NCBI GenBank assembly: GCA_949292215.1
Contig: CASEYW010000087.1
Location: forward strand, 1 to 64,000
DNA: 64,000 bases
Direction: 5' to 3'
Source of the DNA: an uncultured bacterium
Lineage (GTDB): Bacteria > Verrucomicrobiota > Lentisphaeria > Victivallales > UBA1829
Made by a program: the position numbers and the translations under genes. Of this stretch, positions 1-64,000 are shown piece by piece. Under the pieces are notes generated by a model. The model was not told where the DNA came from, ran no database searches, and was given only the letters and a program-made list of their open reading frames with translations. The first letter of the stretch is position 1; each line of letters opens with the position of its first letter.

Positions 1-100
1 CCGCACCAGATCCCCCGCAGCACCTGAACTCGTCGTTTATGGCTGCTCGGTTCCCCGTCTGACCCGTTCACGGGACTTCAGCGCACGGGGTCCAATACGG
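1..100 (-). ncRNA. ffs: Signal recognition particle RNA, small bacterial type
   Basis: Read on the minus strand, bases 64-41 give GGUCAGACGGGGAACC then GAGCAGCC. This is the SRP domain IV hairpin: GUCAG, a 3-bp stem, a GGAA tetraloop, the return stem, and AGCAGCC on the far side of the asymmetric loop. The flanks also fit: the 5' end (CCGUAUUGGACCCC, bases 100-87) pairs with the 3' end at bases 1-16 using only Watson-Crick and G-U pairs apart from one mismatch, giving one hairpin of about 100 nt. The RNA binds Ffh and targets membrane proteins to the Sec translocon. It starts 22 nt after the accD stop on the same strand, so it may be cut from the accD transcript or have its own promoter inside accD. 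The 3' end could extend a few bases beyond the window. Confidence 0.88.
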
Positions 101-122
101 CGACAGCAAAAAAATCCGTCAA

Positions 123-1022
123 TCAGGCTTTCCGCCTGCTCCTGTGTGAAACTATACTCGCATCTTTCAAATATTCAAGGCAAAGAGACAATTCTGCACG
201 TAAATTTTTTCGATCAATGATTTTATCGATCAATCCCTTCTTCAGCAGGAACTCAGATGTCTGGAATCCTTCCGGCAGCTGTGCCTGGGTTGTATCCTTG
301 ATGACACGCGGTCCGGCAAAACCGATCAGCGCTTCCGGTTCGGCAAGAATCAGATCGCCGAGAGAAGCATAGCTTGCCGTCACTCCGGCAGTGGTCGGAT
401 GAGTCATCACAACGATATACGGCAGTCCGGCGGCGGCATGTTTCTGAAGAGCTCCGCTGGTTTTCGCCATCTGCATGAGACTGACCATTCCTTCATACAT
501 GCGGGCTCCGCCGGAAGCGGTCACAATCACGAGCGGAAGCCCTTTCGCTGTCGCATATTCCACAAGACGCGTCACCTTTTCCCCGACAACCGCGCCCATG
601 CTCGCGCCGAGAAAGCGGAAATCCATCACGCCGAGTGCATAGGGACGCCCGTCGAGAGTCGCCTCTCCACAGACAATCGCATCCTTCAGGCCTGTCTTCT
701 TCTTATTCGCTGCAAGTTTATCTGTATAAGAAGAAACCCCTTCGAACTTCAACGTATCCACCGATTCCAGATCCGCATCAATTTCCACAAACGACCCCTT
801 GTCGGTCAGCAGTTCAATTCTCTGCGGAGCGGGCATCGGGTTATGGTATCCGCAGTGCGGACAGATGAACAGATTGCTTTCTTTCTGTTTTGTGAAGATC
901 GTCGAATCGCATTTTTTGCATTTTTCCCAGAGGCCCTCGGGTATGTCCTTGCGTTTCTGAGGCCCCTCGACCTGTGCTTCGGCATTCAATGTCGAATATT
1001 TTGATTTTTTGAAAAAAGCCAT
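123..1022 (-). CDS. accD: Acetyl-CoA carboxylase carboxyltransferase subunit beta
   Basis: Subunit beta of the carboxyltransferase that moves CO2 from biotin on the carrier protein to acetyl-CoA, making malonyl-CoA for fatty acid synthesis in the cytosol. The protein has the family's N-terminal zinc ribbon (CKKC, then CPHCGYH, about residues 35-60) and a crotonase-type core with the ASGGARMYEG and HPTTAGVTASYA segments. Its 299 residues are the usual length. I chose ATG at 1022 over the TTG at 1028 because AAGGA lies 7 nt upstream of the ATG but only 1 nt upstream of the TTG. The gene begins 2 nt after the comF stop with its ribosome site inside comF, so translation is probably coupled. The alpha subunit gene is not in the window. 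Confidence 0.96.
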   Translation of the reverse strand: MAFFKKSKYSTLNAEAQVEGPQKRKDIPEGLWEKCKKCDSTIFTKQKESNLFICPHCGYHNPMPAPQRIELLTDKGSFVEIDADLESVDTLKFEGVSSYTDKLAANKKKTGLKDAIVCGEATLDGRPYALGVMDFRFLGASMGAVVGEKVTRLVEYATAKGLPLVIVTASGGARMYEGMVSLMQMAKTSGALQKHAAAGLPYIVVMTHPTTAGVTASYASLGDLILAEPEALIGFAGPRVIKDTTQAQLPEGFQTSEFLLKKGLIDKIIDRKNLRAELSLCLEYLKDASIVSHRSRRKA

Positions 1023-1024
1023 TT

Positions 1025-1765
1025 TCAATTCCTTTGTCTTCTGGCAATGACCAGCACATCCACCCGTTCCGCACCATGCTTGAGCAGGACGACGGCAGCT
1101 TCCCGGAGTGTCGCGCCGGTCGTCATGACATCGTCCACAAGTAATATACTACACATTTCCGCAACTGTCGAATCGGAAATGGAAAAAGCGCCCGCAATAT
1201 TTGAATTTCTTTCTTTTTTTGTTAAAAAAGCCTGCTGTTTTGTGGGTCGTCTCCTCCGGAGCGGAGAACAGACCGGAACATGGAGATACTTTGATAACTG
1301 CTCTGCAAACAATCTGGACTGATTGTATCCGCGCATCAGAAATCTCCGCCAGTGAAGCGGAACCGGAACGATGCAGTCGTAACGGGGGGAGTCCGCATCC
1401 GGAAGGCCTGCTGCAAGACGGCCTAGCGGTCTCGCAAGTTCCGTTCGCCCCCGATATTTAAAAAGATGAATACAGTCCAGAACCTCGTCGGTATATTTGA
1501 AAAGAGCATATGCACGAGTCCAAGGTGGCTTCGGACTGTTCATGCACTCGGTACAGGAATCAAAGATGCCGTCCACTTCCGCTCCGCAGGTCCGGCAGAC
1601 CTTTCCGCGGATCATCGGCATCTTTTCCATGCACTCACAGCAAAACATATTCGGGGTTCCGTCGAACGGAACCCCTTTTCCGCAGAGCGGACACGACAGA
1701 GGCAGCAGCATTTGCAGTGCATCCGTCAGAGACAGCTTCGGGCCCCCGCACACTGCCGCCGGCAT
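1025..1765 (-). CDS. comF: ComF family phosphoribosyltransferase-like protein
   Basis: ComF proteins are cytosolic and needed for natural DNA uptake in several bacteria, probably helping single-stranded DNA enter the cell. The protein shows an N-terminal four-cysteine zinc-binding region (CPLCGKG, CCEC, CRTCG, CTEC, about residues 25-75) and a type I phosphoribosyltransferase fold with the PRPP loop LLVDDVMTTGATL near residue 210. The HWRRFLMRGYNQS segment in the middle is also typical. ATG at 1765 is preferred; a TTG six bases upstream is possible. It lies 9 nt after asd. With comM and a GspF/PilC-like protein in the window it hints at, but does not show, competence. Confidence 0.9.
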   Translation of the reverse strand: MPAAVCGGPKLSLTDALQMLLPLSCPLCGKGVPFDGTPNMFCCECMEKMPMIRGKVCRTCGAEVDGIFDSCTECMNSPKPPWTRAYALFKYTDEVLDCIHLFKYRGRTELARPLGRLAAGLPDADSPRYDCIVPVPLHWRRFLMRGYNQSRLFAEQLSKYLHVPVCSPLRRRRPTKQQAFLTKKERNSNIAGAFSISDSTVAEMCSILLVDDVMTTGATLREAAVVLLKHGAERVDVLVIARRQRN

Positions 1766-1774
1766 GAACAACCG

Positions 1775-2788
1775 TTACCGGTTGAGGACTTCCGCAATCT
1801 GAACAGCGTTCAGAGCCGCGCCTTTGAGGAGCTGATCGCCGGAGACGAACATCTCAATTCCGCGCTTGTCGTTGCGGGAAATATCCTGACGGATGCGTCC
1901 GACGATGACATCATATTTTCCTGTCGCATCCACCGGCATCGGATAGACCTTGTTTTCCGGATCGTCACGCACGATCACGCCGGGAGCCTTCGACAGGATT
2001 TCACGCGCCTCTTCCGGCGTAATATCCTGTTCGAACTCAAGATTCAGCGATTCGGAATGCGCTCTCATCACGGGAACACGGACGCTGGTGCAGGTGAGCA
2101 TCAATCCCGGAATGTGCATGATCTTACGGGTCTCGTTGACCATTTTGAGTTCCTCCTTGGTGTAGCCGTTCGGCTGGAAGGAATCAATGTGCGGAAAGAG
2201 ATTGAACGCAAGACGCTGTGCCATGACTTTGGCTTCAATATTGGTTTCGCCGTTAAGAACCGCACGGGTCTGATCAATCAGTTCCTGCATTGCGGGAGCT
2301 CCACCGCCGGACGCCGCCTGATAGGTCGAAGCAATAAGACGCTTGAGTCCTTTCGCCTTGTGCAAGGGATAAACAGCAACCGCCATGATCGCCGTGGTGC
2401 AGTTCGGATTGGCAATGACTCCATGGTGTTTGAAGGCATCTTCCGGATTGATTTCAGGAATCACCAGCGGCACATCCTCCTCCATACGGAATGCGCTGGA
2501 GTTGTCGATCATGACGCATCCAGCATCCACGCAAGCCTGACGGAATTTTTTGGAAATGTCGGACCCCGCACTGAAGAGAGCAATGTCAACGCCTTTGAAG
2601 GACTCTTCCGTCATTTCCTCAATTGTGATCTCCTCGCCCTTGAACATCCGTTTTTTGCCGGCGGAACGGGCAGAGGCAAGCAGTTTCAGAGAGGCGATGG
2701 GGAAATTCCTCTTTTCCAGGGTTTCGATCATCTCGACGCCGACAGCACCCGTGGCTCCGGCGACAGCTACATTCATTGGTCTTCCCAT
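1775..2788 (-). CDS. asd: Aspartate-semialdehyde dehydrogenase
   Basis: Reduces aspartyl phosphate to aspartate semialdehyde with NADPH, the branch point to lysine/diaminopimelate, threonine and methionine. The N-terminal dinucleotide loop VAGATGAVG is at about residues 8-16, the catalytic cysteine is in NPNCTT (residue 130), and RVPVMRAHSE carries the substrate-binding arginine/histidine region. With ATG at 2788 the protein has 337 residues, normal for the family. AGGGAG lies 12 nt upstream of this ATG. A second ATG at 2776 has GGAAG close upstream and would give 333 residues, so the start is uncertain between these two; the longer open frame to 2872 runs through the promoter. First gene of asd-comF-accD. 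Confidence 0.96.
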   Translation of the reverse strand: MGRPMNVAVAGATGAVGVEMIETLEKRNFPIASLKLLASARSAGKKRMFKGEEITIEEMTEESFKGVDIALFSAGSDISKKFRQACVDAGCVMIDNSSAFRMEEDVPLVIPEINPEDAFKHHGVIANPNCTTAIMAVAVYPLHKAKGLKRLIASTYQAASGGGAPAMQELIDQTRAVLNGETNIEAKVMAQRLAFNLFPHIDSFQPNGYTKEELKMVNETRKIMHIPGLMLTCTSVRVPVMRAHSESLNLEFEQDITPEEAREILSKAPGVIVRDDPENKVYPMPVDATGKYDVIVGRIRQDISRNDKRGIEMFVSGDQLLKGAALNAVQIAEVLNR

Positions 2789-2843
2789 TTTGGCTTCATA
2801 CTCCCTAAAATTGTAGTTTGGGTTGTTCACAACAAATCCGGAT

Positions 2844-2872
2844 AATTTACATGTGAGGGAAAGATTTTTCAA
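2844..2872 (-). promoter_or_regulatory. Probable sigma-70 promoter of asd-comF-accD
   Basis: On the minus strand a -35 TTGAAA (2872-2867) and a -10 TAAATT (2849-2844) are 17 nt apart, about 56 nt before the asd start. The rest of the 329-base stretch 2789-3117 holds the divergent promoter of the Fur-family gene and nothing else I recognise. Confidence 0.5.
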
Positions 2873-3042
2873 CTCTGCTTCTCAAAAAAACGAAAAAGAA
2901 ACGGTTTTCAGCCATCTCTTTCAGAAACATTTAGCGGTCCATCCCGGAAAAACGGACTGCCTGAAACAGGCTTGCCTGAATGTTTTCCATCCAGGAAGTC
3001 CATCCCCATTCCTCTCTGAATCTCCTTTTTTCCGAAAACGGC

Positions 3043-3070
3043 TTGAATTTTCAAAAAGAGAAGATATACT
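3043..3070 (+). promoter_or_regulatory. Probable promoter of the Fur/PerR-like gene
   Basis: TTGAAT (3043-3048) and TATACT (3065-3070) are separated by 16 nt and lie 47 nt before the ATG at 3118. No clear Fur or PerR box was found by eye. Confidence 0.55.
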
Positions 3071-3117
3071 TTCAAGAACAGTTCCTAAAAACAGCAATTT
3101 CGGAGAAGATCAAAGAA

Positions 3118-3516
3118 ATGAAACTCAGCAACACAAATCAGCGCAGGGTCATTATTGAGGAGCTGAGAAAACTCAAATCCCATCCCACCGCGGAAGAGCT
3201 GTATTGCAAAGTCAAGAGACGAATCCCGCTGATCAGTCTCGCAACGGTATATCGCAATCTTGATGTGCTCTCGGAAGCGGGAGAAGTCCTCCGGCTTGAA
3301 ATTGCAGGCAAACAGAAGCGGTTCGACGGCGACACCTCTCCTCATTATCACCTCCGCTGCAAAGAGTGCGGCGCCGTGGAAGACATCATGCCGGAAGGGA
3401 TCGAATCCGCACGGGAAAATCTGGAACATTTCATCTCCGGACGCATCTGCAATGCAAGACTGGAATTCGACGGTTACTGCCGGAACTGTTACTCGGCTTT
3501 AAAAAAAGCCAACTGA
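3118..3516 (+). CDS. Fur family transcriptional regulator, PerR-like
   Basis: Metal-dependent repressor of the Fur superfamily, 132 residues. The winged-helix DNA-binding half contains the family signature HPTAEELY and SLATVYRNLDVL (about residues 22-55). The C-terminal half has PHYHLRCKECG and YCRNC, that is the histidine metal ligands and two CxxC pairs of the structural zinc site. The start is ATG 3118, with CGGAGAAG upstream; the longer frame from 2980 runs through the promoter. Its place directly before superoxide reductase, a flavodiiron protein and rubredoxin argues for a PerR-like peroxide or oxygen sensor rather than an iron-uptake Fur, but metal choice cannot be read from the sequence. 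Confidence 0.9.
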   Translation: MKLSNTNQRRVIIEELRKLKSHPTAEELYCKVKRRIPLISLATVYRNLDVLSEAGEVLRLEIAGKQKRFDGDTSPHYHLRCKECGAVEDIMPEGIESARENLEHFISGRICNARLEFDGYCRNCYSALKKAN

Positions 3517-3604
3517 AATCAGGCTGAAATTCCCCCGTTCAGCATAACCCGGGGAACCATTCGTTCCCAGAACTGTTGAACCTTAAAACATAAGGAAGTA
3601 AAAA

Positions 3605-4006
3605 ATGAGCGGAAAAGAACACACCATTCTCAAATGCGCTGAATGCGGCGCAATCGTGGAAGTCCTCGATGAATGCACCTGTACAGGCGACTGCACCTTC
3701 CAGTGCTGTGGCAAACCAATGACTGAAATGAAGGAAAAGACGGCGGAAATGGCGACCGAAAAACATGTTCCCGTCGCAACAGCACTTCCCTCCGGCGGGA
3801 CAAAGGTCGTAGTCGGTTCGACTCCTCATCCGATGACCCCCGAGCATCACATTGAATGGATTGAAATCATCAACGGGCCCTATGTCAACCGTTGCCGTCT
3901 CAAACCGGGCGACGCTCCCGAAGCCCAGTTCCATGTGACCGTGAAACCCGGAATGGTCGTGCGCGAATACTGCAACCTTCACGGCCTCTGGATCAATAAA
4001 CTTTAA
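3605..4006 (+). CDS. dfx: Desulfoferrodoxin (superoxide reductase)
   Basis: Reduces superoxide to hydrogen peroxide in the cytosol without releasing O2, a typical defence of anaerobes. Both domains of the two-centre form are present in 133 residues: an N-terminal desulforedoxin-like domain with CAECG and QCCGKPM (centre I iron) and a C-terminal superoxide reductase domain with EKHVPV, the HPMTPEHHIEW histidines and the EYCNLHG cysteine-histidine pair (centre II iron). Between the centre I ligands sits ECTCTGDC, with three additional cysteines not required for centre I. A strong AAGGAAG precedes the ATG. The 88-base gap before it contains a 6-bp hairpin (GGGAAC/GTTCCC, 3552-3568). It is followed closely by its likely redox partners. 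Confidence 0.95.
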   Translation: MSGKEHTILKCAECGAIVEVLDECTCTGDCTFQCCGKPMTEMKEKTAEMATEKHVPVATALPSGGTKVVVGSTPHPMTPEHHIEWIEIINGPYVNRCRLKPGDAPEAQFHVTVKPGMVVREYCNLHGLWINKL

Positions 4007-4036
4007 TCATATCAAATCGGAATCAGGAAAGTAAAG

Positions 4037-5242
4037 ATGCCATTCAAAGCTGTCAAAATCACGGACAAAGTCTGGTGGGTGGGCGCAATCGACTGGAACC
4101 TCGCGGAGTTCCATGGCTACCACACACACCGGGGCTCCACCTACAATGCCTATCTCGTGCTTGGAGACAAACCGGCTCTCATCGATACGGTCAAAGCACC
4201 ATTCAAACAGGAAATGTACTCCAGAATCGCCTCCGTGATCGATCCGAAAAAGATCCGGATCATCGTCTCCAACCACGCGGAACCGGATCACTCCGGAGCG
4301 CTTCCCGAGGTTATTGAGGAACTCAAACCGGAAACCGTTTATACCTCCGTCAACGGAGTCCGGATCCTGGATGCGCAGTTCCACATCGGGGAGAAACTCA
4401 CCGCGGTCAAAACCGGTGACAGCATCGATCTCGGCGGACTCACCATGTCCTTCATCGAAACAAAAATGCTCCACTGGCCGGACAGCATGTTCTCCTATCT
4501 CAAAGAGGAAAAAATCCTGTTCAGTCAGGACGGCTTCGGCATGCACCTGGCGACAGACAAGCTCTTCGTTGATGAAAACGACTGGGATGTTGTCGAATTT
4601 GAAATGGAAAAATATTACGCAAACATCCTGCTTCTTTACTCTCCGCAGGTTCTTAAACTGCTTGAGGTCTTCCCGACCTTGAATCTTGACGTGCAGTACA
4701 TTGCCACCGACCACGGTCCGATCTGGCGCGGCAAGGATATCGCAAAACCGCTCGAACTTTACAAGAAGTTTGCCGAACAGAAACCGCAGCCCCGTGCTGT
4801 TGTCGTTTACGACACCATGTGGGGAGCCACGGATAAAATGGCGCGCTCCATTGCCGACGGCATCCGTTCAACTGGCGCAGGCGTCACAGTCTGTTCCATG
4901 CACTCCAGATCCCGCAGCGACGTGGCAACCGCTGTCATGGGCGCAGGTGCGCTGGTCGCCGGGTCCCCGACGATCAACAACATGCTCTTTCCCTCCGTTT
5001 CCGATGTGCTCTGCTATCTGAAGGGGCTCCGTCCGAAAAATCTGGCGGGATTTGCCTTCGGGTCCTTTGGCTGGAGCGGGGAAGCCGCTGTGCAGGCAAA
5101 TGACTGGCTCAAAGAGATGGGCGTCGAAATCGTCCGGGAGCCTCTCAAACTCAAATTTGCCTCCTCGGACGCCGATTTCCAGGCATGCTTTGAAGCCGGC
5201 GTACAACTGGGAAACCTTCTGCTTGAAAAAGCAAAGCAATAA
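4037..5242 (+). CDS. Flavodiiron protein (FprA family, O2 or NO reductase)
   Basis: Cytosolic enzyme that reduces O2 to water, or NO to N2O, with electrons from rubredoxin. The N-terminal metallo-beta-lactamase-like domain (about residues 1-250) holds the diiron motif NHAEPDHSG with H80, E82, D84 and H85, and later HWPDSMF and DHGPIWRG histidine segments. The C-terminal flavodoxin domain (about 255-400) starts with [16 protein letters not shown] and binds FMN. At 401 residues it is the simple class A form with no fused rubredoxin. The rubredoxin is instead the next gene, 38 nt downstream. Which gas it prefers is not readable from sequence. Confidence 0.95.
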
Positions 5243-5280
5243 CTCAACTAAAGAACCCTGATAAAAAAGGAGAAATCATC

Positions 5281-5439
5281 ATGGACAAGTATGTGTGCAA
5301 CGTCTGCGGTTATGTTTACGATCCCGCGAAAGGCGATCCCGACAACGGAATCGAACCCGGCACCCCGTTCGAAAAACTTCCGGAAGACTGGGTCTGCCCG
5401 GAATGCGGAGCCGGCAAGGATGAGTTCACAAAACAGTGA
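5281..5439 (+). CDS. Rubredoxin
   Basis: A 52-residue iron protein, too short for many gene finders. It has the two cysteine knuckles [10 protein letters not shown] (C6, C9) and [11 protein letters not shown] (C39, C42), and the conserved [14 protein letters not shown] loop, so it should hold one Fe(Cys)4 centre. AGGAG lies before the ATG. Placed just after the flavodiiron protein and desulfoferrodoxin, it is probably the electron donor to one or both. Its last 20 bases overlap the start of the next gene. Confidence 0.97.
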
Positions 5440-6250
5440 TCCTGCCGCTTCGATCCATTGCGGAAACAAGCCGCTCCGTCTTCGACTGGAGCGGCTTTAT
5501 TCTGTCTGCAACGATCCCCGCTATATCCACCCCGACCCGCTGGAAACCATTCTTCCGTTCCTGCGTATCGAAGACCGTGAAATTGCCGCCCTGCTGGCAT
5601 CGGCTCTCGCCTATGGGCGGGTGAATCAAATTCTGAAAAGCATCCGGACCGTTTTTGCCGTCACGGGAAGTTCCCCACGTGCGTATCTCGAACACACTCC
5701 GCCGGAGCAATTCCAATCCGATTTTTCCGAGTTCAAACACCGCTTTCACACCGGTACAGATCTCGCACAGCTTTTCCGGGGAATCCAAACGGCGATCCAT
5801 AATTACGGATCGCTGGAACAGTGTTTTCTGGCGGGATTCTCTGCCGGCGACCAAACCGTTCTTCCTGCGGCGGAACGGTTTACGGAAGAACTCTGCCGTT
5901 TTTTCCCGAACGGGGAATCAACCCTCCTGCCATCCCCGAAACGGGGTAGTGCATGCAAACGCCTTCATCTGATGCTCCGGTGGCTGGTCCGGAAAGACAA
6001 TGTCGACCCAGGCGGTTGGGATTCCATTCCCACGCGCTGCCTGATCGTGCCTCTGGACACTCACATGCACCGTCTGGCACGAGAACTGGGACTGACCGCG
6101 AGAAATGCCGCAGACCGCAAGACAGCAGAGGAGATCACAAACGCCTTTTCCCGATGCTGTCCGGAAGATCCCGTCCGCTATGATTTCTCCCTCACACGCT
6201 TTGGAATTCATCCTGATTTCTCAAAAAATCCGTTTGAAAATCAGTTCTGA
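5420..6250 (+). CDS. TIGR02757 (DUF2400) family protein
   Basis: Conserved protein of unknown biochemical function, 276 residues from ATG 5420. Family features are the [12 protein letters not shown] segment near residue 55, the DNVDPGGWD segment and [17 protein letters not shown] near residue 220; the DTHxH layout resembles HhH/endonuclease III-like all-alpha proteins, which is inference. The ATG is inside the end of the rubredoxin gene, with GGAG upstream, so the two are probably translated from one mRNA. The longer frame from 5291 lies almost entirely within rubredoxin and is not credible. It ends the oxygen-defence group without an obvious role in it. Confidence 0.82.
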
Positions 6251-6288
6251 ACAGCCTGAAAACAGGTAAAAACTCGGAAAAAACGCAT

Positions 6289-6310
6289 TTTCTGCGTATT
6301 TTCTGCGTAT
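6289..6310. repeat. Two tandem copies of an 11-nt unit
   Basis: TTTCTGCGTAT occurs twice head to tail (6289-6299 and 6300-6310), just upstream of the promoter of the small lysine-rich gene. One helical turn per copy would suit a regulator-binding site; this is inference. Confidence 0.45.
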
Positions 6311-6326
6311 TTTTTCAAATATTGAT

Positions 6327-6401
6327 TTGCAAATGATTTTATCCCATGTTACTGTTTACCGTGGAGGTACAAAAGTGTACCTGGTCAGTTAACCCATTAA
6401 C
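6327..6401 (+). promoter_or_regulatory. Promoter and structured 5' leader of the small basic protein
   Basis: TTGCAA (6327-6332) and TACTGT (6350-6355) with a 17-nt spacer are a modest promoter. Just downstream lie a perfect 7-bp inverted repeat AGGTACA-AAAG-TGTACCT (6365-6382) and a second repeat GTTAA-CCCA-TTAAC (6388-6401). They could be operators or stacked leader hairpins. AGGGAG then precedes the ATG at 6415. Confidence 0.45.
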
Positions 6402-6414
6402 AGGGAGATGAGTC

Positions 6415-6615
6415 ATGGAGTTTTACAACGTAAAGAAGAGAACCAAAGTCGTGATCGCTGAAAAGAACTGCAAGAAAGTCGTCTACAAGAGAGAGACCGC
6501 CAAAGGCGTTCAGGAACGCTATGCCGTCAAGGCGAAAGATGACGACGGAACAAACCTGACGAAGTTTGTCAGCAAAGCGGATTTTGCCAAATTGAAATGC
6601 CCGGTCGGAAAGTAA
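6415..6615 (+). CDS. Small lysine-rich protein of unknown function
   Basis: A 66-residue basic protein that I do not recognise. It begins MEFYNVKKRTKVVIAEKNC, has roughly a quarter lysine and arginine, two cysteines (C19 and one in KLKCPVGK near the C terminus) and no signal peptide or membrane segment. Evidence that it is real: a good ribosome site (AGGGAG), a promoter with hairpins upstream, and a strong intrinsic terminator 25 nt after the stop, so it is a single-gene transcript. The alternating hydrophobic pattern suggests a small beta-rich fold. A nucleic-acid-binding role is possible because of its charge, but that is a guess. Confidence 0.75.
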   Translation: MEFYNVKKRTKVVIAEKNCKKVVYKRETAKGVQERYAVKAKDDDGTNLTKFVSKADFAKLKCPVGK

Positions 6616-6639
6616 TCCGCTTTTCAGAATCAGACGTAT

Positions 6640-6668
6640 GCCCCGTTCAGATGAACGGGGCTTTTTTT
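6640..6668 (+). terminator. Intrinsic terminator after the small basic protein
   Basis: CCCCGTTCA-GA-TGAACGGGG (6641-6660) is a perfect 9-bp stem followed by CTTTTTTT. Confidence 0.92.
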
Positions 6669-6764
6669 GTAATAACCGCAGCAAAAAACTTCAATTGGAT
6701 TTTATCAGATCAGGAATCGCATCCATGACTATTGGCGGGGAATGAATTTTTTTCAGAAAAACAT

Positions 6765-6792
6765 TTGATTTTTTCAATTCATGAAGTAAATT
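6765..6792 (+). promoter_or_regulatory. Probable promoter of rplM-rpsI
   Basis: TTGATT (6765-6770) and TAAATT (6787-6792) are 16 nt apart, about 140 nt before rplM. Confidence 0.5.
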
Positions 6793-6934
6793 AGTAGTTC
6801 CTGCATCCGTATTACCCGATCCCGGAGAAGGAATCTGAATCGCGTCCTGGCGGAAGACGATTCAACAGAAGACAGTAATGTTGGAATGAAGCCTGTGCCC
6901 GGCACAGGAAAACGAAATCGGAGAAAATGAAAAT
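6793..6934 (+). promoter_or_regulatory. Leader of the L13-S9 mRNA with a hairpin
   Basis: The untranslated leader of about 135 nt carries a perfect 7-bp hairpin CCTGTGC-CCG-GCACAGG (6892-6908) about 25 nt before the rplM start, with the ribosome site CGGAGAA between them. Ribosomal protein mRNAs often bind their own product in such leaders; that is known for other r-protein operons and only inferred here. Confidence 0.35.
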
Positions 6935-7363
6935 ATGAAGACGTTTCTTGCAAAAGTCGGCGAAATCGAACGCAAAACGATTGTGATCGATGCCGCGGAC
7001 GTTCCCGTAGGCCGTCTTGCCGTCAAAATTACGAATGCACTGCGCGGCAAAGACCGTCCCACCTACACCCCGCATGTTGATACCGGATGTTTTGTAATCG
7101 TCATCAATGCTGCCAAGGCAAAGCTGACCGGAACAAAAGAAGAAAAGAAAATCTACACGGACTACACCGGATACCGCAGCGGACTCCGGGAAAAAACAGC
7201 CAAATATGTCCGGGAACACAATCCGGAACGCCTGATCCGCGACGCCGTCTGGGGAATGATTCCGAAAAGCCGTCTCGGTCGCGCCCAGTACCGTAAGCTC
7301 AAAGTCTACGCCGGTGCGGAGCATCCGCATGCCGCTCAGAAACCCGAAACGGTTAAATTCTAA
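6935..7363 (+). CDS. rplM: 50S ribosomal protein L13
   Basis: Large-subunit ribosomal protein, 142 residues, the usual bacterial length. Recognisable segments are DAADVPVGRLA, GKDRPTYTPHVDTG, the KIYTDYTGYRSGLRE loop and VWGMIPKSRLGRAQYRKLKVYAG near the C terminus. It is followed 12 nt later by rpsI, the conserved bacterial pair. Confidence 0.98.
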   Translation: MKTFLAKVGEIERKTIVIDAADVPVGRLAVKITNALRGKDRPTYTPHVDTGCFVIVINAAKAKLTGTKEEKKIYTDYTGYRSGLREKTAKYVREHNPERLIRDAVWGMIPKSRLGRAQYRKLKVYAGAEHPHAAQKPETVKF

Positions 7364-7375
7364 GGAGATACTTGA

Positions 7376-7768
7376 ATGAGCACAGAACTCCGTACCACCG
7401 GACGCAGAAAATGCGCCAGCGCCAGAGTCGTCATCGCTGAAGGCAACGGCAAAATCACCATCAACGGAAAGAAATTTGAAGAATATTTCAATACGGAAGC
7501 ACTCAGAGGCTACATTCTTCAGCCTCTCGCGGTCACAAGCCTCACCGGTAAAATTGATGTTTCCGCCACGGTTTCCGGCGGCGGAAAAGCTGGTCAGGCC
7601 GGAGCAGTCCGCCACGGACTTTCCCGCGCACTCGTCAAATTCGACGAAGAAGCCTGCAAGTCTGTCCTGAAGGACAGTGGAATGCTGACCCGCGATTCCA
7701 GAGAGAAGGAACGTAAGAAACCCGGTCAGCCCGGAGCAAGAAGACGCTTCCAGTTCTCCAAACGCTGA
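7376..7768 (+). CDS. rpsI: 30S ribosomal protein S9
   Basis: Small-subunit ribosomal protein, 130 residues. It shows TTGRRKCASARV at the N terminus, the GGGKAGQAGAVRHGLSRAL core and the basic C-terminal tail ending QFSKR that reaches the P-site tRNA. AAGGAGAT lies before the ATG. A terminator follows. Confidence 0.98.
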   Translation: MSTELRTTGRRKCASARVVIAEGNGKITINGKKFEEYFNTEALRGYILQPLAVTSLTGKIDVSATVSGGGKAGQAGAVRHGLSRALVKFDEEACKSVLKDSGMLTRDSREKERKKPGQPGARRRFQFSKR

Positions 7769-7794
7769 TCCGTTTTCAGACCTGGTTTACTTCA

Positions 7795-7826
7795 GAGGAA
7801 CTCGAACGGGTTCCTCTTTTTTTTCT
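7795..7826 (+). terminator. Intrinsic terminator of rplM-rpsI
   Basis: GAGGAAC pairs with GTTCCTC across an 8-nt loop, followed by eight T. Confidence 0.9.
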
Positions 7827-7934
7827 GCGGAAACGATTTTTCCTTGAAATCGATTCTGCCGCTTTTCTTTTTGGAAAAACAACTTATATTATAGAACCGT
7901 TTCAATCAGAAACCGCAATTTTACGGAGAACATC

Positions 7935-8963
7935 ATGGCAAAGGTTCGTGTTGCTATTGTTGGCGCGTCCGGATATGCCGGCGAGGAGCTGATCCGGCTT
8001 CTTACTGTGCATCCGAACGTGGATTTACGCATCATCACGTCCCGGCAGAATGCCGGAAAAGAGATTTCGGAAATCTTTCCGCGTTTCTTCGGGATGGATC
8101 TGAAATTCTCCGCTCCCGATGTGGCGCGGATCGCGGCCGAATGCGACGCGGCATTCCTTGCGCTGCCTCACGGACTTGCATCCGAATATGCGATTCCACT
8201 GATGGAAGCCGGAGTCCGGGTCTTTGACATCAGTGCCGATTTCCGTCTGCGTTCCACGGCAAAATACAAGGAATATTACGGCAAGGAACATCCTGCGCCG
8301 GAACTGCTGAAAAAAGCCGTTTACGGTTCTCCGGAACGCTACCGCGAGCAGATCAGAAATGCGGCATTCATTGCCTGCCCGGGATGTTATCCGACCAGTA
8401 TCATTCTGGCGGTTGCACCGCTGCTGAAGGCAGGACTGGTCTCCACAAAGAATATAATCGTAGCAAGTATGAGCGGCGTCACAGGCGCCGGACGCAAGGT
8501 CGATCTGCCCTATATCTTCCCGGAATGCAACGAAAGCATTCGTGCATACGGAGCTGTCGGACACCGCCATCTGCCGGAAATTGAACAGGAACTGGCAGTT
8601 GCCGCGGGGGTCGGGGAAATGGCGGTCAATTTCATTCCGCACCTCGCCCCGATGAACCGAGGAATCAATTCCACAATCATTCTTGACCCGACGGAACAAT
8701 TCTCGAAAGAAGCTGTTACGGAAGCCTATAAGAACGCTTACGGCAACGAAGAGTTTGTCAAAGTTCTGCCGATGGGAAAACTGCCGGATACCAAGCACGT
8801 CACCATGACCAACCGCTGCGAAATCGGTTATGTCTATGATTCCCACACGAACAAACTGCTGGTCTTCAGCGTCATCGACAATCTGACAAAAGGCGCCGCC
8901 GGACAGGCCGTCCAGTGCATGAACATCCGTTTCGGCATGGAAGAAAATCTCGGATTGCGCTGA
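7935..8963 (+). CDS. argC: N-acetyl-gamma-glutamyl-phosphate reductase
   Basis: Third step of arginine (or ornithine) synthesis: NADPH-dependent reduction of N-acetylglutamyl phosphate to the semialdehyde. The N-terminal loop IVGASGYAGEELIRLL binds NADP; the catalytic cysteine is C151 in CPGCYPTS; GVTGAGRK and GHRHLPEIEQEL are family segments. At 342 residues it is the type 1 length. CGGAG lies upstream of the ATG, and a TATATTATAG element about 35 nt before the start is the likely -10, with no clear -35. No other arg gene is nearby. Confidence 0.96.
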   Translation: MAKVRVAIVGASGYAGEELIRLLTVHPNVDLRIITSRQNAGKEISEIFPRFFGMDLKFSAPDVARIAAECDAAFLALPHGLASEYAIPLMEAGVRVFDISADFRLRSTAKYKEYYGKEHPAPELLKKAVYGSPERYREQIRNAAFIACPGCYPTSIILAVAPLLKAGLVSTKNIIVASMSGVTGAGRKVDLPYIFPECNESIRAYGAVGHRHLPEIEQELAVAAGVGEMAVNFIPHLAPMNRGINSTIILDPTEQFSKEAVTEAYKNAYGNEEFVKVLPMGKLPDTKHVTMTNRCEIGYVYDSHTNKLLVFSVIDNLTKGAAGQAVQCMNIRFGMEENLGLR

Positions 8964-9012
8964 GGAATCCGCGAATTTTCTTTTTTGCAAAAACGTGCAA
9001 ATCTCTTTTTCA

Positions 9013-9050
9013 CAACGCCATCAATCTCATCATGATGGCGTTGTTTTTAT
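9013..9050 (+). terminator. Intrinsic terminator after argC
   Basis: An 11-bp stem (9013-9023 with 9033-9043, CAACGCCATCA/TGATGGCGTTG) ends in TTGTTTTTAT. Confidence 0.9.
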
Positions 9051-9106
9051 TTGTCGTTGAAAACTGGAAACGCAATCAGAATCTTCCGGCGGGGAAATGA
9101 CCGGAA

Positions 9107-9826
9107 TCAGACGGAATGCCGCTTCTGATGCTGCCAGATACCGGCAATACCGCGAAGAGTAAAGGTGTCATCTGCGAATTCGAATCCGGGAAGTTCCCGG
9201 AGAAAGAAAGGCGCATCCCCTCCACAGGCGACACGCCGGATTGATTCGCCAGCGAACTGTTTTTCCATTCGAGCAAGGACCTCCCGGACAGCCCCGAGAG
9301 CTCCTGCGTCGACCCCGATGTCAATAGCATCCACCGTATTGTTTCCGGGAAAATCCGGGATATCGGAACGGAGCTCCGTCAGCGGAAGTTTTGCGGTATA
9401 ATCATGAAGTGCGCGACGCAGCAGAAGGCGTCCTGGCAAAATCGCTCCGCCACGCATCCGGCGTTTCGAATCGACAAACTCCAGATTGATTGCAGTCCCG
9501 AAATCGATGCACATTGCAGGCAGCGGTCCGGAAAGAATCAGTGCAGCGGCATTTGCAAGGCGGTCCGCACCCAGAGTCTCCGGAGTCTTCATCAACGAGA
9601 GATCAACCGGACCACGTGCAAAGTTCGGAGAAACAATCAGAGCTCCCGCATGACGCAGGAGCTCCTCTAAGGCAGGCACAACACTTGCAGCCGCCATCTC
9701 CGGAGCGGCAAATTTCTCCGGATGGAATTCAGAGGTCGGCACCTTTGCAACAGGATGAATCATTCCGCTGCAAAGGTCCGCAATCTGCACGTGGGTATTT
9801 CCCACGTTGAAAAGCCGGCAATCCAT
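9107..9826 (-). CDS. coaX: Type III pantothenate kinase
   Basis: Phosphorylates pantothenate in the first step of coenzyme A synthesis. The protein is an ASKHA-fold kinase: NVGNTH is the phosphate-1 loop, GADRLANAAAL and IDFGTAINLEFVD carry the substrate and metal aspartates, and GGAILPG is the adenosine-side motif. At 239 residues it is a little shorter than the usual 250-260, with nothing clearly missing. It starts 11 nt after the GspF-like gene and is probably co-transcribed with it, an unrelated function. Confidence 0.93.
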   Translation of the reverse strand: MDCRLFNVGNTHVQIADLCSGMIHPVAKVPTSEFHPEKFAAPEMAAASVVPALEELLRHAGALIVSPNFARGPVDLSLMKTPETLGADRLANAAALILSGPLPAMCIDFGTAINLEFVDSKRRMRGGAILPGRLLLRRALHDYTAKLPLTELRSDIPDFPGNNTVDAIDIGVDAGALGAVREVLARMEKQFAGESIRRVACGGDAPFFLRELPGFEFADDTFTLRGIAGIWQHQKRHSV

Positions 9827-9837
9827 ATGAGCCAGAA

Positions 9838-11109
9838 TCAGCCGCCGAGTTTTTCGATGATGCTGATCAGCGGCATGAACAGCGCCAGAACAATTCCACC
9901 GACAACCACCGCAAGGAACACAATCATCAACGGTTCAATCATGGAGGTCAGAGCGCCGACCGCGTTATCGACTTCTTCGTCATAGGTATCTGCAATCTTA
10001 TCCAGCATCTCGGGCAGCTTACCGGTTTCCTCGCCCACTTCGATCATACTGATCACCATGTCTGGGAAGATTTTCGTTGTGGCAAGCGGACCGGCGATCG
10101 TTTCACCTTCCTTCACGGCGTCATGGACCTTCTGAACGGCAGCCGCAACCACGTCACTTCCGGAAGTTTCCTTCACGATGCTCAATGCGTTCAAAACCGG
10201 CACACCGGACCCCATCAAGGTTCCCAGCGTTCGCGAGAATTTCGAGATCGACGATTTTGAAATAATCGGTCCGAATAGTGGCAAATTGTAGTAGAAAACA
10301 TCCAGTGCGTGCTTGCCGAAAGGTGTTTTGGCAAAAACCTTGTAGGCAATCACAAGACCGATGATACAGCCGATCAGCAGAAGCAGCTGTTCCTGCATGA
10401 ACCGGCTGACCCCCATCACGAACTCGGTCAGAGCTGGCAGCGGTGCGCCTTCGAGCAGCTCTTTGAAGATCTTCTCGAACTTCGGAACAATGAAGATCAT
10501 CAAACCGGCGGTAATCGCACCCGCAATACAGAGAACGATACACGGATACACCATCGCGGACTTTACTTTTCCGGCAATTCGCGAGGCTTTTTCCATAAAG
10601 GACGCAAGGCGGTCCAGAATCACTTCCAGCTTACCGGCGGCCTCGCCTGCACGCACCATGTTCAGATACAGTTTATTGAAAGATCGCGGATGCTGCGCCA
10701 GCGCCTCGGAAAATGTGGAACCGGCCTCGACGCCTGTCGCAACCTCGCCGATGATCTTTTTAATGACAGGATTCTTCGCCTGTTTCTCCAGAGTTTTCAG
10801 CGACCGGATCAAAGGAAGACCGGCATTGAGAAGAATTGCCATCTGACGTGTGAAGATCGTAAGATCCTTCTGCTTGATGACCGCAGGGCCCAGCGAGATG
10901 TTCAAGTTCATCGCACTGGACTTTTTCTTTTCATCCTTCTTAACCGTTTCCTTTTTCTTGACTTCAACTTTCCGGACCTGTTTGATTGAGGTCGGGAACA
11001 AGCCCTGATCCTTCAGAAACGCGGTTACCGCTTCTTCGCTGGCGGCCTCCTTCTGCCCTCTTCTCTCTTTGCCCGTGGCGTCCATCGCCGCGTACTGATA
11101 CAAAGGCAT
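9838..11109 (-). CDS. Type II secretion / type IV pilus inner-membrane platform protein (GspF/PilC family)
   Basis: Polytopic membrane protein of 423 residues that anchors the assembly ATPase and helps polymerise pilin-like subunits. After a soluble N-terminal region beginning MPLYQYAAMDATGK and a lysine-rich linker (about residues 45-65), two T2SSF domains follow: FTRQMAILLNAGLPLIRSL (from residue 86) and FSRTLGTLMGSGVPVLNAL. Hydrophobic segments follow each, and a third ends the protein. ATG 11109 has an ideal AGGAG 8 nt upstream; the longer frame to 11244 is rejected. No GspE, GspG or prepilin peptidase gene lies nearby. It is the only assembly component in a window with five pseudopilins, so it may serve them. 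Confidence 0.93.
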   Translation of the reverse strand: MPLYQYAAMDATGKERRGQKEAASEEAVTAFLKDQGLFPTSIKQVRKVEVKKKETVKKDEKKKSSAMNLNISLGPAVIKQKDLTIFTRQMAILLNAGLPLIRSLKTLEKQAKNPVIKKIIGEVATGVEAGSTFSEALAQHPRSFNKLYLNMVRAGEAAGKLEVILDRLASFMEKASRIAGKVKSAMVYPCIVLCIAGAITAGLMIFIVPKFEKIFKELLEGAPLPALTEFVMGVSRFMQEQLLLLIGCIIGLVIAYKVFAKTPFGKHALDVFYYNLPLFGPIISKSSISKFSRTLGTLMGSGVPVLNALSIVKETSGSDVVAAAVQKVHDAVKEGETIAGPLATTKIFPDMVISMIEVGEETGKLPEMLDKIADTYDEEVDNAVGALTSMIEPLMIVFLAVVVGGIVLALFMPLISIIEKLGG

Positions 11110-11266
11110 AGTTTCATCTCCTTTCTCTGCGTTCGGGAACCGGCGGCGGCATCCCGTCCTGTTGTAAAAAATTCCTTCGCATTCCAAACGTTCCGGCGAA
11201 CAAAAGAGGCTTTTTCCCACAAGCCTTTGCACCGGAAAACGCAAGAGTCATCCATTGTTATGGAGT

Positions 11267-11295
11267 ATAATAGCATGAAGAAATCGCTTTGTCCA
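11267..11295 (-). promoter_or_regulatory. Promoter of the GspF-like gene and coaX
   Basis: On the minus strand TGGACA (11295-11290) and TATTAT (11272-11267) have a 17-nt spacer. This leaves a leader of about 150 nt before the ATG at 11109. The 351-base divergent region 11110-11460 holds this and the ricT promoter; I see no RNA gene in it. Confidence 0.6.
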
Positions 11296-11401
11296 GCCGC
11301 TCCGGAACAAAACAGAGGGGAAAGAGAGTTTTTTTTGCAGAAATTCTTGTTCCGCAGAAACGTTTCCCCGAGAAATCGCCGGTGAATTTTGCATCCGGAG
11401 G

Positions 11402-11430
11402 TTGAATTCACGCACTTCCGGCTGTATTCT
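11402..11430 (+). promoter_or_regulatory. Promoter of ricT
   Basis: TTGAAT (11402-11407) and TATTCT (11425-11430) with a 17-nt spacer, 30 nt before the ATG. Confidence 0.5.
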
Positions 11431-11460
11431 ATAAAAATGAATTAACGGAGATTTTCGATT

Positions 11461-12384
11461 ATGGAACTGCTTTATGAAATACAGGTTGACAATGGATCCC
11501 GCTATCATGCCATCGGCGACGAATCCCTGATGCTCAAACCGGAAGAATACTGTGTCGTCCGCAAGGACTTCTATACCGACTACGCACGCGTCATCAAAAT
11601 CTGCCGCGAAGCCACACCGGAAGACCATACCCAGGAGCCGCAGGGGCCCGATAAAAAGACCGAAACGCCGATCATTCAGCGCAAGGCAACCGTCGTGGAT
11701 CAGAGCAAAGCTCATGAAAACCTTGCCCGGGCAAAATCCGCCATGAGAACAGCCGCCCAGCATGTTGAACTGCTGCAGCTGCCCATGAAACTGATCAACG
11801 CGCACTACTCCTTCGACGGAAAACTCGTTACAATCCAATTCAGTGCCGAAGGACGCGTCGATTTCCGGGAACTGGTCAAACAGCTCTCCTCCGCGCTCAA
11901 CACCAGAATTGAGCTGCGTCAGATCGGAGTCCGGGATGAAACCGCAGCGATCGGCGGCATCGCGCCCTGCGGACGAATCCTCTGCTGCTGTTCCTTCCTC
12001 AAGGATTTTGCTTCCATCAATGTCAAAATGGCGAAAGAGCAGGATCTCTCGCTGACGCCATCCACAATCTCCGGGGTCTGCGGAAGGCTCAAGTGCTGTC
12101 TGAAATACGAGCACGAAGGATATCTCGAAATGGAGAAAACCATGCCCCGCCGCGGAGACTGCTGCGAATGCGCGGAGGGACGCGGACGGATCGTTGACCG
12201 CAATCTGCTCACACAGAAGGTTGCTGTATGTCTTGATGAGACAAACCGGACCGTCATCTGCCATCGGGATGAAGTCACCGTGGTGTATCCCGAAAAACAC
12301 AAATACTCGAAGAAATCCGGAGGCGCCAATTCCGGACAGAACAGCAAAAACTCCGAAAATGAAACGGGAAAAGGTGTATCATGA
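11461..12384 (+). CDS. ricT: PSP1 domain protein, RicT (YaaT) family
   Basis: Member of the PSP1 family; in Bacillus subtilis RicT joins RicA and RicF in an iron-sulfur complex that affects RNase Y processing, sporulation and competence. The conserved domain is seen from about residue 60: GKLVTIQFSAEGRVDFREL, then the cysteine-rich GIAPCGRILCCCSFL and GVCGRLKCCLKYE segments, which are the likely Fe-S ligands. The last 30 residues are lysine-, serine- and asparagine-rich and look disordered. 307 residues; ACGGAG precedes the ATG. The stop overlaps the next start as ATGA. RicA and RicF homologues are not in the window. Confidence 0.9.
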   Translation: MELLYEIQVDNGSRYHAIGDESLMLKPEEYCVVRKDFYTDYARVIKICREATPEDHTQEPQGPDKKTETPIIQRKATVVDQSKAHENLARAKSAMRTAAQHVELLQLPMKLINAHYSFDGKLVTIQFSAEGRVDFRELVKQLSSALNTRIELRQIGVRDETAAIGGIAPCGRILCCCSFLKDFASINVKMAKEQDLSLTPSTISGVCGRLKCCLKYEHEGYLEMEKTMPRRGDCCECAEGRGRIVDRNLLTQKVAVCLDETNRTVICHRDEVTVVYPEKHKYSKKSGGANSGQNSKNSENETGKGVS

Positions 12385-12746
12385 AAGTCGGAGATCCCAT
12401 CCAATGCCCACACTGCGGTGCGGATTCCTTTCTTAAAAAAGAATCGGTCATGGATGGCTGGACCAAGATCGGAGAGGTGCTGAAATGCGCCTCATGCTCC
12501 GCAGTCATTGCCAATGTGCAGGAACCAAAGCCAGAAACAAAAAAAACATCCGAAGCAGCGGAACGTCTGAAACATTTTCTCGGAGCGGAGGAAGATGAAC
12601 CGGTCCGTCTCTCTCTTGATCCGACAGACAAACGTTTCTGCAAAGACTGCGTTAATCTGATCCAGCATCCGTTCGTTCTGCGTTGTGCTCTTGACGGACG
12701 CGCAGTCAATCCAATGGATGACTGCGACCGCTTTCAAGCCAGATAA
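12381..12746 (+). CDS. Small double zinc-ribbon protein of unknown function
   Basis: A 121-residue soluble protein. The N-terminal CPHCG and CASC pairs (about residues 9-40) form a zinc ribbon; after a charged linker a second cluster FCKDC, RCALDG and DDCDRF near the C terminus supplies four more cysteines. I do not recognise a named family. It is translationally coupled to ricT (ATGA overlap), so it may act with that Fe-S protein; this is inference from context only. Confidence 0.8.
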   Translation: MKVGDPIQCPHCGADSFLKKESVMDGWTKIGEVLKCASCSAVIANVQEPKPETKKTSEAAERLKHFLGAEEDEPVRLSLDPTDKRFCKDCVNLIQHPFVLRCALDGRAVNPMDDCDRFQAR

Positions 12747-12778
12747 TTCTTTGCATTTTATTCAAAAGGAGCATTATC

Positions 12779-15160
12779 ATGCGGGAAAAGATTCTGTTCA
12801 ACCACGACTGGCGTTTTCTGGAAGGTCCTTTTCAAACAGCCAGCCCGAAAACCAAGGCGGCCATGTATCTTTCCGCCAAAACAGAGCGGCTCAAATGGGG
12901 ACCGGGAACCTATACGCACAACGATATACCGGACTGCTGGGATCTCGTCGGAGAACTGCCGGCGGAACGCTGGGAGGCGATCAATCTGCCGCATGACTAC
13001 ATCATCTCACGGACTCCGGACCCGAACGAAGCCGGAGCACTCGGATTCTTCCACTATGATCCGGCGTGGTACCGGAAACATTTTCAACTACTGCCGGAAG
13101 ACCGCGAAAAGAGGATTGCCATCTACTTCGAGGGAATCACCGGAATCGCCGATATTTACCTGAACGGATGCTTCCTGAAACACAATGACGGCAGTTATGT
13201 TTCTTTTGAAGTCGATCTCACCGATCTTGTGCGTTTCGATCAGGAAAACGTCCTTGCCATCCATGTCGATCCCCGCGTTCAGGAAGGGTGGTGGTATACA
13301 GGAGGCGGCATCTATCGGAATGTCTGGCTGATCAAGACCGATCCCGTCGCAGTGGATCTCTGGGGCGTGTTCGTCCCGGTCAGAAAGCGCGAGAACAAGA
13401 CCTGGGATGTGCCGGTCGAACTCACAATCCGCAACACGGGATATGAGGAGAAAGCTGTCAAGGCGCTCTGCGAAATTCTCTCACCGGAAGGGAAAAAAGT
13501 CGGAGAGATCCCGCTCGAAGGCATCGTTCCCGCTCGAAGCAGAATCCTTCTCAAGGGAAGCGGAATTCTTGTATCGCCGGATCTGTGGGATCTTGATACC
13601 CCAAACCTTTACACGTTAAAAATCACCATTTGCAAACGCACCGGTGAAACATACGTGCCTTGCGATGTTTATGAACAGCGTTTCGGCTTCCGCGAAATCG
13701 TCATAACGCCGGATCGCGGACTGTTCCTCAACGGACGGAATCTCAAGCTCAAGGGAGTCTGTGCGCATCTCGACTTCGGATTGACCGGCAAGGCGGTTCC
13801 CGACAATCTCTGCCGTTACAAGATTCAGCTCTGCAAGGAAATGGGTGCCAACGCATTCCGTACCAGCCACTATCCGCATCAGGAGGCGGCAATGGACGCC
13901 TGCGACGAATTCGGACTCCTTGTCATGGATGAAACCCGCAGATTCGAATCCAATGAGGAGGCCATTGCACAGATGGAAATGCTTGTCAGACGAGACCGCA
14001 ACCGGCCGTCCGTCTTTCTCTGGTCCACAGGAAACGAGGAGATGGCGTACCATGGCATGGAGCAGGGACACCGGATTCACCGGGCACTGGCTCACGCCAT
14101 TCGGAAACTGGATCCGACCCGGCCCATAACCACTGCAATGACCAATCTTGATCAGACGACCGTTGGTGCAATCTGCGATGTCATCGGCGTCAATTACAGT
14201 TTCCGCTGCATGGAGGAGGTACACAGCCGCTTCCCGGAAAAACCGTTTGTATCCAGTGAAAACTGCGCGGTGGGCTCCACCCGCGGCTGGTATTACGGGG
14301 ACAGCCCCGAACGTGGACTTCTTGACGCGCGGGACCGCGATCCGGGTCCCACCAGTTTCCAAGTGTTCGGACGCGAAAAAACCTGGCAGTATATCATGGC
14401 CCATCCATGGCTTGCCGGCGGATTCCAGTGGGATGCCGTCGAACACCGGGGAGAAGCGGTCTGGCCCCGCCTGAGCTCCGTTTCCGGCGCACTGGACCTC
14501 TTTCTTCAGAAGAAGGACACATTCTATCAGAACCAGTCGCACTGGCTCGATACTCCGATGATTCATCTTCTGCCGCACTGGACGCATCCCGGATTCGAAG
14601 GGATTCCCGTTTCGGTCTGGGTCTACACCAACTGCGAAGAGGCGGAACTTTTCCTGAACGGAAAAAGTCTCGGAAAACAACGCATCGAACCGTGGGGACA
14701 CGGCGAATGGTCCGTACCTTATCAACCAGGCAAACTCGAAGCCGTCGGATTCATCGCCGGAGAACGCAAAGTCTTTGATTTCCGGGAGACCGCGGGACCG
14801 GCAGCAGCGTTGAAACTTCAGCTCGAAAACGCACCGGTATCCGCCAATGGTGAAGACATTGCTCTCTTCACCTGTCTCGCGGTGGATGAGCAGGGACGCG
14901 AAGTACCGGACGCATCGCCGTTCGTCCGCTTCGACTGTGTCAAAGGAGGCAGGATTCTTGGAACCGGTTCCGCCAATACCGATCACGTCCCGGTTCCGTC
15001 TCCGGAACGCAGGATGTACGCCGGACGCATCAGCATCGCGGTCAAACCGGAAACGCCTTCAGATGGCAGCAGAGAGATCGAAACGGTTCTTCTCGCCGGA
15101 GCAAACGGCCTTCGCAGTGCAGTTCTTTCCGTCATCTTCCGGGAAGAGGCAAAATCATAA
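12779..15160 (+). CDS. Glycoside hydrolase family 2 protein (beta-galactosidase-like)
   Basis: Exo-acting beta-glycosidase of 793 residues. Domain order: N-terminal sugar-binding jelly roll (about 1-180, with GFFHYDPAWYRKHF and EGITGIADIYLNG), an Ig-like domain (about 185-300), the TIM barrel (about 305-590) and C-terminal beta domains of the kind found in bacterial GH2 enzymes. The acid/base is E420 in STGNEEM and the nucleophile is E494 in FVSSENC. No signal peptide: MREKILFNHDWRF starts directly, so it is probably cytosolic and acts on imported oligosaccharides. AAAAGGAG precedes the ATG. Substrate (galactoside, glucuronide or mannoside) cannot be fixed from sequence. It ends 43 nt from the convergent GntR gene, with a 7-bp hairpin (15168-15186) without a T-run between. 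Confidence 0.92.
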   Translation: MREKILFNHDWRFLEGPFQTASPKTKAAMYLSAKTERLKWGPGTYTHNDIPDCWDLVGELPAERWEAINLPHDYIISRTPDPNEAGALGFFHYDPAWYRKHFQLLPEDREKRIAIYFEGITGIADIYLNGCFLKHNDGSYVSFEVDLTDLVRFDQENVLAIHVDPRVQEGWWYTGGGIYRNVWLIKTDPVAVDLWGVFVPVRKRENKTWDVPVELTIRNTGYEEKAVKALCEILSPEGKKVGEIPLEGIVPARSRILLKGSGILVSPDLWDLDTPNLYTLKITICKRTGETYVPCDVYEQRFGFREIVITPDRGLFLNGRNLKLKGVCAHLDFGLTGKAVPDNLCRYKIQLCKEMGANAFRTSHYPHQEAAMDACDEFGLLVMDETRRFESNEEAIAQMEMLVRRDRNRPSVFLWSTGNEEMAYHGMEQGHRIHRALAHAIRKLDPTRPITTAMTNLDQTTVGAICDVIGVNYSFRCMEEVHSRFPEKPFVSSENCAVGSTRGWYYGDSPERGLLDARDRDPGPTSFQVFGREKTWQYIMAHPWLAGGFQWDAVEHRGEAVWPRLSSVSGALDLFLQKKDTFYQNQSHWLDTPMIHLLPHWTHPGFEGIPVSVWVYTNCEEAELFLNGKSLGKQRIEPWGHGEWSVPYQPGKLEAVGFIAGERKVFDFRETAGPAAALKLQLENAPVSANGEDIALFTCLAVDEQGREVPDASPFVRFDCVKGGRILGTGSANTDHVPVPSPERRMYAGRISIAVKPETPSDGSREIETVLLAGANGLRSAVLSVIFREEAKS

Positions 15161-15203
15161 GGGACATCCGGAATGGTGAATTCCGGCCTTCCCTCATTCC
15201 CTT

Positions 15204-16241
15204 TCAGCCGATCCGCCGGATCAGATCCGCTCCTTTTAATTCCACAGGAATCTCTTTCAGAAAAGGAGCGGAAAGGGGAGTTCTGCCTTCGATGATGGAT
15301 GCAAGAATCTCCACTCCGGCACTGCCGAGTTCATAAGGATTCTGTGTAATTGTCGGAAACGGGTCAATCATCTGGTACTCGGAAATATCGCCGAAACCGG
15401 TAAAGGTCACATTGGCCGGGAACATATCGCGGAGTTCGGCGGCATGCTTCCGGAGAGCCGTGGCAATGTAATCCGTTTCCGCCGCAATTGCAGTCACACC
15501 GGGATGCTCGAACGCAATCCGCCGCAGAAGATGCGGATAGATGTTTTCCGGCTCGGCAATCGAATAAAACCGTCCCGCCGGACAAATTCCAGCCGCTTCA
15601 AGACGCTGAAAAAAATGGGAACATCTGGGATTCTCCCGAATGGAAATCTGCGAATTCGCCACATAAATGATCTCGCGATGGCCTGCGGCGAGAAGCGCAT
15701 CCGCCAGCATCACACCGCCATTCCGGGAATCGCAGTTGACACAGAAATATTTTTCCTTCCGCGGAAGAAGATCGCAATCAACATAAACGGTTGGAAAGGA
15801 ACCGTCGTTGGGACCATCGCTTGCAACATACAGAATTCCCAGAGTCCCTCCAGCCCGCGCCTTCGAAACCGCATGATTCATGTTCTTCGGCTCGGGGTTC
15901 AACAGTACAGGCAGGTAATTGTTTCTTGCGGCGGCATCGACAACGCCCCTCAAAATCCGCATGCCAAACGAATCCAGATGGTAAAAAACCGCCGTAATCG
16001 TCCCTTTGGGAATGAGGCAGCCGTCCTCCCGGACAAAAGTGCCATCCCGCGTACTGCTTCCCCGAATCAGAATCCCTTCTGAAATCAGCCTGGAAACCGC
16101 CTTGTTCAAAGTCACCTTGTTGACACCCAGCTCATCCGCCAGGATTGCTTCCGACGGCAAACGGACTCCCGGAACGTAAATCCCCTCCCGAATCCGTTCC
16201 CGAAGTATCTTTACAATTTCATCCTGTTTCCGGACAGACAT
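15204..16241 (-). CDS. GntR-type regulator with LacI-like sensor domain (cassette A)
   Basis: Transcription factor of 345 residues. The N-terminal winged helix (about 1-75) has PGVRLPSEAILADELGVNKV and the LISEGILIR wing; the rest is a periplasmic-binding-protein-like sugar sensor as in LacI/AraR (TITQNPYELGSAGVEIL near the end). I chose ATG 16241, preceded by AAGGAGGGAGAG; the ATG at 16265 lies about where transcription should start. It is divergent from the cassette A genes, with promoters back to back and palindromes between them, so it probably controls itself and that operon in response to a sugar. It converges on the GH2 gene. Confidence 0.9.
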   Translation of the reverse strand: MSVRKQDEIVKILRERIREGIYVPGVRLPSEAILADELGVNKVTLNKAVSRLISEGILIRGSSTRDGTFVREDGCLIPKGTITAVFYHLDSFGMRILRGVVDAAARNNYLPVLLNPEPKNMNHAVSKARAGGTLGILYVASDGPNDGSFPTVYVDCDLLPRKEKYFCVNCDSRNGGVMLADALLAAGHREIIYVANSQISIRENPRCSHFFQRLEAAGICPAGRFYSIAEPENIYPHLLRRIAFEHPGVTAIAAETDYIATALRKHAAELRDMFPANVTFTGFGDISEYQMIDPFPTITQNPYELGSAGVEILASIIEGRTPLSAPFLKEIPVELKGADLIRRIG

Positions 16242-16270
16242 CTCTCCCTCCTTCTTTTGAAGCATGAGAT

Positions 16271-16298
16271 ACTATACTCTGTTTATTGAATATGTCAA
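16271..16298 (-). promoter_or_regulatory. Strong promoter of the cassette A regulator
   Basis: Minus strand: TTGACA (16298-16293), 16-nt spacer, TATAGT (16276-16271). Confidence 0.8.
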
Positions 16299-16302
16299 TA
16301 AA
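16282..16302. promoter_or_regulatory. Palindromic operator candidate, cassette A
   Basis: TTTATTGA and TCAATAAA form a perfect 8-bp inverted repeat around ATATG. It covers the -35 of the regulator promoter, as expected for autorepression. Confidence 0.6.
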
Positions 16303-16323
16303 AATTTATTTTTTCTTTTTCTT

Positions 16324-16355
16324 CTATTGCTTTTTCTTTTTCAATAGAGTATAAT
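16324..16355 (+). promoter_or_regulatory. Promoter of the cassette A secreted genes, with a second inverted repeat
   Basis: TTGCTT (16327-16332), 17-nt spacer, perfect TATAAT (16350-16355). CTATTG (16324-16329) and CAATAG (16342-16347) form an inverted repeat across the -35 and spacer and share the ATTG/CAAT core with the palindrome at 16282-16302, so both may bind the same GntR protein. Confidence 0.65.
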
Positions 16356-16401
16356 GAAAAGAGAAAGAAATATTAAATCATTCAATAAGAAAGACAAATT
16401 C

Positions 16402-16959
16402 ATGAAATCAAGCAGATTCCCATTGTTTCTTCTGCTGTTTTCAGCGGCAGGATGTTTCGCGGATGAGATTACCGGACAATTCGGATTTGAACAGCCTCTC
16501 AAACCGGGATTCGTCTGGAAAAACTCGACGGGAAAAGTCTGGTTTGCTCCGGATCCGAAAGTGATTCAGGATTTTTCCGGCACCAAATCCCATTCGGGCA
16601 GAGGAGCCTTCGGGCTCCAGGGAAAGGTCAATCTCTGCATGGACGCTCACGGATTTCTGGTGCCTGGAAAGCTCTATCGGCTTTCCGTCTGGGTAAAACC
16701 GGAAAAACTTTATCTTCCGTTTTCCCTGAACTTCATCTGGTTTGGCAAGGATGGAAAAGTGATTCAGCAGAATTCCGTCAACCGGAAACTGCGCGATACC
16801 GCATGGCAGAAGATTTCCGTGACAGCACGGGCGCCCAAAGAGTTCAAAAATGTCTATTTTCTTCTGCACAGCGAACACTCGGCAAATACCGTCTATGTTG
16901 ACGATCTCGAACTCACGGAGTCGACCGAACCCAGCAGCACAGAAAGGATTCAGCCATGA
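16402..16959 (+). CDS. Secreted jelly-roll (carbohydrate-binding-like) protein, cassette A
   Basis: Small exported protein of 185 residues. A signal peptide is clear: MKSSRFPLFLLLFSAAGCFA; the cysteine after AAG could also make it a lipoprotein. The mature part resembles CBM4/9-type jelly rolls: GFEQPLKPGFVWK at the start, SHSGRGAFGLQG, LYRLSVWVKPEKL in the middle and NTVYVDDLELTE at the end. It most likely binds a glycan at the cell surface. The upstream ATG at 16354 overlaps the -10 box and is rejected. The stop overlaps the pseudopilin start (ATGA). This gene is the extra member that the other four cassettes lack. Confidence 0.75.
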   Translation: MKSSRFPLFLLLFSAAGCFADEITGQFGFEQPLKPGFVWKNSTGKVWFAPDPKVIQDFSGTKSHSGRGAFGLQGKVNLCMDAHGFLVPGKLYRLSVWVKPEKLYLPFSLNFIWFGKDGKVIQQNSVNRKLRDTAWQKISVTARAPKEFKNVYFLLHSEHSANTVYVDDLELTESTEPSSTERIQP

Positions 16960-17720
16960 TGCAGAAAGAATACCTCTCACCATTCCGGAAAGATACGTTT
17001 ACGCTTCTTGAACTCCTCATTGTCGTGGCGGTGATCGCCATCCTTGCGGGACTTCTGCTTCCCGCTCTTCAGAGCGCCCGTGCGAAAGGCTGTACCGCGG
17101 GGTGCATGGGAAATTTACGTCAGCTCGGAATCGCGCACGCGTCCTACTTTGAAGATTTTCAGGACTACATTCCCTCCACGTTCAAACCGGTCGACACCAC
17201 CTATGTAGCAGCTTGGTGCGAAGGCGGAACTGAACATCTCAAGCACGGTTCCGGAGTCTTTTTGCAGCTCTATGTCCGTTCTTCCGCAAGCAACAACTGG
17301 AAGAACCAGAAATCCATTCTGGATGATCCCGGGCGCACCGAACCGTATACCTCCGGTTATTACACCAGCTACGCCTACAACGACAGCATCGGATCGCGCG
17401 CCGAAGCCCACAACTGGCAGAACACAAAACACGTTACAGCGCCATCCCGTCTTGTTCAATTCATTGATACCAGAACCGACGTCGGCTCCGGTTATCGTTC
17501 CGACCTGATCGACGGCTGGTACAGTCAGCCTTACTCCTACGATTTCACCGAAACAGGCGAACCCAAAGGCTCTTATTATCGGAACAACATGCTTCTCCGT
17601 CATCTGGGCTATGCGAACATCCTTCTGCTGGACGGGCATGTCTCCAAAATCCGCGGTCCCTCCACCTATGAATTCTGGGGGAGCGGTTCTCCGCTCTATT
17701 CCACCCGCAACATTTACTGA
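16956..17720 (+). CDS. Pseudopilin with H-X9-DG signature (cassette A)
   Basis: Type II secretion/type IV pilin-like protein of 254 residues. A short basic leader is followed by FTLLELLIVVAVIAILAGLL, the N-terminal methylation helix with the conserved glutamate at position 5 after the expected cleavage. The residue before that phenylalanine is threonine, not the usual glycine. CMGNLRQLG follows the helix. The C-terminal motif is H216-X9-DGH (HLGYANILLLDGH), the TIGR04294 signature common in Planctomycetota and Lentisphaerota. The globular part has many tyrosines and NNW/YY pairs. AAAGGA precedes the ATG. It sits between a putative sugar-binding protein and a large glycosidase and is probably exported with them. 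Confidence 0.9.
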   Translation: MMQKEYLSPFRKDTFTLLELLIVVAVIAILAGLLLPALQSARAKGCTAGCMGNLRQLGIAHASYFEDFQDYIPSTFKPVDTTYVAAWCEGGTEHLKHGSGVFLQLYVRSSASNNWKNQKSILDDPGRTEPYTSGYYTSYAYNDSIGSRAEAHNWQNTKHVTAPSRLVQFIDTRTDVGSGYRSDLIDGWYSQPYSYDFTETGEPKGSYYRNNMLLRHLGYANILLLDGHVSKIRGPSTYEFWGSGSPLYSTRNIY

Positions 17721-17741
17721 CATACAGCAGGAGTACCTTTC

Positions 17742-20690
17742 ATGAAAAAACAACTGTCATTTCTCTTTCTGCTTCTCTTTTCCCTGTTCCTGACGGCGGC
17801 ACCCATCCGACTCCCGGAGAAACGTCTTGCTCCGCCGCACAAGGACCAGAAGGGGCCTCAGCTCAGTGCGGTTTTCCGCCGGAGTCCCTGTTTTCCTGTC
17901 TACCGGAAAGGGGAACGCGTACAGCTCAACTGTTCTGTGAAAAACGGGGAACTGACAGCAGATGACATCCTGGTCTGGAACTTGTTCGACTGGAGAAAAA
18001 CCCTTCTGGACTCGGGCAGAATCCCCGTTTCCGCGAAGCAGATGAAAGAAGCTCTTGATCTTGAGTTCAAACCGGAAAAAGCGGGCTGCTATTTTATTGA
18101 ACTCAAACTGGAAAAAAGCGGAATCACGGTCCCGTGGGAGGGCTCGCGCCCGAAAGGCTATGTCACCTTCGGAATTCTTCCCGACCTGCAGGCTCTCCCG
18201 CTGAAAAAGCCAGAAGATTCCCGCTTCGGAATGTGCGGCATCACCAACATTGAACAAGATAAGTATGCTCCGCTTGGAACGATGCTTGGAATTCACTGGG
18301 CGGATCATATCTTTTTCCCGTTCCGGAAGGAAAAGTCGCGCGGCGAACTGAAAGAGATATCGAAACAGGAAATAGAACGCCTCTGGAGCGTGCCGTATCC
18401 GAAATCGCAGATTCAGAATCTGCGGTCAGCAGAAAACCATCGGATCGCCACCCTCAATTTCATGCACGGACTGCCCCATCATCTTGTCAAGGTTCCGGAT
18501 GAACTCAAAGGGAAAAAGATGAAAGCGCTGGAATCCGCATATATTTACAACGATCCGGTGTATTACCGTGATCTCATCGGACGAATGGTCCGCACGGTCC
18601 GCAACTACCGGGAGACAAAACTGAACTACATGACCCGCAGTCGCTACCTGATTCACTGGGAGCCGGACTGGACCTGGCGCGGAACGACAGACGAATTTCT
18701 GCAGATGTACCGGGATGCCTCACAGGCGATCCGTGAAAACGATCCCTCCGGAATGCTCCTCGGAGCGAACTACGGAGTCCTTGAGCGAGCAGTTCCACGG
18801 ATGCGCGAACTCTTTGAGAAAGGACTCGGCAACTACATTCAGGGAGTCGCGGTTCATCTCTACTTTCTTCCTATCCGCGCACTGCCGGAAGACAAAAACC
18901 TCCACGGCAACTGCCGGGAGATACGTCATCTCACCGACCGCTGGATCGGGAAAGACGCCCCTCTCATGAACACTGAATGGGGTACCTGTGCAGTCAAAAC
19001 GCTCCTTGTTGACCATCCGCTCCTCCTGAACCACATGTACCGTTTCATCCGCGGTCATCTGATCGCCCTTGGCGAAGGATTCAACACAACGTATTTCTTC
19101 TATTCCACCGACTACAACTTCATCGGCTATCCGGACGGCGGAGAACACGGATACGGCATGACCTTCAATCTTTCCAGTACGAATTTCGGCGGACTCAACA
19201 GTCAGCCGAAACCGACCTATATGGCGGCAGCCGCCATGACGCGACTCCTGGAAGGCACCAGGTCACTCGGACGCCTCGACTATCTTGATCCGGACGTGTT
19301 TGTTTATACGTTCCGCCGCGGAACGGAAAATCTGCTTGCCGCCTGGAGTCCCTATGGTCCGCGTAAAATTACCCTCCGGACAGGGAAAGAGATGGTGATC
19401 GGATTCGATATCATGGGAAATCCCGAAGTTCTCAACTCTCCGGGAGGCATTCTTTCAATCCGTGCGGATGAATACCCGGTTTACATTCTCGGCGTCTCGG
19501 ACAAGGCACTGGCAAGTGCTCCGCGTTCGGAATCCTCAATCTTCCGGGTACCTGCCGCAGAACTGGCCTCAGCATCTCCGCTGACGGAACTCCTGACGAA
19601 AAAAGGTCAGTCGCAAAAACTGGATTTCCGTTTGCACAGAGAAGGCAGGGATACCTTCCCGGTAAAAAATGGAAGACTGCCGGAAGAGATCGTTTCCGGA
19701 CCGCGCCTGCTGGAAGCATTCGATCAACACGGAAACTATCTGGAAAGCATGATGGTGAACATCGTCTCCCCGGTCCGGATTACAGGAATTGACGATCTTC
19801 CCGAAAAGAACGGCCGTCTGACCGCCGGAGTCCGGTTAACCAACACCTCGCAGACTCCGAGGACCGTCTCCGTTCAGTTGAGCTATGCAAAAAATCCGGG
19901 TCCTGTGAAGAAACTGACTCTGCAACCGGGAGAAAACACGACTCTTCCATTCGATGTGACACGTCTTTATCAGGGCTGTCCCCTCGCGGAACTCTCCGCT
20001 GCCGCATTCACAAAACACGGACTGGAAACGGAATTCATCCGCCCGAACTGGGGAGTTACTCATGCAACGGAACTGAACCCGGTCATCGACGGCAAACTGG
20101 AGGAATGGCCGGCAGATGCCTTTTCCAAGTTCCTCGGCAAAGAGATCCTTGTTCGTCCGGAAGGATGGCGCGGCAACAGCGATTTCAGTGTCCGTTACCA
20201 GACCGCCGCCAGCGAAAAGGGAATCGCCGTCGCACTGGAAGTTTCAGACGACATCGACTGTTATCAGACAAAACTGGATACACCGTGGCGTGCGGATTCC
20301 GTTCTCTTTGCCGTCGGACTCGATTCGGATCGGCACGGCTCCTGGGAGCGCATCCGTTTCTTCTCCATCGGACGCGATGAAAACGGACAGCCGGTCGTCC
20401 ACTCCATGATCGGACTGCCGCCGAATCAGCAGCTCTACCGGGTGGACAAAACAACCGTGGACGCCGCTGTCCGACGGGAGGAATCCGCGAAAAAAACCGT
20501 TTATGAATTTTTCCTTCCCTGGAAAAGCATTGGGGAAAAGGTCTCCACATTCGGACTCGGGATCGCGCTGATGGATGCGGACAGTGCGGAAGATGTTGCC
20601 AGAGACCGTCATCGCGAGCTCAATCTGATGGGAGGCATCCCGTTCTTCATGTCCAGCGCCTTGATGAGCAGTGTCATCCGTCAGCCGTAA
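17742..20690 (+). CDS. Large secreted glycosidase, clan GH-A-like, with C-terminal CBM9-like domain (cassette A)
   Basis: Exported enzyme of 982 residues: signal peptide about 1-20 (KKQLSFLFLLLFSLFLTAA), an N-terminal beta domain (to about 150), a TIM-barrel-like catalytic region (about 150-520), Ig-like beta domains and a C-terminal domain (about 785-980) beginning PVIDGKLEEWPADAFSKFL with SDDIDCYQTKL and FFLPWKSIG, the pattern of CBM9-like sugar-binding domains. Candidate catalytic glutamates are E307 in HWEPDW, in place of the more common NEP, and E412 in NTEWGTC. The GH family is not certain; GH39/GH5-like is my best reading. It ends 11 nt before the stop of the convergent cassette B enzyme with no terminator between them. 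Confidence 0.8.
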   Translation: MKKQLSFLFLLLFSLFLTAAPIRLPEKRLAPPHKDQKGPQLSAVFRRSPCFPVYRKGERVQLNCSVKNGELTADDILVWNLFDWRKTLLDSGRIPVSAKQMKEALDLEFKPEKAGCYFIELKLEKSGITVPWEGSRPKGYVTFGILPDLQALPLKKPEDSRFGMCGITNIEQDKYAPLGTMLGIHWADHIFFPFRKEKSRGELKEISKQEIERLWSVPYPKSQIQNLRSAENHRIATLNFMHGLPHHLVKVPDELKGKKMKALESAYIYNDPVYYRDLIGRMVRTVRNYRETKLNYMTRSRYLIHWEPDWTWRGTTDEFLQMYRDASQAIRENDPSGMLLGANYGVLERAVPRMRELFEKGLGNYIQGVAVHLYFLPIRALPEDKNLHGNCREIRHLTDRWIGKDAPLMNTEWGTCAVKTLLVDHPLLLNHMYRFIRGHLIALGEGFNTTYFFYSTDYNFIGYPDGGEHGYGMTFNLSSTNFGGLNSQPKPTYMAAAAMTRLLEGTRSLGRLDYLDPDVFVYTFRRGTENLLAAWSPYGPRKITLRTGKEMVIGFDIMGNPEVLNSPGGILSIRADEYPVYILGVSDKALASAPRSESSIFRVPAAELASASPLTELLTKKGQSQKLDFRLHREGRDTFPVKNGRLPEEIVSGPRLLEAFDQHGNYLESMMVNIVSPVRITGIDDLPEKNGRLTAGVRLTNTSQTPRTVSVQLSYAKNPGPVKKLTLQPGENTTLPFDVTRLYQGCPLAELSAAAFTKHGLETEFIRPNWGVTHATELNPVIDGKLEEWPADAFSKFLGKEILVRPEGWRGNSDFSVRYQTAASEKGIAVALEVSDDIDCYQTKLDTPWRADSVLFAVGLDSDRHGSWERIRFFSIGRDENGQPVVHSMIGLPPNQQLYRVDKTTVDAAVRREESAKKTVYEFFLPWKSIGEKVSTFGLGIALMDADSAEDVARDRHRELNLMGGIPFFMSSALMSSVIRQP

Positions 20691-20701
20691 GGCTGCCTGT
20701 C

Positions 20702-23700
20702 TCATTCAAACGACAGAATGCGGAAATGGATCGGATTCCGGCTATCTCCGGCAAGAGCGGCCTGAAGTTTCCTGCCGGAACCGTCGTTTTCATTGCCCAG
20801 AAGGTTGAAGCGCAGAAATGCGGGAGCCTTGTCCATGCCGAGCGCACGCCAGGGGATTTCCGCTTCATAAACGGTCTGTTTCTCCGCTTCCCGGCGCTCC
20901 GTTTTCAGGCGGATTTTTTCCGGAGTCTCTCCGGGAATTCCCCTTGACCAGAAAAAGACCTCCGAATTGCGGTTCTCCCGGCACGTGAACCCGATTTCCC
21001 AAATGCCCGCCTGTCCCGGCACGGCGAGAAGCAGCTGAATGTTATCTCCCCGCCAGACCTCAGCTCCCTGATACGGCTGGAAATGGATGTCATCCGATAC
21101 AACGCATTTCAGAATCAGAGAATCGGAACTCCTGCGGAAAAAGACGCGCATGGAGAAATCGTCTTTTCCTTTCCAGAGATCGTGCATTCCAGGAATGTTG
21201 AGAGTCAGGCGGTGCATCTGGTCCGCACGGTCCAGCAGCAGATCCGGCGAAGCGCGGAATCCCGTATCCGGAACCGTCAATACCGGAACCGGTTTCAGTA
21301 TGATCTGCGATCGTAATCCAAGTTCGCGGATCTCCAGAGGCAGAACAATTCTGCCCTGCTCTCCAGCCGGAATTCCATGAAAACTCTGTCTGCTTACACT
21401 GTTTGCCGGAATCCCGAACGTGCGTTCACAGATCCGGAATTCCAGCATTCTGGAAAAGGGATTCCGGAATTCCAGCGCAACCGATGCCCCGGCTCCATGT
21501 TTCAACGTCGCATGAAGCAGACTCCACACAGGGCACATTCTGCTTTTTCCATTCCCCTTTTTCAGACGGAGAAAACCGGGCTGGGAACCGATCTCCACCT
21601 GTGCGATTCCCCGATCCGTCCGCAGAGAGGCGACATTCCCGAACACATCCACCGTTTCCGCCTCGGCGGCTCCTTCCAGCCAGAGCAATCGAACAGGTGT
21701 CACGGAAGAATCGTTCCAGAAGGCGTAGATGGATTCCCCGCCTGAACGAAAACGGTAAAGAGAAAACTCATTCATGGAACAGTCGCGCTCGAACTCAGCA
21801 CGTTTCAGCACCGAGGTCAAAGTGTTATAGACGACAAATGCCGCCTTCGGCTGGAAATCGTAAGTGAAAAGTCCGAAATTATGCTCTGCATTGAACGGAT
21901 CGGTCCCATCGTTCTTCAAGTCGTACCAGAAATAGCCGATTGCCCCGTTGGCAAATGCGTAAATCAGCTTCCGGAACAGGACGGTTCCCTGTTCATATTC
22001 TGTCAGGTTGACACTCGGAATACCGGTTTCGCCGGCAATCCACGGAATCTGTTCGATGCCGATTTTTTTCCGCAATTCCAGCAGGTACCGGATATCGCGC
22101 CGATAGAGATCGAACGAATCATGACCATGATGCGCAATCACATCGTAATACCCCTTTGCCGCCCTCAGGACCTTTTCCGCATAACGGGGATCCGTAAACA
22201 CCGGATTCGGACTGGCACGGGTGAACCCGGGAGTGGTGACCAGAATTTCCGGAGCAATCCGTTTTGTTTCCTCATAGACAATTTTCTGGAGTTCTGCACA
22301 CTCCTCCGGAGAAAAGTTTGCCGAACCGAAATGTTCCGGCTCATTCCACGACTCAATCAGGAGAACGTTTTTTCTACCGTATTCCACGGCGGCATGAATC
22401 CAGCGGCGGAACGCGGCAGGATCCGGGGGAACCTTTCCGGGCCACTTCTTTCCGGCGGCACGAGGAGAATGTTTCGGAACAAATGGAATCCAGTTTTTTC
22501 TGTCTGCCCAGGCGGGAGAATTGCCGACCGTCGCCATGAAGCGGATTCCATAGTGATCAAAAATCCGTTTTCTTTCATCAAACGAATCGAAACGGAAGGG
22601 ACTCTCCGCGTCCCGCTGGATTCTTCCCCACTCCATGCTGTTGCGGAGCGCACGGATTCCAATGGAGGAAAGGACTCTTCCGGCAAGATTCAGCTCTTCC
22701 GGAGAAAAACGCTGTGCGTGATAACAGATTCCAAACAGAAAACGCCCATCCTCCGGAAACGGTCCGGAAGGGTTCAGTACCGCAAAAGAATTGCGTCCTT
22801 TCCGGATTCCCTCTCTGCCGGGAATGGAAAGCCGGTAATCAATGTAGTAGATACCGCAGCGCTTTCTTTCCGGCATCCGGAAGGAGAGACTCTCCCCGGG
22901 AGCGACAACGGCATGATGTTCTTCCCGATGCAGAATTTGAAAGCTGTCACGCAAAACAAGTTCAATCCGCACCGGGGTTTTCGTTTGCAGATTGTTCCGG
23001 AAACAAATGGAAGCGCATCGATCCTTTGTTCCCGGCAGAATGAGTCCTGCCTTCTGCGGAGTCCCGCTGACTTCAAAGGCGTCAACCATCCGCATGGGAA
23101 CGGCAAGGTGAATGTCGTACAGCTTCAGGACCGTCCCGGAAACATGGGAAAGAAACTCCAGCCCGTAATGAAACGGCGGACGCGCAGCCCGATCCGTTTT
23201 TCCCGCGAAAATACAGGTCCTCCGTCCCGGAGCCAGAACAACCGGATCACATGGATAGCGCCTGAAAGAAGCATCCAGAACAACCGGACGGACAGACACG
23301 GAACCGGACACAAGTTCCAAATCCAGCCGGAACTGCTGAATTGCAGGATACGTATTGTTCCGTTTTGTCGTCTCGAAGCGGGAGGTTCCCTTGGGAAGAG
23401 TCATCCGGAGTTCCCCTGCTTTCCTTTCCAGACGCCCGTTCCGCAAAACGGGCGCGGTATGATAGAAAGGATCCGGAAAAAGAATTTTTGGTTTCACCGA
23501 CAGCCATGCCGCAGCGAAATCATCCATCCCTTTGACAAGATCAATCTTTCCGACCCCCACACGGTTCCGATCCCCCGGCTCTTTCCCCTGAAACAGCACC
23601 CCGAATCCCCGGAAACGGATCGGAAACTTCATGGGACCGTTTTTCCGGGAAGCGGCATCCGCGTTTTCCGCATCCGGGGAGAACCGGAAAAGAACGGTCC

Positions 23701-24079
23701 GAGCCCCGCCCCCCATTCCCTGGAGATCACGATTGAACACATATCGTTTCCCACGTGCGTCAAGAAAATGCAGAGCAAAAATCAGTACGGAGTGTCTCTC
23801 CGGCAGGAACAGCTCAACCTCCACCGCGAACTCCTTTGCAGGAAGGATTTTCCCGGAACTGTTCAAAATCAGTTCTCCGTAGGGGGAGAGAACAGGATTC
23901 CCGGAAAAAAGAAGATATTGTTTCCCCTCTTCGGCAAATCGTTCCGTGCGAATGCCGCGGGAATGCCGGTCCGGAACCTGAAACGGTGGGAAGGCTCTGC
24001 TGAAATCGGCAAGAATTCCGGCGGAAAGAGACGCGCATGTCGCGAGAAGCCCAAAAAACGATGCAAACCGCTTCATCAT
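20702..24079 (-). CDS. Large secreted glycosidase, GH39-like, with C-terminal CBM9-like domain (cassette B)
   Basis: Exported protein of 1125 residues: signal peptide MMKRFASFFGLLATCASLSA, N-terminal beta domains (to about 470), TIM barrel (about 470-800) and beta domains ending in a CBM9-like domain (about 960-1125). Acid/base candidate E580 in ESWNEPEHF; nucleophile candidate E684 in IAGETGIPS. It is clearly a paralogue of the cassette D enzyme: both have a GAIGYFWYDLKNDG-type segment followed by a D-P-[FY]-N-[AS]-E-H motif, and a closing domain with a conserved VSDDIHFQP/VCDDVHVQP stretch. Start ATG 24079 or the adjacent ATG 24076, 10 nt after the pseudopilin stop. Substrate is unknown. 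Confidence 0.85.
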   Translation of the reverse strand: MMKRFASFFGLLATCASLSAGILADFSRAFPPFQVPDRHSRGIRTERFAEEGKQYLLFSGNPVLSPYGELILNSSGKILPAKEFAVEVELFLPERHSVLIFALHFLDARGKRYVFNRDLQGMGGGARTVLFRFSPDAENADAASRKNGPMKFPIRFRGFGVLFQGKEPGDRNRVGVGKIDLVKGMDDFAAAWLSVKPKILFPDPFYHTAPVLRNGRLERKAGELRMTLPKGTSRFETTKRNNTYPAIQQFRLDLELVSGSVSVRPVVLDASFRRYPCDPVVLAPGRRTCIFAGKTDRAARPPFHYGLEFLSHVSGTVLKLYDIHLAVPMRMVDAFEVSGTPQKAGLILPGTKDRCASICFRNNLQTKTPVRIELVLRDSFQILHREEHHAVVAPGESLSFRMPERKRCGIYYIDYRLSIPGREGIRKGRNSFAVLNPSGPFPEDGRFLFGICYHAQRFSPEELNLAGRVLSSIGIRALRNSMEWGRIQRDAESPFRFDSFDERKRIFDHYGIRFMATVGNSPAWADRKNWIPFVPKHSPRAAGKKWPGKVPPDPAAFRRWIHAAVEYGRKNVLLIESWNEPEHFGSANFSPEECAELQKIVYEETKRIAPEILVTTPGFTRASPNPVFTDPRYAEKVLRAAKGYYDVIAHHGHDSFDLYRRDIRYLLELRKKIGIEQIPWIAGETGIPSVNLTEYEQGTVLFRKLIYAFANGAIGYFWYDLKNDGTDPFNAEHNFGLFTYDFQPKAAFVVYNTLTSVLKRAEFERDCSMNEFSLYRFRSGGESIYAFWNDSSVTPVRLLWLEGAAEAETVDVFGNVASLRTDRGIAQVEIGSQPGFLRLKKGNGKSRMCPVWSLLHATLKHGAGASVALEFRNPFSRMLEFRICERTFGIPANSVSRQSFHGIPAGEQGRIVLPLEIRELGLRSQIILKPVPVLTVPDTGFRASPDLLLDRADQMHRLTLNIPGMHDLWKGKDDFSMRVFFRRSSDSLILKCVVSDDIHFQPYQGAEVWRGDNIQLLLAVPGQAGIWEIGFTCRENRNSEVFFWSRGIPGETPEKIRLKTERREAEKQTVYEAEIPWRALGMDKAPAFLRFNLLGNENDGSGRKLQAALAGDSRNPIHFRILSFE

Positions 24080-24089
24080 GCGTCCCCGC

Positions 24090-24836
24090 TCAGTTGATCC
24101 GGATCCGCGCAGAGTTCAGGATGATGCTCCGGACCTTCATCGGAGAGGACATCAGTTTTGCCTGGGAATCCAGCGAAATATGGCCATCTGCATAGCCGGC
24201 GGTCATGCGTTCCGCGTGGGAAAGGTGCAATCCGGTTTTTCCGCCTTCATATGCACTGGCGGAGGTAATGGAAAATGCACAGAATTGATCCGGCGTATAA
24301 GCGGAACTGTACGAAGTTTCCGCAAGAACCAGGATTTGAGAAGCCTGTTTCATTCCGCTTTGGCGGTAATATTTCCCGGAATCGTTCAAGATGTAATTTC
24401 CCAGGGTTTCTTGCTTCTTGCTGTAATCGTCGTCATGATTATTGACGCCGTAAGTGTTCCAGTGATAAAACGTCCCGTTGGTTTTCCGGATTTCAGCCGC
24501 CTTTACCGTCTTGACGGAAGGACACACGGTAATTGCTCTCATTTTCTTGATGTAATCCAGCGTAAAAAGCACACGAGACCAGTAATAGGTTTCTCCCTTC
24601 CCCATGAAATTGGCAATGTTCGCCGGCATCAGACCGTTGTTGTCATCCGCATAGAACATCTGCGCCTTCATCATATTGGAAAGGTTGCCGACACAGCTGA
24701 TCGCTCTTCCTTTTTCCCGCGCACTGTTCAGTGCCGGAAGAAGCATTGCAGCAAGGACTGCAATGATCGCAATCACGATCAAGAGCTCCAGCAGTGTAAA
24801 ATTCCGGGATTTTATCCGTTCGGAACGAGATTTCAT
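24090..24836 (-). CDS. Pseudopilin with H-X9-DG signature (cassette B)
   Basis: 248 residues. Basic leader MKSRSERIKSRN then [20 protein letters not shown]; asparagine replaces the glycine normally found before the cleavage site. CVGNLSNMM follows the helix and VCPSVK supplies a second conserved cysteine, which may form a disulfide. H207-X9-DGH near the C terminus (HAERMTAGYADGH). The start overlaps the regulator stop by 4 nt, so regulator and pseudopilin are translationally coupled. Confidence 0.92.
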   Translation of the reverse strand: MKSRSERIKSRNFTLLELLIVIAIIAVLAAMLLPALNSAREKGRAISCVGNLSNMMKAQMFYADDNNGLMPANIANFMGKGETYYWSRVLFTLDYIKKMRAITVCPSVKTVKAAEIRKTNGTFYHWNTYGVNNHDDDYSKKQETLGNYILNDSGKYYRQSGMKQASQILVLAETSYSSAYTPDQFCAFSITSASAYEGGKTGLHLSHAERMTAGYADGHISLDSQAKLMSSPMKVRSIILNSARIRIN

Positions 24837-25882
24837 TTCAAGGACTCCTTTCCTTCTGTTTGGTGCTCCATGATTTTCGGCGACACATACCGGCAGCCGA
24901 ACGGCTCTCCGCGGAAGAGAGCCTCTACACCGTCGACCAGCATGTCCACGGTTTTCTCCACATCAAAAACAATACTCGCGGCAATGGAACAGGAGGAGGA
25001 TGCAGGCAATCCGCTTCCATTCACAATGCAGAGCCGCTCAGCAGCGGAAGTCCCCAGATCGTGCAGCACACGGACAAGCGGTTCCGAATTGGTCACAAAA
25101 CAACCGGTAAACGCCATGCCGCGCATCCTGAAATATTCCATCAGGAATTCTTCCGCCCGGGCTTCAGAAGACTCTCCGTTTTTGAGATGGCAGTCGATCA
25201 CTTCCGCATCCACTCCATTTACCCGCATATAGTTCAAAAAACCGCTGATTTTTTTCCGGCAGGTCAGTCCGAGCGGCTCCGTGATGACCGCAGCGGCCCT
25301 GCGATGCCCGTGCCGGAGCAGATAATCCGCTGCCAGCATCCCGAACAGTTCCTGCTGAAGATCCAGAAGATCTGCATGGAACAACGCAATACCGGAATCA
25401 AAAAAAATCACAGGGATTCCCAACTGTGATAAAATGGAGATTTTTTCCATATCTCCTTTTTCCAGCCAGAGAATGATTACATCCGCCATCGAACGGTCCA
25501 GCCCGCGAAGCACACTATTCAAATTCTCCGTGCAGTAGCGAATCTCCGAAAATGCACAGGATTTCCGTTTCTTGAATTCGGACCGTATCATTCCGGAAAA
25601 CAGTTCCGCATGAGGACACGGCCAGTCCACACGAAGAAACAGAACCCGCTTCTTCTGAGACTTGCCCCCTTCACAGAGAAACATTCCAGCCCGCGGCTCC
25701 GTTCTAAGATATCCCCGCCGTTTCAGACGTTGCAAAACCAGATTCAAAGTCTGCCGGGAGCATCCGTACTGAGTCAGGAGAGTGCGGTAAGAAGGCAATC
25801 GTTTCCCCTCCGGAAAAAACAGAAAATCCTGCATCAGTTTTTCCGATAAAGAACTCACTTCCATTCCGATGTCTTTCGGCAT
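24833..25882 (-). CDS. GntR-type regulator with LacI-like sensor domain (cassette B)
   Basis: 349 residues: winged helix (about 15-75; GKRLPSYRTLLTQYGCSRQT and RGYLRTEPRAGMF) and a LacI-like periplasmic-binding fold (about 80-335) with LLRHGHRRAAAVITEP. It resembles the cassette D regulator (MLAADYLLRHGHR against [20 protein letters not shown] against QVQNGEP). It is the first gene of its own operon, so it controls the pseudopilin and glycosidase through autoregulation. A consensus promoter with a 12-bp palindrome lies 35-80 nt upstream; GGGGATGAT precedes the ATG. Confidence 0.9.
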   Translation of the reverse strand: MPKDIGMEVSSLSEKLMQDFLFFPEGKRLPSYRTLLTQYGCSRQTLNLVLQRLKRRGYLRTEPRAGMFLCEGGKSQKKRVLFLRVDWPCPHAELFSGMIRSEFKKRKSCAFSEIRYCTENLNSVLRGLDRSMADVIILWLEKGDMEKISILSQLGIPVIFFDSGIALFHADLLDLQQELFGMLAADYLLRHGHRRAAAVITEPLGLTCRKKISGFLNYMRVNGVDAEVIDCHLKNGESSEARAEEFLMEYFRMRGMAFTGCFVTNSEPLVRVLHDLGTSAAERLCIVNGSGLPASSSCSIAASIVFDVEKTVDMLVDGVEALFRGEPFGCRYVSPKIMEHQTEGKESLK

Positions 25883-25916
25883 ATCATCCCCGAATCATGT
25901 TCCATTCTGTTGACAT

Positions 25917-25945
25917 ATTATATCTTTTTTGTACAGATTTGTCAA
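25917..25945 (-). promoter_or_regulatory. Consensus sigma-70 promoter of cassette B
   Basis: Minus strand: TTGACA (25945-25940), 17-nt spacer, TATAAT (25922-25917). Both boxes match the consensus fully, so the operon must rely on repression. Confidence 0.92.
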
Positions 25946-25959
25946 CACTGTACAAAAAA
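25925..25959. promoter_or_regulatory. 12-bp inverted-repeat operator, cassette B
   Basis: TTTTTTGTACAG (25925-25936) and CTGTACAAAAAA (25948-25959) are perfect inverted repeats 11 nt apart. They enclose the -35 box and most of the spacer, an ideal place for a repressor dimer. The GTAC half-site core suits a GntR winged helix. Confidence 0.85.
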
Positions 25960-26027
25960 ACCTTTCTGTTTTCCGCCAACTGTGCCGGCGAATTCGAAAG
26001 GTCGGAACAAGAGAGATGGAAAGCGGT

Positions 26028-26046
26028 TTCCCGGAAATTCCGGGAA
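26028..26046. repeat. 19-nt palindrome after the cassette C glycosidase
   Basis: TTCCCGGAAATTCCGGGAA is a perfect palindrome apart from the central base, 7 nt past the stop of the minus-strand enzyme gene. No T-run follows on either strand, so it is not a standard terminator; it may protect the mRNA 3' end. Confidence 0.4.
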
Positions 26047-26053
26047 CACAGTT

Positions 26054-29000
26054 CTATGATCGGGAAGGTAGCCTGACGATTTCGAAGAAGGGGGTTGGTC
26101 CGTCCGGAAGTGCAGCCGTGTTGATTTCAGCCGTCCAGCAGTTTCCCTCGCGTTTCAGCGGCAGAGCCGCGCGGCGGATGCCGTTGACCGAAAGCGGATA
26201 CAGGCGGTATTCTCCCTCCGCAAGAGTCAGACGCACCTGAAAAACACCGGTCCGCATCAGGACAGGAAAGTGTCCGGGGGCCAGCACGGTTACTCGGTCG
26301 GAGGTCATCCGCATTCCTGTCGCAGCCTGTTCCGTGATGATGACTAGAACCATCCGGCTGGATTCCGACAGAATTTTACCGTCTGCAGAAGTCAGCGCGA
26401 CAGTCGAATTCAGTCCTCGTCCGAGAATCTCCAGCACCTTGAAGCGGGCCGTGTTCCCAGCGAGCTGAGCTGCGCCTTCCGTCATCGGAGTGGCAACACT
26501 CATCGAACAGGAAGCCTGGTTCAGAAGCAATTCGCCGGTATCGCTTTCAAAAATCCGGGCATCCGGATTCGTCCGGTTTCCCGGAGGAAGGATGCGTCGG
26601 GCTTTCAGATAATCGACACTCTTTTTTAAGGAAAAGGAACTTTTGTCCGCGGAACCGACTTCGCTGAAGAACAGCTCCATCTTCGCCTGCGATCCGCCAG
26701 CAGGAGACAGCGTCAGACAGGATGGACGTTTCCGGATGCGGAAAGCAGATGAGCTTTCGAATGGAATATCCGTGACGCGCAGTGCGAAGCCGGTCAGAAG
26801 CGAAAGTTTCGACTGTTCCGAATTCACTGCGCTCTCCGGCGGACAATCCCGCAGATACGCACGGTCATACGCCAGTTCAACCCGATTCTGCGATCTCCCG
26901 ACATCCCCCCTCCTGAACAGACAGGCCCCTAGAAATTCATTAGCCCGGTGGAGCGGCGAATCGTAAACCCGGAACGGGTCCGGTCCTTTCGGCGGATTGT
27001 AGATCAAGTCCGGATTCCGGTCCAGCCAGACCGCTCCCTGATGGACAAACATCCCGCTGAAATTCTGAAGTGCCGCATACGCAGGAAATGTCAGCGCATT
27101 CTCATACTGATACTGATTGGCGTAACAGTGATTGTGTTCGGTCACCAGGATCGGTCTGTCCGCAAGCCGGGATGCCGCCGCCGTCAGAAAATGGGGAACA
27201 CTTGATTCAATGGCACTGCTTTGAAGATACTGCGTTCCGGCCTCTCCCCAGCCTCCGCGCGGATGGTTGAAATAGGTGTTGATGGAAACCGCGTCAGAAC
27301 ACTCCGCACGCAGTCCGCTGTGGCGAATCTGCTTTCCGCAGTTGTATTGTGTCACAAGTCCCCGATATCCCATTTTCCGAATCTCCGAAGCGCACCACAT
27401 CTGAAGTTCGGAAAGGCATTGGAACAGAAATTCATTCCAGTCCCGGTTCTCCTGATTGTTCACCCAATACTGCTGCGGCTCCTTCAGCTCGCCGATTGTT
27501 TTCGCGTCGGCACTTCCCTTCCAGGCATTTTTCACTCCATTCAGTGAGCCGTATTTCTTTTCCAGGAACGTATGCCATCGTTTGAGCAGGCGCTCTTTGA
27601 GCTTCTTCGGCAGCCGGGCGTAATAGTGGATTCCAAGTTCCAGTTCGTTGCTGAACTCCAAACAGAGCACGGCAGGTTCATCCTTCCATGCGATCCCGGT
27701 ATAGGGGTTCACATGGTCCAGAAGCTCCTTTGCCAGAGACTTCCACGCCTGCCGGACAACCGGATCCCCCATGATGAAGCGAAAACGGCTTTCGAGCGTA
27801 TCCTGACTGCTCCGGTAACGTTTTCCGAGCGACCCGGTATTCAGATTCACATAAAAATAAATTCCCTGTTTCTTTCCTTCCGCGAGAAGGTAATCCATGA
27901 AGTCGAGCCATTTTGCGTCATATCGGAGTGCGTTCATGTTCCGGTTGTCCGGAATGGCGCCGATCCGCATGGCATTGTAGCCCTGTCTTCGCACAAGGGA
28001 ACAGAAAAGCGGAACATCTTTGCTGCGGTCACGCCTGATTTTTTTCCGTTCTCCGATACGGAAGAGACGGTCTGCCCCCCATTCGGCGAATCCGAAAAAA
28101 CGCTGTTCCACGCCGGGCAGCTTCTCAAACTCCAGTCCGCCGTTCGCGGAAAACCGAACTCTTCCGTACTTTCCAGCCGGTCCCGGAGCAAGGAAACGGT
28201 CCAGATCAATTGCGGACCCCTTGACCACCTGCAGATCCGGGAAATCGCAGATCTTCCATGCCGCATCCGGTTTGAACTCGTTCATTCCGATGCTGACCTC
28301 CCGCGAAGCAAAACTCCCCGCTCCGACAATCCAAACCGAATTCCCTTTCGAGGAAAGCGTAATCGCGGCGACCTCCTTTCCCGGCAGTGCAAAACGAGAA
28401 AGATAGAATCCACCCTTCCGATTCTGTTTGACCGGAAACGTACAAACCTTTTTCGCATTGGACGCACCAGTGATGGCAATCCAATCCAGAACGTCGCGTC
28501 CTGCGACAATCTCGTATTCCGCATTCAGTCCATCCGCGAAATGAAACCGGATACTGCCGATCGGCGTTCCCCGTTTCGGAGTCCAGCAGGAAGTATGAAG
28601 CAGATAGAAGAATTTCTGACGCGGAAACGGATTCCGGAAGGGAATCTTCACCTCCTTCAAATCGGTCCGGCAGAATTTCGAATCGAAGACCAGAACCGCA
28701 TTTCCTCCGTTCGCAGCCGGATCAATGAGCGAAAATTCCATCCCTCCGAAAGAAACCAGCGCCGGGTCGATTCCATGCAGATCTTCTTCCGGTCCCTGAT
28801 CGGACCATCCGCCCTTGCCGTCGCCGGGTTTCTCATCGGCAAAGTCCCGGTTCGCAAAAGAACGAAGATCTACCGGAGTGACATCGGCTCCGACGCGCAG
28901 CGGTCCGGCGAAGCGGTGAAGGAACGTCAGTTCCGTCGTGGCACCACCCTTCACACGGACCGTAAAGACAGCACGGGAATCGGCAGAGGTCAAAAGGCAC

Positions 29001-29464
29001 CGTCTGCCGAATTTCACGATTCCCCGATCAGCGATGATTCTCGCCGGAAATTTTTCTCCGCCCGGATAGTTGCGGATCTTCCAGCCTTCATCTCCCTGTT
29101 CGAAATCACCGTTCGGGAGCAGTATCCCATTCACGGCGATGTTGTCGAAAAATGTACCGTAAACCGACTGCTTCCCTTTCGAATAAAGGCTGAAAAACTG
29201 AATGGATACAACCCCGTCCTTTTCCGGGACAAACGTGATTTTCCGGGATTCCCAGCTTCCTTCTCTGCCGGTCAGATCAAAGGTCACGACTTTCCCGTTG
29301 AGTTCAGGCTGTCTGGAAAACTTCAAATAGGTCCCCTTCCCTCCAGATTCAATTTCTGCATTGTTCAAGTTCACCGAACCGTGCAGATGAACACGACCGG
29401 AATTCAATGCGGAAAGAGACAAAGGCAAAAGCATCCCCGCAAGAAGGCACAAGAAAACGTTCAT
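26054..29464 (-). CDS. Large secreted glycosidase, GH5-like barrel (cassette C)
   Basis: Exported protein of 1136 residues with signal peptide NVFLCLLAGMLLPLSLSA. N-terminal beta domains contain a jelly roll (about 25-150) and a region (about 195-330) with DLRSFANRDFADEKPG and GDGKGGWSDQG that recurs in the cassette E enzyme. A cellulase-like TIM barrel follows (about 460-850): acid/base candidate E607 in LEFSNELEL and nucleophile candidate E776 in LVTEHNH. The last 250 residues are beta domains. GGGAG lies 6 nt before the ATG. The pseudopilin gene ends 26 nt upstream. Substrate unknown. Confidence 0.83.
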   Translation of the reverse strand: MNVFLCLLAGMLLPLSLSALNSGRVHLHGSVNLNNAEIESGGKGTYLKFSRQPELNGKVVTFDLTGREGSWESRKITFVPEKDGVVSIQFFSLYSKGKQSVYGTFFDNIAVNGILLPNGDFEQGDEGWKIRNYPGGEKFPARIIADRGIVKFGRRCLLTSADSRAVFTVRVKGGATTELTFLHRFAGPLRVGADVTPVDLRSFANRDFADEKPGDGKGGWSDQGPEEDLHGIDPALVSFGGMEFSLIDPAANGGNAVLVFDSKFCRTDLKEVKIPFRNPFPRQKFFYLLHTSCWTPKRGTPIGSIRFHFADGLNAEYEIVAGRDVLDWIAITGASNAKKVCTFPVKQNRKGGFYLSRFALPGKEVAAITLSSKGNSVWIVGAGSFASREVSIGMNEFKPDAAWKICDFPDLQVVKGSAIDLDRFLAPGPAGKYGRVRFSANGGLEFEKLPGVEQRFFGFAEWGADRLFRIGERKKIRRDRSKDVPLFCSLVRRQGYNAMRIGAIPDNRNMNALRYDAKWLDFMDYLLAEGKKQGIYFYVNLNTGSLGKRYRSSQDTLESRFRFIMGDPVVRQAWKSLAKELLDHVNPYTGIAWKDEPAVLCLEFSNELELGIHYYARLPKKLKERLLKRWHTFLEKKYGSLNGVKNAWKGSADAKTIGELKEPQQYWVNNQENRDWNEFLFQCLSELQMWCASEIRKMGYRGLVTQYNCGKQIRHSGLRAECSDAVSINTYFNHPRGGWGEAGTQYLQSSAIESSVPHFLTAAASRLADRPILVTEHNHCYANQYQYENALTFPAYAALQNFSGMFVHQGAVWLDRNPDLIYNPPKGPDPFRVYDSPLHRANEFLGACLFRRGDVGRSQNRVELAYDRAYLRDCPPESAVNSEQSKLSLLTGFALRVTDIPFESSSAFRIRKRPSCLTLSPAGGSQAKMELFFSEVGSADKSSFSLKKSVDYLKARRILPPGNRTNPDARIFESDTGELLLNQASCSMSVATPMTEGAAQLAGNTARFKVLEILGRGLNSTVALTSADGKILSESSRMVLVIITEQAATGMRMTSDRVTVLAPGHFPVLMRTGVFQVRLTLAEGEYRLYPLSVNGIRRAALPLKREGNCWTAEINTAALPDGPTPFFEIVRLPSRS

Positions 29465-29490
29465 GGAAAACTCCCTGTTTCACGATTGCA

Positions 29491-30210
29491 TTATGGATAC
29501 GTCAGGCGGTAATCGGCTCTGCGGAACCGTCCGCTGTTTGTATAGATCCAGCCGGTCGGCGTATAGTTCCGGTAGCAGGAATAGAAATCGGTTCCTCCCG
29601 CATGACCGTCGGCATACCAGTTGTTGGTCCGGTTGCCATGACGGAAATGGATCCCCTGCTTGTTCGGACCATGAAAATTCCAGGAGGGAAGGCCTGTCAC
29701 CGTGTCAACCGTGTCAAACAAAACCGGGAACCGGGAGGCATGCTTCATCTTCCGGAAGTCGATCCACTGGGGATTGTTGTGATCAAGTCCGCCGGAAATG
29801 ACGGGATCGCCATGCGCCCGGTCCACCGTATCGCCCAGGAGAGCATAAATCCGCATGCCGTAGGTCTTCGCATAAGAGTCGGTCTCTTTGAGCACAGAGG
29901 GATACGACGGACAAAACGCACTTTTCGGAATTGCTTTTCTCGAACCGAATATTTCCACGCCCCAGTAGTAATTGTCCGCACCGTTGCCCGTGACAAACTG
30001 AACGGCAAGAATATCGTTGTTCTGATCGGCATACATCCTGCACGCCAGTCCAGTCTGTTTCAAATTGGAAATGCAGGAAACCGAACGTGCCTTCTCCCGC
30101 GCAGAATTCAATGCAGGCAGCAGCATTGCCGCGAGAATTGCTATTATTGCAATCACAATCAAAAGCTCTATCAATGTAAATCTCAAACGTCTCATTCGGT
30201 TCTTCTCCAT
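29491..30210 (-). CDS. Pseudopilin with H-X9-DG signature (cassette C)
   Basis: 239 residues. Leader [10 protein letters not shown] then [20 protein letters not shown]; arginine sits where glycine is expected before the cleavage site. CISNLKQTG and FCPSYPS give the recurrent cysteine pair. H191-X9-DGH near the C terminus ([13 protein letters not shown]). First gene of the transcript that continues into the glycosidase; divergent from the AraC gene. Confidence 0.92.
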
Positions 30211-30245
30211 GATTTATTTCCCCACCTGTCTTTTTGCATTGTTAC

Positions 30246-30274
30246 ATTATACAATCAAATAAAACGAAAAACAA
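30246..30274 (-). promoter_or_regulatory. Promoter of cassette C pseudopilin-glycosidase
   Basis: Minus strand: TTGTTT (30274-30269), 17-nt spacer, TATAAT (30251-30246), 36 nt before the start. No long palindrome is visible, in line with an activator (AraC type) rather than a repressor. Confidence 0.65.
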
Positions 30275-30378
30275 GAGGAGAATTAGAACAAAAATATGAC
30301 TTTGGGGACATTTCATCATTGCAATTCTGAAAAATGAATGTATTTTCCAAAATGAAATTATAAAATAAGGGGATATTC

Positions 30379-31206
30379 ATGGCTAGAAAACGAGGCTTTT
30401 CCTATGCGCTTCTCGGCTCTGTGGAAAATCGGATCACCATGCCGCTTCCGCTGTATGTTCACGCTCTCGGACATGTGACACGCTATTTTCCATATATGGA
30501 AGACCTTCCGCCGCGAAAAGAACCCTTTGTGGAAATTTACTGGTGCATCTCCGGTTCCGGACGTTTTTTCATGGAGGGGGAAGAAGCACAGATCATGCGC
30601 CCCGGAGATGTCTTCTACCGGCTCGAAAACGAACGCCATTACCACGAAATCGTGGAGGAACCGTGGGAATACCGATGGCTGACCTTCGCAGGGCCTCTCG
30701 CCGAACCGCTTCTGAAATCCTATCAATTTCCCCATAAGTGCTTTCATGCCGGACAGTGCCCGCATGAGCTGTACATGCGTCTGGAAACCCTGATGCGCGA
30801 AAAAACAGATTATAATTTCCGGGAATCGGTTGCCGTAATCTGTTCCATTCTTGCCCGTTTTGGAGGAAACGATGAAACCACCTCGCCTGAAGCCGGACTT
30901 ACCGGCCGCGCAAAAAAAATCTGCGCCATCCACTACCAGGACCCGACTTTCGACATCAACACACTTTCCTCCATTCTGAAAGTGAACCGCTGGACTCTGC
31001 GGCGCGCTTTCCGTCGCCATCTCAACACAACGCCAAGCTCCTTTCTGTTCAACATGCGTATGAACAACGCATTCAAACTGCTGCAGAACACCCGTCTGCC
31101 GATCGCACAAATCGCCCGGGAATGCGGATTTGCCGATGTCAGTTACTTCTGCAAAGTCATCCGCGAAACCTCCGGTTCTCCGCCCTCAAAACTGCGCAGA
31201 TTGTAA
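30379..31206 (+). CDS. AraC family transcriptional regulator (cassette C)
   Basis: 275 residues. An N-terminal cupin-like ligand-binding domain (about 35-130; FVEIYWCISGSGRFF, IMRPGDVFY) is followed by a two-helix-turn-helix AraC domain (about 175-275; DINTLSSILKVNRWTLRRAF and IAQIARECGFADVSYFCKV). Such proteins usually activate transcription when a sugar binds the cupin. It is divergent from the pseudopilin gene, which together with the glycosidase is its probable target. AAGGGG precedes the ATG. Confidence 0.93.
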   Translation: MARKRGFSYALLGSVENRITMPLPLYVHALGHVTRYFPYMEDLPPRKEPFVEIYWCISGSGRFFMEGEEAQIMRPGDVFYRLENERHYHEIVEEPWEYRWLTFAGPLAEPLLKSYQFPHKCFHAGQCPHELYMRLETLMREKTDYNFRESVAVICSILARFGGNDETTSPEAGLTGRAKKICAIHYQDPTFDINTLSSILKVNRWTLRRAFRRHLNTTPSSFLFNMRMNNAFKLLQNTRLPIAQIARECGFADVSYFCKVIRETSGSPPSKLRRL

Positions 31207-31277
31207 CTCGACCGTCCTCCCAGCCGGATTTGAGAAAACATTTACGCAAAAAGTTTTTCACATTTTCTTTTTTTTTC

Positions 31278-31311
31278 TTGCTTTCCCTGCGTATTTCAGT
31301 TAAATTAACTG
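31278..31311 (+). promoter_or_regulatory. Promoter and palindromic operator of the LacI-led sugar-nucleotide operon
   Basis: TTGCTT (31278-31283), 16-nt spacer, TTAAAT (31300-31305). The perfect palindrome CAGTTAAATTAACTG (31297-31311) overlaps the -10 box, as expected for an autoregulated LacI gene starting at 31328. Confidence 0.65.
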
Positions 31312-31327
31312 CGAAAAGAGAAATTTT

Positions 31328-32326
31328 ATGCAGAGGATTCCAGACGTGAAAAACAGACTGACCATCAAAGAGTTCGCAGGCAGGGCCGGGGTTTCCATCG
31401 CCACCGTCTCCCGTGCATTCACCGGAAACGGCAGGATCAGTGACAAGACCCGGAAGAAAATCCTCCAGCTTGCCGACCAGCTCGGATATTCCGCAGGACG
31501 AGCCAGGGGAATGAGCGGTTCCTCCACACCTCCGGAAATCATCTTCTTCTATCCGGAAGTCTATTCTGACGAACCGGACTATTTCATCGCAGAGATTGAA
31601 CTTGCCATCAAACGCAGCATCGACTGCGAAAATATTTTCACAATTACCCCCTTCGATGAAAACGACGATCATGTCATCGACTCCGCAAAACTCCGAATGC
31701 TCGAAGGCAGCATTGCCGGAGCTATCATTGTGGCGGCAACCCCCGGCGCAAAAAAGCTGGCAAAGATGGCGGAAAGCTGTTCCCTTCCCTATGTCATCAT
31801 CGGTTCAATTCCCGGTTTTGACTCCAATTCGGTTCTGTACGACAATGAATACGGTGCGTTTCTCGCAGGCAAGTATTTCCGGGAAACAGGGAGGAAACAT
31901 CCCGCCTACATCACCGGACATCTCGACAGCGCGAAACAGACCGGTTTCAAACGCGGTTTCGGCGATTCAAACATTCTCGTGGTCCCCGGCGGCGCCGGGT
32001 TCCGTTTCGGAACAAATGCTCTGAACTATCTTCGGAAAAACCATCCGGAAGTGGACTGCGTCCTCTGCGCCAACGATATCCTTGCAATGGGACTCATCAA
32101 GGAGGCGGAAAACAAGGGAGTCCGGATTCCAAAAGATCTTGCCGTGATCGGATTCGACGACATTGCCGTTTCGCGCTATTTCCAGCCGGCGATTTCTTCG
32201 GTCTCTCTGCATCTGGTCAAGATTGGAAAGACAGCGGTGGAACTGCTCCGGAAACAATTCACCGGAGAGAACCATGTGCAATCGGAAGTCGTTCAATGCG
32301 ATCTGATCCTGAGACAGTCAACCTGA
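31328..32326 (+). CDS. LacI family transcriptional regulator of the sugar-nucleotide operon
   Basis: 332 residues: HTH and hinge (about 10-65; TIKEFAGRAGVSIATVSRAF) and periplasmic-binding-like effector domain with VLCANDILAMGL and AVIGFDDIAVSRYF, both standard LacI signatures. First gene of a five-gene operon reaching 36086, so it likely controls sugar activation genes in response to a sugar or sugar phosphate. Confidence 0.94.
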   Translation: MQRIPDVKNRLTIKEFAGRAGVSIATVSRAFTGNGRISDKTRKKILQLADQLGYSAGRARGMSGSSTPPEIIFFYPEVYSDEPDYFIAEIELAIKRSIDCENIFTITPFDENDDHVIDSAKLRMLEGSIAGAIIVAATPGAKKLAKMAESCSLPYVIIGSIPGFDSNSVLYDNEYGAFLAGKYFRETGRKHPAYITGHLDSAKQTGFKRGFGDSNILVVPGGAGFRFGTNALNYLRKNHPEVDCVLCANDILAMGLIKEAENKGVRIPKDLAVIGFDDIAVSRYFQPAISSVSLHLVKIGKTAVELLRKQFTGENHVQSEVVQCDLILRQST

Positions 32327-32348
32327 TCGGAAACAAGGAAAACAGCAA

Positions 32349-33134
32349 ATGAACTGGGAAGAACTGACAGCACCGGAATTTTCAAAAGCCGTTACGGAAT
32401 GCGGCGGAGTCTGCATTCTGCCGATTGGAGTCATCGAAAAACACGGGAACCATCTTCCGCTGGGCATGGATGCCATCAACGCACACGAAGTGGCGGAACA
32501 GGCCGCAGAACAGGAACCCGTCATGGTGTTCCCTTTCTATTATTTCGGGCAGAACACACACGCGAAATGCGAACCCGGAGCCATTGCGATCCGCTTTGAA
32601 CTGCTGCTTCCGCTTCTGGAGTCGGTTTGCGATGAGATCGCCCGGAACGGATTCCATAAAATTATCTTTTACAACTGTCATGGCGGAAATCTGAATCTGT
32701 TGAACTATTTTTGCGAAAAGATGCTGGACTGCGAAAAACCGTATATGGTCTATCTGTATTCCACCTGCCATGCAAGAGCGCGGGACAAATCTATTTTCGA
32801 TGCGGAAGTGGACGGCCATGGCGGCGAATTCGAAACCAGTATTATGATGGCGGAACGACCGGAACTCGTCAAAGGACAGCCCGCCGATTATGGAATGCCT
32901 TTGAAAAGAGAGGAATCGTTCCGCAAAACAGGCGCGGTCACTCCGACCTGGTGGTATGCGGACCATCCCGGAATGCTTTGCGCTGACCGGACCATCTGCT
33001 CCACGGAAAAAGGCGAACAGTTCCTCTCCCAGCAGATGGAAGGACTGATCGAACTGATCCGTCTGGTCAAACAGGACAATACCCCGCTGGAGCTTTACCG
33101 TGAATTCATGAACCGATGCACTCGCCGAAACTGA
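32349..33134 (+). CDS. Creatininase family protein
   Basis: 261-residue metal-dependent amidohydrolase of the creatininase fold. The metal ligands expected for the family are present: GVIEKHGNHLPLG, GMDAINAHE, NCHGGN and GHGGEFETS. Relatives cut cyclic or linear amides (creatinine, formamides in flavin synthesis, the MftA peptide), so the substrate cannot be named. The sugar operon context suggests an amide such as an N-acyl or N-formyl amino sugar derivative; this is inference. 22 nt after the regulator, with GGAAAACAGC upstream. Confidence 0.88.
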   Translation: MNWEELTAPEFSKAVTECGGVCILPIGVIEKHGNHLPLGMDAINAHEVAEQAAEQEPVMVFPFYYFGQNTHAKCEPGAIAIRFELLLPLLESVCDEIARNGFHKIIFYNCHGGNLNLLNYFCEKMLDCEKPYMVYLYSTCHARARDKSIFDAEVDGHGGEFETSIMMAERPELVKGQPADYGMPLKREESFRKTGAVTPTWWYADHPGMLCADRTICSTEKGEQFLSQQMEGLIELIRLVKQDNTPLELYREFMNRCTRRN

Positions 33135-33161
33135 CAGATAACCAATAACAGGAGAAGCACT

Positions 33162-34061
33162 ATGGACAAGACACTCGTACTGCTCGCCGCAGGCATGGGC
33201 AGCCGCTACGGCGGACTCAAACAGCTGGATCAGCTCGGTCCCCATGGGGAAACGCTGATGGACTACTCCATTTTTGACGCTCTTCGCGCCGGATTCAACA
33301 AGATCGTATTCATCATCCGTCACGACATCGAAGAGGAATTCAAACGTGTCGTCGGAAGCCGCTATGAACACGCAGCGGACATCGCATATGCGTTCCAGTC
33401 TCTTGATGACCTCCCCGGCGGATTCGCCGTTCCGGAAGGCAGGACAAAACCGTGGGGAACCGGACAGGCGGTCTATGCTGCAAGAGAGATCGTCAAAACC
33501 CCCTTTGCCGTCATCAATTCCGATGACTTCTACGGAGCGGATGGGTACCGGAAACTCGCAAAAGGTCTTGAAGCCCCCGCAAACGAATACTGCATGTGCG
33601 GATTCTATCTGCAGAACACGCTCTCCGAAAACGGTTCCGTCTCCCGGGGAATCTGTTCACTGAATGCCGACGGCACGCTGAAAGATGTGGTGGAACATAC
33701 AAAAATTGAAAAATCGGGAGGAAAGATCCTCAGCACACTGGAAGACGGCTCCCGCGTCGAATTCACCGGCCGCGAAATCGTCTCCATGAATATGTGGGGC
33801 TTTCAGCCATCGCTCTTCGACGAACTGGAATCGCTCTTCCGCGATTTTCTGAACCGGCACTCCACCGAACTCAAAAGCGAATTCTACATTCCCTCCGTCG
33901 CCGATACGCTCGTCAAGGCGGGGAAGGCAAAAGTCAACGTGCTGACTTCTGACGACTCCTGGTTCGGAGTCACTTACAAGGAAGACCGTCCGGTGGTTCA
34001 GAACGGACTCCTCGCTCTCGTCAAAGCCGGTGTATATCCGGAAAATCTTTTCACAAAGTGA
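33162..34061 (+). CDS. Sugar-phosphate nucleotidyltransferase-like protein
   Basis: 299 residues with the nucleotidyltransferase signature LAAGMGSRYGGLKQL at residues 8-22, then GTGQAVYAA and NSDDFYG carrying the metal aspartate. It should transfer a nucleoside monophosphate to a sugar 1-phosphate. It is unlike GalU or GlmU in length and lacks the beta-helix acetyltransferase part. With the kinase and epimerase that follow it makes a chain kinase, nucleotidyltransferase, epimerase. AGGAG lies before the ATG. Confidence 0.88.
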   Translation: MDKTLVLLAAGMGSRYGGLKQLDQLGPHGETLMDYSIFDALRAGFNKIVFIIRHDIEEEFKRVVGSRYEHAADIAYAFQSLDDLPGGFAVPEGRTKPWGTGQAVYAAREIVKTPFAVINSDDFYGADGYRKLAKGLEAPANEYCMCGFYLQNTLSENGSVSRGICSLNADGTLKDVVEHTKIEKSGGKILSTLEDGSRVEFTGREIVSMNMWGFQPSLFDELESLFRDFLNRHSTELKSEFYIPSVADTLVKAGKAKVNVLTSDDSWFGVTYKEDRPVVQNGLLALVKAGVYPENLFTK

Positions 34062-34068
34062 ATCTGCC

Positions 34069-35172
34069 ATGAATCAGAAATACGATTTTCAGGCCATCTG
34101 TTCCCAGTTCCGGTTGTACGGCGACTTCATTTCCGTTCAACCTTACGGCAACGGACACATCAACGACACCTATCAGCTGACCTACTGCCAGAGTGGAAAG
34201 AACGTCCGCTACATTCTTCAGCGGATCAACACGAACGTCTTCAAGAACCCGGTCAGTCTGATGGACAACATCCAGCGGGTGACGGATCATCTCCAGAAGA
34301 AATGCACAAACTCCCGCGGTACGCTGACTCTGATCCTCACCGAAAAATGGAAACCCTATGTTGTCGGTTCCGCCGACAATTATTGGAGGGTCTATCTTTT
34401 TATCGAAAACGCGGGCAGTTTCGACGTAATCGAAAATGAGAAGCAGGCCTACGAAGCGGCAAAAGTCTTCGGACAGTTTCAGGCGGATCTTGTCGATCTT
34501 CCCGGTCCGCGGCTGATCGAAACGATTCCCGACTTTCACAACACTCCCGCACGGGTCGCAGCGCTGGAAAAAGCGGTCCGGGAAGACAAATGCGGACGCG
34601 TCGCCTCGGTCCGCCGGGAAATTGATTTCGTTCTCTCACGCAAGGAGGAAGCGGGACTTCTGCTCGAGCTGAACCGGAAAGGGCTGATTCCTGAACGGAT
34701 CACGCACAATGACACAAAACTCAACAATGTGCTCATTGACAATGCGACAGGGACAGGAATCTGCGTCATCGACCTGGACACCGTCATGCCCGGACTTGTC
34801 CACTATGATTTCGGCGACCTGGTCCGCTCCGGAACCAGCCCCGCGCCTGAAGATGAAACGGATCTTTCCAAAGTAACCATGCAGTTCAACATGTTTGAAG
34901 CTCTCCTCCGCGGCTACTGCGCTTCCGCGGGAGAATTTCTGAACGACGTCGAGCTGGAATATCTGCCGTTCAGCGGCAAACTGATCACACTTGAAATCGG
35001 AACACGCTTCCTGACGGATTATCTGGAAGGGGATGTCTATTTCAAAATCCACAGGGAAGGACACAATCTCGACCGCTGCCGTTCCCAGTTCAAACTTGTG
35101 GAATCCATCGAACAGCAGTACGACCGGATGATGAAACTGGTCGGAGAAATCAAAAAGGACCTGAAAAAATGA
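34069..35172 (+). CDS. APH-fold sugar kinase, NahK-like
   Basis: 367-residue phosphotransferase of the aminoglycoside/choline kinase fold. The N-terminal lobe starts with a glycine-rich PYGNGHINDTYQL loop; the catalytic loop is THNDTKLNNVLID (H213, D215) and the metal aspartate is in VIDLDTVMPG. The set resembles N-acetylhexosamine 1-kinase (NahK) of bifidobacteria, which makes GlcNAc/GalNAc 1-phosphate. The neighbours (nucleotidyltransferase, UDP-sugar epimerase-like) support anomeric sugar phosphorylation. ATG 34069 follows the previous stop by 7 nt; the longer frame from 34030 is inside that gene. Confidence 0.83.
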   Translation: MNQKYDFQAICSQFRLYGDFISVQPYGNGHINDTYQLTYCQSGKNVRYILQRINTNVFKNPVSLMDNIQRVTDHLQKKCTNSRGTLTLILTEKWKPYVVGSADNYWRVYLFIENAGSFDVIENEKQAYEAAKVFGQFQADLVDLPGPRLIETIPDFHNTPARVAALEKAVREDKCGRVASVRREIDFVLSRKEEAGLLLELNRKGLIPERITHNDTKLNNVLIDNATGTGICVIDLDTVMPGLVHYDFGDLVRSGTSPAPEDETDLSKVTMQFNMFEALLRGYCASAGEFLNDVELEYLPFSGKLITLEIGTRFLTDYLEGDVYFKIHREGHNLDRCRSQFKLVESIEQQYDRMMKLVGEIKKDLKK

Positions 35173-36086
35173 GAATTCTGATCACAGGAGGTGCCGGATT
35201 CATCGGCAGCCATATCGCGGAATCCTTCAACGGCAAGGCGGAAATCCGCATTCTCGACAATCTCCGCTCCGGATATGAGGAAAACCTGAACGGCCTTGCT
35301 GTGGAGTTTATCCGTGGCGATATCCGCGACCGGGAAACCGTCGCACGCGCCATGCAGGGAGTCGACTATGTTTTTCACCTTGCAGCGATGATCAGCGTCC
35401 CCGAATCCATGTTCAAAATGCAGGAGTGCGTGGATATCAACGTCAACGGCATGCTCGTCGTACTGGAGGAAGCCGCAAAAGCCGGAGTCAAAAAACTCTG
35501 TTTCAGCACCAGCGCTGCAATCTACGGAGACAATCCGGTCGTTCCAAAAGTCGAAACCATGATCCCGGAACCGAAAAGTCCCTATGCCATCACGAAACTC
35601 GACGGGGAATATTACTGCAATCTCTTTACTAAAGAAGGAAAACTGCAAACGGCCTGCCTGCGCTATTTCAACGTCTTCGGCCCGCGACAGGACCCCAGAA
35701 GCGCATACGCGGCAGCCGTGCCGATCTTCACGGCAAAAGCCGTCGCGAATGAAGACATCACGATCTTCGGCGACGGAGAACAGACCCGTGATTTCATCTA
35801 TGTCAAAGATATTGTCGCCGCAAACGTCTTCATGGCGACCCATGACTTCACCGGGGTTTACAACATCGCCTACGGAGGCAGAATCACCATCAATGATCTC
35901 GTCAGACAGATCATGGAAGTGACCGGGTCCAGAAGCAGGGTGCTCCACCTTGCGGAACGTCCCGGAGACGTGAAACACTCCATGGCGGGAATTGAAAAAC
36001 TCAAAAGTACCGGATTCCAGCCGAAGCACTCTTTCGCGGAAGGCATGGAAGCAACCATCCGCTACTTCCAGGCAAAGGCGAAATAA
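35169..36086 (+). CDS. NAD-dependent sugar-nucleotide epimerase, GalE-like
   Basis: Extended short-chain dehydrogenase of 305 residues. TGGAGFIGSHI at the N terminus binds NAD, and the catalytic YxxxK is Y139/K143 in PYAITKLDGEYY. RYFNVFGPRQDP and GDGEQTRDFIYVKDI are UDP-sugar epimerase segments. Probably a UDP-Glc(NAc) 4-epimerase or related enzyme. Its start overlaps the kinase stop (ATGA). A CCGGCA-GAAA-TGCCGG hairpin follows at 36111-36126 without a T-run. Confidence 0.92.
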   Translation: MRILITGGAGFIGSHIAESFNGKAEIRILDNLRSGYEENLNGLAVEFIRGDIRDRETVARAMQGVDYVFHLAAMISVPESMFKMQECVDINVNGMLVVLEEAAKAGVKKLCFSTSAAIYGDNPVVPKVETMIPEPKSPYAITKLDGEYYCNLFTKEGKLQTACLRYFNVFGPRQDPRSAYAAAVPIFTAKAVANEDITIFGDGEQTRDFIYVKDIVAANVFMATHDFTGVYNIAYGGRITINDLVRQIMEVTGSRSRVLHLAERPGDVKHSMAGIEKLKSTGFQPKHSFAEGMEATIRYFQAKAK

Positions 36087-36317
36087 TCTTCCTTCCGAAG
36101 CACTTTTCTCCGGCAGAAATGCCGGGGAAGAGCGCGTTGAAATCTCCAAAGAAAAAAAGTCATCGTCGGAAACGAGTTTTTCCCGAAAAGTATTTTTTCA
36201 AATATTTTTTCTTTTTTCCAAATCATTCCTCCGGAACCGCCGGTCGTTTTCCGGGAAAAGAAGCATATACTATCCAAGGAAAGGCAGATCAATTGGAAAA
36301 AGAGGAGAAATGTCATC

Positions 36318-37298
36318 GTGCTGACATTGGACATGCAGAAGGAAGCCGCCTGGAATTATATCCCCCAACGTCTTTTTTTTGAAAAGACCAATCTGGTGTA
36401 TGACTGTTTCAGCAGCATGGAGCAGAAAAAGCGGTTTGCTCACCTTCCCTGGCCCGACAAAATCTCCACGGATTTTCCAAATCCCTGCGGCTGGGGAACG
36501 GGAATGGAAGACTGCATGCCGAACGCCGGTTCAGTCATCGAAATCTGCCGGCTGCGGTATCGCATTCAACAGGATCCCGAAGCCATGCGGTTCGCCTGCC
36601 GGATCATCAACGGAACGTTTGCCTGCACGCATGTCCACGGAAAACCGGGACTGGTCGGGAAAATGATTCATGCAGAATGCCATGAAGGACTGAGACTCCC
36701 GACGATCTATCTGGCGGTATACGATGTCTCGGAAGAAAAACGCTATCTCGACCATTCTCTCTCTGCGGGACAATCCGCTGAAGGTCACCAAGTGCCTTGA
36801 GAGAAAAAAGACTGGAGGGACATTTCCATCGGACAGCTCCAAATCTCTCTGGATCTGTGCGGACGGATCGACTCCGATTCCGAACCGGGATACCGCAAAC
36901 TACGGGAGACGGTCAGGAAGATCGCAGAGACTCATCTGACCGGAATTCTGAATCTGGTTCGGGATTTCCAGGGAGACTGGAACCTCCCCAGCACCGACTG
37001 GCGTTTACAGCCGATGACCCGGCATCGCGACGCATTCGACCGGAACCGCGGAATCGTTACTCTGTTTCAGGAGAAACCTTACCTGTCCCTGTCCCGGCCC
37101 CGAAATACAAAACTCCCGCCACGCTTCTCCGGGCGACCGGCAATCTGCTGATCGCTCTTCTGCTGGGAACAAACGGCACAACGCCTCCGCTGGCGGAAGA
37201 AGCCGCCGGGGTTCTCCTGAAACCAGATTTCTGCCGGCATTGTTCCAGCAACGGCATCAATCTGCTGCACGGGATCTCCCTGCTGCAGGAGCGATGAG
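36318..37298 (+). pseudogene. Decayed gene, probably of a glycan-related alpha/alpha-barrel protein
   Basis: The first 160 codons read well (WNYIPQRLFFEKTNLVYDCF, CGWGTGMEDCMPNAGS, ACTHVHGKPGLVGKM) but end at a TGA at 36798-36800. The same frame then continues for about 115 more codons with normal-looking protein (WRDISIGQLQISLDLCGRI, DFQGDWNLPSTDW) to a stop near 37146, and from about 37080 a second frame carries the likely end (LLRATGNLLIALLLGTNGT). So at least one nonsense change and one frameshift, possibly with a small deletion around 36770-36800, are present. A TATACT element at 36266 may be its old promoter. I do not recognise the family with certainty. Bases 37299-37414 hold nothing I can name. 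Confidence 0.7.
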
Positions 37299-37414
37299 AA
37301 GAGACTCCGCCGCCCGATAGTCCGGTGGAGTCCGGAACACATGATTTTCAGAGAGGAAGGCACCGTTTTTCCGTGAGACCTCCAACAAAATGCAATAAAA
37401 AATTCGGGTTTTCC

Positions 37415-37443
37415 TTGCGCGATTGCATTTTACGATGTATAAT
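37415..37443 (+). promoter_or_regulatory. Promoter of yajC-secDF
   Basis: TTGCGC (37415-37420), 17-nt spacer, perfect TATAAT (37438-37443). An inverted repeat TACAAT/ATTGTA with a 7-nt gap covers the start region (37444-37462). Confidence 0.75.
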
Positions 37444-37488
37444 ACAATTTATATCATTGTACACTAATTTGAAAGAAGGAATCAAAAT

Positions 37489-37899
37489 ATGACCGAATTT
37501 TTTGTTCTGGCTCAAGGCGCGGCTGCTCCGGCGGCTCAGCCCGTCACTGCGGCTCCCGCTGCAACACAGGGAAAAACAACTGCTCCTGCGAATGGCAATG
37601 CGGCGCCCCCGCAAAGCGCTTTCGGAGGATTGATGGGCATGCTCCCGATGATCATCATTATCGTTGCCATGTTCTATCTGATGTGGCGCGGTCAGGCGAA
37701 GGAGCGCAAGAAACGCGAAACCATGCTCTCCGCTATCAAAAACGGCGACAGAGTCGTCACAATCGGCGGAATCTACGGAACCGTCGTGGAGGTCAAGAAT
37801 GAGGGATTCATTCTCAAGATCTCCGACAATGTCAAAATCGAAATCACCAAGAATGCGGTCGGATCCGTAGTGACGACCGGAGAAGTCGCTGCAAAATGA
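37489..37899 (+). CDS. yajC: Preprotein translocase subunit YajC
   Basis: Small membrane accessory of SecDF, 136 residues. An alanine/proline-rich N-terminal stretch of about 45 residues precedes one membrane helix (LPMIIIIVAMFYLMWRG), then the typical cytosolic part RKKRETMLSAIKNGDRVVT and IGGIYGTVVEV. The N-terminal extension is longer than in E. coli. It overlaps secDF by 4 nt. Confidence 0.96.
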   Translation: MTEFFVLAQGAAAPAAQPVTAAPAATQGKTTAPANGNAAPPQSAFGGLMGMLPMIIIIVAMFYLMWRGQAKERKKRETMLSAIKNGDRVVTIGGIYGTVVEVKNEGFILKISDNVKIEITKNAVGSVVTTGEVAAK

Positions 37900-40514
37900 A
37901 TAAGAAACCCATCCTGCTGAGAAGTATTTTCGCTCTGGTTGTACTGGCGGTATTCATGTTCTCCATGTACCCGCTCGGACAGTCCGATTTCTACAAAAGC
38001 ATGACAAGCATGTTCACGAATCCCTCCGATCCGAAGATCGTGGAAATCATTGAGCTTGCAAAACAGAAACAGGCAGCGAACAAGAGCATGTACGCATCCA
38101 CGGCGATCGAAGAGGCCGCCCGTGAAAAAGGCGTGCTTCTGACGGAATTCGTCAAACCGCGTATCCGGAGCAGTCAGAATCTGACCAACAACCGCGATGT
38201 GATCGCTCATGCCCGGAAGCTCTCTGCCGGTTCGATCCGCCTCGGAATCGACCTCAACGGCGGCGCCGAGTTCCTGCTCGAACTCGAACCGAACGAACAG
38301 GGGGGAAAAGATGCACAGAAACGTGCAAAGGACATCCAGGACAATTTTGAACGCTACCGCGACGTTGCCATCGAAACCCTGAGAACACGTCTCGAAAGCG
38401 AAAACATCTTTGAAAGTGAAATCTCTCCTGCGGGAGGCAATCTGATCTCCCTCCGTGTGCCAATCGTCTCCAAAGAAGAGAAGTCGCGTCTGGAAAAACT
38501 CATCAAGATGTCCGCCAGACTCAGCTTCTGCCTCGTGCATCCCGATAACGACCGTCTCGTTCAGGAGTACATGGCCGATCCGGAAAAATTCCAGGTCCCC
38601 GAAGGATACCGGGTCATGGAGAACACGGAAACCGGCAAACAGGGAAAAGTAATCCGCCGTGTCTACATTGTCGAACGCGAACAGAAAATGGACGGACGCA
38701 ACATTGTGGACGCCTTCCCCACCATGAGCCAGTATGGACAGCGTGAGATCATTCTGACCTTCAACGCCAAAGGTGCACAGGAATTCGGCGATGTCACAAG
38801 CCAGAACGTCGGACGTCTCCTGGCAATCATTCTCGACAACAATCTTTATTCCGCACCAAGAATCAATCAGGCAATCACGGGCGGCAGCGCCCAGATTACC
38901 GGGGACTTCTCCCGCGAAGATGCGGAAACCATTTCCAAAGCTCTCGTCAGCGGCAGCGTGCCGTTCAAAGTCAACGTACAGGCACAGTACGACATTGACC
39001 CGACCATCGGTATGGAAACGGTCCGCGACGGACTCTGGTCCGGCATCGCAGGAACGATCCTCGTGATGGTCTTCATGGGAATCTACTACATGCGGGCCGG
39101 TCTTGTAGCGAACATCTCGCTGATCGTCAATGCGCTGCTGATGCTCGGTGCCATTGCCGCATTCGATGTCACGCTGACTCTGCCGGGTATCGCCGGTATC
39201 ATTCTGACAATCGGTATGGCAGTCGACGCGAACGTGCTGATCTACGAGCGCATTCGTGAAGAAGTCCACGCAGGCAAGACGATCCTGAATGCCATCGACA
39301 TCGGATTCGACAAAGCGTTTGCCGCAATCTTCGACTCGAACATCACAACGCTCTTCGTCGCGCTGATTCTGCTCTGGCAGGGAACCGGTGCCATCAAGGG
39401 ATTCGCAATGACTCTTGCGATTGGTATCTTTACAACCCTCTTCACGGCGGTGTTCCTGACACGCCTGCTCTTCAACATCATGACCCGCTACACTACGGTG
39501 AAGAGTCTGAAGATGTACCAGTTCATCAAACCCTCGCTGCATATTGACTTCTTCAAATATTACAAGATTGTCGTCGGAATTTTCGTCGTCATCATCATTG
39601 CCGGAATCGTGACGGTCTGTGTCCGCGGCAAGGATGTGCTCGGCGTGGATTTCACCGGAGGTACACAGGTGGAACTGGACTATCAGAAGAGCATTCCCGC
39701 TGCACAGATTGCCTCCGCGCTGCACGCAGCCGGATATCAGGCGAAAGTCACCTATAAAACGCCCGGTTCGATGGCGTCTGACAAAAAGAAACTTGAAATT
39801 CTCCTCCGTGAAAGCAAGCATGCTCCCGTTGTAAAGGAAACCGCTTCAGGAACGGATGAAATGACGACCGTCTGCAACATTCTCAACAAAAAATTCCCCG
39901 AGGCGAAGTATACGGGAGACCGTCAATCCACACTGGGATCCCTGATCGGCTGGACATTTACAAAGTCGGCGATCATTTCCATTGCACTTGCCGTGATCGG
40001 CATGCTGATCTATATGACGGTCCGCTTCGAGTTCAACTACTCCATTGCGGCAAATCTGGCAACCTTGAATGACATTCTCGTTTCAATGAGTCTTTATCTG
40101 ATGTGCGGAGGCGAAGTCACCCTGAACGGAATCGCCGCATGTCTGACCTTGCTCGGCTACTCGGTCAACGACACCATCGTCAACTTCGACCGAATCCGCG
40201 AAAATCTGGTCTTCATGAAGGACAAGAGCTACAAGGAAATTGTCAACATCTCCATCAATCAGACACTTGCCAGAACGGTCCTGACCTCTCTGACCGTTCT
40301 CCTTGTGCTGCTGATGCAGCTCCTCTTCGGCGGATCGTCCATTCGCGATTTCGTTCTGATCATGCTCTTCGGCGTGATTGTCGGTACCTTCTCCACAATC
40401 TTCATCGCCACGATCCTCATCGGCTACTGGCATAAGAACAAGGGAACAAAAGAGGTCTCCGGCAATTCCGCGAAGATTCCGGAAGGAAAGAAGGATGCGG
40501 CTCTGCCTGCATAA
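37896..40514 (+). CDS. secDF: Fused protein-export membrane protein SecDF
   Basis: 872 residues joining SecD and SecF, which use the proton gradient to help pull proteins out of the SecYEG channel. SecD half: one N-terminal helix, a large periplasmic domain (GIDLNGGAEFLLEL, about residues 110-120; QITGDFSREDAETISKAL) and a membrane bundle with GMAVDANVLIYERIREEV. SecF half starts near residue 545 (FFKYYKIVVGIFVVIII, then GVDFTGGTQVELDY) and has SVNDTIVNFDRIRENL. The fusion is complete with no frameshift. A terminator follows. Confidence 0.97.
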   Translation: MNKKPILLRSIFALVVLAVFMFSMYPLGQSDFYKSMTSMFTNPSDPKIVEIIELAKQKQAANKSMYASTAIEEAAREKGVLLTEFVKPRIRSSQNLTNNRDVIAHARKLSAGSIRLGIDLNGGAEFLLELEPNEQGGKDAQKRAKDIQDNFERYRDVAIETLRTRLESENIFESEISPAGGNLISLRVPIVSKEEKSRLEKLIKMSARLSFCLVHPDNDRLVQEYMADPEKFQVPEGYRVMENTETGKQGKVIRRVYIVEREQKMDGRNIVDAFPTMSQYGQREIILTFNAKGAQEFGDVTSQNVGRLLAIILDNNLYSAPRINQAITGGSAQITGDFSREDAETISKALVSGSVPFKVNVQAQYDIDPTIGMETVRDGLWSGIAGTILVMVFMGIYYMRAGLVANISLIVNALLMLGAIAAFDVTLTLPGIAGIILTIGMAVDANVLIYERIREEVHAGKTILNAIDIGFDKAFAAIFDSNITTLFVALILLWQGTGAIKGFAMTLAIGIFTTLFTAVFLTRLLFNIMTRYTTVKSLKMYQFIKPSLHIDFFKYYKIVVGIFVVIIIAGIVTVCVRGKDVLGVDFTGGTQVELDYQKSIPAAQIASALHAAGYQAKVTYKTPGSMASDKKKLEILLRESKHAPVVKETASGTDEMTTVCNILNKKFPEAKYTGDRQSTLGSLIGWTFTKSAIISIALAVIGMLIYMTVRFEFNYSIAANLATLNDILVSMSLYLMCGGEVTLNGIAACLTLLGYSVNDTIVNFDRIRENLVFMKDKSYKEIVNISINQTLARTVLTSLTVLLVLLMQLLFGGSSIRDFVLIMLFGVIVGTFSTIFIATILIGYWHKNKGTKEVSGNSAKIPEGKKDAALPA

Positions 40515-40537
40515 TCCTCTTGCGATTCCAATCACTC

Positions 40538-40572
40538 AAGCGGGGCGTTGATCATACGCCCCGCTTTTTTTT
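40538..40572 (+). terminator. Intrinsic terminator of yajC-secDF
   Basis: AGCGGGGCGT pairs with ACGCCCCGCT across a short loop, followed by eight T. Confidence 0.95.
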
Positions 40573-40652
40573 GCTCTGATTCCATGGAAAATCTCGTCCG
40601 TACAGAAAAAGAAATAAATGATTTTTTCGAAAGAAAATCTTTTTTTTTCAAT

Positions 40653-40691
40653 TTAATACATCTTGACTCAAGTGTATTAATGCGGTATAAT
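40653..40691 (+). promoter_or_regulatory. Promoter and inverted-repeat operator of cassette D
   Basis: TTGACT (40663-40668), 17-nt spacer, TATAAT (40686-40691). TTAATACA (40653-40660) and TGTATTAA (40673-40680) are perfect inverted repeats 12 nt apart that bracket the -35; the gap itself continues the symmetry as CTTGA/TCAAG with one extra base. Confidence 0.85.
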
Positions 40692-40716
40692 CTAGAAAAA
40701 ATACATGGGATGCAGG

Positions 40717-41778
40717 ATGGCGTCGATCAAATCGGAACAGATTTACCAGCGGATGAAGCGCGACATTTCCGGAATGGCTCCGGATACTCGTCTGCAATCC
40801 ATCCGTTCTCTGATGCGGTCGTACAGCGTAAGCCAGCTTCTCATCGACCGGACTCTTGACCGTCTTCAGGAAGAAGGGATCCTCCGCCGCCGTTCCGATG
40901 GTCTCTACACCTATTTGCGGGAGGATGCCGATTCCCGGGCATTCGCTCTCATCACCACCGATTGGCCGTCGATCGTCCGGATGGAACAGCAGGAATGTCT
41001 GAAGCGCCGCGCGGCAATTCGCGGAATCCGGATTCTGCCGTTTTCGCATCCATTCCGTTCCTCATTCCGGTCTATCGGGCAACAGGAAAATCTCAAGGCC
41101 ATTCTGATCTCACCACCCAGCCCGCTGACCGCCGAAGATATTTTTCAGATTCAAAATTCCAGGATTCCGATTCTGATCATCAACCATCTGTACGGGGAAA
41201 TGGCTCTGAACTTTGTCTCCCCCTCCTACTACGAAGGAGGAATGCTGGCGGCGGAATACCTGATCCGCAAAGGACACCGGAAACTGGCTCTGCTCTTCTC
41301 CCAGCCGCACTCCTGGTGCATGAACCAGAGGGTTGCGGGCTTCCTGAAAACGGCGGAACTGTTCGATGCGAATGTACAGGTCCTGGATGTTCAGGTACAA
41401 AACGGGGAACCTGCCGATGAAAAAGTTTATCCCTTTCTGATGGATTTTCTGGAACGGCAACGGCCGGACTTCACCGCTCTTGCCGCTCTTTGCGACTGTA
41501 CGGCAAAAACAGCCATCTGCGCATTTGCCGCATCGGGATACAAAACACCGGACGACATCAGCGTGATCGGAGCGGAAGGACTGAATGCAAGTATGTATTT
41601 TCTCCCTCCGCTGACCAGTGTCGGAGTCGATCTGAATCACTATATGGATACGGTCCTCGACACTGCGGAGGTACTGATCCGGGATCCGAACCGGCAAATT
41701 CAAATTGCAGAACCTCAGAAAGTCTTTGAACGCGCATCCGTAAAAGCAATCTCAAAAGAGACAGGAGACAGAACATGA
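40717..41778 (+). CDS. GntR-type regulator with LacI-like sensor domain (cassette D)
   Basis: 353 residues: winged helix (about 1-70; [30 protein letters not shown]) and a periplasmic-binding-like sensor (about 75-340; [24 protein letters not shown]). Start: ATG 40717 has GGGA 6 nt upstream; ATG 40705 would leave almost no leader after the promoter. Related to the cassette B regulator. The stop overlaps the pseudopilin start (ATGA), so the regulator lies in the operon it controls. Confidence 0.88.
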
Positions 41779-42515
41779 GAAGAAAATACTTTTCGTTGAT
41801 TGAACTTCTGGTCGTAATCGCAATTATTGCGATTCTTGTCGGAACTCTTCTTCCGGCGCTGGCCAAGGCGAGGACCACCGCAATCCGGACCTCCTGCGCA
41901 AGCACTCTGAAACAGATGTTTCTCGGTCTGAACCTGTACGCATCCGATTACAGGTGGTATCCGACCGCTCAACCAGCCGAATATTCCGAATCCTTCAGCG
42001 GTCATTGGTTCATTTTCAAACTTCTACCTTATCTGGGAGTCAAACAACCATTGAAAAACTGGAACGACAGCTGCAATCTGCGGCGTCACAAAGCGATTTT
42101 CTGCCCAGCCACACAGGTAATCGGCTCCGATACCCTTTCTTATGCAATGGTGAAATACAACCACTGGTTTTCCGAAGGAAAATCTAACGATTTCACCCCT
42201 TACGCCCAAAATGGTTCCGATTACTATATTGCACCGGAAAGCAGAAGCAACAACCGGAGCAGACTCTCGGCACACACCATGTTTATCAGCGACGCCGCAG
42301 CGTATTTGACGGAAAAAGGCGGTCCCTATAATCTCGCTCCAGCAAATTACAACTTGTGGAGCAGTACAACTCTTTCCAATAAAACCGATCATTTCCGGCA
42401 CGGAAACGCCGTCAACATACTCTTCCTTGATGGACATGTGAATACATGGAGCCGTGTCGATGAGGCAAGAAGAAACACCTCAGAAACGTGGATCTTCTAC
42501 TTCAGAAATAAATAA
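41775..42515 (+). CDS. Pseudopilin with H-X9-DG signature (cassette D)
   Basis: 246 residues. Leader only MRRKY, then [20 protein letters not shown]; tyrosine occupies the position of the cleavage-site glycine. CASTLKQMF and FCPATQ give the cysteine pair. H209-X9-DGH ([13 protein letters not shown]). Translationally coupled to the regulator and 15 nt before the glycosidase. Confidence 0.92.
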
Positions 42516-42530
42516 CAGAAAGCCATTTCC

Positions 42531-45500
42531 ATGAAAAGCCGTTCGTTCCTCTATTTTCTACTTCTTCTCCCTGCACTTCTTTCCGCAGGACCGTTTCCGG
42601 AATTTTTCAGCGCCAAAGGGCTCAAACTCATCCAGGCGGAAAAACGTTCCCAGAAGCTGGATCATCTGCCGGAAGGCAACGGGATTCTGCTCGAAATCGA
42701 CGAAAGTGTTTTCCCCTATGCGGAACTTCATCTCCGTTCTCCGCGTCAGCTTCCGGACTTCCGGGAAGCGGAATTCGTTCTGAAAGTCCGCATTGACAAC
42801 CCGGACGCCATCCGCTCCTTCTCTCTCCGGCTGACCGATAAAAACCGCGAAACGTTTCAGTTTCCCATGCGGAACGGATCGTTTGTCAAAGGGGAAAACC
42901 GGATTGTGTTCTGCGTGGGAGATTCCGAAGCGAAAACAAGCTGGGGAAACAAGGCAAATGTCAACAGGAAAATCGACTATCCTGTTGTTCTGTCTGGAAT
43001 CACCTGCCGGATCAGACCGGGTTTCGGCAGACAGCAGGTGGAGATTTCATCTCTGGAACTTCGCACAGAAAACGCAAAACAGACCCTCTCGGAGCGTCCG
43101 TTCCTGTTTTTCGACCAACGTTCGAAACTCCTCCTGACCGGAGCAAATTCTTCGATAAAACAACTCCCGGAAGGCATCCTGCTCAGGATTACAGGGAAAA
43201 AACATGCGATTCTCAAGGATCACAAATGGTCGCTCCGTCCGCATTCCGATCCGCGGCAAATCGTATTCCACGCTGAGGTGCGGAAAGGCGGCGGCATTCT
43301 CCAGCTGGACGGAGCAGCAGGCAAGGGAAAACAGATCCATCTGGAAACCCTTTTTGCGCAGGGAGATAAAACGATTTCATTGGCAAGTGGAGAAAATTCA
43401 AAAGTCAAATTTCAAAAACTGACCATTGTTTCCCGTGCTCCGGAAACGGAAATCCTCTTCCGTTCCTCCGTGATCCGCTCTGCGGCAACTGCTGCGGAAG
43501 CCATCCGCTTCGATGTCAATACCGGCAGCGAACTCCACATTCTGAAAAAAGGAGAAGAGGAGAAACTTGCCTTTCTCTTCACAAACACCTCCCCCACAGC
43601 CATTCGCGGGACGGCGGAAGTGAAACTCCGTGATTTCTTCGACCGGGAGATCCGGCAGAAACTCTCCTTTTCTCTGCGGCCGTCGGAATGCAGACGGTTC
43701 CCGATGCGCCTGCCCCGGGAACATGCTCTCGGATTCTGGAAGGCGGAAGCGCTCATCGCAACGGAATCTCCCAAAACGGAAGCATATTCCGAAACATCAT
43801 TCGCCTACCTGCATCCGGCAGGTCCGACCGGACTGGACAAGGAGCGCCATTTCCTGTTCAGTGTCTGCACCCATACCACGCGATGGTCGCCGCACGACCG
43901 GAAACTGGAGGCGGAAGCCGCCGGGCTCTGCGGAGCAAAAGTCGTCCGGACGACCTCTCACTGGAACTCGATCCAACCGGAAAAAGGGGTCTGGAACTAT
44001 CGTGACTTCGACGAACTGGTGAACCTTTACGGAGCGCAGGGCATTCAGCTGCAATCCGGACTCGGATACGGAACACGCTGGGCAGCTCCGGAACACACCC
44101 GGAACAGCAGAAAATGGACCGACTGGCACAGAGCGATGCCCGATCTGGAAGCATGGAGAACCTATGTTTCCACCACCGTGGCACGCTACAAAGGACGCAT
44201 CCGCTACTGGGAGGTCTGGAATGAACCAGATCTTTACAGTTTCGCTCACTTCGGAGCCGACGACTACGCAAAACTTCTCAAGGCTGCCTGGGAAGAAGTG
44301 AAAAAAGTCAATCCGGAGGCCATTCTCATGAATGGAGGATTCGCTTCACTCCGTCCGATCGTAAAATCAGGAAAGGACAACGTACAGTTCCAAAAGGACA
44401 TTCTGCGGAACTGCAAGGGATTCTATGACGTACATGCGTATCACGAACACAGCAATTTTCCGGTTTATGCGTCTGTGATTGACACCCTCCTGCTGCCGAT
44501 ACGGAAAGAGACTGGCGCCGATGCGGTTCCGTGGTACCCCAATGAAACAGCAATCGCCTCAACCGGGGGCGGAGAAAAGATGCAGGCGCTGACCCTGTTC
44601 AAAAAACTCCTCTTCAGCTGGAGCCGCGGAGCCATCGGGTATACCTGGTACAATCTGCGGAACGATGGATTCGATCCCTACAATTCCGAACACCATTACG
44701 GAATGATGACTACAGATTTTTATCCGAAACCGATCTATCCCGTTTACAACGCGCTCGCAGGACTCTACGGAAAAGCTCACTTTCTCGAACAGCGGCAGAT
44801 CGGGCGGGATCTGTATCTGTTCCTCTTCCGGAAAGGGAATGACCTCCTCGCCGCGGCATGGAATGAACAGAACAATCCGTCGGACCTGCCGTTCGTATTC
44901 CGGACAAATGCGGAAGCAGCGGAACAAATCGACATCATGGGGAATTCAACCGGAATCAAACTCAGCAGCGGAACCGGAATCTTTACAGTCGGGGCAATTC
45001 CAGTGACTCTGCTTCTGAAAAATGCTTCGAATGTCGTCTTTCCCGGAGCTGTGGTGGAAGCCGTTGCTCCACAGGCAGCGGTCCGCGGAAAGGAGTTCCC
45101 TCTGGAGCTGAAACTGCGGAATCCGATGGCAACGACCTGGAATCTCCGGTTCGAACTGGAACCCTCGCCCCTCTATCAGACGGAAGAAAGAGAGTTTCAA
45201 TGCAGACTGAAACCAGACTCAAAGCAATCCATCTTCAAACGACTTCTCCTCTCATCGGATCTGCCGAACGACTTCAACCGGAAATTCCACATCCGGCTTC
45301 GGTTCGAAATCCCGGAGCTCAAGAGTTCCGGAACACTTGATCTGCCGTTCCGCAGAGCAATCCACATTCCCCAAAAAACCGGACGCTCCAATCCGGATTT
45401 CATACTGGACAAACGTTCCCAGATCTTCACGTTCTGGGAAGGGCAGCCGTCTAAGAAACATCTGCTCTGGCAGGGGAAAAAGGATCTTTCCGCGGAAATC

Positions 45501-45950
45501 CGTCTTGCCTTGAACCGGGAATCGCTGAATCTGGATATCGATGTCTGTGACGATGTTCACGTCCAGCCGGAAACCGGACGATTCACCTGGAAAGGCGACA
45601 ACGTCCAGCTCGCACTCACCATTCCCGGACAGTCTGGAAGCTGGGAAATCGGACTGACCCGTCTGCCTTCCGGGAAAAGCGAAACTTTCGTCTGGTATAC
45701 ACCAGCCGGATTCCATGCGGAAAAATGCGCATCCGGCATCCGTCTCAAGACAGAACGGAAAAAGGATCACACTCTCTACCGGGCGGAACTTCCGCTTGCT
45801 CTCCTGGGAACGTCATACGAAGCCATGAAACGGGGAATCCAGTTCAATCTCCTTATCAATGACAACGACGGCGAATGCAGAAAAGGCGGCATTCAGATCG
45901 CTCCTCAGCTGAAGAACCCAGAACGCCATCCGGTTCTTGTATTCGAGTAA
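42531..45950 (+). CDS. Large secreted glycosidase, GH39-like, with C-terminal CBM9-like domain (cassette D)
   Basis: Exported protein of 1139 residues with signal peptide KSRSFLYFLLLLPALLSAG. N-terminal beta domains (to about 430), TIM barrel (about 430-800; acid/base E565 in EVWNEPDLY, nucleophile candidate E672 in YPNETAIAS), then beta domains and a CBM9-like end (about 945-1139; VCDDVHVQPETG, LALTIPGQSGSWEIGL). Paralogue of the cassette B enzyme over most of its length. Substrate unknown. Bases 45951-46114 after it hold no gene or clear terminator. Confidence 0.87.
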   Translation: MKSRSFLYFLLLLPALLSAGPFPEFFSAKGLKLIQAEKRSQKLDHLPEGNGILLEIDESVFPYAELHLRSPRQLPDFREAEFVLKVRIDNPDAIRSFSLRLTDKNRETFQFPMRNGSFVKGENRIVFCVGDSEAKTSWGNKANVNRKIDYPVVLSGITCRIRPGFGRQQVEISSLELRTENAKQTLSERPFLFFDQRSKLLLTGANSSIKQLPEGILLRITGKKHAILKDHKWSLRPHSDPRQIVFHAEVRKGGGILQLDGAAGKGKQIHLETLFAQGDKTISLASGENSKVKFQKLTIVSRAPETEILFRSSVIRSAATAAEAIRFDVNTGSELHILKKGEEEKLAFLFTNTSPTAIRGTAEVKLRDFFDREIRQKLSFSLRPSECRRFPMRLPREHALGFWKAEALIATESPKTEAYSETSFAYLHPAGPTGLDKERHFLFSVCTHTTRWSPHDRKLEAEAAGLCGAKVVRTTSHWNSIQPEKGVWNYRDFDELVNLYGAQGIQLQSGLGYGTRWAAPEHTRNSRKWTDWHRAMPDLEAWRTYVSTTVARYKGRIRYWEVWNEPDLYSFAHFGADDYAKLLKAAWEEVKKVNPEAILMNGGFASLRPIVKSGKDNVQFQKDILRNCKGFYDVHAYHEHSNFPVYASVIDTLLLPIRKETGADAVPWYPNETAIASTGGGEKMQALTLFKKLLFSWSRGAIGYTWYNLRNDGFDPYNSEHHYGMMTTDFYPKPIYPVYNALAGLYGKAHFLEQRQIGRDLYLFLFRKGNDLLAAAWNEQNNPSDLPFVFRTNAEAAEQIDIMGNSTGIKLSSGTGIFTVGAIPVTLLLKNASNVVFPGAVVEAVAPQAAVRGKEFPLELKLRNPMATTWNLRFELEPSPLYQTEEREFQCRLKPDSKQSIFKRLLLSSDLPNDFNRKFHIRLRFEIPELKSSGTLDLPFRRAIHIPQKTGRSNPDFILDKRSQIFTFWEGQPSKKHLLWQGKKDLSAEIRLALNRESLNLDIDVCDDVHVQPETGRFTWKGDNVQLALTIPGQSGSWEIGLTRLPSGKSETFVWYTPAGFHAEKCASGIRLKTERKKDHTLYRAELPLALLGTSYEAMKRGIQFNLLINDNDGECRKGGIQIAPQLKNPERHPVLVFE

Positions 45951-46114
45951 AAGAGACTCACTGCGCTCTTCCTCTGAAAAATCCGCTTCCGATCACGCGG
46001 CAAGCATTTTTTCGATTGCTGCGGGTTCTCATTCATTCCTATTTTTCAAAGGAAAAACCCACAGTGACTTATCGTGAATTATTCTGTTTTTCTATAAATT
46101 TAATAGAGACCCCA

Positions 46115-46157
46115 TTGACAAAAAATATAAGATTTGTTATAATGTATACGAATACAT
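46115..46157 (+). promoter_or_regulatory. Consensus promoter and LacI-type operator of cassette E
   Basis: TTGACA (46115-46120), 17-nt spacer, TATAAT (46138-46143), both perfect. ATGTATACGAATACAT (46142-46157) is a 6-4-6 palindrome from the end of the -10 box across the start site, the size and place expected for a LacI operator. Confidence 0.88.
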
Positions 46158-46185
46158 AAAAGATTTTTTACAGAAAAACAAGAAC

Positions 46186-47214
46186 ATGATTGTCAATCAG
46201 AAATTCATTGCAGAAAAAGCCGGAGTCTCCCAGAAGACAGCGTCTCTGTTTTTTCAGAACAGTCCGAAAGTGGCGGAAAAAACACGGCGCAAACTGGAAG
46301 AGGTTGTCAAGAAATACCACTACATTCCGAATCTGGCTGCAAGAACGATGAAAACAAAGAAATTCAAACGGATTGCCTGTATTGCCGTACAGCACGGAAC
46401 TGCCACTCAATCCCTGCATCCTCAGCTGGTTGCGTATTTGAACGGAGCTTCGCTGGAGCTTGCTCACGCTGGCTATTCTCTGATTTTCGAACCGGTATTT
46501 GTTTCTCCCGATAAGGAGGATATTCAATTTCATGAATTTTTCACGACTCTGTCCTCTGATGGAATACTCGGAATTGCAGGCGACTGCGTCCCGAAAAGCC
46601 TGGATGAACAAATTGCAACACTCGGACTCCCAACGGTCTGGCTCAATCGGGAACACGAATCGCCGGATCTCCCCTGCATTATGATTGATGAAACAAAAAC
46701 AACTCTTCTCCTCGCAGAATATCTTCATAAACAGGGAATCCGGAAAATAGTGTGGTTCGGACCGGAATGCAAGGAAATCAACACTGCGCATTATTCCTCC
46801 CGCGTCCGCAGCCAAACTCTTGAGACATACGCAAAATCTCATGACATCCAGTTCCGGGAACCGGCTTTTGTTCCTTATTACGTTCCTCTGAAACCGTATG
46901 CGGAAAAACTAATCCGGCGGGAACCGGATTGCGATATGTTCATCTGCTACAATCTCAACTACCGGATCGAACTGATCAACGCTTCCATTCAGGAGAAAAT
47001 CAACATGGAAAACCGTGTGATTCACTACGCATCCGCATGGGAGAGAGCTTTTCTCAAAGGACAAATGGCAATGATGCTGCCGGAAATCGAACTCGGACGA
47101 CAAGGAGCCATATACCTTCTCAGCTGTCTGAATGGAAAACCGGCTCCTGCCTGTTTGAAGCCCCTTGCCGGAATGATTTTTCCGAATGAATCTCAATCAA
47201 CAACCATAAAATAG
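46186..47214 (+). CDS. LacI family transcriptional regulator (cassette E)
   Basis: 342 residues: HTH (NQKFIAEKAGVSQKTASLFF), hinge helix (YIPNLAARTMKT) and effector domain (about 62-335). It lacks the usual GFDD signature in the C-terminal half, where SAWERAFLKGQMAMM appears, so it is a divergent LacI member. First gene of its operon, 9 nt before the pseudopilin. The promoter and palindrome upstream suggest autorepression. Confidence 0.91.
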   Translation: MIVNQKFIAEKAGVSQKTASLFFQNSPKVAEKTRRKLEEVVKKYHYIPNLAARTMKTKKFKRIACIAVQHGTATQSLHPQLVAYLNGASLELAHAGYSLIFEPVFVSPDKEDIQFHEFFTTLSSDGILGIAGDCVPKSLDEQIATLGLPTVWLNREHESPDLPCIMIDETKTTLLLAEYLHKQGIRKIVWFGPECKEINTAHYSSRVRSQTLETYAKSHDIQFREPAFVPYYVPLKPYAEKLIRREPDCDMFICYNLNYRIELINASIQEKINMENRVIHYASAWERAFLKGQMAMMLPEIELGRQGAIYLLSCLNGKPAPACLKPLAGMIFPNESQSTTIK

Positions 47215-47223
47215 GAAAAGAAC

Positions 47224-47949
47224 ATGAAGAAAAATTTCACACTGATCGAGCTTCTTGTTGTGATTGCAATTATTGCAATTCTTGCAGGAATGCTTCTTCC
47301 AGCGCTGAACAGCGCACGGCAGAAAGCATACTCAGCAAACTGTATCGGGAATCTGAAACAGATCGCTGCCGGAATCATCATGTATGCCAATGCAAATGAT
47401 GATCATCTTCCGAATCCGAATCGCGGAATCAATGGAACAGGATGGAGCAATCACTGGGCCTCGGCGGTCAGCGAGCATGTAAATTTCAATACAAAACTGT
47501 TTCTCTGCCCGGCAAACAAGGCATCCTCCTATTTTGTTCAGATCTACACGGATCCGAAACGGGTTGGGGGCAACATTTCCTATGGAATGAACCGGGCGCT
47601 TTACAAGCAATATCCGTTCGGAAGTTCCCAGTGCAACGATGCGTTCCAAATTAACGGAGAGCATGTTTACTTGAAAATCACGAAAGTTCTTTCACCATCC
47701 GCCTGTGTTCTCATAGGAGACACAAATAATCCCAAAACCGGCACAATGAATCCCTATTACCTGGAACCTTTTTACGGGACAAATCCCGGTCCCTATTATT
47801 ACGGCTGGATTGGAATCTGCCATTCACTTGGAAGCAATTTTGCCTCCGTTGACGGGCATGCCTGGGGCTCCAAAGCCCCTTACGGACTGGTGAATCCGGA
47901 AGCCAACAAGATCCGGAATTTCTATCCGCTGCGGAAAAAGATTTACTGA
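47224..47949 (+). CDS. Pseudopilin with H-X9-DG signature (cassette E)
   Basis: 241 residues. Leader MKKN, then [20 protein letters not shown]; asparagine replaces the cleavage-site glycine. CIGNLKQIA and LCPANK give the cysteine pair. H200-X9-DGH ([13 protein letters not shown]). Between the LacI gene and the glycosidase; strong AAAAGAAC ribosome region. Confidence 0.92.
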
Positions 47950-47969
47950 AAAAGGAAATGGAGAAGAGA

Positions 47970-50900
47970 ATGAAAAAACGTTTCATGATGTTTGCATCCT
48001 GCGTCCTTGCGTTTTCTCTGAACGCGGGAGAATGGAAAGATGGACTTCTGTTTTCAGCCGGATTCGGAACCGGCGTTGATGCGGAAATTGCCGGCGGAGC
48101 AAAACGTCCGCAGAAAGATCTGCCTCTGGTCCCGGGCATCCACGGCAATGGAGTACAGGTAACTCCCGAAGCTCCGCTTGCCTATAATAATGTTGCCAAT
48201 CTTGATCTGAAACGGGGAACTATCGCGTTCTGGTTCAAACCGGCTCCGGAACTCCTTGCGGAAAAAAAGAACTGGACCCTCTTCCGCGCGCTCCACCTGA
48301 CTCTGGCTTATACGGAATTTTCCAAGGCGCTCTTTTTCATGACAGGAGCAACAGTTCCGCAAAAAGGCTTCCTGTGGGATTATTCTCTTGCAACGAAAGA
48401 GATCAATCACTGGAAGCCGGGAGAATGGCAGCACATTGCTGCAAGCTGGGATCGCGAAAAAGGCGAAAAAACTCTTTATCTGAACGGTTCACCGGTAAAA
48501 ACGACAAAAACAAAACGGTTCCCCTCCCGGATGGGCGGTGCCGAACCATTGCTGTTTCCTGCATCAGGGGTCTATGATGAAATCATGATCTGGAACCGGG
48601 AGCTTTCCGCAAGCGAGGTGTTCCGTCTGGCCAAACAACCGGGAAATGTCAGCAGGGAAATTCTGGGCTCGGCGAAAAAGAACAACCTCGACGGAACGGT
48701 GAACGCCGCTGCTCTTCTGAAGGGACGTTCCTTTGCTGTCTCATTCGATCGTTCCGCAGTCCCGGAATACTCAAATGCAAGCTCGGAAGTGAAAAAGGGA
48801 AGCAAAACAGAAACGCGTCCGGGAATCATCAATGCCGGAATGAGTGGAACGGTATTTTATGATTCCAGAGCAGTGGTGGAGCCAGAGGCCGGAACCGTTT
48901 CGTTCTGGTTCAAACCGGAGAGGGATTTCAAGGAACTCAAACAGACCATTGTCTTTTTCCGAGCCGGGCACATCTCCCTGAATCATGTCAACGGTGCACT
49001 TTTTTTCATGACAGGCGGGACCAGAAACGGAACATTTTCCTGGGATTACGGATGTGGAACAAACCTGTCGCAAAAATGGAAAGCGGGAGAATGGCATCAT
49101 CTGGCGTTCTCCTGGAATAAAAAAACTGGCAGAAAGGCCCTGTATCTGGATGGAAAGAAAATCAAGGGAACTTCCAGCGATCGTTTCCCGGATGCGGTCA
49201 TCCCGGCGGGAGAATTCATTTTCATGCAGAATGCTCCCGGAACCGCGGATGAGCTCAATGTCTGGACACGTCCCCTTTCCGATGCGGAAATCATAGAACT
49301 CTGCGGAAATCCGGCGAAAATCCCGGAAGCGGACGGAAGAAAGATTCTTTCCTCCGTCACCGGCCTGCCGATCCAGCAGGCAGCGCGCAGGATTCTGAAC
49401 GATGCAAAATCCGGAAAGATTGCTCTTCAGGCGGTCATACCGGATCTCTCTCCGGAAAAAACAATCGTCGCGCCGGGAGAATCCTTCGAGGCAAAAATTA
49501 TTTTACGCAATCCTTCGCTTCTCCCTGTCCGCGGGGAGATCGCAGTCACCCTGCGTGATTTCCACATGAAAGGCTCCGGAACGGAAAAAATCAACGTTGA
49601 AATTCCCGCCGGCGGTGAACGGATTCTGACAAGAACATTTGTCCCGGAAAAACGCGGTATCTACAAGGTGGAAGTCGTTTATGACAATGCGGGAAAGAAG
49701 CATATCTGGGATGTCGCCAGCTTCGGATGCTGGAATCTCCGCCAGAAACCGGACCCCGATTCTTTTTTCGGAAATCATGTCAACAGCTGGGCAAACGGGG
49801 TTTATCTCCGACAGGCGGCGAAACTTGGCCTGAACTGGGTGCGCAATCACAATATGCTTCAGGCAACCTGGTGGTGCAAAGCACAGCCGAAACCAGGGGA
49901 ATTCTCCTGGGAAGACGACAATCAGATCGAATTGCTGAAGAAGCTGGATATGCACGTTCTGGGCCAGCTCTTCACCACTCCGAACTGGGCGGCCGCAGGC
50001 GGTCCCAGGCCGGAAACAAAAGGATACAACCAGTGTTTCAAACCCGATCTGAAGCTCTTTGCGGAATATGTCCGAAAAATGGTCAACCGGCATAAAAACT
50101 ATATCCGCTACTGGGAAATCTGGAACGAACCCGATGTTTCCATGTTCTGGAAAGGTACGCCGGAGGAATTCGCCGAGCTGGTGCAGGTCGCGGTCAAAGC
50201 AATCAGGGAGGCGGATCCCACTGCAAAAATCATGGCAGCGGGATATCCGAATGTTGCGCGTGCATGGCATCTACGCGCAGCAAAGGCCGGTGCTTTCAAA
50301 AATCTGGATATCATCTCATTCCATTATTATGCTTCTTCAGACAAACAGCCTGAAGAGCTGTTGCCGGCAATTCAGGATGCAGTCGCCCATTTCCAGAACC
50401 TTGCGGTAAAATACGGTGACGGAAAGCCTCTGCCGATCTGGGATTCTGAAGGCGGAAGCGGTTCAACGACCTTCCTCCGCGGAGGAAACCATCCGCTGCT
50501 TGCACCGGAGGAAAAACGGGAACCGATGAACTGGAAGGAGGCCGCTGTCCGGATCGTTCAATTCGAAGCGATTCTGGCTTCGGAAAAAATCGTCCGCAAC
50601 TTCCATTATCTTCAGAATCGCGTACCGCAAACCTCTTCGGAAGCATACAACAGTCTTTGCACTCTCGATTTCAACAACGCGCCGAAACCTCTTCTCCTGA
50701 CTCGCGCAGCAGCTCAGGAACAGTTGGATTATCATCGCTTTTACGAGCGGTTCCGCAAACCGGAGGCCCGCTTCTGGGGATTCCTCTATCAGCATAAAAC
50801 ACTTCCCTCCCGTTCTGTTCTCCTCACATGGTGCGGCGATGAAGGAAAACTTGAACTCTCGGGCGATTTCAAGGGCAGAATCGTTGAAAAAACGGATCTG

Positions 50901-51725
50901 CTTGGAAACAAGGTTTCTTTCCAGCAGAACCGGATTGCTGTTTCCGATGAACCTTCCTACTATCAATTCGCGCTCCCAGCAAAAGAGGTGGCGGAAATAT
51001 TGAAAAAAACGAAAATCAGAATAGAAAAAGCGCCTGTAAAATGGGAAGAAACCATCGCGGGAGACGAAGGACATAAGGTTCCATCCCTGCCGGATTTCAC
51101 AATCCCGGCTGAAGCTCCGGGGAAAAGCTTCACCATTGATTTACGCAAATTCTGCAACATGGGACTCGCGGATCAAACCGCCGGAGACGGAAAAGGCGGT
51201 TGGGCCGATGAGGGAGATATGAATGACATGCGTGATCTGAAAACCGGTCGCCGGACTTTCTACGGGGTCCCATTTGATCTCATTACTCCCTCTGAAAACA
51301 ATGGGAAAGCAGTAATTACTCTGAAAAGTCGGAATCTGACACCGAAAATGCCTGGAGAGGTTCGTGGAATCCCCGTCGGGAAAAAAGTTCGGGCGCTTTA
51401 TTTCCTGCACTCGGCTTCCTGGGGAAGTCCAGGGGATATCGGGTCCTATACCATCCATTATGCGGATGGATCCAGAGATGTGGTCAGAATGAACATTCCT
51501 CTCAATAACAACAACTGGTGGTTCTCTTACGATCCCCGCGAAGAATCGCGTCCCATCCCGGTACGGGTCACAAATACCATGTCCGGAAAACCCGCATGGC
51601 GTTACCTCCGATTGTTCGAATGGAAAAACCCAAAACGCGGAACTATTGTAAAATCAATTGACATCTCTTCCGCATGTGGACATCAAACGCCTATCGTCCT
51701 CGCAATTTCCGGCGTCGCTGAATAA
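47970..51725 (+). CDS. Very large secreted glycosidase with two LamG-like domains (cassette E)
   Basis: 1251 residues from ATG 47970 (GGAG 6 nt upstream; the ATG at 47958 has poorer spacing). Signal peptide KKRFMMFASCVLAFSLNAG. Two LamG/concanavalin-like domains are internal repeats of each other: GTIAFWFKPAPE with LFFMTGATV and GEWQHIAASW (about 25-215), then GTVSFWFKPERD with LFFMTGGTR and GEWHHLAFSW (about 235-440). A beta domain and a TIM barrel follow (about 590-930; acid/base E720 in EIWNEPDVS, nucleophile candidate E827 in WDSEGGSG). The last 180 residues carry DLRKFCNMGLAD and GDGKGGWADEG, a domain shared with the cassette C enzyme. Substrate unknown. Confidence 0.85.
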   Translation: MKKRFMMFASCVLAFSLNAGEWKDGLLFSAGFGTGVDAEIAGGAKRPQKDLPLVPGIHGNGVQVTPEAPLAYNNVANLDLKRGTIAFWFKPAPELLAEKKNWTLFRALHLTLAYTEFSKALFFMTGATVPQKGFLWDYSLATKEINHWKPGEWQHIAASWDREKGEKTLYLNGSPVKTTKTKRFPSRMGGAEPLLFPASGVYDEIMIWNRELSASEVFRLAKQPGNVSREILGSAKKNNLDGTVNAAALLKGRSFAVSFDRSAVPEYSNASSEVKKGSKTETRPGIINAGMSGTVFYDSRAVVEPEAGTVSFWFKPERDFKELKQTIVFFRAGHISLNHVNGALFFMTGGTRNGTFSWDYGCGTNLSQKWKAGEWHHLAFSWNKKTGRKALYLDGKKIKGTSSDRFPDAVIPAGEFIFMQNAPGTADELNVWTRPLSDAEIIELCGNPAKIPEADGRKILSSVTGLPIQQAARRILNDAKSGKIALQAVIPDLSPEKTIVAPGESFEAKIILRNPSLLPVRGEIAVTLRDFHMKGSGTEKINVEIPAGGERILTRTFVPEKRGIYKVEVVYDNAGKKHIWDVASFGCWNLRQKPDPDSFFGNHVNSWANGVYLRQAAKLGLNWVRNHNMLQATWWCKAQPKPGEFSWEDDNQIELLKKLDMHVLGQLFTTPNWAAAGGPRPETKGYNQCFKPDLKLFAEYVRKMVNRHKNYIRYWEIWNEPDVSMFWKGTPEEFAELVQVAVKAIREADPTAKIMAAGYPNVARAWHLRAAKAGAFKNLDIISFHYYASSDKQPEELLPAIQDAVAHFQNLAVKYGDGKPLPIWDSEGGSGSTTFLRGGNHPLLAPEEKREPMNWKEAAVRIVQFEAILASEKIVRNFHYLQNRVPQTSSEAYNSLCTLDFNNAPKPLLLTRAAAQEQLDYHRFYERFRKPEARFWGFLYQHKTLPSRSVLLTWCGDEGKLELSGDFKGRIVEKTDLLGNKVSFQQNRIAVSDEPSYYQFALPAKEVAEILKKTKIRIEKAPVKWEETIAGDEGHKVPSLPDFTIPAEAPGKSFTIDLRKFCNMGLADQTAGDGKGGWADEGDMNDMRDLKTGRRTFYGVPFDLITPSENNGKAVITLKSRNLTPKMPGEVRGIPVGKKVRALYFLHSASWGSPGDIGSYTIHYADGSRDVVRMNIPLNNNNWWFSYDPREESRPIPVRVTNTMSGKPAWRYLRLFEWKNPKRGTIVKSIDISSACGHQTPIVLAISGVAE

Positions 51726-51783
51726 AAAAACGGTCGCACGGATTCATGAAATCTGATTGAAGATTTCGCCCTCCGTGCGACCG
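51724..51783 (-). terminator. Intrinsic terminator of comM
   Basis: CGGTCGCACGGA (51731-51742) and TCCGTGCGACCG (51772-51783) form a perfect 12-bp stem with a smaller GAAATC/GATTTC hairpin inside. On the minus strand it ends in seven T (51730-51724), so it stops transcripts coming from comM; its T-run begins right at the plus-strand glycosidase stop. Confidence 0.88.
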
Positions 51784-51863
51784 GCTTATTCAGCTGGACC
51801 GAAGCAGGTCACAGACCTGCACCTTCGTCGCCGGCGCGATTTTCTCTCTTTGCTGCTGGCGAT

Positions 51864-53405
51864 TTAGAGTCGGCGGTCAAGAGAGCGATAGTTGATCGCT
51901 TCGAAAATATGTTCGGAAGAAATCTCGGATGCACCATCCAGATCGGCAACCGTCCGGGCGACACGAAGAATACGATCATAGGCACGCGCACTCAGACCGA
52001 ACTCTATGATTGTATGACGCAGCTGCACTTTCGCATCCATCGAAATCTTACAGTATTGATTGATGTCGGCAGGCTCCATACGGGCATTGCATTTGACTTT
52101 TCGTGAGGTCCGGAAACGCTCGTTCTGAATGTTGCGTGCGCGAATGACACGTTCCCGAATCGCAGCACTGTTTTCGCCATCAGGGGCGCTGAGAAGCTCT
52201 TTTTCCGTCAGAGAGGAAACCTGCACATGAAGATCAATCCGGTCCAGCAGGGGACCTGAAATCTTCGCCCGGTAATCCTGGATACGTTTCTGTCCGCAGC
52301 GGCAGGTATGCAGCCGATCGCCGTAGTGACCGCAGGGACATGGATTCATCGCCCCCAGAAGAATGAACTCACAGGGGAAATCAAAACTGCCGGCGGCACG
52401 GCTCACGGTCACCACTCCGGATTCCATCGGCTGACGAAGAGTCTCCAGAACGGACCGCTTGAACTCCGGAAGTTCATCCAGAAATAAAACCCCATTGTGC
52501 GCAAGACTGATCTCTCCCGGCTGTGGATTCGTTCCCCCTCCAAGAAGTCCGGCATCGCTGACCGTATGATGCGGCGAGCGGAACGGACGGCATTTCAACA
52601 ACGGATGTTTCGAATCCAGAAGACCAAGAACACTGTAAATTCGGCTTGTGTCAAGCGCTTCCTCCTCAGTCATCGGCGGAAGAATCCCCGGCAGACGTTT
52701 CGCCAGCATGGACTTGCCTGTCCCGGGAGGCCCGATAAAGAGAACATTGTGTCCGCCTGCGGCCGCAATCTCCAGAGCACGTTTCGCCAGGAATTGCCCT
52801 TTGACATCGGCAAAGTCGGGAATTCCCTCCCAGTCCGGCTCGGAAAACACCCGGACCGAATCGTTCGCCAGAGGGAGAAACTCTCCACGGACAGCAGCAA
52901 CAGCATCCTGTAACGACGACACCGCATACACCCGGATCTCACTGCTGGCAACCGCTCCTTCCGGGGAATTCTCAAGCGGAACAATCAGATTCCGGATACG
53001 CGGATTCATTTTCCTGGCAAGAAGCGCAACCGGAAGACATCCCTTCACTGGACGCACCATCCCGTTCAAAGCCAGTTCACCAAGGATCAGACAGTCATTC
53101 AACCGTTCCCGGGGAAGAATCCCGTTCGCAGCAATCAGCGACAAGGCAATCGGAAGATCGAACGCCGACCCTTCTTTTTTCATATCCGCAGGCGCCAGAT
53201 TCACCAGGGTGCTGCCTTTCGGATGCCCGTACCCGCAGGCCAACAGCGCTGAACGGATACGGTCACGACTCTCTTTGATGGCGGTATCGGGAAGCCCCAC
53301 AATGGAAACACCCGACTCATCGCCATGCCCCGTCGCATTGACTTCCACCTCAACAGGAAGCGCATCCACTCCAACCACAGCGGCGGAAAATGTTTTTGTC
53401 AACAT
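51864..53405 (-). CDS. comM: YifB/ComM family Mg-chelatase-like AAA+ ATPase
   Basis: Cytosolic helicase-like ATPase; ComM promotes branch migration in natural transformation in Vibrio and Haemophilus. 513 residues from ATG 53405 (MLTKTFSAAVVGVDALPVEV, the standard family start; GGGAG 10 nt upstream). N-terminal Lon-protease-like domain (about 20-145), AAA core with Walker A GPPGTGKS (K231) and the DELPEF Walker B segment, zinc-finger-like CPCGHYGDRLHTCRC, and C-terminal RAYDRILRVARTVADLDG. The longer frame to 53447 is not used. Confidence 0.95.
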   Translation of the reverse strand: MLTKTFSAAVVGVDALPVEVEVNATGHGDESGVSIVGLPDTAIKESRDRIRSALLACGYGHPKGSTLVNLAPADMKKEGSAFDLPIALSLIAANGILPRERLNDCLILGELALNGMVRPVKGCLPVALLARKMNPRIRNLIVPLENSPEGAVASSEIRVYAVSSLQDAVAAVRGEFLPLANDSVRVFSEPDWEGIPDFADVKGQFLAKRALEIAAAGGHNVLFIGPPGTGKSMLAKRLPGILPPMTEEEALDTSRIYSVLGLLDSKHPLLKCRPFRSPHHTVSDAGLLGGGTNPQPGEISLAHNGVLFLDELPEFKRSVLETLRQPMESGVVTVSRAAGSFDFPCEFILLGAMNPCPCGHYGDRLHTCRCGQKRIQDYRAKISGPLLDRIDLHVQVSSLTEKELLSAPDGENSAAIRERVIRARNIQNERFRTSRKVKCNARMEPADINQYCKISMDAKVQLRHTIIEFGLSARAYDRILRVARTVADLDGASEISSEHIFEAINYRSLDRRL

Positions 53406-53536
53406 GATTGCTGAACTCCCGGTAATATTGTACAAAGAATCATCCAACTTATATTACAGGAAGATTCCGGAAAATACAAACTGTTTCATGGATTTTATCG
53501 CAATTTCACAAAAGAGTCATCCCCTTGTCCGGCCTC

Positions 53537-54172
53537 TTATTCCTCGTTTCTTTTCTGAATCATCAACAGAAGAAAACCGAGAACAATACAAACCAGCAGA
53601 ACGCTCAGGGGAATCCAGTGTGTTTCAGAGGAATCTTCTCTTCCGGTACGATCATCCCCGGCAAGAGAACATGTGGATGCCGAGACTCCGGCGCCCTCAT
53701 CCGGAATGGGTTCAAGCAGAAAAATCCGCTTTCCGGAACGGCTGTATCCCATTTCAAAGGAATCCAATCGATACACTTCATCCGGCTTGAATGCGTGGAA
53801 TACTCCTCCAGGCAGGAATTCAGAGCAGGAGAGAAGGAGGGAATGATCTCTCCGGTCCATCCGGGAAAGTCCGGGAAGAATTCGTCTCAGGGTGGAAAAA
53901 TCGGAAACTTCTGCTGCAGGGGAAAGACAGAAGGACGTCAGGAGTCGCACAGAGCCGTCCACTCCGCGAATCATCCGCAGATACAGACGTCCGGAAGAAT
54001 CCAAGGTCTGCATGAAGAGTTGAGAGAGCGGAGAAGTCTGCCGATGATACAGGCGACCGAATTCCCTCGGCATCCGCATTCTTCCGTGCTCCAGAGCTCT
54101 CTTCGCAAGGAATCCGCCGATAACGACTCCCGCGCAAAACGCAATCAGAAAAAAGGGAATCCATTTTTTCAT
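53537..54172 (-). CDS. Hypothetical protein with a membrane helix at each end
   Basis: 211 residues, family not recognised. An N-terminal helix (WIPFFLIAFCAGVVIGGFLA) and a C-terminal helix (IPLSVLLVCIVLGFLLLMI) flank a region of about 150 residues that is probably outside the cytoplasm, with arginine-rich and RLYLRMIRGVDGSVRLL segments and two cysteines. Evidence that it is real: AGGAG 6 nt before the ATG, a matching promoter, and sensible codon use. A longer plus-strand frame over the same bases is judged an artefact. Single gene between comM and the GH1 gene. Confidence 0.7.
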   Translation of the reverse strand: MKKWIPFFLIAFCAGVVIGGFLAKRALEHGRMRMPREFGRLYHRQTSPLSQLFMQTLDSSGRLYLRMIRGVDGSVRLLTSFCLSPAAEVSDFSTLRRILPGLSRMDRRDHSLLLSCSEFLPGGVFHAFKPDEVYRLDSFEMGYSRSGKRIFLLEPIPDEGAGVSASTCSLAGDDRTGREDSSETHWIPLSVLLVCIVLGFLLLMIQKRNEE

Positions 54173-54193
54173 ATTTCTCTCCTGCTTTCAAGC

Positions 54194-54221
54194 AATGTAG
54201 CTCTTTTTTTCAAAGTTTCAA
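54194..54221 (-). promoter_or_regulatory. Promoter of the two-helix membrane protein
   Basis: Minus strand: TTGAAA (54221-54216), 16-nt spacer, TACATT (54199-54194), 22 nt before the start. Confidence 0.5.
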
Positions 54222-54240
54222 AAAAAGATCGCTGTTCATC

Positions 54241-54269
54241 TTGCAAAAAAATAAAAGAACGGATAGATT
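54241..54269 (+). promoter_or_regulatory. Promoter of the GH1 gene
   Basis: TTGCAA (54241-54246), 17-nt spacer, TAGATT (54264-54269). AGGAGG follows 12 nt before the ATG. Confidence 0.5.
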
Positions 54270-54312
54270 TTCTGAAATGGATTTTTACAATCATTGATCA
54301 GGAGGATATCAA

Positions 54313-55680
54313 ATGAATCATTTCGTATGGGGAGTGGCAACAGCGGCATATCAGATCGAAGGAGGTGTGCAGGAAGGCGGACGCGGATATTCCGTATGGG
54401 ATGCTTTCTGCAGAATACCTGGACGGGTCCATGCCATGTCCAATGCGGACATTGCCTGCGACAGCTATCACCGTTACGAGGAAGATGTCCGGATGCTGAA
54501 GCTCCTCGGAGTCAATGCCTACCGTTTCTCCATCGCCTGGCCCCGCATTCAGCCGACCGGGAAAGGGGCTCCGAATCCCGCGGGAATCGCTTATTACAAC
54601 AGACTCATCGACCTGCTTCTGGCAAACGGCATTACTCCGTATGTCACGCTGTTCCACTGGGATCTGCCGCTGGATCTGCAGATGGCACATGACGGCTGGC
54701 TCAATCGGAATATCATTGATGATTTCACCGCCTATGCAAAACTCTGTTTCGATGCGTTCGGCGATCGCGTCAAACACTGGATCACATTCAACGAACCATG
54801 GTGCTGTTCAGTACTCGGTCATGGGCTCGGTGCATTTCCGCCGGGACGTACCGATCCAGACGAACCCTATCTTGCGGCGCATCACATGCTCCTTGCCCAT
54901 GGAAGTGCAGTCAGGGCATTCCGGGAGGGGCGTTACGGTGGAATGATCGGCATCACCAACAACTGCGACTGGCGCGAACCCCTCACCCGGAAACCGGAAG
55001 ACCGCGAAGCGGCTGAACGCGCTGTGGAATTTTTCTACGCATGGTTCACGGATCCGGTTGTCTTCGGGGAATATCCGGAAGTTATGCGGAAACGCCTTGG
55101 AGCCAGGCTCCCGGAATTCACGGAGGAGGAAAAAAGGCTTATGAAGGGAAGTGTCGATTTCCTCGGACTCAACCATTATTCCACTTTGTATGCGTCCGCG
55201 GAAAAACCTGAAGTTGACGCGGGAATCGGCCCCAACGGTAACGGCGGAATGAGTGATGATCAGGATGTCTGGCTCAGCGCCGACCCAAGCTGGGAACGAA
55301 CCGATATGCAATGGAACATCATTCCATGGGGCTTCCGGAATCTTCTGAACTGGATCGCAAAACGCTATCCCGGGTATCCGATCTATGTAACGGAAAACGG
55401 ATGTGCCTGTCATGAACCCGATGCCGTCAGCGCGCTTGATGACGACCAGAGATGCCGTTTCCTCAAAGGGTACACGGAGGCGATGTTCGATGCGATCAAA
55501 AAAGACGGAATCGACGTCCGCGGCTATTTCTGCTGGTGTCTGATGGACAATTTTGAATGGGCACAGGGATATACAAAACGTCTGGGGCTCATCCGCTGTT
55601 CTCCGGACAATCTGGAACGCGTGCCGAAAAAATCCTTTTTCACTTATCGGGAAATTATCCGGAACAATCCGGTTGTCTGA
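54313..55680 (+). CDS. Glycoside hydrolase family 1 beta-glucosidase
   Basis: 455-residue retaining beta-glycosidase that releases glucose or related sugars from short beta-linked oligosaccharides such as cellobiose. The N-terminal GH1 signature is FVWGVATAAYQIEGG; the acid/base is E161 in TFNEPW and the nucleophile E361 in YVTENGC; WCLMDNFEWAQGY at the C terminus is the aglycone-site motif. No signal peptide, so cytosolic. A 6-phospho-beta-glucosidase is less likely because no PTS permease is nearby. Excellent ribosome site AGGAGG. Confidence 0.96.
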   Translation: MNHFVWGVATAAYQIEGGVQEGGRGYSVWDAFCRIPGRVHAMSNADIACDSYHRYEEDVRMLKLLGVNAYRFSIAWPRIQPTGKGAPNPAGIAYYNRLIDLLLANGITPYVTLFHWDLPLDLQMAHDGWLNRNIIDDFTAYAKLCFDAFGDRVKHWITFNEPWCCSVLGHGLGAFPPGRTDPDEPYLAAHHMLLAHGSAVRAFREGRYGGMIGITNNCDWREPLTRKPEDREAAERAVEFFYAWFTDPVVFGEYPEVMRKRLGARLPEFTEEEKRLMKGSVDFLGLNHYSTLYASAEKPEVDAGIGPNGNGGMSDDQDVWLSADPSWERTDMQWNIIPWGFRNLLNWIAKRYPGYPIYVTENGCACHEPDAVSALDDDQRCRFLKGYTEAMFDAIKKDGIDVRGYFCWCLMDNFEWAQGYTKRLGLIRCSPDNLERVPKKSFFTYREIIRNNPVV

Positions 55681-55757
55681 ACAGCTTTTCACAGAACAAC
55701 TCCGCTGGTTTTCTCTTTGGAACCGGCAACTCAATCATACAGGAAATTGCAGTAAGA

Positions 55758-56705
55758 ATGGAAAAAATCAAAGTATTGACCGTCGGTGCGGGAGCCGTCG
55801 GCGCGTATTTCACGGGACGGCTCGCACAAACGGGAAAGGCAGAGGTTTCCGTGGTGGTCCGTTCGGACTACGGCACCGTGAAAAAAAACGGATTTCATAT
55901 TCTGAGCGAATGCGGGGACTTTGATTTCCTGCCCGCCGGAGTCTATCGTACAGCGGAGGAATATCCCGATATTCCCGATTATGTTATTCTGACCTCGAAA
56001 GCGCTTCCGCAAATTGATGAACCAGCCTTGATTCGCGGCGCAGTGAAAAGTTCCCGGACCACGATTGTCCTGATTCAGAACGGGATCGGCATCGAAGACG
56101 CTGTCGCTGAAGCATTCCCGGAAAATGAGATCATCAGTACAATCGCCTACATCGGAGCAACCAGAACCGCCCCCGGAATCGTCCGGCAGAAAGGATCATC
56201 CGAACTGAAATTCGGACGTTTCGGCGGCGGCGATTCCATAGCCGGACGTCTGCTGGCGGAACTGTATCAGGGAACCAGCGTCAAGGCTTCGTTCGTGGAA
56301 AATATTGCGTATTTCCGCTGGGTGAAACTGCTCTGGAATCTTCCCTACAATCCTGTTTCCGTGCTCGGCGGCGGACTCGACACGAAGGAGATGTCCGACC
56401 GCGGACCGGTTGAAACTCTCTGCCGGGAACTGATGGAGGAAGTCCGCCTTGTCGCAGCTGCCTGCCATGTCGAACTTCCCCCCGAGCTTGTGGAACAGAA
56501 CATTGAATACACTCGCAATTTTCCCCCATACAAGACCAGTATGCTGGTCGATTTCGAAGCCGGACGCCAGATCGAAGTCGAAGCGATTCTCGGCAATGTC
56601 TGCCGTCTTGCGGAACGCCACGGATTGTCCGTTCCCCGGATGCGGGCCTGTTATACCCTTCTCTCCGCACTGGACCGGAAGCACCGGGAAAAAAGACCTG
56701 GTTGA
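55758..56705 (+). CDS. Ketopantoate reductase (PanE/ApbA) family protein
   Basis: 315 residues. N-terminal NADP loop TVGAGAVGAYFTGRLA, catalytic lysine region ILTSKALPQ, QNGIGIEDAVAE and the C-terminal helical domain with KLLWNLPYNPVSVL (conserved lysine/asparagine) and YKTSMLVDFEAGRQIEVEAI. It should reduce a 2-oxo acid such as ketopantoate to pantoate for CoA synthesis, although several relatives act on other substrates. ATG 55758 is chosen; the longer frame starts inside the GH1 gene. Probably cotranscribed with GH1 (77-nt gap). Confidence 0.88.
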   Translation: MEKIKVLTVGAGAVGAYFTGRLAQTGKAEVSVVVRSDYGTVKKNGFHILSECGDFDFLPAGVYRTAEEYPDIPDYVILTSKALPQIDEPALIRGAVKSSRTTIVLIQNGIGIEDAVAEAFPENEIISTIAYIGATRTAPGIVRQKGSSELKFGRFGGGDSIAGRLLAELYQGTSVKASFVENIAYFRWVKLLWNLPYNPVSVLGGGLDTKEMSDRGPVETLCRELMEEVRLVAAACHVELPPELVEQNIEYTRNFPPYKTSMLVDFEAGRQIEVEAILGNVCRLAERHGLSVPRMRACYTLLSALDRKHREKRPG

Positions 56706-56775
56706 TCCCGTTTCTTTCCCGTCCTAAGAATTTTTTGCAGGGCCATGTTTCCGGAATAATCGGAAAACTCATCGG

Positions 56776-56810
56776 GAACAGCATTCTGAGCTGAGTGCTG
56801 TTCTTCTTTC
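56776..56810 (+). terminator. Terminator after the PanE-like gene
   Basis: GAACAGCA pairs with TGCTGTTC (56776-56803) across 12 nt, followed by the pyrimidine tail TTCTTTC. The tail is not a pure T-run. Confidence 0.55.
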
Positions 56811-56941
56811 AGGCACGGAAACTCTGTGCTTTTCGCTTATTTATGCAAAAATATCTGTTTCAGACTGTAAAAATACATCGGGAAGATGTATATTAATAAG
56901 GTATTCTGAAACGTAAACCAATGTGAATTGATGAGGACACT

Positions 56942-59900
56942 ATGTTCAAGCCAGTTTCCGGACAGGCAAACTTCGCGGCAATGGAGGAAGAGACGCTGAA
57001 GTTTTGGGAAGAGAATCATACCTTTGAGAAGTCCCTGGAAAACCGCCGGGGAGCACCTGAATTTATTTTTTACGACGGGCCTCCGTTCGCTACGGGCCTT
57101 CCGCACTACGGACACCTTCTTGCCGGAACCATCAAGGACGTCGTTCCCCGCTACCAGACCATGCGCGGAAAATTCTGCGATCGGACCTTTGGATGGGACT
57201 GCCACGGCCTTCCCGTCGAATACGAGATGGAGAAGGAACTCAAACTCTCCGGCAAAAAGGAAATTGAAAACTACGGAATCGACAAGTTCAACGAATCCTG
57301 CCGCGGCATTGTCCTCCGCTACACGGCGGAATGGGAAACCATCGTCAAGCGCATGGGCCGCTGGGTCGATTTCCGCAACGGCTATCGAACCATGGACCGC
57401 AATTATATGGAATCCATCTGGTGGGTCTTCAAGCAGCTCTGGGATGCCGGACTGATCTATGAAGGCTACAAGATCCTTCCCTACTGTCCCCGCTGTTCCA
57501 CGCCGCTTTCCAATTTCGAGGCAAACCAGGGGTACATGGAAGTCGACGATCCCGCCATCACGATCCGATTCAAGGCAGACGGCATGGAAAACACCTATTT
57601 CCTCGCCTGGACCACCACTCCCTGGACTCTGCCATCCAACATGGCGCTTGCAGCAGGACCCGACATCGACTACGTCAAGGTCAAAGACGGCAACGACTTC
57701 TACATTATGGCGGAAGCACGTCTTTCCGCATATTACAAGAAAGAACTCCCGGAAATCGTCGAACGCTGCAAAGGCTCCGCACTCAAGGGAATGACTTATG
57801 AACCGCTCTTCGATTATTTTGCGGAGAAAAAGACACAAGGAGCCTTCCGCGTCATCACGGCCGACTATGTCAGCACAGAGGACGGAACCGGTATTGTCCA
57901 TATCGCGCCGGGCTTCGGTGAAGACGACGCCATCGCAGGAAAAGCCAACAACATTCCAGACGTCTGCCCGATCGACGATGAATGCAGATTCACAAAAGAG
58001 ATCTCCGACTACGCAGGAATCTACGTCAAGGATGCCGACAAGGAAATCATCCGCCGTCTGAAAGAGGAAGGCAAACTCATTCACCGCGGCACGATCAAGC
58101 ACAACTATCCGCACTGCTGGCGCGACGATTCCCCTCTGATCTACAAGGCGGTCTCCACCTGGTTTGTCCGGATCGACCGGATCAAGGAGCGGATGCTGAA
58201 CTCCAATTCTCAGATGTCCTGGGTGCCTGAACACATCAAGGAAGGACGTTTCGGCAAATGGCTCGAAAATGCCCGCGACTGGGCGATCAGTCGAAACCGC
58301 TACTGGGGCTGCCCGCTGCCGATCTGGCGCAACAAGGAAACCGGGGAAGCCGTCTGCGTTGGTTCCGTTGCGGAGCTCGAACAGCTCACAGGCCGGAAAT
58401 TCGAAGATATTCACAAGCATTACGTCGACAATGTGGAGATCAAGACGGCGAACGGCACCATTCTGAAACGCGTGCCGGAAGTTCTCGACTGCTGGTTCGA
58501 AAGCGGTTCCATGCCCTATGCGCAGAAGCACTATCCGTTTGCAAACAAGGAAAAATTCGAAGCGAACTTTCCCGCCGACTTCATTGCAGAGGGACAGGAT
58601 CAGACCCGCGGATGGTTCTATACTCTGACGGTTCTCTCCTCGGCTCTTTTCGGACAGCCTCCCGCAAAGCACGTTGTTGTCAACGGCATGATCCTCGCCG
58701 AAGACGGGCAGAAGATGTCCAAACGCAAAAAGAATTATCCGGACCCGATGTATGTGGTTGATACCTACGGTGCGGATGCTTTGCGTCTCTTCCTCCTCGG
58801 CTCTCCGGTAGTCCGTGCCGAAGATCTGCGATTCTCGGAAGAAGGAATCAAAGAAGTTCTGCGCGGCGTGATGCTGCCGATCTGGAACTCGTACAGCTTC
58901 TTTACCACCTATGCAAACGTGGACAACTGGGAGCCGCCGAAAGGCGGACTCAAGGCGCCGGAACACCCGTCGAATCCGCTGGACCGCTGGATTCTTTCCT
59001 CACTGGCGGACATGGTCACGGAGATCCGCGAGGCGATGGATACCTATCATCTCCAGAAAGCGGCGAACCGCTTCGAAAAGTTTGTCGAGGATCTGACCAA
59101 CTGGTACATCCGGAGAAGCCGCCGGCGTTTCTGGAAAAGCCAGAACGATACCGACAAGCTGGATGCTTATTCCACTCTTTATTATGTGCTGATCACCTTC
59201 ACGAAATGCGCGGCGCCGTTCATTCCGTACATCACTGAAGTGATCTACCGGGGACTGCGCACGGAAGAGATGCCGGAATCCGTTCATCTTTGCGACTATC
59301 CGGAGTCCGACACCCACCGGCGCGATCCCTATCTCGACAAGCAGATGGAAAGCACCATGAACGCGGTCTCGCTTGGACGCTTCCTTCGCACACAGAAAAA
59401 TCTGAAGATCCGCCAGCCGCTGTCGAAAGCGATTCTCGTCGCCGCAGATCCGGAAGTCCGGAAGATGCTTTCGGAAACCTCTGACATCATCTCTGAGGAA
59501 CTGAACGTCAAACAGATTGTAGTTCAGGACTCTGACGACGGACTCGTGGAACTCTCCGCCAAAGCCAATTTCAAAGTGCTCGGGCCAAAACTCGGCGCTC
59601 GGATGAAGCAGGCTGCGGCACTGATCGCCAAGCTCTCCCCGGCTGAAATCCGGACGATGGAACAGGGCGGAACAGTCGATCTGGACCTGCCGGACGGCAA
59701 AATCGCCCTGACAGTACAGGATCTCAGCGTCAACCGCGCGGAAAAAGAAGGGGTCACCGTCGCCACGGAACACGGGATCACGCTTGCGCTTGATACGACC
59801 CTGACCCGTGAGCTGATCCTGGAAGGTCTCGCCCGGGAGTTTGTCAGCAAGGTCCAGAACATGCGCAAGGAGGCGAATCTCGAAGTCTCTGACCGCATCA

Positions 59901-60073
59901 CGCTTCACTATACTTCTGACGCGGAGGTGGACGAGGCTCTGAACGCATTCCGTTCCTATGTCTGCACGGAAACGCTGGCGGAAACAGTGGAAAAGGGAGA
60001 AATCGCGGATTCCCTGCTTGTGTCTGACTGCGACCTGAATGGACATTCCTGCCGGATCGCTTTGAAAAAATAA
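56942..60073 (+). CDS. ileS: Isoleucine-tRNA ligase, type 2 (eukaryote/archaea-like)
   Basis: 1043-residue class I tRNA synthetase that charges tRNA-Ile. HIGH-type motif PHYGHLLAG near residue 55; KMSKR (591-595) in place of KMSKS; editing domain between (TTPWTLPSN); anticodon-binding domain and a long C-terminal part with no zinc-binding cysteines of the type 1 enzyme. The KMSKRKKNYPDP sequence and length are those of IleRS2, the form naturally resistant to mupirocin. Upstream, a 7-bp hairpin ATACATC/GATGTAT (56873-56891) overlaps a TATATT -10 element; I see no T-box. Confidence 0.97.
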   Translation: MFKPVSGQANFAAMEEETLKFWEENHTFEKSLENRRGAPEFIFYDGPPFATGLPHYGHLLAGTIKDVVPRYQTMRGKFCDRTFGWDCHGLPVEYEMEKELKLSGKKEIENYGIDKFNESCRGIVLRYTAEWETIVKRMGRWVDFRNGYRTMDRNYMESIWWVFKQLWDAGLIYEGYKILPYCPRCSTPLSNFEANQGYMEVDDPAITIRFKADGMENTYFLAWTTTPWTLPSNMALAAGPDIDYVKVKDGNDFYIMAEARLSAYYKKELPEIVERCKGSALKGMTYEPLFDYFAEKKTQGAFRVITADYVSTEDGTGIVHIAPGFGEDDAIAGKANNIPDVCPIDDECRFTKEISDYAGIYVKDADKEIIRRLKEEGKLIHRGTIKHNYPHCWRDDSPLIYKAVSTWFVRIDRIKERMLNSNSQMSWVPEHIKEGRFGKWLENARDWAISRNRYWGCPLPIWRNKETGEAVCVGSVAELEQLTGRKFEDIHKHYVDNVEIKTANGTILKRVPEVLDCWFESGSMPYAQKHYPFANKEKFEANFPADFIAEGQDQTRGWFYTLTVLSSALFGQPPAKHVVVNGMILAEDGQKMSKRKKNYPDPMYVVDTYGADALRLFLLGSPVVRAEDLRFSEEGIKEVLRGVMLPIWNSYSFFTTYANVDNWEPPKGGLKAPEHPSNPLDRWILSSLADMVTEIREAMDTYHLQKAANRFEKFVEDLTNWYIRRSRRRFWKSQNDTDKLDAYSTLYYVLITFTKCAAPFIPYITEVIYRGLRTEEMPESVHLCDYPESDTHRRDPYLDKQMESTMNAVSLGRFLRTQKNLKIRQPLSKAILVAADPEVRKMLSETSDIISEELNVKQIVVQDSDDGLVELSAKANFKVLGPKLGARMKQAAALIAKLSPAEIRTMEQGGTVDLDLPDGKIALTVQDLSVNRAEKEGVTVATEHGITLALDTTLTRELILEGLAREFVSKVQNMRKEANLEVSDRITLHYTSDAEVDEALNAFRSYVCTETLAETVEKGEIADSLLVSDCDLNGHSCRIALKK

Positions 60074-60125
60074 TGGAGGATGGGATGCTTCTCCCATCCA
60101 TCTTCAACAGAATGAAGGTTCTAAA

Positions 60126-61094
60126 ATGAAAAGAATTCTTTCCGGAATCCAGCCATCGGGCATTCCGCACATCGGAAATTATTTCGGTGCGATGAAACAG
60201 TGCATCGACCTCCAGAGTGAAGGCGAGGATTATCTGTTCATTGCGGATTACCATTCTCTGACCACCAATCCGAATCCGGAAGAACTCCGTTCCCGGATCA
60301 TGCGTCTTGCGATCGACTTTCTCGCCTGCGGAATTGATCCGGAAAAAACAGTGTTCTTCCGTCAGTCGGATGTGCCGGAAGTGTGTGAACTCACCTGGAT
60401 TCTGAACAACATCGTCGGTCTCGGCTTTCTTGAACGTGCTCACAGCTACAAAGACAAGATTGCCAAGGGATTCACGCCGAACAACGGGCTTTTTTCCTAT
60501 CCTGTGCTGATGGCATCGGATATTCTGATTTATCAGTCCAATCTGGTTCCTGTCGGCAAGGATCAGAAACAACACCTGGAAATGACGCGCGATATTGCAA
60601 TCAAATTCAATCAGACCTACGGCGACACCTTTGTCATTCCGGAAGAGAAAATTTCCGAAAGCGTCGCGGTCATTCCCGGACTTGACGGACAGAAGATGTC
60701 CAAGAGCTACAACAACACCATTGAAATTTTCTTCGATACGGAAAAGGCGGCAAGAAAAAAATTCATGTCGATCAAAACCGACTCGAAAGGCATGGAAGAG
60801 CCGAAAGATCCCGACACCTGCAGCGTATTTCAGCTCTACAAACTGTTCGCCTCGCCCGCGCAGGTGGAGGAGATGCGCGCCCGCTATCTGGCTGGAAACT
60901 ACGGATACGGACATGCCAAGCAGGCGCTTTTCGAAGCCTATATGGAATTTTTTGCCCCCATGCGCAAGCGGAGGGAAGAACTGCTTGCCGATCCGGGTTA
61001 TGTCCGCGGCATTCTGAAAGCCGGAGCGGAAAAAGCCCGTGCGGAAGCAGTCAAAACAATGAAAACAGTAAGGGAACGGGTCGGCCTGGCATAA
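60126..61094 (+). CDS. trpS: Tryptophan-tRNA ligase
   Basis: 322-residue class I synthetase for tRNA-Trp. HIGH-type motif PHIGNYFG at residues 14-21 after the SGIQPSG start, and KMSKS at 190-194 (GQKMSKSYNN). Length is normal. It follows ileS by 52 nt and is probably cotranscribed. A 7-bp hairpin CCGCTCC/GGAGCGG (61097-61127) without a T-run lies after the stop. Confidence 0.97.
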   Translation: MKRILSGIQPSGIPHIGNYFGAMKQCIDLQSEGEDYLFIADYHSLTTNPNPEELRSRIMRLAIDFLACGIDPEKTVFFRQSDVPEVCELTWILNNIVGLGFLERAHSYKDKIAKGFTPNNGLFSYPVLMASDILIYQSNLVPVGKDQKQHLEMTRDIAIKFNQTYGDTFVIPEEKISESVAVIPGLDGQKMSKSYNNTIEIFFDTEKAARKKFMSIKTDSKGMEEPKDPDTCSVFQLYKLFASPAQVEEMRARYLAGNYGYGHAKQALFEAYMEFFAPMRKRREELLADPGYVRGILKAGAEKARAEAVKTMKTVRERVGLA

Positions 61095-61185
61095 GACCGC
61101 TCCTTCCTTTCACAGGAGCCGGAGCGGATTCCAACCGTCCCGACGCCTCAATTTATTTGAGTAACCTTTAACCCGGGAGATAGAA

Positions 61186-62100
61186 ATGAAACTGTCATCG
61201 CTTTTGAACCAGAGCCTGATCTTTTTCAATCTCGAGGGAGCGGACCGCTCCGAACTTTACACGAATCTTCTGACGAAAATGTCGAAGATGGTCAAACTGC
61301 CGGTTCCCCCGGCGGAAGCGGCCAGGGAAATGATGGAACGCGAGGATGCCTACGGCATCATCTATGACAGCGGTTTCGCATTCCCGCACATGCGCCACCC
61401 CGATCTGCAGGACCTTGACATTGGAATCGGCATTCTGAAAACACCCGTCAAGCTGAAGCCGGACGACAAAACTCCGACAAAGCTCATCGTCTGCTGCATG
61501 ATTTCCGAAACGACTTCCGTCATTTACCTGAAATCCCTTGCGGCATTTTCCAAATATTTTCTTTCAAACCCCGGTGCTCTGGACAAGCTGGTCGCATCCG
61601 GAACTCCGAAAGACTTTCTGGAGCTTCTGACCCGGGACAGAGTGGAGGTGAAACACACGCTGACCGCCGAAGACGTCATGCTGAAAAATCCCCGCTTCGT
61701 CCGGCCGGAAGACACTTTGAGTTCCGCGCTTGACGTTCTCTCCGAAGAACAGCGCATGGAGATTCCTGTTCTGGATGAAAACGGGATTCTGAAAGGCGTT
61801 ATCTCGTGCGGAGACATCATCCGGCGCGCCATTCCGGAATACATCATGATGCTGGAAAATCTGACATTCCTGAACCAGTTTGAACCGTTTGAAAATCTCC
61901 TGAAGGAAGAACGCAAACTGCTTGTAAAAGACGTGATGAGTCAACCGAAACACATTGTCACCACGGATGTTCCTCTCTTCCAGCTCACGGTCAATATTGT
62001 CAAGAATTCCCTCCCCTCCCTGATGGTGGTCGACAAACAGCAGAAGCTGTGCGGCATCATCACTTACATCGAACTGGTAACCAATGTACTTCGAGGTTAA
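61186..62100 (+). CDS. PTS EIIA-like domain fused to two CBS domains
   Basis: 304-residue cytosolic protein. N-terminal PtsN/EIIA-fructose-like domain (about 1-145) with the phosphorylatable histidine H68 in FAFPHMRHP. C-terminal tandem CBS domains (about 160-300; TAEDVMLKNPRFVRPEDTL and VKDVMSQPKHIVTTDVPLF) that usually bind adenine nucleotides. No EIIB or EIIC is present, so a regulatory role is likely rather than sugar transport. It is 6 nt before an ion-transporter gene, which suggests it controls that transporter in response to energy or PTS state; this is inference. Confidence 0.88.
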   Translation: MKLSSLLNQSLIFFNLEGADRSELYTNLLTKMSKMVKLPVPPAEAAREMMEREDAYGIIYDSGFAFPHMRHPDLQDLDIGIGILKTPVKLKPDDKTPTKLIVCCMISETTSVIYLKSLAAFSKYFLSNPGALDKLVASGTPKDFLELLTRDRVEVKHTLTAEDVMLKNPRFVRPEDTLSSALDVLSEEQRMEIPVLDENGILKGVISCGDIIRRAIPEYIMMLENLTFLNQFEPFENLLKEERKLLVKDVMSQPKHIVTTDVPLFQLTVNIVKNSLPSLMVVDKQQKLCGIITYIELVTNVLRG

Positions 62101-62106
62101 GTCATC

Positions 62107-63672
62107 ATGTCCTGCCTTACAACTTTTTTCATGCAACAAAATTTGTTTGAAACACTCTCTCCCCTGCTTGCCTCGGCGGATGGTGCCGAATCCACCTTCC
62201 GCTTCTGGGCGGCTGCAATCATCTTTGTCGCGACCTTCGTCTTGATCGCAACGGAAAAAATCCATAAGACAGCGGCCGTGCTTGTCGGTTCCGCCCTGAT
62301 GCTGCTCTTTGTGCTTCCGGTCGGACACCATGAGGAATCCGCTCCCGAAACTCTGGATCAGCTGAAAGGCAAAGCTCCTTCCGCCGTCACAATGAAACTT
62401 GATCAGACCGCAAAACAAAAGAACACGGTCGCGCTTCCGGAAACCCCAAAGGAGATCAGCACTGCGGTCAAGAGCGCCGAACTTGAAACCGTGGAAAAAT
62501 ATGCAAAACTCGACAGTTATTCCAAATATGTGAACTTCGACGTGATCTTCACCCTCGCCGGAATGATGGTGATGGTCAATATCCTCAGCAAAACGGGACT
62601 CTTCCAGTACATTGCCATCAAGTCGGTGAAGTTTGCGAAAGGGCAGCCGGCACGCACCATGATCCTGCTGGTTCTGGCAACAGCATTCCTCTCGGCATTC
62701 CTAGACAACGTAACGACAGTTCTTCTGGTTGTGCCTGTCACATTTGTTGTTTCCACTCAAATGAAAGTATCGCCGGTGCCGTTTATTCTGGCGGAAACCA
62801 TGGCGTCGAACATTGGTGGAACGGCAACTCTGATCGGAGATCCGCCGAACCTGCTCATCGGTTCCATGGTCGGACTCAACTTCATGGCGTTCCTGATCAA
62901 TCTGGCTCCATTCATCGTCGTGCTTCTGTTCGGATATTGCGCATATCTGTATCTGCATTACAGCAAGCACATGACGGTCACGGTGGAACAGAGAGCCAAG
63001 ATCATGGAAATGGATGAAAAAACCTCCATCACCGATCCGGTCACGCTGAAAAAAGCGGGTATCGTCATGCTGCTGACCATTCTTGGATTTCTGGTCCACG
63101 GCGTGTTCGGAATCCAGCCCAGCGTCGTCGCCATGACCGGTGCGGCTCTCTGCCTGACCATCTGCAAGGTGAACGTCGATCAGATGCTGGAAAAAATCGA
63201 ATGGGGTACCCTCTTCTTCTTCATGGGTCTCTTCATTATTGTGGAAGGCGCCGACTATGCGGGCGTCATGGAAAAACTGGGAAGCTACCTCCACTTCACA
63301 GCATCCTGGCATCCGCTGCTGATTATTCTGACCATGATGTGGATCTGCGGACTGGCTGTCGCCATTATCAACAATGTTTCGTTTACTGCAGTTGCGGTTA
63401 CGATCATCATGGCGTTCATGAAGACGGTTCCCGTATTCCAAGGGGATATCCCGCTCCAGCATCTCATGTGGTGGGGCGTTGCGCTGGCTCTCTGTCTCGG
63501 CGGAAACTTCACGCTGTTCGGTGCTGCGGCGAATCTGGTGGTGGTCGGACTTGCTCAGCAGGCTGGCGAGCAGATCTCCTTCAAGCGTTTCGCCATGTAT
63601 GGAGTTCCCGTCACGGTCTACGCTCTGCTGCTCTCCTCTCTCTACATAACCATCCGCTATTTTGCCTTGTAA
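62107..63672 (+). CDS. ArsB/NhaD (SLC13-like) ion transporter, probable Na+/H+ antiporter
   Basis: 521-residue inner-membrane protein of the ion transporter superfamily with about 11-12 hydrophobic segments. NhaD-like signatures are SAFLDNVTTVLLVVPVTF, SNIGGTATLIGDPPN, VAIINNVSFTAV and GGNFTLFGAAANLVVVG, the paired re-entrant motifs of the superfamily. An insert of about 100 residues (about 65-145), alanine-, lysine- and glutamate-rich, lies after the second helix. Ion choice cannot be set from sequence; sodium is most likely. Cotranscribed with the EIIA-CBS protein. Confidence 0.88.
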   Translation: MSCLTTFFMQQNLFETLSPLLASADGAESTFRFWAAAIIFVATFVLIATEKIHKTAAVLVGSALMLLFVLPVGHHEESAPETLDQLKGKAPSAVTMKLDQTAKQKNTVALPETPKEISTAVKSAELETVEKYAKLDSYSKYVNFDVIFTLAGMMVMVNILSKTGLFQYIAIKSVKFAKGQPARTMILLVLATAFLSAFLDNVTTVLLVVPVTFVVSTQMKVSPVPFILAETMASNIGGTATLIGDPPNLLIGSMVGLNFMAFLINLAPFIVVLLFGYCAYLYLHYSKHMTVTVEQRAKIMEMDEKTSITDPVTLKKAGIVMLLTILGFLVHGVFGIQPSVVAMTGAALCLTICKVNVDQMLEKIEWGTLFFFMGLFIIVEGADYAGVMEKLGSYLHFTASWHPLLIILTMMWICGLAVAIINNVSFTAVAVTIIMAFMKTVPVFQGDIPLQHLMWWGVALALCLGGNFTLFGAAANLVVVGLAQQAGEQISFKRFAMYGVPVTVYALLLSSLYITIRYFAL

Positions 63673-63695
63673 CATACACCGGATAAAAAACAATA

Positions 63696-63733
63696 GGCCT
63701 CTGATTCCTGTTTATGGAATCAGGGGCTTTTTA
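63696..63733 (+). terminator. Intrinsic terminator of the EIIA-CBS/transporter operon
   Basis: A 12-bp stem with one G-T pair, CTGATTCC/GGAATCAG extended by GCC/GGC, ends in TTTTT. Confidence 0.93.
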
Positions 63734-63742
63734 CATTTTCGA

Positions 63743-63853
63743 GCCTTTGCGAAAAACACAAAGGCGATGGAAAAGTTCAGGGAAAGTGGAGAGCGAGAGA
63801 GGAGAAGAAGCGCTTTTCAAAGCGGTTTGCTTCTCTCGCATTTTTTCTTTTTT
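63743..63853 (+). other. Two stacked hairpins ending in a T-run; candidate small RNA or second terminator
   Basis: After the operon terminator lie a perfect 7-bp hairpin GCCTTTG/CAAAGGC (63743-63765) and a larger one: GCGAGAGA (63793-63800) with TCTCTCGC (63832-63839) around an inner CGCTTT-TC-AAAGCG stem. It ends in ATTTTTTCTTTTTT. No clear promoter is seen before it. Confidence 0.35.
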
Positions 63854-64000
63854 ATGAAGATTCCATGCATTGCACGGCCAGCGTCTCGCCGCTGGACCGC
63901 GACAAGGAGATCGTCCTTGATCCGGGAAAAAAGCCTGCGCATTTTTCCGTAAATTTTAAAGGGATTTTCTTACCGCTGTTCATTTCGGGCAAATCGGACG
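63852..64000 (-). CDS. Possible 3' end of a minus-strand gene
   Basis: An open minus-strand frame of 48 codons runs from the window edge to a TAA at 63854-63852, reading KIPLKFTEKCAGFFPGSRT then LSRSSGETLAVQCMESS at its end. Codon use is ordinary, and the position is right for a gene converging on the transporter, but no family is recognisable and no other support is available within the window. Confidence 0.3.
   Translation of the reverse strand, partial: SDLPEMNSGKKIPLKFTEKCAGFFPGSRTISLSRSSGETLAVQCMESS

Follow-up and report, generated by a model that had tools for sequence, protein, structure and literature searches.

Cren7 and Sul7d (Sso7d/Sac7d, PF02294), small DNA-packing proteins of archaea, are the closest described systems to the protein reported here. 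Both are about 55-66 residues long and strongly basic, and Sso7d has the strand order b1-b2-turn-b3-b4-b5-helix. Two further families bear on the comparison: DUF2500/YhhM (PF10694), a membrane-anchored family whose barrel is similar to the one predicted here, and DUF5679 (PF18930), whose members are small, mostly stand-alone and contain two CxxC knuckles. In Kaur et al. 2018 (PMC5906684), the DNA contacts of Cren7/Sul7 are placed on the b3-b4-b5 sheet, and these proteins are argued to derive from zinc ribbons through loss of the metal site. Among the open-licence PMC papers listed by our searches, none was seen to describe the present family or a Cren7/Sul7d protein from bacteria.

The window, by which we mean the whole 64,000-nucleotide stretch of Lentisphaeria DNA analysed, contains a conserved gene for a basic protein of 66 residues (P0001). 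The gene and its flanking features are as follows.

6288-6309, + strand: tandem 11-nt repeat, TTTTCTGCGTA twice; matched in 0 of 100 shuffles, and overlapping a terminator-like stem (ACGCA-TTTTC-TGCGT) at 6283-6297.
6322-6350, + strand: putative promoter, TTGATT-17-CATGTT; proposed from sequence and position in relatives, with a consensus score not above chance.
6365-6382, + strand: hairpin in the leader, AGGTACA-AAAG-TGTACCT, close to where the mRNA is inferred to start; covariation and predicted fold.
6386-6403, + strand: second inverted repeat, CAGTTAACCCATTAACAG; imperfect, outside the predicted fold and not conserved.
6402-6407, + strand: Shine-Dalgarno sequence, AGGGAG; seen in the sequence and in the relatives checked.
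6415-6615, + strand: gene for the basic small barrel protein, 66 aa; open reading frame, homologues, alignment and predicted fold.
6640-6668, + strand: intrinsic terminator; terminator scan and similar hairpins in relatives.

The first-pass annotation had read this segment as a self-contained transcription unit with a strong ribosome site and a near-perfect terminator, and comparison with relatives bears this out. The Shine-Dalgarno sequence sits 7 nt before the ATG, and the terminator stem (6640-6661) comprises 9 bp, seven of them G-C, followed by T7. At the 27 loci checked (the window counted) a Shine-Dalgarno sequence is always present and a terminator-like hairpin lies within 150 nt in 23; the gene is usually stand-alone. 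Neighbouring genes are shared among close relatives only, none being common to different lineages, and the small protein thus probably acts in trans. The promoter claimed in the same annotation did not hold up as well. No promoter was detected upstream of the gene in a sigma-70 scan, and the best score of a looser search of the window leader was equalled by 85% of shuffles. A promoter-like pair scoring at least 8 is found in 21 of the 27 loci, but many shuffles score as well, and for most leaders the consensus does not rise above shuffles. By its position, the pair at 6322-6350 is a plausible promoter. The tandem repeat is present as described in the window, and also in altered or unaltered form among its relatives: of four genus members compared, three have it (altered in one) and the fourth, L004, lacks it. 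Overall it counts among the unsupported features of the unit, as do a consensus promoter and the second inverted repeat.

Two inverted repeats had been described in the leader. The first, with a stem that would begin some 8-10 nt into the inferred mRNA, is predicted to fold and covaries. In a set of 12 leaders picked for showing the hairpin, plus two with an identical hairpin, compensatory changes are observed at five of six pairs over nine distinct rows; 48 of 54 cells are paired, a level reached by none of 5000 column shuffles, kinship being ignored. Six further family loci examined (L009, L023, L024, L025, L026 and L027) either lack the hairpin or have a short or unrelated one. A MAFFT alignment of the leaders put several hairpin arms in the wrong place. 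The folding energies of all 19 distinct family leaders are singly mostly not significant, with a positive z in four; combined, they give a Stouffer value of -4.3, but the sequences are related. The second repeat contains a mismatch, lies outside the minimum-free-energy fold and is not kept in relatives; it is probably not a structure. As a first guess, the hairpin may protect or stabilise the 5′ end of the mRNA; alternatively, the protein itself could bind it in a feedback loop. The unit had been called tightly regulated, but we see no sign of a regulator; a hairpin early in a short leader is just as much to be expected of a stabilised, constitutive mRNA.

The protein is lysine-rich, as first noted, with a net charge of +10 and a pI of 9.8. 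Across the family (n = 57) the length ranges from 58 to 75 residues and the median pI is 9.7, in keeping with the size and charge of Cren7 and Sul7d; the pI exceeds 8.5 in 56 members, and the net charge of the least basic is as low as 0. The members fall into two length classes, one of about 66 residues with FYNVKKR and one of about 58 with FYDVK..DGRNLT. Residues V6, K7, L48, T49, F51 and K54 are invariant in the alignment, R35 and K50 nearly so, and the acidic residues of the DDDG loop are also conserved. The codon usage of the gene is closer to that of rplM/rpsI than in 39 of the 41 window reading frames of at least 150 aa, which fits the high expression that had been proposed. Judged from sequence, the protein is probably well expressed and abundant.

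Homologues were found in 35 of 41 relatives and in 34 of 36 genomes of the window's family. Within the phylum, 59 of 194 genomes encode the protein, all of them in the window's class; if the kinship order of the genome listing holds, this is 59 of 65 in the class against 0 of 129 in the rest of the phylum, the class figure counting six non-matching genomes placed by that order and 115 non-matching genomes being unlisted. Within the phylum the family therefore appears confined to one class. The first-pass annotation had suggested a homology search limited to Lentisphaerota and had counted the lack of any homologue as refuting evidence; homologues clearly exist, and the family extends well beyond that group. 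Its wider distribution is patchy, taking in Chloroflexota, KSB1/Calditrichota, Patescibacteria, Myxococcales and viral contigs; the 48 loci of the homologue search include Anaerolineae, KSB1, Calditrichota, CPR2, Woesebacteria, Myxococcales and a Margulisiibacteriota MAG. A member is present in 3 of 151 genomes of Chloroflexota (the phylum of G216), 18 of 82 in the phylum of G217 and 22 of 286 in that of G218. Most genomes have a single copy and some more than one. Phage records yielded no match, and a plasmid search a single weak partial match. No clear domain fusion emerged, the long frames at three places examined being start-codon extensions or diverged copies.

Several individual loci deserve mention. 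The viral carriers are IMG/VR contigs L164 (167 kb; 3998-4189) and L165 (52 kb; 4001-4198), whose proteins show 54% and 45% identity. The predicted model also has matches among uncharacterised giant-virus proteins (Marseillevirus LCMAC102/201/202; BFVD A0A481YUN9, A0A481YWF2 and A0A481YYB0), all at probability 1.00, with E values between 1.2e-3 and 5.7e-3 and 28-31% identity. An Anaerolineae bacterium has a tandem duplicate of the gene (L049, 269-463 and 565-759). An in-frame TAG interrupts one family-level copy, L009 (1501-1698; G007), shortly before its end, reflecting either a pseudogene or an assembly error. Directly upstream of a diverged copy in G116 sits a frame (L199, 48-758) that presumably resembles the C-terminal part of a CobW metal chaperone.

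The 66-residue protein matches no Pfam or NCBIfam family over cut-off, in agreement with the first reading that its family was not recognisable, and its best E against PHROGs is 0.13. The 57-member alignment (A1) retrieved no acceptable Pfam or NCBIfam family, and neither the window protein nor the alignment gave a match in PDB sequence searches; a single member matches NCBIfam Mop (E 0.00068). The family is previously unnamed and no Pfam or NCBIfam model reaches cut-off. Homology to Sul7d by sequence was rejected: a search of six genomes with PF02294 gave nothing over cut-off, the family alignment does not match it either, and the single-sequence score of Sso7d against A1 is weak, being reached by 5 of 200 shuffles. 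For Cren7, hhalign gives nothing, and no sequence similarity was found.

The AlphaFold model of the window protein (57 sequences, pLDDT 91.4) has strands at 2-5, 10-13, 19-28, 31-41 and 47-52 and a helix at 54-59. The same order of elements is predicted from a single sequence for the Anaerolineae homologue L051 (pLDDT 91.0), and both models confidently predict a five-stranded barrel, SH3-like in our reading, with a short C-terminal helix. Foldseek against the PDB gave no match at E 0.001 (best E 0.15). With VIA-align, where every Z obtained is below 5, a weak value in the range that program calls common, the best rows for the window model are 3rd4 (Z 4.3, rmsd 2.9, 54 residues) and 3q6c (Z 4.1, 50 residues); the DUF2500 protein YhhM matches both entries. 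Affitins derived from Sac7d, which match Sso7d/Sac7d in sequence, reach only Z 2.7 and 2.5. The Sul7d topology was proposed from the strand order and these affitin rows before the L051 comparison was made. For L051 the top four rows are all Cren7 (Z 4.8, 4.6, 4.5 and 4.2), the alignments covering 49-54 residues and the chains being 53-59 long; the first covers nearly the whole length (54 residues, rmsd 3.4). Sso7d follows with Z 3.6 (57 residues over 1-64, rmsd 3.3) and DUF2500 with Z 3.7 and 3.6; the scores of uS12/eS23, Tudor and OB folds are not far below those of Cren7. The family resembles Cren7 in its length of about 60 residues, its charge and its predicted five-stranded barrel, but differs in its C-terminal helix and its bacterial hosts. 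In the models, that helix and the strand order agree with those of Sso7d, a Sul7d protein.

As the predicted shape is most like that of the archaeal DNA-packing proteins, we consider the family probably nucleic-acid-binding, the reading that best fits a probably well-expressed, basic, stand-alone and patchily distributed mini-barrel. Duplex DNA is our tentative choice of ligand, favoured over RNA or the ribosome. By analogy with Cren7 and Sul7d, the unit would yield a probably abundant, cytoplasmic, basic protein whose most likely ligand is nucleic acid, probably double-stranded DNA bound with little regard to sequence. The contact surface would be a curved sheet formed by strands 3, 4 and 5, as in Cren7 and Sul7d, with R35, L48, K50 and K54 on the putative binding face. 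All 41 relatives have HU, so that the place of a main nucleoid protein is already taken; any chromatin role would be that of a minor nucleoid protein beside HU, additional to it and not a replacement.

The same face of the barrel could instead bind rRNA or mRNA, making the protein a lineage-specific ribosomal or hibernation factor or an RNA chaperone. The basic charge, the probable good expression and the single gene in most genomes suit this as well, uS12, eS23 and eL38 occur among the structural rows (Z up to 3.8), and in the window the gene lies upstream of rplM-rpsI. That neighbourhood is, however, not common to other lineages, the scatter across phyla is unlike a ribosomal protein, and no ribosomal protein in the PDB does better than E 0.29 with the alignment profile. 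We regard a role on RNA or the ribosome as doubtful.

A different proposal concerns origin and is compatible with either kind of binding: descent from a DUF5679-like zinc ribbon that lost its cysteines, keeping what is presumably a nucleic-acid role. YCVKCR.K of DUF5679 is in register with FY[DN]VK.R.K of the family (the shared N-terminal pattern is Y-x-V-K-x-R-x-K), and the alignment score is reached by 9 of 600 column shuffles. Family members make up 10 of the top 20 non-DUF5679 matches of the DUF5679 profile (2 of 200 shuffles reach this), and L149, a DUF5679 protein in which the first zinc knuckle is disrupted, is matched by the family profile at E 0.023. Against this, the hhalign probability is only 2%, the best family score with the DUF5679 profile is reached by 7 of 200 shuffles, and a search for DUF5679 in five genomes from the window's order yielded nothing over cut-off. 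These statistics are suggestive, not conclusive, and we think such a descent unlikely. Membership of DUF5679 itself was rejected, as there is no profile match and A1 contains no cysteine pairs at the positions of the two knuckles. In L149 (about 1496-1631, - strand) the first knuckle reads YCVKDRKK; the gene is seemingly stand-alone, with a strong promoter-like pair and a Shine-Dalgarno sequence.

Less likely again is a protein-binding barrel, an adaptor or inhibitor akin in fold to DUF2500/YhhM or bacterial SH3-type domains and binding no nucleic acid: DUF2500 heads the structural matches of the window model and DUF7489 is matched by 5 of 57 members (best E 0.0041), but DUF2500 gives no profile match and an alignment score reached by 17 of 200 shuffles, DUF7489 stays below its cut-off in all 21 genomes searched, the median pI is high and there is no conserved partner gene.

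Whichever ligand is right, there is an annotation gap: a small protein near-universal in a bacterial class, and present in distant phyla, has no Pfam or NCBIfam model over cut-off. Returning to duplex DNA, the preferred ligand, if DNA coating were true, bacteria would possess their own Cren7/Sul7d-like chromatin protein, and the zinc-ribbon-to-barrel route proposed for archaea (PMC5906684) would gain a second, bacterial case to test. The full version of this, in which a DUF5679-like ribbon lost its cysteines and, separately from the archaeal case, gave rise to an SH3-like mini-barrel that coats DNA, is spread over several bacterial phyla and some viruses and serves as a core Lentisphaeria nucleoid protein beside HU, we rate as improbable, the least likely of the proposals weighed here.

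Elsewhere in the window, positions 1-97 (- strand) encode a bacterial small SRP RNA. Upstream of the small-protein gene, the frames at 2980-5439 (+ strand), which we take to encode a Fur/PerR-type regulator, desulfoferrodoxin, a flavodiiron protein and rubredoxin, form what would be an ordinary oxygen-stress cluster.
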